The position numbers and the translations under genes were made by a program. A stretch of 34,037 nucleotides of DNA, from assembly GCA_014304875.1 (NCBI GenBank), contig JACRUD010000155.1, forward strand, positions 1 through 34,037. The letters run 5' to 3'. Positions within the stretch are counted from its first letter, which is position 1; every line of letters starts with the position of its first letter. This document shows, piece by piece, positions 1 to 34,037 of the stretch. The notes under the pieces were generated by a model, which did no database searches, had not been told where the DNA came from, and saw nothing but the letters and a program-made list of their open reading frames with translations. Origin of the DNA: Vulcanimicrobiota bacterium (GTDB lineage Bacteria > Vulcanimicrobiota > Vulcanimicrobiia > Eremiobacterales > Eremiobacteraceae).

Positions 1-120
1 CCGCGGGATGGAGAACCCTGTCGCCGCCATCACGGCGCCGCCGGCGATGGTGCCCAACATCGTCTTGCGGGATAGATGATTCGTACCGTTTTCAGATTTT
101 CCGTTCTTGGTGGATTCCAT
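1..120 (-). CDS. N-terminus of a truncated secreted protein with Tat-like signal peptide (MESTKNGKSENGTNHLSRKTMLGTIAGGAVMAATGFSIPR...)
   Basis: Minus-strand open frame from ATG at 120 to the window edge (40 codons, no stop); GAGGAG Shine-Dalgarno-like sequence upstream (ctcctc on + strand near 135-140); SRKxxL plus hydrophobic stretch. Not listed in the ORF track because it is truncated. Confidence 0.5.
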   Translation of the reverse strand, partial: MESTKNGKSENGTNHLSRKTMLGTIAGGAVMAATGFSIPR

Positions 121-349
121 AGATTCGTTTCTCTCCTCATTTTCGACAGTCGTATGGCGCACGAGCCGCAGACCGGGCGTCTTACCAAGGCTCAACGAAC
201 CAGCAGCCGAAACGGTTTACCGAAAACGGAAATTTCGGAAAGCTCTTTTAGAAAGTGCTTCGCATAGGATTCGGCCCGTCGATAGGAAAGTGTCACAACC
301 TAGGCTCATTATTGTTGCCTAGAACTGTTTCATATGGAAGCCTGCCGCA

Positions 350-547
350 ATGCAAGCCCGTACCAACGTTAAAACGGATCCTGAAAGCGCACGCGGGCGG
401 CGGTTCCCTCGCTTAACTCCGCTGGCGCGGACGTATGTGCGACTCGTGGAGCGGCCAGCTTTGTGGCCAAGCCGACAGGCCGTCGCTAGCGCGACTTTGA
501 TTTTAGCCCTCGTGCTTTCATTGCTGTGGTTCGGGCTCTATCGCTAG
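350..547 (+). CDS. Small single-TM protein resembling SecE (amphipathic segment + WPSRQ + TM helix)
   Basis: 65 aa ORF ...YVRLVERPALWPSRQAVASATLILALVLSLLWFGLYR; the WPSRQ motif directly before a TM helix is the hallmark of the bacterial SecE family. No strong RBS seen; not in a nusG/rplK context. Confidence 0.45.
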   Translation: MQARTNVKTDPESARGRRFPRLTPLARTYVRLVERPALWPSRQAVASATLILALVLSLLWFGLYR

Positions 548-570
548 AACGGGATCGGCTGCGCGCTAAG

Positions 571-1633
571 TCAGGACAGGGCCGCGACCGCCAAATCGAC
601 GTCATGCTCCGTATTGTAAACGTGAAACGACACGCGCGCACGACCACCTCGCACCGACGCTCGTACTCCGGCACGCTCCAGACGACGTGCGGCATCTGGG
701 ACATCGGCGAAAACGATCGGCGACTTGCCGGACGGCAAACATAAGGCTCGACGAAACCGGTCGGCCAAGCCCAAGTCGTGCCTGTATATCGCCGAAACCC
801 CGATGCGCTCGACGAGCTCCAGCGCACCGACGGTTCCCACCCATGAAAAACCACGCCGGGGACGTATCGAGCCGGCGGGCGGCCGCTGGAGCCAGCCGCA
901 ACGGCATGCCGAACAGGTTGTTGTTGGGGTCGGCGGTCGCATACCATCCGGCATGAAGCGGGCGCACACGATCGAGGCGGCCGGGTGAAACGCTCATAAA
1001 AGCAGTGCCGCGCGGTGACATGAGCCACTTGTAGGCATGGCAGACGTAGAAATCGATGGCCGCCGCGTCCGTCGGCAGCCAACCGCAAGCCTGCGTTCCG
1101 TCCACGCACACGAGCGCTCCGTAATGCCGGGCAGCGGCTAAGATTCCGTCCAGGTCGGCCACATCGCCCGATGCGGGCTGAACGTGGCTGAACGCCACCA
1201 TCGTAATCCCGGCGTCGACCGCTTCCGAAAGAGATGCGAGCGGAACGGATTTGATCACGACTCCGCGATCTTGGTGGACCGTCCAGGGAAAAATCGTTGA
1301 GGCGAAATCCCCGTCGGCAAGCAGGACCACCGACTCGTCAGGCAATGATGCGGCGAGTAAACCGATGAGTTCGGAGACCGTCGCGCCCACCGTGACGTTT
1401 CCCGGTTTGACGCCGACTAAGCGCCCGAACGCCGCTCGCGCGCGCTCAGTGCACTCCTCCCAAAACTCTTCGCTTGTGCGGCCGGTGCGCCAGTCATCGA
1501 GCGCCTTTAGCAAAGCGTTGTGGGCTGATGTGGGCGGCAAACCATACGTGGCCGTATTCAGGTAGGCGCCGGCAGGCTGCCATTCGTCGCGGATGCCCGC
1601 TATCTCGGCCGTTTGTGAATCCCGTAGCGGCAT
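571..1633 (-). pseudogene. Class V PLP-dependent aminotransferase / cysteine desulfurase-like protein, frameshifted
   Basis: YLNTATYGLPP N-terminus, VDGTQACGWLP, and Lys motif HAYKWLMSPRGTAF. The reading frame is lost at the A5 run 846-850 (T5 on coding strand); the continuation SWVGTVGALELVERIG...RVSFHVYNTEHDVDLAVAAL lies in the adjacent minus frame, ending at 571. Confidence 0.75.
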
Positions 1634-1734
1634 AGCCTTGCGTCTTCGCCGCACACGACGCTGTTGCTTCCCGAAAGGGATGGCGAAACGGTCGTGAGGC
1701 GCTGTCGCGTCTAGCGTTGGGCAAGGCCACCCAG

Positions 1735-1986
1735 CTACGAAGATACCGGCCCAAGCCCGCGCGCCGTTCTCAATTCTCTTTGTATCGGCCACTCGCCGAA
1801 AGCGAATATCACAAATACAACCAGGTTGACCAACGGCACCAACATCAACAGACTCAGGGCGCCGGGGTAGCCGCTTTTTTGCGCGATCTTCCAGTTCGCG
1901 ATGATCGATATTACCAAGACGACTGAGACAAAGATGACGTACGCGATGATGAATGCGCTCTTCAACACCGTCCCGTTATGCGCCAT
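1735..1986 (-). CDS. Small integral membrane protein (WKIAQKSGYPGALSLLMLVPLVNLVVFVIFAFGEWPI)
   Basis: Two predicted TM segments with a WKI..K.G.PG....PL.NL pattern typical of small membrane proteins; start chosen at MAHNGTVLKS (1986). Confidence 0.6.
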   Translation of the reverse strand: MAHNGTVLKSAFIIAYVIFVSVVLVISIIANWKIAQKSGYPGALSLLMLVPLVNLVVFVIFAFGEWPIQRELRTARGLGPVSS

Positions 1987-2185
1987 ACCTATCCTTCGCT
2001 CCATATACGCAACCCGTCGACGCAAGCACCGCTAAAGGGCCCGCTATACTAATAGAGGCGAGTCCCGAGCGTGGGGCTTATTCTCCTGAACGAGCGTTCC
2101 TTTGAGCGCCACGCCTACACCCCCAAGCTGTTGGACGGCCGGGCGGGAGGACCCGGTGAAGCCTCGCCCGCCCTTGCAGGCAATC

Positions 2186-2608
2186 TCAATCCTGCGCGAG
2201 CCGGTTACCGTTTTCATCGACGATCGCGATTTCGTAGGTCGCGTCTTTGACCGGCTGGCCATCGTTGAGCTCGAGCAAAATCTGCCGCATAGAGCCCTTG
2301 ACCGCGTCCGTGAGATCGGAACGTGACGGAGCGTCCAGCTTCTCCCACAGCGCTCTGTCGACCGTGATCGAGACGTAATTGCGTAACGGCGCGTTCGTCC
2401 AGCTCAGGCTCGAAATCATGGCGACGTTGTCGCTGTGCTCGCGTTCTATCAGAGCGTTTAGCTTCACCGCCAACAGGCGGTCGTCGAGCTGCTCGGTCTT
2501 CAGAACGCTGCCTGTATCGGCTCGCACGTCGTACGACCACACGCGGTCCTGCGCTGGGCTGATGCAGGCTACGTATTGCAGGTTAGAATCTGCCGGTTTA
2601 CCGCCCAA
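2186..2608 (-). CDS. Hypothetical protein, possibly the C-terminal part of a gene split by an in-frame TGA
   Basis: 140 aa ORF; same frame as the ORF ending at 2630, separated only by that TGA and 7 codons; no ATG start or obvious RBS (the track start is TTG). Confidence 0.5.
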   Translation of the reverse strand: MGGKPADSNLQYVACISPAQDRVWSYDVRADTGSVLKTEQLDDRLLAVKLNALIEREHSDNVAMISSLSWTNAPLRNYVSITVDRALWEKLDAPSRSDLTDAVKGSMRQILLELNDGQPVKDATYEIAIVDENGNRLAQD

Positions 2609-2629
2609 AGCATGGGTCGGTTCGGCTCG

Positions 2630-2842
2630 TCACGTCAATTGACGATCCTTTTTCGCGACAGCCCGCATGTCGGGCTGCTCGAGAACCCGTCGGATGGCCG
2701 CGGCGCCGATGAGGTGATCCCTCATGAGTTGCACGATGGGCACGATTGCGAACAAGACCACGGCGATGATTCCGGCGATGAGCGCGTGCATTCTAGACTG
2801 GCCGCGCTGAGCGCCTGGCCCGAAGGATTTGGGAAAGGTCAA
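2630..2842 (-). CDS. Small membrane-anchored hypothetical protein, possibly the N-terminal part of the same gene as 2186..2608
   Basis: HALIAGIIAVVLFAIVPIVQLM is a TM helix; start overlaps the upstream ORF stop by 4 nt (2839-2842). Confidence 0.5.
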   Translation of the reverse strand: MTFPKSFGPGAQRGQSRMHALIAGIIAVVLFAIVPIVQLMRDHLIGAAAIRRVLEQPDMRAVAKKDRQLT

Positions 2843-3108
2843 GCCGGCCGCCGTCCGGCGCGGCGGATTGCCACGCGAAGCGCGAATCCGGTCACGACCA
2901 CGATGACGATCTCATCGTAAAGGAAGCGATCGCCCGCCGCCCGCTTATCCTCGGGCTTGGCGCCCGGCGCGATGGCGTTGACCAGGCCGGAAACATCATC
3001 GCGGGGCGCGGCGTTGAGGGCCCGAAGGCGGCTGTCGTAACGCATGTAATTGATGGCGCTCAATACCGCGAACAAAATCACGATAGCCAGCGGCAGCTTC
3101 TTGCCCAA
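2839..3108 (-). CDS. Small hypothetical membrane protein (two TM segments)
   Basis: 89 aa ORF with two hydrophobic segments, ATGA overlap with the next ORF. Confidence 0.5.
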   Translation of the reverse strand: MGKKLPLAIVILFAVLSAINYMRYDSRLRALNAAPRDDVSGLVNAIAPGAKPEDKRAAGDRFLYDEIVIVVVTGFALRVAIRRAGRRPA

Positions 3109-3157
3109 TGGTTTGTTCGGCGTTTACCGCACGCGACGCAGGGAACAAGTTTGGGGC

Positions 3158-4033
3158 ATGAAACTCATCGCTCTCTTTCCATTGTTCAAGGAAGCTTTCT
3201 CCCAGTTCGGCAAGGACAGGGCCACGAGGCTCGCCGCCGCGCTTTCGTATTACACGATATTCGCGATCGCTCCGCTGCTCATCATCTTCATTGCCATTGC
3301 CGGCCATTTCCTTGGGCATGGGTACGTGAAGGGGCAAATAATAGATGAGTTGCGCGGCTCGCTCGGCCCCGGCGGGGCGCAGGCCGTCAAGACGATGATA
3401 GAAGCCGCTTACAAACCCAAGCAAAGCGTGATCGCCAGCACCATCAGTTTTGCGGTGTTCCTGTTCGCCGCGGCGGGAGTATTCGGTCAGCTTCAAGACG
3501 CTTTGAACACCGTCTGGCATGTCGAACAAAAAGCTCAGCACAAGATCATGGACGTCATCCGCGACCGCTTCGCGTCGCTCGCCATGGTGCTTGGAATCGG
3601 GTTTTTGCTACTTGTCACTTTAGTGATCAGCGCCGGCGCTTCTGCGCTCGGCCATCTTATAACGGGCGTCGCTCCGTGGCTGACCGTGGTCATCAAGATC
3701 GTTGATTTCATCCTCAGCTTCGTGGTCGTCGCGGTTCTTTTCGGACTCATATTCAAGGTGCTGCCGGATACGCGGATCCGCTGGAAGGACGTCGCCATCG
3801 GCGCTTGCGTGACATCGTTGCTTTTTGCCGTCGGCGTTTTCCTCATCGGCCTATACATGGGGCACAGCGCGGTGGCCTCGACCTACGGGGCGGCCGGTTC
3901 GCTTATTGTGATATTGTTGTGGATCTACTACGCGGCGCAGATCATGCTGTTCGGGGCGGAGTTCACGAAGGTGTACGCGCAAAATCACGGCTCGCGATCC
4001 GGCGGCAAACAGCTCGCGCCCGGCGAGGCATAA
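3158..4033 (+). CDS. YihY/BrkB (virulence factor BrkB family) inner-membrane protein
   Basis: Multi-TM protein with FGKDRATRLAAALSYYTIFAIAPLLIIFIAIAG, LFAAAGVFGQLQDALNTVWHVE, YMGHSAVASTYGAAGSLIVILLWIYYAAQIMLFGAEFTKVYA; start chosen at MKLIALFPLF. Confidence 0.9.
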   Translation: MKLIALFPLFKEAFSQFGKDRATRLAAALSYYTIFAIAPLLIIFIAIAGHFLGHGYVKGQIIDELRGSLGPGGAQAVKTMIEAAYKPKQSVIASTISFAVFLFAAAGVFGQLQDALNTVWHVEQKAQHKIMDVIRDRFASLAMVLGIGFLLLVTLVISAGASALGHLITGVAPWLTVVIKIVDFILSFVVVAVLFGLIFKVLPDTRIRWKDVAIGACVTSLLFAVGVFLIGLYMGHSAVASTYGAAGSLIVILLWIYYAAQIMLFGAEFTKVYAQNHGSRSGGKQLAPGEA

Positions 4034-4093
4034 GGCAATCGAGGGCTAGGGCCCCGTTTCAATTGTCGGCCGTTAGGGTAAAATGACGCCGCG

Positions 4094-4492
4094 ATGGAGC
4101 CCGAGCATTGCCGTTTCTCCAGCAGCACCGATGCGGTTATTTGCGCAAGGAAGGCCGTCACGGCCTACGCTCGAGCCTGCGGTTTCCCGGAGTCGGACGT
4201 TTTCGACATCGCTTTGGCTACGGGCGAGATTTGCACGAACGCGGTCGAACACGCTCACAGCGACAAAGGTGCCTTTTCCGTGGATTGCCGGTACGAAGAA
4301 GCGGTTCTCACGGTCGCCGTTCGCGACGGTGGCGGACGTGACAGAGCCCTTCCGGTAAAGGACCACGTCGGCGGCCTCGGCCTTTTCTTGGTGCGCTCGC
4401 TTACCGATCACGTATCGTTTCAACCCACGCCCAGCGGCACGACAGTCAGTTTCTCCAAACGCCGCAGCGTCAACGCCGCCCTAGCGCAGTAG
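4094..4492 (+). CDS. Anti-sigma regulatory factor-type ATP-binding protein (RsbW/SpoIIAB-like HATPase)
   Basis: N-box ALATGEICTNAVEHAH, G1-like VRDGGG, G2 GGLGLFLVRSLTD in a 132 aa stand-alone ATPase domain. Confidence 0.8.
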   Translation: MEPEHCRFSSSTDAVICARKAVTAYARACGFPESDVFDIALATGEICTNAVEHAHSDKGAFSVDCRYEEAVLTVAVRDGGGRDRALPVKDHVGGLGLFLVRSLTDHVSFQPTPSGTTVSFSKRRSVNAALAQ

Positions 4493-4570
4493 CGGCCCGA
4501 GCGGAACCAAGGCGTGCGGCAGGTCACATTCGACCGGTCGCCGAGCCCGCACGGCGACCGCGCCGATACC

Positions 4571-5188
4571 ATGAACATGTCCACGTGCTGCAAGCCGGGT
4601 GCGACGCTTCTTGGAAAGGCGGCTCTTGCCGTCACCCGCAGCGGCTTCTTAGCCGGCGGATTTTCGACGCTTGCTCTGCTGGCGACGCCCGGGCTGGCCT
4701 TTGGCGGCTCTGCCGTGCGCTCGTTTGGCTCTCCGTACGTCCTTTGGCTGGAGCGAATGGGGACGCGAGAACGGGTCGCGGCGCCTTTCACCTTGGACGG
4801 GAAGGCGCTCTACGCGCCGGGCTATGCCGCGCTATGCGCGATCTTGCGCGACGAGCACGTCCCTCCAAGCGAGGGAGACGTTCAGATATCGGTTGTGACA
4901 CTAGAGGCTCTGTGGGCGGTCCAGCGTTATCTGGCGCGCGCTGGAGTCCGAGAGCCCATCGTCGTGCATAGCGGTTACCGAACGCCGGAAACCAACGCTC
5001 GCACCGAAGGCGCGGCTAAAGCTTCTTACCATATGTCCGGCATGGCGGTCGATTTCCATGTCGGCGACCTCGACATCGGCTATTTGGCAAGCGTCTGCTG
5101 GTCTTGCCCCATCAGCGGTGGGGTGGGCTACTATCCGCAAGGCTGGGTCCATCTCGATACCGGTCCCAAGCGCTTTTGGAACGGCTGA
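4571..5188 (+). CDS. Exported peptidase M15-like / DUF882 (YcbK/MepK-like) protein
   Basis: VVHSGYRTPETNA, SYHMSGMAVDFHV, GGVGYYPQGWVHLDTG: Zn-peptidase M15A/DUF882 motifs; hydrophobic N-terminal export segment; start chosen at MNMSTCC. Confidence 0.8.
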   Translation: MNMSTCCKPGATLLGKAALAVTRSGFLAGGFSTLALLATPGLAFGGSAVRSFGSPYVLWLERMGTRERVAAPFTLDGKALYAPGYAALCAILRDEHVPPSEGDVQISVVTLEALWAVQRYLARAGVREPIVVHSGYRTPETNARTEGAAKASYHMSGMAVDFHVGDLDIGYLASVCWSCPISGGVGYYPQGWVHLDTGPKRFWNG

Positions 5189-5216
5189 GGATGAGCCGGC
5201 GCGGCTGGTGGCGTGT

Positions 5217-5290
5217 GTGTAGCCACGGACCTTTAGGTCCCTCCGCCGCGGGACGACCAACGGCCGCCACTAAAAGTGGCGGAACTCCAT
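5217..5290 (+). repeat. 3'-end structured repeat, copy 1
   Basis: gtgtagccacggacctttaggtccctccgccgcgggac...gtggcggaactcc; GGACC-TTTA-GGTCC hairpin, TCCGCC (5242-5247) complementary to GGCGGA (5278-5283), local hairpin CCGCCAC-TAAAA-GTGGCGG (5264-5282). Confidence 0.75.
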
Positions 5291-5319
5291 AGAGTTAGGA
5301 TCCCCAGAGTTTAGGATCC
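5291..5319. repeat. Short tandem direct repeat AGAGTTAGGATCC / AGAGTTTAGGATCC
   Basis: Two near-identical 13-14 bp units separated by CC, overlapping the stop codon of the efflux adaptor gene. Confidence 0.7.
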
Positions 5320-6687
5320 GGAAGGGGCCAGCAGGTCGTAGGCACCTTCAATCGCGACCATCGAGCCTGCTGGCAAGCCGTCAGAGATCAACGCAGTCGT
5401 CTGATCGCTCGCCGCAACCCTGACCTCCCGCGGCGCGAACTTCTCCGCCCCGTTTGGTGCGCGCACGAAGACGAGCGTCTTGCCGCTCTGAGGGTCCTCA
5501 ACGACTGCCGTGGCCGGCACTAAGACCCCGCGACGTCTCGCGACGATGATTCCCGCCTCGACCGCGTCCCCCGCCACAGCCCCGGTGGGAACGCCCGTCA
5601 CTTCCACGATCGCCTGCTGAGTCGTCGGATCGACAGCGGGAACGATCGCGATAACTCGGCCACTCGTCGGTTGCGATAAGCGTTGGACCCTGACGTCGGC
5701 CGGGTCGCCGACGCGGATTTGTCGCGCATCCGCGGCCGCCACGCTAAGGGTCGCCGTGTCCTGCTCCGGAGCTCCGATCTGGATCACGGGGATCGTTGGG
5801 TCGACGCTTTCGCCTGGGTGTTTCAAAATCGCGGCCACAACACCGGAACCGGGAGACCGCAGCACGCCGTTTTCAAGATTTCGCTGCGCATCAGCCAGGC
5901 TGGCCTGCGCGCGCGATGCTTGGCCGCCTAGGACGCTGCTTTGGGCTTGTGCGGCGAGCACATCGCTCTGGGCCTGAGCGACCTCAGCTCTGGCTTGTGC
6001 TATCGAAGAGCCGGTACCAGCGACCGCGGCCTGTGCCTTCGCCCGAGCTGCGTCGGCATCCGCGCGATCCCCGGCCAACTGCGTCTGCGCCGCTTGCAGG
6101 TCCTTGGCTGCGACGATGCCGGCGGAGTAGAGAGAGCGTTCGCGCTCGAGAGCGCGAACATCGGCTTCTACTTTCAACTCGGCTTGTCGCTGGGCCGCCG
6201 CGGCCGCTATGCGCTCGCTTTGAGAGCCTGGAGCACCGCTTTGCAGGCGGCTCAAAGAAGCTTGCGCGATGCGCAGCTTTGCACGTGCGCTTTTGAGTTG
6301 GGCCGACGGGATGGCTCCTTGCGAATAGCTGCCGGCCGCGGCTTGGGCATCACCACGCGCCTGAGCGACGGCTAGAGCGAGGCCTGTCGTATCCAATTCC
6401 GCTAAAGGCTGACCCGGCGACACGCTTTCGCCCACATGAACGTCAAAGCGGCTGATTTTTCCTGAAACGGAAAATGAGAGAGCTGCCTGACTGCCGGGAG
6501 GCGGCCCGACTCTGCCTGCGGCGTTCACCCGCACGTCGAACGTGCCGAGCCGAGCGGCGGTCACTTTGACGGCCGGTTGCGCCGGCGGCGATGGCTGAGC
6601 CCCACCGCCGCGATGGGTCCAGTAGAGGACCGCCAGCACTGCGATCAGGACAAATGCGGCCGCATAAGGGCGGTGCCGTGCGTTCAT
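5311..6687 (-). CDS. Efflux RND transporter periplasmic adaptor subunit (HlyD/MFP family)
   Basis: N-terminal TM anchor, VRVNAAGRVGPPPG, FDVHVGESVSPGQPLAELDTTGL lipoyl half-motif, long Ala/Gln-rich coiled coil, VVAAILKHPGESVDPTIPVIQIGAPE; ATGA overlap with the upstream TolC gene. Confidence 0.9.
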   Translation of the reverse strand: MNARHRPYAAAFVLIAVLAVLYWTHRGGGAQPSPPAQPAVKVTAARLGTFDVRVNAAGRVGPPPGSQAALSFSVSGKISRFDVHVGESVSPGQPLAELDTTGLALAVAQARGDAQAAAGSYSQGAIPSAQLKSARAKLRIAQASLSRLQSGAPGSQSERIAAAAAQRQAELKVEADVRALERERSLYSAGIVAAKDLQAAQTQLAGDRADADAARAKAQAAVAGTGSSIAQARAEVAQAQSDVLAAQAQSSVLGGQASRAQASLADAQRNLENGVLRSPGSGVVAAILKHPGESVDPTIPVIQIGAPEQDTATLSVAAADARQIRVGDPADVRVQRLSQPTSGRVIAIVPAVDPTTQQAIVEVTGVPTGAVAGDAVEAGIIVARRRGVLVPATAVVEDPQSGKTLVFVRAPNGAEKFAPREVRVAASDQTTALISDGLPAGSMVAIEGAYDLLAPSGS

Positions 6688-8063
6688 CGACCGATCTCCA
6701 ACGCGGCCACGGCCCTAGCCAGAGCCTCGTCGTAGATGGCAGAAAGCTCGGCAAGCCTGGCGTCGGCATACGTCGCCTGGGCAGAAGCGCGCTCCAAACT
6801 CGAGGAAGCGCCGTTTCGATACCCCAACTGAGTCGCATTAAGCTCCTGTTGCGCTTGCTGACGTGCCTTGGTCGATGCGGCGACGGCCAGCGATGCGGCC
6901 CGAAGGTTTCGGACGGCGGAGCCGACCTCAACCGACACGTCTCTTTGGGCACCGGCAAGTCGGGCCCGCGCCTCCGCCAACCCGGCTCGCGACGCAAGGA
7001 TTCCGCTGGAAGCGGCGGCCGTCAACGGAAACTCGAGTTGCGCGTTCACGGTCGGCCCAGACACCTTTTGACCGGAATCCACTCCTCGGGCGTAGCCGGC
7101 ACCGAGGGTCAGCGACGGGACGGTCGCCCGCCGCGCCACGTTCAGCGAAGCCTGGGCTGCGGCCACACCGCGACTCGCCGAAGCAACCTCGGGGCGCTGC
7201 AGCAACGCCGCTTGGACGGCCGCCTCGACGGCCGCCTCATCGGCGGCATCGTTGCTCTCAAAGCTGGACGACCCGGTACTCGGAGACGCAATCGTTGCAG
7301 CCGCGCCGCCTGGCGGAGTTGTCGGCGCCGGCGCGACGCGCTGGCTGCGGTCCACCGCGGACGCAACTTCGCCGACGTCCGCTCTCGACGACGTGCGGGC
7401 GAAAGCTGCCCGTCCAACGCCGGTCTCAATGCGTAACGAGTCCGTCGCGTTGTCGCTTGCCGCCTTGGCATTCACAGCGTCCGCCGTTGCGCGGGCGACC
7501 ACGACGGAGGCCCGTACCACGTCGACGCGCGGCGCATCCCCAGCCGAAAAGCGCTTCTGTGCCGCCTGTTCTTCTTCCATCGCCAAACGCAGCGCTTCAT
7601 CGCGGGCATTCACCGTGGCGCGTGCCTTCAAGGCGGCATAGTACAAGCCGGCCAGCTTGATGCGTTCGACACGCTCCGCGTTCAATTCATCCGACCGCGC
7701 GGCCTGATACTCGCGCGCGGCTGCCGCGACGCGCGGCGAGTATGCGATCAGATTTCCCAGCACGGTCTGAAGTCCGACGGTCGAGCTGTGTTGAGAGATC
7801 GTCGCTGAATTACCCGCCGGGGCCGCTTGCGGATTCTCCGTGTACCCAGCGACGATCGCCGGACCTAGCGCTCCGCGCTGCTGGCGCAGGACGGCGTCTG
7901 CGCCCGCGAGCCGCGCCCGCGCGACAGCCACATCAGGCGATTCGAGCAGCGCCTGCGACTCGGCAGCGCTTAGGCTGAGACCGGAAAACGAGAGCGGCAC
8001 GGAAGGCGTGCCTTGCGGAAGGGCGAGCATCAACGCGGCCGCGCTCGTTGCGACGAAGATCAT
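6684..8063 (-). CDS. TolC family outer membrane efflux protein
   Basis: Signal peptide and two long TolC-like repeat halves (ALLESPDVAVARARLAGADAVLRQQRGALGP..., LLQRPEVASASRGVAAAQASLNVARRATVPSLTLGAGY); ATGA overlap with the permease gene. Confidence 0.9.
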   Translation of the reverse strand: MIFVATSAAALMLALPQGTPSVPLSFSGLSLSAAESQALLESPDVAVARARLAGADAVLRQQRGALGPAIVAGYTENPQAAPAGNSATISQHSSTVGLQTVLGNLIAYSPRVAAAAREYQAARSDELNAERVERIKLAGLYYAALKARATVNARDEALRLAMEEEQAAQKRFSAGDAPRVDVVRASVVVARATADAVNAKAASDNATDSLRIETGVGRAAFARTSSRADVGEVASAVDRSQRVAPAPTTPPGGAAATIASPSTGSSSFESNDAADEAAVEAAVQAALLQRPEVASASRGVAAAQASLNVARRATVPSLTLGAGYARGVDSGQKVSGPTVNAQLEFPLTAAASSGILASRAGLAEARARLAGAQRDVSVEVGSAVRNLRAASLAVAASTKARQQAQQELNATQLGYRNGASSSLERASAQATYADARLAELSAIYDEALARAVAALEIGR

Positions 8064-11000
8064 GCAGCCTCCGCGACCGGGCCCGCTTCATCGCGACCTA
8101 AGAAGCCTGCGTACAGGACGGGAATGAGCACCAAAGTGAACGCCGTGGCCGTGGAAAGCCCACCGATGACGGCGATCGCAAGCGGGCGCTCCATTTCAGC
8201 GCCCGACCCGATGCCCGCCGCCAAGGGCAGCAGACCGCCGATGGCCGCAAGCGTCGTCATCACGATCGGACGCAACCGCGTCCGCCCTGCGACGATGAGC
8301 GCTTGGGTCACCTCCTCTCCTGCCTGGCGCCGTTTGTTGGCGACATCGATCAACAAGATGCCGTTTTTCACCACGATCCCGACCAAGAGCAGCAACCCCA
8401 TGAACGAGGACACGTTGAGCGGCGTGCTTGTGACGACGAGGCCGATCGCGACGCCGATCGTCGCGAGCGGGATCGCGGTCAACACGACGAGCGGCAGGCG
8501 GAACGAATTGAAGGTCGCGAGCATGACCGCAAAGACCAGGATCACCGCGATTCCGATGACCGCCGCGAATTCGCGAAACGAGGATTGCTGCGCTTTGTAC
8601 TGGCCGCCGATGGACGCGCTGTAACCAGGCGGCAGCGGGATGCGCCGCAACTGGTCCTTGACCCCGGCCACCACGGCGGACAGGCTCGCCCCATTGATGT
8701 TCGCCGTGACGCGCACGACCCGCTGGGCATTGATCTCGTTGATGTCGGACGAGAGCGGTTGCGCGTTGAGGCGCGCCACGTCAGCCAAAGCGGCGGTGCC
8801 TGCTCCGGCCACGATCGGCGCGCCAGGCAGATCGGCGAACGTGTCGGGGCCGCCGCCCAGCGAGATGCGGACGGGCACCAGGTTCGCGCTGCCGGCGATC
8901 TGCGTGGCGACGGTGCCCTGCGCACCAGCCGAAACAGACTTGGCGATGTCGCTTGAATCGACGCCTAGAGCAGCCATGCGCGATCCCAGCGGCGCGATGC
9001 GCATGACGGGATCGTCATACGTGATGCCCGCGAATTGATCGACGATACCCGGCACGTCCGCGAGCTTTGCGGCGACTTGATTGGCAAGCGCGATGAGCTT
9101 TCGCTGGTTGTCACCGGCGATCGTGATTTCGATGGGCGACGGCGTGCCCGACAGATCGTTGACGATGTCTTCCAGTATCTGATGCAGTTCCAGTCGGGCG
9201 GCGGGCACGGCGACCGCCAAACGGAGCCGTAGGTCCTCGCTCACCGCGTCAAATGATCCCCGCTGGTTGCGGGCGACCAATCCCACGCGCAAGAGACCGC
9301 GGTTTTGCGGCATGGGCGAAAAGCCGTTCGTATCGATGCCCGTAAAGCGGCCTTCGCCCGAGATCGAGCGGTTTGCGAGCACGGTCTTCTCAATCCTCGT
9401 CGCCGCAGCTTCGCTGGCTGCCAGGGTTGTCCCAGCCGGCATGGTGTACCCTATCTCGAATTGTCCTTCGTCCATCTTCGGCAAAAAATCGCTCGGCAAG
9501 CGTGCCATGATCGCCACCGTAATCACCAAAATAGCCGCGCAAGCCGCATAAACGGTGCCGCGGTGCGACAGCGACCAGCGCAGCAGAGGCTCGTAGCGCT
9601 CCAAAAGACGCGTCAGAAAACCATGATCCTCCTTTGCATGACCCGCGTCGCCTAGGAAGCGCGTGGCAAGCCTGGGCGCGACGAACAGCGCCAAGAAAAG
9701 CGATACGATAAGAGATGAGGCCAGCGTGAACGCGAGCGCACGGAAGAAAAAGCCCGGCACGCCGGAAAGCAAGGCCAGCGGCAAGAAAACGACAACCGTG
9801 GTGGCCGTCGACGCTGCCATGGGGGCGGCGATTTGCCCCATCGACTGGACGACGACGGACGGCATGGGCTCTGTCGGGCGCTCGCGCAGATTGCGGGCGA
9901 TGTTTTCGATGACCACGATCGCATCATCGATGATCAGCCCGACGGCCACCGCGAGACCTCCGACGCTCATCAAGTTCAGCGTTTGGCCGGAGCGGTCGAG
10001 CACCAAGACGGTGATCGCCATGGCAAGCGGGATGACCGCCGCTGCGACGAGCGTTATACGAAGGTTGCGCAGGAACGCCAGGATGACCAAGACGGCAAGC
10101 AGAGCGCCGAGCAGAATCGCATCGCGAAGCGCGCGCTGAGATTGAACGATGAGATCGGTTTGGTTCCAAAATAAATGGATGGTCGTTCCTTGCGGCAGCC
10201 GCCCTTTGACGCCATCCATGCGGTCTTCGAACCCCCGGGCCAGTCGCACCGCATCGGCGCCGGGCAACCCGTAGACGTTGACGAACACGGCCGTTTGGGC
10301 ATCGAACGACGTCGCATTGCTGGGTGCAGACACGCCCAGCTTGACTTCGCCCAGCGCGCTGATGGGAAGCGAGGCGCCGTCTTTGAGTGGAACCACGACC
10401 GAGCCGATGGATCGCACATCGTGAAGCGACGCATCGACGACCAGGACGTATCGTTGGTAGAAGTGGGTCGCAAGACCCACCGCCCGCACGTCGTTCGCGT
10501 TGGCCAAGGCGGTCTCGACCTGAGACGGCGAGACGTTGTGCGCCGCCAACGCCGAGGCATTGAGGAGCACGTGAAATTCACGCTGAGGGCCGCCGGCGAC
10601 CGCCACCCGAGCCAATCCGGGCACTCCGGCAAACGCCGGCACGAGCGTGCGCTGGGCGAATTCCCGCAGCAGGGCTTGCGAGAGAGTGTTCGACGTGAGC
10701 GCGTATGACAACACCGACTCACTGTTGGGGTTCACGATGACGGCGGAGACGTCGACGCCGGCAGGCAGAGTCGACCGGACCTGTGAGATGGCTTGGTTGG
10801 TCGACTCCAGATCCACTCGCGGATCCGTTTTGGGGTCGAAACTGATCAACATCTCTGAAGATCCTTGAGCCGACGTCGATCGAACTTCGGTGACGTTGGG
10901 CAGAGTCTGAAACAATCGTTCCAGGGGCTGCGTCACGGCGACACGGGTCTGAGCGGGCGGCAGCTGACCGGCATCTGCGACGACGTCTATCCGAGAAAAG

Positions 11001-11167
11001 CTCATCGTCGGAAAGATGCTCTGGGCGGTGTCGAGATACGCGTAAACGCCCAACAGCGCCAGAGCTGCGACGACGAACAACAGAACTTTATCGTGACGCT
11101 GTGCGAACCGCCCTATATCCATCGCGATACCGATGCCCGTGCAACCATCTGCGCTCCAATACACCAT
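8060..11167 (-). CDS. Efflux RND transporter permease (AcrB/HAE1-like)
   Basis: About 1000 aa, GGLAVAVGLIIDDAIVVIENIARNL in TM4, SIGGQYKAQQSSF, FMGLLLLVGIVVKNGILLIDVANKRRQAG, GSGAEMERPLAIAVIGGL; true start may be the internal ATG at 11122 (MDIGRFAQRHDKV). Confidence 0.93.
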   Translation of the reverse strand: MVYWSADGCTGIGIAMDIGRFAQRHDKVLLFVVAALALLGVYAYLDTAQSIFPTMSFSRIDVVADAGQLPPAQTRVAVTQPLERLFQTLPNVTEVRSTSAQGSSEMLISFDPKTDPRVDLESTNQAISQVRSTLPAGVDVSAVIVNPNSESVLSYALTSNTLSQALLREFAQRTLVPAFAGVPGLARVAVAGGPQREFHVLLNASALAAHNVSPSQVETALANANDVRAVGLATHFYQRYVLVVDASLHDVRSIGSVVVPLKDGASLPISALGEVKLGVSAPSNATSFDAQTAVFVNVYGLPGADAVRLARGFEDRMDGVKGRLPQGTTIHLFWNQTDLIVQSQRALRDAILLGALLAVLVILAFLRNLRITLVAAAVIPLAMAITVLVLDRSGQTLNLMSVGGLAVAVGLIIDDAIVVIENIARNLRERPTEPMPSVVVQSMGQIAAPMAASTATTVVVFLPLALLSGVPGFFFRALAFTLASSLIVSLFLALFVAPRLATRFLGDAGHAKEDHGFLTRLLERYEPLLRWSLSHRGTVYAACAAILVITVAIMARLPSDFLPKMDEGQFEIGYTMPAGTTLAASEAAATRIEKTVLANRSISGEGRFTGIDTNGFSPMPQNRGLLRVGLVARNQRGSFDAVSEDLRLRLAVAVPAARLELHQILEDIVNDLSGTPSPIEITIAGDNQRKLIALANQVAAKLADVPGIVDQFAGITYDDPVMRIAPLGSRMAALGVDSSDIAKSVSAGAQGTVATQIAGSANLVPVRISLGGGPDTFADLPGAPIVAGAGTAALADVARLNAQPLSSDINEINAQRVVRVTANINGASLSAVVAGVKDQLRRIPLPPGYSASIGGQYKAQQSSFREFAAVIGIAVILVFAVMLATFNSFRLPLVVLTAIPLATIGVAIGLVVTSTPLNVSSFMGLLLLVGIVVKNGILLIDVANKRRQAGEEVTQALIVAGRTRLRPIVMTTLAAIGGLLPLAAGIGSGAEMERPLAIAVIGGLSTATAFTLVLIPVLYAGFLGRDEAGPVAEAA

Positions 11168-11168
11168 A

Positions 11169-11193
11169 CGTCCGGGAGAACGTCTGCCGGACG
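11169..11193. other. Inverted repeat CGTCCGG-N11-CCGGACG upstream of the RND permease
   Basis: Perfect 7 bp inverted repeat read directly in the gap between 11167 and 11214. Confidence 0.5.
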
Positions 11194-11213
11194 GAGTTAA
11201 TCAGGGAAAGAGA

Positions 11214-11819
11214 CTAGCGCGCTGACAGTTGGGGCGGCGGGCGGTTGAACAGCGCCGGCGGCCAGACGGCGTAGCCGGCCAGGATGAGGTCGACTGAGGC
11301 AGCCTGAGGTAAGGTGCGCGACGAGGCGAGCGGCCGAAGACGCATGGGAGCGATCGCGCCCGCAAGTTTGGGGATCATGCGTGCGACCGCCGACACGAAG
11401 AGCCAACTGAAGAGCGCCATAAGAACGATGACGATCAGCGAAGCCGCCATATCGCCCGCAGCATCTCCGTCGCTCGCACCGACTTGGGATAGCAACCCGA
11501 TCCCGACCTGCGCGCCTGCGGACAAGGCGATAAATTTCCATCCCCGACCGCCGAACGGCAGACATTCGAGCTGCCTGCGCATGTCGCCCTTCGGCAGCGC
11601 GTCGACGAAGAATATGGCGGCCGCCGCCGAGATGCCGATGACGAACGCCCAAGCGTCGAGGCTCGCCCAGGTACCCGGTAGCCGTCCGTGCTCGGCCGAT
11701 TCCATGATGCTCTCGATGGCGACGGCGCACAGTCCGTACATCGCAGCGTAGATCAGGACGACGGCATAGCGGCTGAGCAGCGCCCGAAGGACACGGCGGA
11801 CAGGCATAGGCCTAGTCAT
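11214..11819 (-). CDS. Hypothetical multi-TM membrane protein upstream of the efflux operon
   Basis: 201 aa ORF with about four hydrophobic segments, same strand as the RND operon. Confidence 0.6.
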   Translation of the reverse strand: MTRPMPVRRVLRALLSRYAVVLIYAAMYGLCAVAIESIMESAEHGRLPGTWASLDAWAFVIGISAAAAIFFVDALPKGDMRRQLECLPFGGRGWKFIALSAGAQVGIGLLSQVGASDGDAAGDMAASLIVIVLMALFSWLFVSAVARMIPKLAGAIAPMRLRPLASSRTLPQAASVDLILAGYAVWPPALFNRPPPQLSAR

Positions 11820-11998
11820 TTAGCGGAATTCGCGGATACCTGTTTGCGAGCCTGCGGACAAGCAAGGGGATAACGTCCGATAGTCCTCGCGGCGAAAAGC
11901 GGTGGTCGTATCGGGAGCGGCGGCAGCAATACCACCGACTTGACATTTACCGCTATGAGCGAAGGTTTTGCCGGCTTATTGTCCATATTGTTGACTGC

Positions 11999-13309
11999 TT
12001 GAACCGTCAGCCGTTACGACGATTTGCCTGGCCGTGCCTGGCGGGCGCTTGCCTTGTGTTTGCGGCGGCTGCTTTGGCGTCGATTCCGTCCCCTGCGAAC
12101 CAGCCGAGCGCCGCGATCGGCGCCTACATCGTCCTTTCACTGTCGGCCTTGGTGGGCATCGCTCTCTTATGGCGCAGGGACGATCGCGGAGCAGTCGTCC
12201 TGCTGGTGGTGGTCGCCGTACTTGCTCGCGCACCCTTTGTGCTCAAGCAGCCCTTCCTCTCTTCTGATGCGTACCGCTACTTGTGGGATGGTCGGGCATT
12301 GCTTCACGGGTTCAATCCCTACGTCATAGCGCCGAACAGCCCCGTGATGCACTGGCTCCGGCTCGGTTGGCTCTATCAGTACGTCGACTGGCATTGGGCG
12401 TCGTCCATCTACCCGCCGTTGGACCTCGCGCTGTTTGCGCTGGCCGACAGACTCGACGACGCCGGGCTTTTAGGCATCAAAACATTGGTGGAGATCGGAG
12501 ATTTGACGGCGCTTTGGGTGCTGATCGCCGCGCTGCGCCGCCGTGGGATTCCCGCCGGTCGCGCGGCGCTCTACGGGTGGAGTCCGCTCGTCATCATGGA
12601 ATTCGCATGGAGCGGCCATGAGGAGGCCTGGTGCGTTGCCGCGCTTGTGGTTGCGATCTTCCTTCACGATCGCGGCGGTCGAATCGGTTCGGCGCTCGCG
12701 CTAGCGGGCGCGGTCCTCGTGAAGCTCTATCCGTTGGCGCTCATTCCGGCGTTTTTTCCGAGGAAATCTTGGGGGTTCGCGTGCACCTGCCTGGCAGTCG
12801 TCGTGTTGGCGTACCTGCCCTTTGCGTTATGGAATCCCGATATCTTCGGGTTCCTGTCAACATTCGTGGCCCAATACCATCAAAACGACACGCTGCATTT
12901 AGTGCTCGGGACGCGTGGTTCCGAAGCGCTTTTCGGCTTGTGCGTCGCCGCGGCGTTTTACGCGCGGTCGCGAGGCGCGGATCTTGTCGTCAGCGTCGTG
13001 ATGCTCGTCCTCGCGTACTTGCTGCTCGCGCCGAGCGTCTATCCCTGGTACGTCACGGTTTTCGCGGCTCTGCTGCCGCTGATCCCCGACGTCCTAAGCG
13101 GCAGACTGCGGGCGCTCATGATCGGCTTGCTGTGCTGGATCGCCTTCGGGATATTGGGGTACGCCGGAGAGGCGTCGATCGCGGCCCGCGTCACCGAGTA
13201 CGCTCCGCTATTCGTCGGGGCAGCCATCGTCGGCTTGCAATGGGCGTCCGAGCGCACGTTTTTTCCAGCGCCCGCGCCGGCTTTGGCATCCGACAGCAGA
13301 ATCGACTGA
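11999..13309 (+). CDS. GT-C type membrane glycosyltransferase (DUF2029/GT87 or mannosyltransferase-like)
   Basis: Multi-TM protein with SSDAYRYLWDGRALLHGFNPYVIAPNSP (acidic GT-C loop), SIYPPLDLALFALAD, YGWSPLVIMEFAWSGHEEAW, LLAPSVYPWYVTVFAALLPL; TTG start in the track. Confidence 0.75.
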   Translation: MNRQPLRRFAWPCLAGACLVFAAAALASIPSPANQPSAAIGAYIVLSLSALVGIALLWRRDDRGAVVLLVVVAVLARAPFVLKQPFLSSDAYRYLWDGRALLHGFNPYVIAPNSPVMHWLRLGWLYQYVDWHWASSIYPPLDLALFALADRLDDAGLLGIKTLVEIGDLTALWVLIAALRRRGIPAGRAALYGWSPLVIMEFAWSGHEEAWCVAALVVAIFLHDRGGRIGSALALAGAVLVKLYPLALIPAFFPRKSWGFACTCLAVVVLAYLPFALWNPDIFGFLSTFVAQYHQNDTLHLVLGTRGSEALFGLCVAAAFYARSRGADLVVSVVMLVLAYLLLAPSVYPWYVTVFAALLPLIPDVLSGRLRALMIGLLCWIAFGILGYAGEASIAARVTEYAPLFVGAAIVGLQWASERTFFPAPAPALASDSRID

Positions 13310-13335
13310 GAAGCTCGCCGCCGCCGCGTTGCGCG

Positions 13336-16300
13336 TCAGCGTAGCGGCGACACGCTCGTCGCGCTCAACGCCGCATCGAGCGTTGCGAGGTCGCCTTTCA
13401 GCCGGTTGTAGGACGCCATAGCGGCATCGAACTGCGCTCGCACTTCGTCGGCTTGCTGCTTGAGCGCAGCCGACGGCGGCGAGAACGACGAGCCCAGTCC
13501 GAACGCGATTCCTTCGAGACGCTCGCGCAATTTGTCCGCCATGGTGATGGAATCTTCTTCGTTTTTGGGATCGGACGTGAGCGTTGACTTCAGCGAGGCG
13601 GCTTCACGCTGGAGCGACTGCGCGATCGCCAGAGCCGCGGTCGACGCGCCGGCTTTGCGCAACCGGACGATCTTTCCGGGTAAGTCCCTTTGGATGGCAT
13701 CGATACGGTTTAGCGCCTCATCGATGCGAGACAACTGCCCCAATTGAGAGGCGATGAAGTCATGGCGTTCGATCGCCTGGGCTTGCGTCCAGTTGAGGTG
13801 AGGGTCGGCCTTGACCTCGAGCGTTCGATCCAGCGTCTGCCCGTTGCTGTGCAAGCGCACGGTGTACGTTCCTGGAACTGCTTCCGCACCGTCATCCGGC
13901 CCGCGATTCCATTTGGCCGCGCCGTTCCATTTCACCGGGGGGTCTTCTGCCAAGTCCCACGCGATTCGGCTTATGCCCGCGTCGTTGGGAACGTAAGGTT
14001 TGGGCTTGTCATGGACCTCATGCGTTCCGGCGAGGTGGCGCACCACCCGGCCCGCGGCGTCGATGATGTCGATGGTCGGGGCGCCGTCCGACTTCTTCGA
14101 TTGATAGTAGCTCAGCAGCGCGCCGTAGTCAGGATTGTCGCCGGACCAGCTCGTCGGATCACCCTCTTGCGGCGACCATTGGACGAAACGGTAGGCCGTT
14201 CGCGGGGGAAATAGGTACGTGCCGGCGCTCTTGGCCGCGTCGAGCTGTTGCAGCGGAGTCAGATCGTCCAGAATCCATAGCGACCGGCCGTGCGTGGCCG
14301 CGATCAGGTCGTTGGCCTGCGGATGGACGCGCAGGTCGCGAACCGACGCAGTCGGCAGATTGAGCTGCAATCTCTGCCAGCGAGCTCCGCCGTCGAACGA
14401 GGCCCACATGCTCTCCTCCAGACCGGCATACAGCAAGTTTGGGTTGCGGGGATCTTGGCGCACGACACGCACGAACTGATCGCGCGGCAGATTTGAAGCG
14501 ATGGAGCGCCACGTCCCACCGTAGTCGTCGGTCTCGAATAGATAGGGCGCGCGGTCCCCCGAGCGATGGCGGTCGACCACCGCAAAAGCCATAGCGGCCG
14601 AGTGCGGCGACGGCTCGACCGCTTCGACTCGGCCGTCGGGAGGCACGCCGGACATGGTGACGTTCTTCCAGTGGACCCCGCCGTCGCGCGTCAACTGTAC
14701 GAGACCGTCGTCCGTCCCGACCCAGATGAGACCGGGCTCTTTGAGCGACGGAGCGATATCCAAAATCGTGTCTGAGAACTCGGCCCCGGAAACGTCGAGC
14801 GTGATGGGACCGCCGGAGACCTGTTGATGCGACTTGTCGTTGAGCGTCAGATCGGGGCTGATGACGGTCCAGTGCTGACCGCGATCGCGTGTCGAGAAGA
14901 CGACGTTGCCGCCGAAATAGGCCACGTGCGGGTCTTGCGGCGAAAAAGCAAGCGGAGAGTCCCAGTTAAAGCGATAGGGCAAGTCGGCGATCGCGATGCC
15001 ATTGGTGTCGCGCGGGTACGGCGAGATATCGACGTCCTCTTGAGTGCGCGTATCGTATATGGCGAGCGAACCATTCTCGGTATCGTTCCAGATCAAGTGA
15101 GCGTCGAGCGGGTCGGGCCAAATCCACTCGCCGTCGCCTCCGTTGACCAAGAACCAGTTGCGGTTATGGATGCCGGCCGGGTCGAGGCTGTTCGAGGGAC
15201 CGCAGAAGCCGCTGTTGTCCTGCAAGCCGCCGCACACGTTGTACGGGATCTGCGTGTCGTATCCGAGATGGTAGATCTGCCCGACGGCGACGTTGAGATC
15301 CCAAAACCACGATTGACCGCCGTCGTGGGAAAAGTCGATTCCGCCATCATTTCCCAGGGCCATGCGCTTGCCGCCGGAGGCGATCCACATAACGTGCATG
15401 TCGCCGTGGGGCGCATTGTGAATGGCTTTGAACGTCTTGCCGCCATCCTTGCTTTGCGCCAAGAACAGCGCCAAACTAAACACGTGGTCTGCATTTTTCG
15501 GATCGACGTAGATGTGGCTGAAGTAGAACGGGCGCTGGGTGACGATCGTATCCGATGTCATGAGGCGCCACGTATCACCGCCGTCGTCCGAGCGCCACAA
15601 AACGCCGTGCCGAGACTGGATGGCGGCGTACACTCGCTTCGGTTTCGATGAAGCGACCGCTATTCCGATGCGGCCCACGAGCCCCGGTGGCAGTCCGTGG
15701 CCTGTAAGCTTCTTCCAACTGCGTCCGCCGTCGCCGGATTTATACAATCCGTCAGCCGGTCCGCCGCTGCTCAAATTCCATGGAATGCGCCGGTACTGCC
15801 AGATGCCGGCATACACCACGTCTGGATGGGCCGGATCCCACGCCATGTCGGAAACGCCGCTTTGCGGACCGACGTAAAGGGTCTTTTGCCACGTACGCCC
15901 GCCATCGGCGCTGCGATAGACGCCTCTCTCCGAGCTGTCTTTGAATGGGCTTCCCAACGCGCCGACGAGCACGACCTTGCGGTCGCGGGGATCGATCAGG
16001 ATCTTCGAAATCTGCGACGTTCCTTCGAGTCCGCGGTGCTGCCATTTCTTGCCTCCGTCGGTCGTCTGCCAAACACCGTCCCCGTAGGAAACGTCGTTAC
16101 GCGGGTTGGCTTCGCCAGTTCCGACCCAAACATCGTTCTCGTCTCTGGAGTCGATCGCGATCGCTCCGATTGCCGCCACCGGCTGCTTTTCGAACACGGC
16201 CTGCCAGCTGTTCCCGCCGTCGGCGGTCTTGAACACTCCGCCTCCTGCCGCACCGATGTAGTACAACTCAGGGTCGGCGTCGGTGCCCGCCACCGCTGAA

Positions 16301-16482
16301 ACGCGGCCGCCGGACAACGCGGGTCCGATCGAACGCCATTGCAGCCGCTCGAAAGGCTGCGCCGGTTTGGGGCTCTGAGCAGGCGTGCGCGGTTCTTGGA
16401 CTTTCGGGGCTGCCGCAAGTTGCAGCGGCAGCAACAGCAACAGCGCCGTGATAGGAAGCACGCGGAAACTGGACGGACGCAT
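13336..16482 (-). CDS. Secreted VPS10/sortilin-like BNR-repeat (WD40/YVTN-like) protein
   Basis: Signal peptide MRPSSFRVLPITALLLLLPLQLAAA; repeated BNR/Asp-box motifs (FKTADGGNSWQAVF, WQTTDGGKKWQHR, YRSADGGRTWQKTL, YKSGDGGRSWKKL, WRSDDGGDTWRLM). Confidence 0.88.
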   Translation of the reverse strand: MRPSSFRVLPITALLLLLPLQLAAAPKVQEPRTPAQSPKPAQPFERLQWRSIGPALSGGRVSAVAGTDADPELYYIGAAGGGVFKTADGGNSWQAVFEKQPVAAIGAIAIDSRDENDVWVGTGEANPRNDVSYGDGVWQTTDGGKKWQHRGLEGTSQISKILIDPRDRKVVLVGALGSPFKDSSERGVYRSADGGRTWQKTLYVGPQSGVSDMAWDPAHPDVVYAGIWQYRRIPWNLSSGGPADGLYKSGDGGRSWKKLTGHGLPPGLVGRIGIAVASSKPKRVYAAIQSRHGVLWRSDDGGDTWRLMTSDTIVTQRPFYFSHIYVDPKNADHVFSLALFLAQSKDGGKTFKAIHNAPHGDMHVMWIASGGKRMALGNDGGIDFSHDGGQSWFWDLNVAVGQIYHLGYDTQIPYNVCGGLQDNSGFCGPSNSLDPAGIHNRNWFLVNGGDGEWIWPDPLDAHLIWNDTENGSLAIYDTRTQEDVDISPYPRDTNGIAIADLPYRFNWDSPLAFSPQDPHVAYFGGNVVFSTRDRGQHWTVISPDLTLNDKSHQQVSGGPITLDVSGAEFSDTILDIAPSLKEPGLIWVGTDDGLVQLTRDGGVHWKNVTMSGVPPDGRVEAVEPSPHSAAMAFAVVDRHRSGDRAPYLFETDDYGGTWRSIASNLPRDQFVRVVRQDPRNPNLLYAGLEESMWASFDGGARWQRLQLNLPTASVRDLRVHPQANDLIAATHGRSLWILDDLTPLQQLDAAKSAGTYLFPPRTAYRFVQWSPQEGDPTSWSGDNPDYGALLSYYQSKKSDGAPTIDIIDAAGRVVRHLAGTHEVHDKPKPYVPNDAGISRIAWDLAEDPPVKWNGAAKWNRGPDDGAEAVPGTYTVRLHSNGQTLDRTLEVKADPHLNWTQAQAIERHDFIASQLGQLSRIDEALNRIDAIQRDLPGKIVRLRKAGASTAALAIAQSLQREAASLKSTLTSDPKNEEDSITMADKLRERLEGIAFGLGSSFSPPSAALKQQADEVRAQFDAAMASYNRLKGDLATLDAALSATSVSPLR

Positions 16483-16631
16483 GAACGGTCCTTTCGAAAC
16501 GGCTGGAAGCGATATGGATGGAACCCTAAGGGTGCCGCTATCGGATTGCAAAGGCGTGGAATCCTTCGCGGACGCCCTATGATGGGCTTATTTGCCATAA
16601 CTGGGCGAACGGGCGAGCGGTGTGGGCGGCT

Positions 16632-19600
16632 CTAACCGATGGCTATTGCCTCGCGGCGCTCTGCCACAACGGGTGCGCTAGGAAGCGGGATGCGGACGAC
16701 GCTGCCCGCGGACGGGCTGATCCGCTGGCCGGGTAAAATAATTCCGACCAAGTTCAGCGGGTCGGCGCTGTTGACGCTGAGCGGCTCGTCTTGCGGCGCT
16801 GAAAGTGCGTCCGCCCCGCGACGCAGTGCGCGCAGTAGATCGAGCGCTTCGGGAAGGCAAAATTGCTCGCCGACGAACCCCGACACGAATCGGCCGCCCC
16901 GGATTTCCCCGCGGTCCTCTAGACGACGCAGCGCCGTGAGGAGTTCACGCCACGGAGGGATTAAGGTCTCGCGCGTCAGCAGGTCCCGAAACACGACGCC
17001 CCAGCGTGCCAGCAATCGCCGCGCGAAAAATTCAGCATCCGGCGAGACTGTTTGCGCGTGACGCAACAAAGCCCAGCGGCCGGGGGCGTTGCGCGGCCGA
17101 GCGCGTCTGTTCCGCCAGCCGACGCCTAACCGACGTTTCGCGCTCACCAGCGAGCGCAGATTATCGAACCCATCCGCGGTCACGAGACCTGCAGCCACGA
17201 GCTCCCACAGCGCATCTTCGGCTTCGCTCGGCAGACGGCCGCAGACGCGCAGGATATCCGGGAAAAACAATGCTCCGCGCGCGCGTAGTTCTTCCAGGAT
17301 GGCGCGCGCCGAAGCGGAGAGCGCAGGACTTGCGTCGGGCGCCATGCCGGCCAGCACGTCGGCGTGCTCGCGCATGAAGATCGCAATCGGCGCGGCGCGC
17401 GTCGGCCTCACGCGCCGCGAGAGCGGCTGAGCTCCATCGACAAAAGCGGGGTGCGGCGAAAGCCGGCCCCACATCACCTCGCCGGAGCGGCACAGCTGGT
17501 CCAAGTACTCGGGGCGATAACGCGAAACCCGTGCCGGTAAGACCTGACCCTCCCAGGCGGCAGCCGGTATCTCGTACCCTTCCATCTGGCGCAGCACTTG
17601 AAGCGTGCCGTCGACTCCATGCAACCGCGTGCCGGGCGTCACATGTTGCCAGCGACCTAAGAAGCGGACGAACTGAGCGGAGCTGACCGGTTCGATCTCC
17701 CGCCGCAACCGCCCTAACGTCAGCCGGTGGATGCGGGCCAGCACCCGTCGATTGCACCATTCGACGGGGCTTTTTCCCGTAAAGCTTCCCCGCAGGACTT
17801 GGCCGTCCGTCTCGATCCGCAACAGCGCCGCGTCGATCGTGGACTGCGGCAAGCAAAAGCGTTGCGCCAACTCCGCCGCCGTCACGGGGCCGCCGCTTTC
17901 GAGCCATCCGCGCACGATCTCCGTGGCGGCGGCGTCCGTCTCGGCCGGCGCGCCGCGCGGCGACGGGACGGCTGAAATGGCCGGATGCAGAACGGCCGAC
18001 GGATACGCGACGAGTGCGATCTCCAAACGCTCGGCCGCCACCCAAAACGTCGCGCTTGCCGCGCTCAGAAGCGTTGCGCGTCCGAGCGATCGTAACCGTT
18101 CGAAGTACTCCGTCCAAGAAGGCACCGGAGGCAACACGATCAGGGTAAGCAACGCGTCGTGTAGCTCGTCTGCATCGCGCACGACCGGCCACGATTCTTC
18201 GCTCACCTGCGCGACGACGTGGCCATCGAACGCACCGTCGCGAAGGGCGACGTCGGCGGGCAAGGTTCGGCGCAGTTGAACGGCAAGCGATCGGCGTTCC
18301 TCGAGCGGCGCGTCATCGAGATAGGCATAGGGGTGAGCGTTGAGAATCTCGTGGGCGAATGGGGAAGGCTCCGCGGTATCGATGGCGGTCGTTTGGATCT
18401 CGCCGCATTCGATGCCCCGCAGAACCGCTTTGAGGCCATCCAGGTCCATCGCTTCGTGCAGGCAATCGGCAATCGTCTGATTGACGAGCGGATGATCCGG
18501 TATGCGGATCTCACCGCTCAGGTTTTCCGGGCACGCAGCCTGATCCGGAAAAACGCCGGCCATCAGATCGTCGGCTTTCATGCGCATGATCGGTGCGGCG
18601 ACCTTGCGGCCTCCCCGAAACCGCAGAATCGCAAGCGAGCGCGAAGCATTCCAGCGCCAGCGCGCGGCGAACATCGGCGAGGCAAGCAAGGCGTGCGTCA
18701 GGACCCCTTCGACGGTGGCTTCCTTGAGGAATTCGAAGATGATGGCGAGCGGGAACGCGTGCTGTTCGCTCAGCGAGATGACGATGCCGTCGTCGGTTGC
18801 CGCCGCCTGCAGTTCCACGTTGAACGATCGGCAGAATCTCTTGCGCAACGCGAGACCCCAGGCGCGGTTGATGCGGGCCCCCAGCGGTGCATGTAGGACG
18901 AGTTGCATGCCGCCCGCCTCGTCGAAAAAACGCTCCGCGACCACCATCCGGCTCGATGGCAGCGTCCCGAGCATGTTCGTCCCCGCGACGACGTAAGCCG
19001 TCGCCTGTTCGGCACCGGTCCGGTCCAGGCCGCACTGTTCGATAAGGAACTCCTCGGCCGCCGGGAGCCCCGACGATCGTGCGATGCGTTCGATCTCTTC
19101 GCGCAGGTCTGCAACGCCATGCGACAGTTCGAGCGTCCGGCCAGGACCTTCGCCATTCCAAAATGGCACGGAGGGGGCAGCGCCGTGGGCATCTTCCACT
19201 CGGATGCGGCCCGGCTCCACCCGCCGTACCCTCCACGAATTGATGCCGAGCAAGAAGATGTCGCCCGCCATGCTCTCGACCGCGAAGTCTTCGTCGAGCG
19301 AGCCGATGATCGCCCCTTCAGGTTCTACAACGACAGCGTACGCGGCGTTATCCGGAATGGCGCCGCCGCAGGTTATGGCCGCCAGCCGGCCGCCGCGCCG
19401 CGAGCGAATGCGGCCGTTGACCCGATCGCGATGCAGCAAGGCACCGCTGCGACCGCGCGAGACGGCGATCCCATCCGACAGCATCTCGACCACACCGTCG
19501 AAATCTCGCCGGCTCAGCGAGCCGTACGAATACGTCCCACTAAAAGTCGCGTACAGATCATCTTCCTTCCACTCCTCAACGGCGCAGGCTGCGACGATTT

Positions 19601-20834
19601 GCTGGGCTAGAATATCGAGCGGAGCTCTGGGAATGGAAAGTCGATCCATCTCGGCTCGACGGACCGCCCTCACGAGAGCCGCGCACTCGATGAGTTCGTC
19701 GCGAGTGGCCGGAAACAAAACTCCTTCGGGTTTGGCGCCGACCCAATGGCCTGACCGGCCGATGCGCTGCACTGCGGTCGCAATCGCGCGCGGGGAGCCC
19801 ACTTGGACGACGAGATCGATGGAGCCGATGTCTATACCGAGTTCGAGCGAGGCCGTCGCCACCATACCGCGCAGAGCGCCATCTTTCAGCTTGCGCTCTG
19901 CATCGAGACGCAGCTCTCGTGACAAACTCCCGTGGTGCGGCAGCACCACGCCGGGTCCCAGCCGCTCGCTCAGCGCATGCGCCACCCGTTCGGAAAGCCG
20001 CCGCGTATTCACGAAGATGAGCGTCGTGCGATGCGCCTCGATAAGGCGCGCGAGCCGCCCGTAAATATCGTCCCACAACTCTTTGCTTGCGATGGCCCCG
20101 AGCTCGCCGTCCGGCACTTGTACTGCCAAGCCCATCTCCCGGCGGCGGCCCACGTCGACGATCCTCGCGTCGGAGCTCAAGAAACGCGCGACTTCATCGA
20201 CGGGATTAACGGTCGCCGACAGCCCGATCCGCTGCGGCTTTGGGTTGCCGCTCTGGGCGATGAGATGGTCCAAGCGCGCCAGCGATAGCGACAGGTGCGA
20301 GCCTCTTTTGTCGTCAGCCAGGGCATGGATTTCGTCGACGATCACCGTCGACACGGCGCCGAGCATGTGGCGGGATTTTTCAGCGGTCAGCAGGAGGTAG
20401 AGCGATTCCGGCGTCGTGACCAAGATATGCGGAGGCCGCGTCAGCATCTCGCGGCGCTGCGCCGGCGACGTATCGCCCGTGCGCAAACCGACGCGAATGG
20501 GCGCGAGCGCAGCGCCCTCAGCCTGCGCCAGATTCCGTAATTCGGCGAGCGGAGCCTCAAGGTTCTTTCTGACATCGTTGGTCAGAGCTTTGAGGGGCGA
20601 GACGTAAAGCGTCCGCGTGCTCTCTGCGAGATTGCCTTGGGCCGCTTTGCGAACCAACTCGTCCAGGCACAACAAAAACGCGGCCAGCGTCTTCCCGGAG
20701 CCTGTCGGAGCGGCGATCAGCACGTCCCGGCCGGAGCGGATTTGCGGCCAGCCAAGTACCTGCGGTTCGGTTGCGGCGGCGAATTTACCGGCGAACCAGC
20801 GAGCGATGAGCGGATCGAACGACGCGAGAGCCAT
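16632..20834 (-). CDS. lhr: Lhr-type DEAD/DEAH-box ATP-dependent helicase
   Basis: 1400 aa; Walker A APTGSGKTLAAFLLCLDEL, DEIHALADDKRGSHLSLSLARLD, FVNTRRLSERVAHAL, LELGIDIGSIDLVVQVGSPRAIATAVQRIGRSGH, followed by a long Lhr-like C-terminal region. Confidence 0.93.
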   Translation of the reverse strand: MALASFDPLIARWFAGKFAAATEPQVLGWPQIRSGRDVLIAAPTGSGKTLAAFLLCLDELVRKAAQGNLAESTRTLYVSPLKALTNDVRKNLEAPLAELRNLAQAEGAALAPIRVGLRTGDTSPAQRREMLTRPPHILVTTPESLYLLLTAEKSRHMLGAVSTVIVDEIHALADDKRGSHLSLSLARLDHLIAQSGNPKPQRIGLSATVNPVDEVARFLSSDARIVDVGRRREMGLAVQVPDGELGAIASKELWDDIYGRLARLIEAHRTTLIFVNTRRLSERVAHALSERLGPGVVLPHHGSLSRELRLDAERKLKDGALRGMVATASLELGIDIGSIDLVVQVGSPRAIATAVQRIGRSGHWVGAKPEGVLFPATRDELIECAALVRAVRRAEMDRLSIPRAPLDILAQQIVAACAVEEWKEDDLYATFSGTYSYGSLSRRDFDGVVEMLSDGIAVSRGRSGALLHRDRVNGRIRSRRGGRLAAITCGGAIPDNAAYAVVVEPEGAIIGSLDEDFAVESMAGDIFLLGINSWRVRRVEPGRIRVEDAHGAAPSVPFWNGEGPGRTLELSHGVADLREEIERIARSSGLPAAEEFLIEQCGLDRTGAEQATAYVVAGTNMLGTLPSSRMVVAERFFDEAGGMQLVLHAPLGARINRAWGLALRKRFCRSFNVELQAAATDDGIVISLSEQHAFPLAIIFEFLKEATVEGVLTHALLASPMFAARWRWNASRSLAILRFRGGRKVAAPIMRMKADDLMAGVFPDQAACPENLSGEIRIPDHPLVNQTIADCLHEAMDLDGLKAVLRGIECGEIQTTAIDTAEPSPFAHEILNAHPYAYLDDAPLEERRSLAVQLRRTLPADVALRDGAFDGHVVAQVSEESWPVVRDADELHDALLTLIVLPPVPSWTEYFERLRSLGRATLLSAASATFWVAAERLEIALVAYPSAVLHPAISAVPSPRGAPAETDAAATEIVRGWLESGGPVTAAELAQRFCLPQSTIDAALLRIETDGQVLRGSFTGKSPVEWCNRRVLARIHRLTLGRLRREIEPVSSAQFVRFLGRWQHVTPGTRLHGVDGTLQVLRQMEGYEIPAAAWEGQVLPARVSRYRPEYLDQLCRSGEVMWGRLSPHPAFVDGAQPLSRRVRPTRAAPIAIFMREHADVLAGMAPDASPALSASARAILEELRARGALFFPDILRVCGRLPSEAEDALWELVAAGLVTADGFDNLRSLVSAKRRLGVGWRNRRARPRNAPGRWALLRHAQTVSPDAEFFARRLLARWGVVFRDLLTRETLIPPWRELLTALRRLEDRGEIRGGRFVSGFVGEQFCLPEALDLLRALRRGADALSAPQDEPLSVNSADPLNLVGIILPGQRISPSAGSVVRIPLPSAPVVAERREAIAIG

Positions 20835-20870
20835 GAGATAGAATGTTTTTCGCCGCCGCGTCGGCCAAGC

Positions 20871-20930
20871 CCCGCGGCCTCCGCCGAGGCGGTCGAGCCC
20901 GCGGCGGACCTGAAGATCCGTGTCTACATA
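20871..20930 (-). repeat. 3'-end structured repeat, copy 3
   Basis: Minus strand: TATGTAGACACGGATCTTCAGGTCCGCCGCGGGCTCGACCGCCTCGGCGGAGGCCGCGG; same core, TCCGCC and GGCGGA boxes as copies 1 and 2. Confidence 0.65.
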
Positions 20931-20961
20931 CCTGCAACCGGCAGGGCGGACGCCCGCTAAT

Positions 20962-23900
20962 CTAGCGGAAGCTGTAGCGGATGTTGATGGTTGCGGTCGG
21001 AAGGTTGCCGATCCGCGGCGTATTGAACGCCGTTTCGTTCTGCAAGAATTCGATGGCGAGCACGTCGCTCAACTCGTACGCGAATCCGACGCTTTGGGAG
21101 TACGGCACGGCGAACGTATTGGAATAGATCGCATAGGTGCGAGCGCCGAACTGTTTGCGCAGTTCCAGATTGGGCTGTCCTTGAGCGTCGAACGTTATGT
21201 TGATCTCAGAGATATCGAGCGACTGGGCGAGCGCGCTGGTGAGCGGCGCCAGCAACTGGCTCGAAAGCTGCGCGTTGAGCAGATTTTGCGCCACCTGCCC
21301 ATAGCCCGTTTGTGACGAAGCGCTCCCGATGCCGCCGCTGAGCGCCTGATTGAGCTGCGGAATGTGCAGCAGCAACCCGATAATCTGGTCGCGAGGCAGC
21401 GGCGGTTCCGATTCCAGATCCGTATTTAGATGATCCACTCGGCCGGTTACGGTCACCGTGATGCTCGTGCCCGAGGCGTACGTTATTCCTTGCGCATCGA
21501 TGGTGGGCAGCAAGCCCTCAGCCGGATCGAACGTCACCGAGCCGCGGCGTAGCTGAAAGTTAGCTCCGAACGCACCGACGCGTCCCCGCACCGAATTGAA
21601 GACGCCGGCCAGTTCCGGCGCGCTTGCCGTTCCCACCACGGCCACGCTTCCGACAGTGGTCACGTCGACGATGCCGGTTACCCGCACGTTCTTATTGGCC
21701 TGGGCGATGACGTCGAGTTCGATCGGTGGGGCCGCGCGCTTTGACGCCGAGCCCTCGGGCGGGGGAGTCGCCTTGACAACCTGAGCTTCGTTGCCGTAAA
21801 GCGCACCGCCGTAGACGATCGTGTGCCCCTTCTGAAGCTTCGGCACGCCTGGGACGATCGGCGGAGGCGCGCTCGGTCCGTCCTTGCGTCCCGTCGCGAG
21901 TGCGAGGATAGACGCAAATGGTACCTCCGTGTCCGACATGGCGACTGTTCCCGTCAGCGATGACGCCTGCGCATCCTGCGCCAGGCGCAACCCGCCGTTA
22001 AGCGTGCCGTTGAAATATCCCGGCACGTCGGCTCTCGCGTCATGAAATGCGACCTGAGCCGAGTAGCGCACGCCCGCGCTATCGCGGCTCGGGACCAGCT
22101 TCGCCGCGCCGCGAGCTTCCAGCGAGCCCTTGCCGGTGCTCGCGTGAAAGCGCTTGAGCGTAATGGAATCTTGCACGAACTCGGCATCTGCGCTGATGCC
22201 CGTGATCGGAATCGTGTCGAAGCGAGAATTGACGGAAGCGTTACGCAAGCTCGCGCTACCCGCAAGCCGGGGACTTCCCGCGCTGCCCGTCGCCGAGGCA
22301 ACCGCGTTGAACTTACCTCCCAAATTGGCGGACGGCCCTAGAAGCGGGTTGAACGTGGACAAGTCGACGTCGCTGGCCCGCAACTGCAACCCGATTCGTT
22401 GGCGCGCCGGACCGATACCGAACGGACTGAGCTGCACCGGCACGGAGCCGGTCAGGACCAAGCCGCCGCGCCCTTTGGCGAGTTGAACGCTTGTGTCGCT
22501 CAGCTCCACCCGCCCGGGGGCATAGGCCGCCGCAGCCGTTATCTTATCGTATGCAACGCCGTCGAATAGGCCGGAAAAGGCGTCCAACACCGCGCGCACG
22601 CGCGGCTTGTCCAAAGTGCCGCCGGCTTGGAGCGTCATGCTCGCGCTGCCCGTGAGCGGGAGCGACGATTTAAGAACCTTACCGAGAGCGCTTAAGTCGG
22701 ATGCCTGAACGCTGGCGCGGGCGTCTATTTTCCTTGTCGGTCCGTAGCGGCCGTGCGCCTGCATCTGCGCGGCATCGACAGCGACCGTAAGTCGACGAAC
22801 CTCTATGCTGTGACCATCGCTGCGTATCTGACCGCTCAAGTCGCGGATGGCAATATCTCTAACGCGCCCGTCGCGCACCGCAAAGCCGCCGTCTCCGACC
22901 AGCCGCCGCGGACTCCCGTGCGCCGCAGCGTTGAAGGAAAGCCGCCCGACGATGCCCGCCGCTTCTGCATGTACAATTGGGGCAAGGATGCTGAGGTCGA
23001 CATCGCGGGCGCTGGAGCGAGCGTCGTAACGAGCCGTGTCGAAGGCCGGCCAGATCCCCCGCTGCGCCGCGAAGGCGACATCGCCGGTTATCGAGATAGA
23101 TCCGAGATTGCCAGCTTGGCGCGCATCGGCCACGATCGCACGATCGCGCGTCGACAGAACGGCGTTGACTTCCCCGAGCGGAAGACCCTCGAACTGAGCC
23201 CCGCTGAGCCGCACGAAGCCGTTTCCAGTCGTCCCCTTTGTTGTCGAGCTGAAAGCCAGACGCGTACTGCCCACGCCGTCGACGATATCTTTGCCTGCGA
23301 AGAAGTTATTGAAGTCGGATAGGTCCAGGTGCGGACTGCCCACCCGTAGCCGTACCGCTCCCGGCGTCAGGCTGCCGCCAAACCTCAACGCCGACCCGCC
23401 GATCCTGACCGCGCCGCGGTTCACGGTTGCGGCTCCGTCACCTGCGCTCATCGCAGCGTGGAAATCGGTAAATGGAACTCCACGCACCGTACCCGCGTCT
23501 AATCCCAGTCGACCGGCCATGGTAGGGGCGCCGATGGTACCGCCGACGCGGACGGCTGCTATGACGTTGCCGGTGAGCGGAATGCTTTTGGGCGCGAACT
23601 GACTGCTCAAGGCTGCCAGATCCGCTCCGCTCGTCCGTGCGTCGACCGCGACAGCGGCGGCCTTTATGGGCCGACCCGATTGGAGGCCTGCGATAGTTCC
23701 GTCGAACGCGATGGAACCACCCAAAAACGCCACGCGGCTCTCGCGTGCTACCAGCCTACCGCCGTCGTAGTTGCCGTCAAAATCGCCGGCAAGAGCGTGG
23801 CCGGCCACTTCGCCGCCGTCGAGACTAGCCGCCATGGAGACATTCGGGTTGGCCTGCGTCCCCGCAACGGTGCCCAAGGCTGCCATCGTTCCGCGCTGCA

Positions 23901-26148
23901 GGGGCACGCCGGCCGCGCGCAACGTGGCCGAGTCGATGTCATGCGCGAACACGGTCAGGCCCCGGCTTCCAGGGCCAGGAAGATCGCCGGCCGCCGCGAT
24001 TTGGCCACCGGAGAAGTTCGCAATGCCGGCATAAAGATGGAAGCCGGCGGCGTCGCCGCCCACGGTCGCATCGACCGAATGGACCGGGACGCCAGCCACA
24101 ACGGCATCCGTGCTGCGCGCGTTAGCGGACACGAGCCACTGGCCGTTTCCAAACGCCGCGGTAAACGGTCCGGCGACGCGCCCCCCGATTCGTCCTCCGC
24201 TTACGAAAGCGCCTAGATCCGCGGACCCGGTACCGCTGAGGGTACCGCTGTAAGGCTGGGCCGCCGACGCCATGGTGACGACCCCGCTGGCGTCGATGCG
24301 CGCATCGCCTCCGGCCACCGAAATGCGGGCGATGCGAAGCTGGCCGCGCGTTCCGTTGCCTTCGATCCGGGCATCACCGAACCGAGTGCCGGCCACCGTG
24401 AGGTCGTGCGCCCGAACGCTCATCCCGACCGCCGGAAGATCTTTCGTGCCTCTCAGGGTGAGCGCGCCATCGAGCGTTCCATCGACGTTCGGCAGGGTCA
24501 GCGGTGCATTCATGATGCCGGGTAAGGCCGTCGAGCCAGCGCCGACATGCAGCCGGAATCGCCGTGCTATAACCGTGCCGGACACTAGCGGGTCGGCAGT
24601 GCGGTTCAGGCCGCCCCACGCGAATATTTCTCCGTCGCCCGACTGCGCGAGCAGCGGACTGACGATGAAAGCCGTGGGTCCGCCGGCAAACGCCGCGCGC
24701 ACGGCGGTCGAGCCGCCCGTGCTTTGCGCGTAGCCCCGGCCATGCAGCTTGGCGAGCGGTCCCACCAAGGTACCGAGAACCGCCACTTCGCCGGTGGGAT
24801 CGATATTTGCAAGCCCCGGGATGCGTGCTGCTGAGGCTGTGGAAGTGACGATGAACTCGCCGCTTGGGGCGCCTGCTCCGACTGCGATATCGCCGTTGCC
24901 CGAAACGGTGATCCCGGCGTACCGGGCCCGGGCGGTCGTCAACGTCACGTGCCCGTGATGATAGTAGAGCGAGCCATCCAAAGCCACGCTTGGGCTTTGG
25001 CCGAAACTGACGCCCAGCGGAGATGAAAAGTTGACTGCCACATGCGGATTAGAAGCCGGACCCGCTAACCGAGCGTGAACCGCCAAGCTGCCCTCCAACG
25101 GAAGCAGGCGCGAAAAAGCCAGCAGTCGACGAATCTTTGAGGCAGGCCCGCTGCCATCCACAGCGATCGCCAAGCGTGGAGCAGGGAGAATCTCTAGTGC
25201 GCCGTGCGCGACCAGCGGCACGCCGGCCGCCGTTCCGGTCATGCCGTCCAGTGATAAAGAGCCGCCATTATAATGTAGGTCGCCGGCAAGATCGCGCACG
25301 GGCACCACGAGCGGGACGACCCGTATCCGTCCATCGCGCACGGCGATGTCGGCGCTGACCTGCCAGGCCGGTCCCGATGACGGGTTCCAAGCGAGCGCGT
25401 ATGCCTGGACGGCGATGTCGCCGGTTCCGCGTTGAACAGCAAAGGCCGGCGTGGCCACCAGCAGGTCGACGACCGGCGCCAACGGCGCCCGGGCGACCGA
25501 AGCCCGAATGCGAGCAAAACGCGTCACATCGTTTTCCGAAAAAACGCCGCTCACAGGGCGACTCGTACCGGCGGCGGTGAGGGTGGCTTTCATCTCGCCG
25601 TGCGAGCGCCGGCCTTGATCGATCAGCGCGCTCAGGTTGATGCGGGTTAGCGAAAAAGCGCGCCCGATCGCGACGGGCGAGGTCGGATTGCTGACATCGA
25701 TGCGGCCGTCGCGCACGCTCAGCGAAAAGCGCATGGGCGGGCCAGCTTTCGCTGGGCCCGTTTGTGGGGTGCCCCCTGTTCCGAAAAGGTTGGTGAGATT
25801 AAAGGTTCCGTCTTGCTGGCGACGCAGGAAAAGATCGGGCTGGTCCAACTCCGCTCTGTCGATCGCGAAGTTTCGATTGCGAATCGAGTAACCGACTCGG
25901 ATGCGCCGTGCGGACAACAGCGTTCGGCCGTCGGTTTCGTTGATGACGACGCCCTGGGCCATCAGCTCGCGCGCTCCCACGCGCAGCTGTCCCTTTTGCA
26001 GATCCAGTCCTCGCGAACGAAGGTAGATCCCAAGAGCCGTGCGCGCGATCGTGGAACGAGGTCCTTCGATGCCAAGCCCGAGCGCTATCGCCAAGACCGC
26101 CAAGGTCAAAATGGCGAAAACCGCGCGTACCTTTCCTGACCTTAGCAT
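20962..26148 (-). CDS. TamB-like (DUF490) translocation/assembly module protein
   Basis: 1728 aa, single N-terminal TM anchor, long beta-rich AsmA/TamB-like repeats, C-terminal DQIIGLLLHIPQLNQALSGG...QLLAPLTSALAQSLDISEINITFDAQGQPNLELRKQFGARTYAIYSNTFAVPYSQSVGFAYELSD...INIRYSFR. Confidence 0.88.
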   Translation of the reverse strand: MLRSGKVRAVFAILTLAVLAIALGLGIEGPRSTIARTALGIYLRSRGLDLQKGQLRVGARELMAQGVVINETDGRTLLSARRIRVGYSIRNRNFAIDRAELDQPDLFLRRQQDGTFNLTNLFGTGGTPQTGPAKAGPPMRFSLSVRDGRIDVSNPTSPVAIGRAFSLTRINLSALIDQGRRSHGEMKATLTAAGTSRPVSGVFSENDVTRFARIRASVARAPLAPVVDLLVATPAFAVQRGTGDIAVQAYALAWNPSSGPAWQVSADIAVRDGRIRVVPLVVPVRDLAGDLHYNGGSLSLDGMTGTAAGVPLVAHGALEILPAPRLAIAVDGSGPASKIRRLLAFSRLLPLEGSLAVHARLAGPASNPHVAVNFSSPLGVSFGQSPSVALDGSLYYHHGHVTLTTARARYAGITVSGNGDIAVGAGAPSGEFIVTSTASAARIPGLANIDPTGEVAVLGTLVGPLAKLHGRGYAQSTGGSTAVRAAFAGGPTAFIVSPLLAQSGDGEIFAWGGLNRTADPLVSGTVIARRFRLHVGAGSTALPGIMNAPLTLPNVDGTLDGALTLRGTKDLPAVGMSVRAHDLTVAGTRFGDARIEGNGTRGQLRIARISVAGGDARIDASGVVTMASAAQPYSGTLSGTGSADLGAFVSGGRIGGRVAGPFTAAFGNGQWLVSANARSTDAVVAGVPVHSVDATVGGDAAGFHLYAGIANFSGGQIAAAGDLPGPGSRGLTVFAHDIDSATLRAAGVPLQRGTMAALGTVAGTQANPNVSMAASLDGGEVAGHALAGDFDGNYDGGRLVARESRVAFLGGSIAFDGTIAGLQSGRPIKAAAVAVDARTSGADLAALSSQFAPKSIPLTGNVIAAVRVGGTIGAPTMAGRLGLDAGTVRGVPFTDFHAAMSAGDGAATVNRGAVRIGGSALRFGGSLTPGAVRLRVGSPHLDLSDFNNFFAGKDIVDGVGSTRLAFSSTTKGTTGNGFVRLSGAQFEGLPLGEVNAVLSTRDRAIVADARQAGNLGSISITGDVAFAAQRGIWPAFDTARYDARSSARDVDLSILAPIVHAEAAGIVGRLSFNAAAHGSPRRLVGDGGFAVRDGRVRDIAIRDLSGQIRSDGHSIEVRRLTVAVDAAQMQAHGRYGPTRKIDARASVQASDLSALGKVLKSSLPLTGSASMTLQAGGTLDKPRVRAVLDAFSGLFDGVAYDKITAAAAYAPGRVELSDTSVQLAKGRGGLVLTGSVPVQLSPFGIGPARQRIGLQLRASDVDLSTFNPLLGPSANLGGKFNAVASATGSAGSPRLAGSASLRNASVNSRFDTIPITGISADAEFVQDSITLKRFHASTGKGSLEARGAAKLVPSRDSAGVRYSAQVAFHDARADVPGYFNGTLNGGLRLAQDAQASSLTGTVAMSDTEVPFASILALATGRKDGPSAPPPIVPGVPKLQKGHTIVYGGALYGNEAQVVKATPPPEGSASKRAAPPIELDVIAQANKNVRVTGIVDVTTVGSVAVVGTASAPELAGVFNSVRGRVGAFGANFQLRRGSVTFDPAEGLLPTIDAQGITYASGTSITVTVTGRVDHLNTDLESEPPLPRDQIIGLLLHIPQLNQALSGGIGSASSQTGYGQVAQNLLNAQLSSQLLAPLTSALAQSLDISEINITFDAQGQPNLELRKQFGARTYAIYSNTFAVPYSQSVGFAYELSDVLAIEFLQNETAFNTPRIGNLPTATINIRYSFR

Positions 26149-26255
26149 CTACCTCGTCTTATATGTCGGGCCGGCATCTGCGGGTCGTGGGCGGCCGTCA
26201 TGCCGCCTTCACGCATCTGTCAATGAACGTATCGGTAGAACCTGTTGTCGCGCGG

Positions 26256-27371
26256 CTATAAGGAGCGGGCCTGCGGGCTTGGGACGTCCGCGGCAAAGCG
26301 TCGCAAAACACCTTCACGAGTCACGAACCCGACCAAATTCCCAACCTCGTCGATGACCGGAATCTGATGATAGCTGCCCTCCAGGAGCATCTTAAGCAGT
26401 TCGTCCGCTCCCGTGCCAGGCGCGGCCGCTTTCAAATCTTGCGTGCGCGTCATGATGGAAGTGACGTAGGCGCCGCCCGGAGATTGCGCTCCCAGCTTGG
26501 CCAGATCGGAGAAGGTCACGATGCCCAACAGCGTTGAGTCCAGCATGACGGGGGCTGCGCGCGCCCCGCGCTTGATGAGCTCGTCGACGGCGGCCGCCAC
26601 GGTCGCGTTGGCTGGGATCGGCGGCGGAGGAGGTGTCATCAAGTGGCTCGCGGTGCGACCGCGGATGGCGCTGGCTAGCTGAACTTGGATGCCTTGCGCC
26701 GCGCCGGCCTCCAGCAAGAACCATCCGATGACGATCAACCACAAGCCGCCTCCGAATCCGACGACCAAAGTCTGAAGGGCACCGTACACCATCAGCGCGA
26801 TGGCGACGACTCGGCTCACCCTGACGGCGCTGCGGGTCGCCTGTAGAATGTCGCCGCTGCGCCGCCACGCTAGAGCGTGGAATAACCGCCCGCCGTCGAG
26901 CGGATACGCAGGCAGTAAATTAAAAGCCCCCAGCGCTCCGTTGGCCAGCGCCAGGTACCCGGAGGCGGCGCCCGACGCCGTCTTCAGGCCGAGCGCGGCC
27001 CCGATTGCGAAGAACACCGCGGCCAATGCGAAGCTGGTCAACGGCCCCACCAGCGCGACCCAACCTTCGACGGCAGCTGTCTGCGGCTCCCCGCCCAAGC
27101 TCGAGACTCCGCCGAAGACGAACAGCGTGATGCCCTTGATCGGAATGCCGCGCGACCTAGCCACGAGCGAGTGCGATAGCTCGTGCGCCACGACGCTCGC
27201 AAAGAAAAGCAACGCCGTCACAAGCGCAAGCGCCACGCGGCCGCCGGCTGAGACGCGCACGTGCTGCAACGGTCCGATATCGCTTGACAGCGACCACGCG
27301 ACCAGCCCAAAGATAAAGATCCAACCGAAATGGATCTTTATGTCGATGCCAAAGATCGTGGCTACGCGCAT
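26256..27371 (-). CDS. Site-2 protease family (M50) zinc metalloprotease with CBS domains
   Basis: VVAHELSHSLVARSRGI (HExxH), NLLPAYPLDGGRLFHALAW, then two CBS-like segments (ASHLMTPPPPPIPANATVAAAVDELI..., VTSIMTRTQDLKAAAPGTGADELLKML). Confidence 0.92.
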   Translation of the reverse strand: MRVATIFGIDIKIHFGWIFIFGLVAWSLSSDIGPLQHVRVSAGGRVALALVTALLFFASVVAHELSHSLVARSRGIPIKGITLFVFGGVSSLGGEPQTAAVEGWVALVGPLTSFALAAVFFAIGAALGLKTASGAASGYLALANGALGAFNLLPAYPLDGGRLFHALAWRRSGDILQATRSAVRVSRVVAIALMVYGALQTLVVGFGGGLWLIVIGWFLLEAGAAQGIQVQLASAIRGRTASHLMTPPPPPIPANATVAAAVDELIKRGARAAPVMLDSTLLGIVTFSDLAKLGAQSPGGAYVTSIMTRTQDLKAAAPGTGADELLKMLLEGSYHQIPVIDEVGNLVGFVTREGVLRRFAADVPSPQARSL

Positions 27372-27460
27372 GCTGACGTCGTCACCGTGATGCGGCCGGA
27401 TTACCCCTGACGATCACACTTTTCAAATATCCGATTCCGAATCGCGACGTGGCGCTACTG

Positions 27461-27490
27461 TTGTCTGTCCCGCTCGAACTATTGTACAAT
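27461..27490 (+). promoter_or_regulatory. Candidate sigma70-like promoter for the S1/P1 nuclease gene
   Basis: TTGTCT (27461-27466), 18 bp spacer, TACAAT (27485-27490), about 79 bp before the preferred ATG at 27569. Confidence 0.45.
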
Positions 27491-27568
27491 GGCGGAAAGC
27501 CGAAATCATGCGTCGCAAGGCGGCGCCGGTCTAAGAAGCCGACAGGCCTGTTCGGGATAGGAGTACGC

Positions 27569-28531
27569 ATGCGCATCGTTGCTTTTTCCGTTTGCTGTCT
27601 CACTGTGTTCCTATCGTCCCCCGGTTTGGCGTGGGGAATCAAGGGTCACACCATTATCGGCCAGGCCGCGGTGGCGCACTTGCCGGCCGATCTTCCCGCG
27701 TTCGTGCGGACGCCGGCCGCAAAAGACGAAATCGTTTATCTGCAAGCCGAAGAGGATCGGCTCAAAATCGGTGAAGCCGATGAAAGGGCTTGGTACGCGC
27801 AGTGGCCGCCGGACCACTACGTCGATGTCGGAGACGATGAGACCATCGGCGGTATCGTTCGCCTTGACGCTCTCCCGGCGACACGCGAAGCTTTCATTCT
27901 GGCGCTGTCGCGGGCCGGTAAAAACCCGTATAAGTTCGGCTTCGTCCCATACGCCGTCTTGGAGGGGTACGAACAAGTGCGCAGCGATTTCGCGCTATGG
28001 CGTTTGGCCGTGGCCGACGCACGTCTGCGCTCCGGTTCGTTTCGGTCGGCGGCTCGCACCGAAGTGGGCCGCCGCGAAGCGCTCACCATTCACGACATCG
28101 GTATCTTTTCTCATTTTGTCGGAGACGCGAGCCAACCGCTGCATGTCAGCGTTCACTATAACGGCTGGGGCAAGTATCCCAACCCGAACGGGTTCTCGCA
28201 GGCCAGAAATACGCACGCCGAATTCGAGGATGACTTCGTCGCCGAATACCTCGACGCCGCCGCGGTGACCCCGCTGGTCGGCGCTTCCAGCAACCTGGCG
28301 CGCGTTCCCTTGGCCCAAATACAAGCGTATATCGCCTCTTCTGCCGCACAGGTAGGGCCGTTCTACGAACTGAAGAAACGCGGCGCTTTTTCGCTGCACG
28401 ATCGGGCGTCATCCGTCCACCGTGAAGGCGTGCGCTTTACCGCAACGCGGCTGGCGGCGGGAGCTGCGATGCTGGATTCGCTGATCGAAACGGCCTGGCG
28501 CACGAGCGCCGGCATGAAGTTCTTCGACTAA
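27569..28531 (+). CDS. Exported S1/P1 nuclease family / Zn-dependent phospholipase C-fold hydrolase
   Basis: Signal peptide followed by WGIKGHTIIGQAA (N-terminal Trp/His Zn ligands after predicted cleavage), PDHYVDVGDD, HDIGIFSHFVGDASQPLHVSVHYNGWGKYPNPNGF, NTHAEFEDDFV; GGAG RBS before ATG 27569. Confidence 0.88.
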   Translation: MRIVAFSVCCLTVFLSSPGLAWGIKGHTIIGQAAVAHLPADLPAFVRTPAAKDEIVYLQAEEDRLKIGEADERAWYAQWPPDHYVDVGDDETIGGIVRLDALPATREAFILALSRAGKNPYKFGFVPYAVLEGYEQVRSDFALWRLAVADARLRSGSFRSAARTEVGRREALTIHDIGIFSHFVGDASQPLHVSVHYNGWGKYPNPNGFSQARNTHAEFEDDFVAEYLDAAAVTPLVGASSNLARVPLAQIQAYIASSAAQVGPFYELKKRGAFSLHDRASSVHREGVRFTATRLAAGAAMLDSLIETAWRTSAGMKFFD

Positions 28532-28553
28532 GAGGAGAGGCTGGTTCCACGTC

Positions 28554-31049
28554 ATGGCGATTGCAAGAAATGTGAGAACGACGTTCATGGCCCTTTGCGC
28601 GATGATCGCCGCCTGCGATATCGCGGCAGCCGCGGGGGGCGGAGAGATCCGCGGCGTCATCACCTCGGCCGTCGATGCACGTCCGGTGGCCGGCGTCGTC
28701 GTGTCGCTTGCCGGACCCGCCCCGGCCCAACAGACGACGGATCGCAGCGGGCGTTACGATTTCAAAGACCTGCCGCCGGGGACGTATTCCGTCGACGCCG
28801 CGAAGGCGGGTTACTCGTCCAACTCGAGCGGCGACATCGTCGTGCGCGAAGGCCGTGTCGTCGTGCAGCCGTTCACCGTCGCTCCCACGTCGCTAAAGGT
28901 CCTCGGCCAAGTACGGGTGTCGTCGCGGCCGGTTCTGCAAACCGCTCCGCAGGTGTACACAGACGTCGGAGTGCAGCAGATCCGCGATCAGGGAATCACG
29001 CGCATAAGCGACTACTTGCGGAATCTCCCCGGCGTCAATTCGTTCACGACCGCCACCCCGGGCGACGATGTCGGGCTGAATCTGCGGGGTTTCAGTAACC
29101 TCGAGACGCTGGCGCTGATCAACGGCCACTATCTGGCCCGCAACGAAGACCGCTACGGCATGAACTACTCGGACACGCCGATCTTCGGTCTCAAGTCTAG
29201 CCAGGTGGTCTACGGCGCCGGAGCGGTCGGCTTCTATGGGGTCGACGCGGTCGGCGGCATCATCAATTTGCAGACCATCGAGCCCACCGTTGAGCCGGAG
29301 AGCTCGTTGAACGTCGGCCTGGGGACGTATAACCAGAAAATTTTGGGCTTCCAAAGCACGGGAACGCAGGGCAAACTGGGCTACGCCGTGGCCTACGGAC
29401 AAAGCACGACCGATGGTCCTATCGATCACCGCTTCGTCTTCAACGTGCCGTACGGGAACGCTCTGGGATGCGCGTCGCCGGGCACGCCCACCTGTGGTTT
29501 CTACGTCGTGGACCAAACCACGGTCCGCCGCAGCGGCGTCGTATCGCTGCGGCTCACCCCGGACGCATCATCATCGCTGACGCTGACCGGCATCTCGATG
29601 CACGCCTGGGACGACGGCAGCGGCAACGGAGCCAACGACATGCTGCTGAAGCAGTTCGCCGGAAGTCCCGGGCAGCAAGGGCCGCAAGGTTCCGGGCCGG
29701 TTTGGCTCGACACCGGCATCAACGACGGCGAGCTCCGCTACGCGAAACGGATGGGACAGAACCTCGTGGTCGTCGATGGTTTTCAAAGCCATTTCAACGC
29801 CGGCCGCAATTACCAGTTCAATATCCCGCCTGCGTGGTCGCAAGGCTTCTCAACGGTGCGCGGCCTGACCGTGTCCGATCAGATCTTCGTTCGCAAGCAC
29901 ACGCTGGGCATCGGCTACTACGCGCAGGCCGCGCACGACTACCTCAACTCTTTCTCGCAAGATCCTGCCACCGGTGCGATCAGCGCGTCACCGTTCGATA
30001 CGAGTTACGTGAACAACAACATCTTCGTCAAAGACGAGTGGCAGGTCAGTTCTAAGTTTGCGGTTGACAGCAACCTATGGATCAAGCACTCGACGCTCAC
30101 GCACAGCTCGCATCTCGACCCACGCGTCGCGCTGGTGGACCGCCCGACGTCTAACGATGTCTTCCGATTGAGCGCCTCGGGCGGCCAGACGTATCCCAGC
30201 GCTTTCGTGACGGCTTCGACATTCAACCCGATAGCGACCGTGAATTTCGTCTGCGGGACCAACGGACAACCCGCACAGGCGCAGATCGGCAACGCCCCTA
30301 GCGTGACCGCTCTACCGGAGACGAGCCGCGACATCGAGCTTTCGTACGGTCACCGGTCCGCCGCCGGCGCTACCCTACAGGCCAACGTGTACGATACGAT
30401 TTTATACAACCAGCTTTTGGGGACCGCGGTGGCTGCCAGCACGCTGGGAGCCAACTACCTGCCGCCGGGCTACCTAGCGCAGTTGAACGGGCCGCGGAAT
30501 CCGTGCGGCCAAACGATAACGCCGGACAACGTCATCGCGACCGTCACGGAGAATCTGGGCCGCTCCCGGTATCGAGGCGTGGAGGCGGACCTTTCGTATC
30601 CGCTGACCCGCACGCTATCCGCCGACGGCGCGTATAACATCCAGATCGCGACGCCCGACTTTGTGGACCAAAGGGTCTATTCCACGTCGCCGGGGCTCAT
30701 CATCGGCAGCCAGTACTTCGGCGTGCCCCAGCACAAGGGCTCGTTCGGTCTGCGTTTGGACGATCAGCGCGGCGTCTCGGGCGATTTGATCGGCTACTTC
30801 AGCAGTGCGAACAATCCCAACAACCTGCCCGGATACGTCATGGTCAACAGCGACATGCGCTTTAAGGTCGGCCCCGGTCACATCGTCCTGGCGGCGGTCA
30901 ACATGCTCGGCAAGCACGTCTACGATTACGGTTTGCAGTTCATCGGCGGCCCCCAGGCACAGCAAGCCGGTAACGCGATCCTTCCCACGGAATTGTTCGG
31001 GCTGCCGCAGCCGAGCGCGTCGATCCAATACGAGATAACGGCGCGCTGA
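28554..31049 (+). CDS. TonB-dependent receptor with N-terminal carboxypeptidase-regulatory-like domain
   Basis: Signal peptide, GEIRGVITSAVDARPVAGVVVSLAGP...SGRYDFKDLPPGTYSVDAAKAGY, plug-domain RISDYLRNLPGVNSFTTATPGDDVGLNLRGFSNLETLALINGHY, YGAGAVGFYGVDAVGGIINLQT, outer-membrane beta-strand pattern. Confidence 0.9.
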   Translation: MAIARNVRTTFMALCAMIAACDIAAAAGGGEIRGVITSAVDARPVAGVVVSLAGPAPAQQTTDRSGRYDFKDLPPGTYSVDAAKAGYSSNSSGDIVVREGRVVVQPFTVAPTSLKVLGQVRVSSRPVLQTAPQVYTDVGVQQIRDQGITRISDYLRNLPGVNSFTTATPGDDVGLNLRGFSNLETLALINGHYLARNEDRYGMNYSDTPIFGLKSSQVVYGAGAVGFYGVDAVGGIINLQTIEPTVEPESSLNVGLGTYNQKILGFQSTGTQGKLGYAVAYGQSTTDGPIDHRFVFNVPYGNALGCASPGTPTCGFYVVDQTTVRRSGVVSLRLTPDASSSLTLTGISMHAWDDGSGNGANDMLLKQFAGSPGQQGPQGSGPVWLDTGINDGELRYAKRMGQNLVVVDGFQSHFNAGRNYQFNIPPAWSQGFSTVRGLTVSDQIFVRKHTLGIGYYAQAAHDYLNSFSQDPATGAISASPFDTSYVNNNIFVKDEWQVSSKFAVDSNLWIKHSTLTHSSHLDPRVALVDRPTSNDVFRLSASGGQTYPSAFVTASTFNPIATVNFVCGTNGQPAQAQIGNAPSVTALPETSRDIELSYGHRSAAGATLQANVYDTILYNQLLGTAVAASTLGANYLPPGYLAQLNGPRNPCGQTITPDNVIATVTENLGRSRYRGVEADLSYPLTRTLSADGAYNIQIATPDFVDQRVYSTSPGLIIGSQYFGVPQHKGSFGLRLDDQRGVSGDLIGYFSSANNPNNLPGYVMVNSDMRFKVGPGHIVLAAVNMLGKHVYDYGLQFIGGPQAQQAGNAILPTELFGLPQPSASIQYEITAR

Positions 31050-31120
31050 TCTCAACGCGTCCGAGCCTGAGACGAGGCCGGCGATGGGAGCCGCGCCTAA
31101 GGCCGACATGAGCGGCGGCC

Positions 31121-31174
31121 TATGTAGCCACGGACCTTCAGATCCGTCCGCCTACGGATTCATACCTTGGCGGA
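31121..31174 (+). repeat. 3'-end structured repeat, copy 2
   Basis: tatgtagccacggaccttcagatccgtccgcctacggattcataccttggcgga; TCCGCC 31147-31152 complementary to GGCGGA 31169-31174. Confidence 0.75.
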
Positions 31175-31175
31175 G

Positions 31176-32589
31176 CTACGGGGCGACAAACCTATAGTGT
31201 ATCTCGTAGGCATGGGCCGCTGACCCAGCGCCCGCGTCAAGCCTGTAGGTGCTGGCAAGCGCGGCGCGAACCGCCGCGCGGACAAATTCGGCATTGCCCG
31301 TCACGATAGGATCGGCGGCCATCGGTTTCCCCCCGCGAGTCTACGACGACGATGACCCGAATGTCGCATGAAGCGCGGGCTTTGGCTTGCGACCGCGGAT
31401 ACTCGGGCAGCACCAGATTTGTGAATACGGCAGGCGAGACGATCTTCGAACTACCTGGCGAAGCCTGGGGTGCGCCGGCGCTCGAAGGAGCATCCGCCGC
31501 AGACCGATCGGGTATGACGTTGTACAAGTTGAATTTGCACGCGACGGGTTTGTCCGATTCGGCCAACATCGTGTCAGCCAAAGCCAATTGTTCGATCGGA
31601 TTGCCGGCCCACAAAAACTTTGCGTGGCCCGTGTATCCGTGGTCACCCTTATCTAAATGCAGGCTGGGCAATCGCAGCGATAGAGGACTAGGGGCGCCGG
31701 CGATATCCAAAGCAAAATCGGCCGAACCGAAGGTGTCGATGTCAGAGCCGAGCGCGACGCCGTAAAAGCCCCACCCGGCTGATGTACGACCCAAGAACGA
31801 TACGCCGATGACCGTTAGCCGGCACGATGGAGCGGGCGTGGTTCGCGACACAGGGTCGAGCGAAAAAGTATAGACTATCCTATAGGTCTCGGTCGAGGGC
31901 TTGCCGCCCACGGAGGGTGCTCCGAAGCTGCTTGCTCGCGCCGCGTCATCCAGGTCAGGAAAGCCCGATGATTCACTGACTTTGGTATCTTTGACAACAG
32001 CGTCCGGCCCTATCGTCACAAGTAGGACCACCGTTCCCTCTTCATCCCTTGACTTCGCCGTGGCTGGGTACGCCGGCTGTACTTTGCGGAGGAAATGGGC
32101 ATCGACTATAGCCGGAAGCGGCCCGGCTCCCACGGAGGACGCTCCCCGAAGAGGAACGTCGGGCTCGAGGGACAACCCGACTTCGCCTTGCGGGTCATCC
32201 CTCTTGGTTGAGGCCGCATCGCATTGCAAAGCCGCGCCGTCGAAGTTCAAACGCCTTGGTGCGACGCTCTGAATCGACGGGCCGCGCCAGCGGAAATCGA
32301 TTCGGGAGACGTAGGAATCGGCCGCCTTGGCTGGGGTCGCGCGCGGCACGTCGACGAGGACAGCCGACGCGGAGCCCGCGGCAGTCAGCAGCACCTGCAT
32401 GGAGTAGGGGCGGCTGTCTTGCGTTAGAGCGGTAACGGAATAGTGTTGGACGTCCTTGACCGTGCCGAACTCCGTTAGCTGGAACTTGGTCAGGTGCAAA
32501 GGGCAATCGGCTCGTGCCGCCGCTGCGCAGGAGCTTGCGCTCAGCAAGAACACAGCACCATGCACACACATCCGTCGCAGCGGCTTCAT
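31176..32589 (-). pseudogene. Exported protein with two TonB_C-like domains, frameshifted near the 3' end
   Basis: Signal peptide; KVQPAYPATAKSRDEEGTVVLLVTIGPDAVVKDTKVSESSGFPDLDDAA and LVLPEYPRSQAKARASCDIRVIVVVDSRG. Removing one base from the C6 run 31329-31334 continues the second domain as KPMAADPIVTGNAEFVRAAVRAALASTYRLDAGAGSAAHAYEIHYRFVAP to a stop at 31176-31178. The intact track ORF is 31237..32589. Confidence 0.75.
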
Positions 32590-32656
32590 GCGAGGTGATG
32601 TTCACCCAAACAGCCGAAGTTCCATCCGTTCCCTTACGGAAAGCCTTCGGCGAGAT

Positions 32657-33166
32657 ATGAGCGGGACCGAATCGGCGTTTTCCGGACTGCCGCGCGGCAA
32701 GATTGTCGATGGCGTCCTCTATCGCGACATCGCCGAGCAGGACTGGCCGACGGTCCTGGGGCTGCGAGCGGACATGGTCGACGAGATCGACGGATTCGAC
32801 ATCGACCCCAAGCATCCGGGCTGGCGGCAGCGTTTCGTCCGCTTTTATCGAGAGCGCTTGCAGGACGACCGGGCAGCCTTCTTCATCGCACAAGCCGGCC
32901 CCGACACGATCGGCATGGCAACCGTCTACCTGCTCGCAAATCATCGCAGCGAAATATTCGGGCAGCAATCCGCCTACATCAGCAACGTCTACGTCAAACC
33001 GGCGTTGCGCAGAAAAGGAATCGCACTGCAACTCACGTTCATGACTGTGGACTGGGCCCGCTCGCGCGGCTGCATCGTCGCGCGTCTACGCAGCTCGCCC
33101 ATGGGACGACCGCTGTACGTGAAAGCCGGCTTCGGCCCGACCGAAGAAATGGAATTGGGGTTGTAG
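32657..33166 (+). CDS. GNAT family N-acetyltransferase
   Basis: AYISNVYVKPALRRKGIALQLTFMTVDWARSRGCIVARLRSSPMGRPLYVKAGF: GNAT acetyl-CoA binding motif; start chosen at MSGTESAF. Confidence 0.85.
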   Translation: MSGTESAFSGLPRGKIVDGVLYRDIAEQDWPTVLGLRADMVDEIDGFDIDPKHPGWRQRFVRFYRERLQDDRAAFFIAQAGPDTIGMATVYLLANHRSEIFGQQSAYISNVYVKPALRRKGIALQLTFMTVDWARSRGCIVARLRSSPMGRPLYVKAGFGPTEEMELGL

Positions 33167-33169
33167 TCC

Positions 33170-33682
33170 GTGAACGACCGCCGCACCCGGGTGATCGCGC
33201 GCCTGCGGCGAGCTCGAGCCGACGATTGCGCCCCGTTGAGCCGGCTTGCCCTGCGATCGAAGGCCTACTGGGGCTATGATGCTGCTTTTATGGAGATGAT
33301 ACGTCCGTCGTTTGCCATAACAGGCGAATACATCGAAGGTTGGCCCGTATTTCTGGCGGAGAAGAGCTCGACCCCGATCGCTTTCTATGGTTTTCGCAAG
33401 ATCGGCGGTGATGTTTTTTTGGCCGATATGTTCGTCGACCCTGACTACGTCCGGCGCGGTCTAGGAACGCTCCTCTGGTCGCACGCGCTGACGACCGCCG
33501 GCCTGGAGGCGTATCCCCACTTTTTTATCGAGAGCGATCCGAACGCCGAAGCGTTCTACCTGCGCTTGGGGTGCAAGCGAGTCGGCGATATCATCTCTGC
33601 CGATTCCGGCCGGGTTTTGCCGCTGCTCAGATACGAGCTCGCCAGCGACGCCGGTACCACGATCGAATCTTCAACCACCTAG
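33170..33682 (+). CDS. GNAT family N-acetyltransferase
   Basis: IARLRRARADDCAPLSRLALRSKAYWGYD, LADMFVDPDYVRRGLGTLLWSHAL, ESDPNAEAFYLRLGCKRVG; GTG start 3 nt after the preceding GNAT stop. Confidence 0.87.
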   Translation: MNDRRTRVIARLRRARADDCAPLSRLALRSKAYWGYDAAFMEMIRPSFAITGEYIEGWPVFLAEKSSTPIAFYGFRKIGGDVFLADMFVDPDYVRRGLGTLLWSHALTTAGLEAYPHFFIESDPNAEAFYLRLGCKRVGDIISADSGRVLPLLRYELASDAGTTIESSTT

Positions 33683-33685
33683 ACG

Positions 33686-33711
33686 CGAGGCACCCGCAAA
33701 AGGGTGCCTCG
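33686..33711. terminator. Bidirectional terminator-like hairpin between convergent genes
   Basis: Perfect 10 bp stem CGAGGCACCC / GGGTGCCTCG with 6 nt loop gcaaaa, located between convergent gene ends (33682 + and 33735 -). Confidence 0.75.
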
Positions 33712-33734
33712 CCGCAGACGTCGCGCGGCGTCGT

Positions 33735-34037
33735 TTAGTGCAAAGGCGCCAGCTTGACGTCCTTCATCCCCAACGCCTGAGCCAGGTCGTAGTGCGCCTG
33801 GTTGCTGATGGTGTGATAGTCCAGGTCCGCCTTTTTTCCAAGTCCAGGCGCCTTGTCTATGTCGTTCATGACCTGGACGTGGATCTTGTGCGAAACGGCT
33901 TTGTCTAGCAAGTATTCGGTCTGAAACGTCCCGTCCGAGGCCACGCCCGCCTTGACCAAGGCAGCGGCAAGAGCCTTGCCCTTCAGCGCGGGCGGCGGCA
34001 GTTTCACTCCAGCCTTCGTCGCGATCTTGAGCGAATC
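33735..34037 (-). CDS. C-terminal part of a DUF4142-like (predicted outer-membrane/ferritin-like helical) protein, truncated at window edge
   Basis: Open frame runs to the window edge (DSLKIATKAGVKLPPPALKGKALAAALVKAGVASDGTFQTEYLLDKAVSHKIHVQVMNDIDKAPGLGKKADLDYHTISNQAHYDLAQALGMKDVKLAPLH), helical pattern resembling DUF4142. Confidence 0.45.
   Translation of the reverse strand, partial: DSLKIATKAGVKLPPPALKGKALAAALVKAGVASDGTFQTEYLLDKAVSHKIHVQVMNDIDKAPGLGKKADLDYHTISNQAHYDLAQALGMKDVKLAPLH

Follow-up and report, generated by a model that had tools for sequence, protein, structure and literature searches.

Hairpin repeats of an Eremiobacteraceae genome are GTAG-tagged REP elements related to those that frame RAYT transposase genes

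Introduction

What is the short hairpin repeat that follows a gene at positions 5217-5290 of this DNA? The window, by which we mean the whole 34,037-nt stretch that was analysed, carries three copies of it. A preliminary description had read these as a new family of structured RNA at transcript ends, with a two-stem fold and in the orientation of the upstream gene, and had kept a REP-like element with an insertion preference as a fallback.

Results

Copies in the window

All three described copies are present at their sites, with the core CACGGAYCTTYAGRTCC exact at 5224-5240 and 31129-31145 on the plus strand and at 20906-20922 on the minus strand. Allowing up to three mismatches, the core has four matches in the window, compared with a mean of 0.39 in shuffled sequence and none of 100 shuffles reaching four, which confirms that the repeat is real and above chance, with none expected by chance. 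The elements of the window are:

5218..5244, plus strand: REP subfamily A, copy 1, with 1 mismatch to the 27-base A consensus
5264..5290, minus strand: degenerate inverted REP, B-like, read directly as CCGCCAC-TTTTA-GTGGCGG with head GGAG
20902..20928, minus strand: REP subfamily A, copy 3, with 5 mismatches to the A consensus and an exact core match
31123..31149, plus strand: REP subfamily A, copy 2, with 2 mismatches to the A consensus and an exact core match
31169..31179, minus strand: GGCGGAGCTAC, read directly, a possible decayed head (GTAG on the minus strand) of the inverted partner of copy 2

Copy 1 consists of a GTAG head (5219-5222), a stem around the loop TTTA, and a tail CTCC where the consensus has GTCC; as RNA it folds into a GGACC/GGUCC hairpin. 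The element facing it at 5264-5290 resembles the consensus of subfamily B, GTAGTGCCGCCACTTTAGTGGCGGC, with one extra T in the loop, and the two together form an inverted heterodimer of the BIME/REPIN kind. Reading GGCGGAGCTAC as a partner REP of copy 2 is doubtful, since it lacks a TTTA hairpin, and copy 3 is single and diverged, with no recognisable partner. Just past copy 1, at 5293-5319, lies a short direct repeat, GTTAGGATCC / TTTAGGATCC, which falls outside the REP plan.

Anatomy and subfamilies

The elements share one build, namely a GTAG head, a fixed 9 nt, and a perfect stem that closes a TTYA loop, which in subfamily A takes the form GTAGC-CACGGACC-TTTA-GGTCCGTCC. Read with their flanks, nearly all copies begin (A)TGTAG. 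An unbiased search for hairpins that close on TTYA and have GTAG on their upstream side returned 48 elements, as opposed to one in reversed sequence, and in 42 of these 48 intact elements the distance from GTAG to the loop is exactly 9 nt. Each position of GTAG is kept in 61-64 of 72 A copies, so that the GT[AG]G tetranucleotide at the foot of a 20-40 bp palindrome, by which REPs are recognised, is present here.

Four subfamilies follow this plan: A (CCACGGACC), B (TGCCGCCAC), C (CGGCGCGAC) and D (TGCCGCGGC). In 0.96 Mb of contigs, 74 copies of A, 21 of B, 12 of C and 39 of D were found at up to five mismatches (reversed control 0), with relative abundance skewed towards A because these contigs were picked for containing A. 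Later analyses, from which one small partial contig was left out, used 72 A copies and 144 REPs in total. Relative to A, subfamilies B-D keep the head, the spacing and the loop, and both stem arms have changed together: pair 12-21 occurs as AT (62), GC (35) and CG (11), and pair 11-22 as GC (67) and CG (45). The sister genome G005 likewise carries GGACC..GGTCC and GGAGC..GCTCC versions. Neighbouring REPs can be inverted, as in BIMEs and REPINs, yet most copies are single. Within the sampled 0.96 Mb, 23 inverted pairs lie less than 150 bp apart, 21 of which join an A to a non-A element, and none an A to an A. Such a heterodimer preference is already known for other REPs (PMC3733652). In G005 it is not seen, the pairs there being mostly tandem.

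Copy number across genomes

The preliminary description had proposed a genome search for further copies, and these exist in number. The source genome (2.49 Mb in 211 contigs, from an assembly that is 93% complete) contains 67 strict matches to the 22-base pattern GTAGCCACGGACCTTYAGGTCC, strict meaning at most two mismatches. The sister genomes G005 and G007 contain 68 and 16, the reversed pattern has no match in any genome, and at the same threshold there is no match in the other 38 relatives searched. The exact A-type pattern had no match in the named genome collection, from which very near records may be left out.

Placement relative to genes

By the gene calls of a simple hexamer model, 139 of the 144 REPs of all subfamilies are intergenic and five lie at gene edges, while intergenic sequence makes up 11% of positions; the high copy number and almost wholly intergenic location that mark REPs are therefore both found. 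Among 131 REPs classified by gap, 58 lie in convergent, 54 in tandem and 19 in divergent gaps, such that they sit mainly between convergent or unidirectional genes, again as REPs do. Convergent gaps, which hold 58 of the 131, account for 19% of intergenic length, and in tandem gaps 38 of 54 REPs are nearer the 3' end. These placement biases are already on record for REPs (PMC3733652).

That copies lie directly 3' of a gene and in the orientation of that gene is correct for the three in the window. Two of these are in convergent gaps, however, and therefore lie just as much on the 3' side of a gene that runs the other way, and the rule does not extend to the genome: relative to the nearest facing gene 3' end, 29 A copies have the same and 29 the opposite orientation (15 and 16 in tandem gaps), on which count a gene-orientation rule was rejected.

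The second stem

The two-stem fold fared similarly. Its inner hairpin is real, and the boxes TCCGCC and GGCGGA, proposed to pair as a second stem, do occur in all three window copies, but the second stem is no feature of the family. The first box is found in 7 of 72 A copies, the second in 7 of 72 and both in 3 of 72, these three being exactly the copies first described, all in the window. Since copy 1 faces the inverted B-like REP at 5264-5290, its GGCGGA box is part of that second REP. The two-stem model, missing from 69 of 72 A copies, was rejected.

RAYT genes

Genes for the Pfam domain Y1_Tnp (PF01797) were found in 10 of 15 genomes searched. All three proteins tested against NF047646 (REP_Tyr_transpos) scored above its cut-off, at 94-110 bits vs 80, one RAYT protein was matched to PDB 4er8, the E. 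coli TnpA_REP, and in an alignment of nine RAYT proteins the DH-x-H and NP-x-RA motifs are invariant. The HUH motif, the WQ and Y...NP motifs and the equivalog score that define a RAYT are thus all in place.

The closest link to subfamily A comes from G007, where an intact RAYT (NF047646; a 151-aa gene on contig C82) stands between six and four inverted copies of GTAGCGGCGGACCTTTAGGTCCGCC. The ten inverted copies of this framing repeat read GTAGC-GGCGGACC-TTTA-GGTCCGCC; they have the head, loop and inner stem in common with A and differ at two stem-base positions. Framing of a RAYT by its own inverted REPs is the pattern described for REP/RAYT pairs (PMC2817692, PMC6006769). In the source genome, the only RAYT found (C191:3606; L031:1438-1902 on contig C191 of G000) has one in-frame TAG and is framed on both sides by C and D REPs, not by A. 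Elsewhere in the taxonomic family, most RAYTs stand between inverted copies of a quite different hairpin of their own, and in a few (L059, L061 and one side of L062) the framing is weaker or unlike. A RAYT framed by inverted REPs of the same kind, as in a REPtron, was thereby found on C191 (C and D) and in G007, G001, G002 and G003; for subfamily A this holds only via the near-identical G007 hairpin. Three RAYTs occur in G007 (L041, L060 and L070), and a different hairpin family frames each of them.

Discussion

Identity and origin of the repeats

We conclude, with a probability of about 95%, that these repeats are REP elements of the GTAG superfamily, non-autonomous and spread by RAYT/TnpA_REP, an HUH Y1 endonuclease. 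The fallback of the preliminary description was accordingly the right one: the element is a GTAG-tagged REP, and related REPs frame RAYT genes. The anatomy, the copy number, the intergenic and convergent placement, the paired stem changes and the RAYT genes framed by related inverted hairpins were all observed directly. Recognition in single strands, cleavage at GTAG and mobilisation are carried over from E. coli, where the GTAG tag and hairpin, when single-stranded, serve TnpA_REP as binding and cleavage site (PMC3733652, PMC6006769). By analogy, a RAYT would bind and cut the GTAG tag with its adjacent TTYA-loop hairpin on single-stranded DNA, and REP copies would be pasted elsewhere, in many cases together with an inverted or tandem REP from a different subfamily. 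Intergenic gaps, especially those between convergent genes, are where most insertions would then survive, as they may be least harmful there. Subfamily A has probably ceased to spread here, given that the one RAYT we detected is interrupted by an in-frame stop and has REPs of two other subfamilies around it. A RAYT of subfamily A itself was not found among the contigs of the source genome (93% complete), which makes A a probable relic here, unless another RAYT lies in the missing 7% of the assembly.

Could the copies nevertheless form a new structured RNA family at transcript ends, oriented like the gene upstream and working as a terminator, a stabiliser or a site of processing? They do favour the 3' sides of genes, in convergent and tandem gaps alike, and in other bacteria there are REPs that can be transcribed and have effects on mRNA (PMC3733652). 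Against this stand the even split in orientation of the A copies and the second stem lacking in nearly all of them. Moreover, none of the 72 A copies has TTTT within 15 nt after the hairpin; without such a U-run they are no intrinsic terminators, for which a GC hairpin followed by a U-run in gene orientation is the mark. Folding of two of the three window copies is barely better than that of shuffles (z -0.66 and -0.99), Rfam has no match within the window, and the covarying stems are those of REP subfamilies with relatives on either side of transposase genes. We therefore regard a transcript-end RNA as highly improbable, and the claim of a new family with two stems and gene orientation as unsupported; the hairpins represent an already familiar type of mobile repeat, found here in a phylum that has received little study, and no novel gene-end RNA signal.

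Less improbable, though still unlikely, is that the host has co-opted its REPs for a job at gene ends, such as bidirectional attenuation, mRNA protection or gyrase/IHF binding, which would now maintain them. The enrichment in convergent gaps and the roles known for REPs elsewhere (PMC6006769, PMC3733652) speak for it, but selection against harmful insertions predicts the same placement, and co-option is compatible with RAYT-spread REPs rather than exclusive of them. Finally, elements that are short, palindromic and dispersed could be MITE-like derivatives of a DDE transposon, or an unrelated family of chance palindromes. The latter are excluded by the reversed controls of 0; given that the GTAG tag is one-sided, the spacing fixed, and related REPs frame Y1/HUH RAYT genes, we attach next to no weight to either origin.

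Comparison with known REP systems

The GTAG-tagged REPs of Haemophilus influenzae (GTAGGGTGGGCTTtAGCCCACC) and Thioalkalivibrio (GTAGGTCGGCCTTCAGGCCGAC) have short TTYA middles (PMC2817692, Table 1). They have in common with the present elements the GTAG head, a perfect GC-rich palindrome, the loop core CTTYAG, multiple copies and a RAYT framed by inverted copies, whereas stem sequence and host phylum are different, and in subfamily A the base of the stem carries a C.C mismatch and the tail reads GTCC. The Y, Z1 and Z2 REPs of E. coli, with their BIMEs and TnpA_REP (PDB 4ER8; PMC6006769), likewise comprise several subfamilies per genome and heterologous inverted pairs, and TnpA_REP is an HUH Y1 transposase related in sequence to the RAYT here. 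E. coli REPs are, however, longer and have unpaired bases inside the stem, and in the source genome the single RAYT found is interrupted. As in the REPINs of Pseudomonas fluorescens (PMC3116915), we find inverted intergenic doublets that are RAYT-linked, but those are doublets of one group, while inverted doublets in the source genome almost always join A to a different subfamily, and many copies stand singly or in tandem.

These findings add to the known range of REP/RAYT systems a bacterial family with Candidatus Eremiobacterota MAGs among its members, in which RAYTs are diverse and several REP subfamilies reside together; G001 and G002 are such MAGs, as judged by shared 60-mers, and since they belong to the same family as the genome of the window, the latter most likely stems from an Eremiobacterota MAG too. 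A 2013 survey of GTAG repeats listed only Proteobacteria, Cyanobacteria, Chloroflexi and the PVC group (PMC3733652). Among the papers searched, none has both 'repetitive extragenic palindromic' and 'Eremiobacter'. Identification as REPs also keeps a false 'new RNA family' off the record. The public record of G007 is labelled Proteobacteria bacterium Centralia_MAG_155, yet this genome groups with the Eremiobacterota MAGs.

Strand polarity of REPs

In several long contigs of G005 (C8, C9, C10, C12 and C15), co-oriented REPs are dense. Taking all REP types, 39 of 40 clusters on C15 are all minus, one is mixed and none plus (binomial p 4e-12), and at the end of C12, a contig of >200 kb, 8 of 8 clusters are plus; GC skew is positive where the REPs are minus (C15) and negative where they are plus (end of C12). 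Exact copies of GTAGTGCC are plus in 12 of 12 cases on C8, minus in 11 of 11 on C9, and minus with one exception on C10. Orientation is balanced on C11 (21:21) and C18 (9:9), and in G003 it is mixed, bar a few small contigs.

As several subsets were tested, this polarity is a lead and not a result. The 597-kb contig C11, balanced and without a GC-skew trend, implies that it is at most a property of domains, and a replication-orientation rule for all REPs was rejected on the same ground. Contig C3, which carries dnaA and a parS-like site, is not polarised, and a terminus search with a loose dif pattern gave a single 3-mismatch match, no better than the control. We tentatively suggest that some REP subfamilies, above all GTAGTGCC, may have been laid down or kept in one replication-relative orientation within a large domain away from dnaA, acting as or recording strand polarity in the manner of KOPS, although we consider this the less probable outcome. 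Dependence on replication direction has already been shown for relatives of IS200/IS605. If confirmed on closed genomes, a polarised domain would be direct evidence of the same dependence in the insertion or retention of REPs. In the source genome, subfamily D is coherent by contig (35 vs 21.3 ± 3.3) and runs against GC skew (p 0.0004-0.005), and it does not follow the coding strand.
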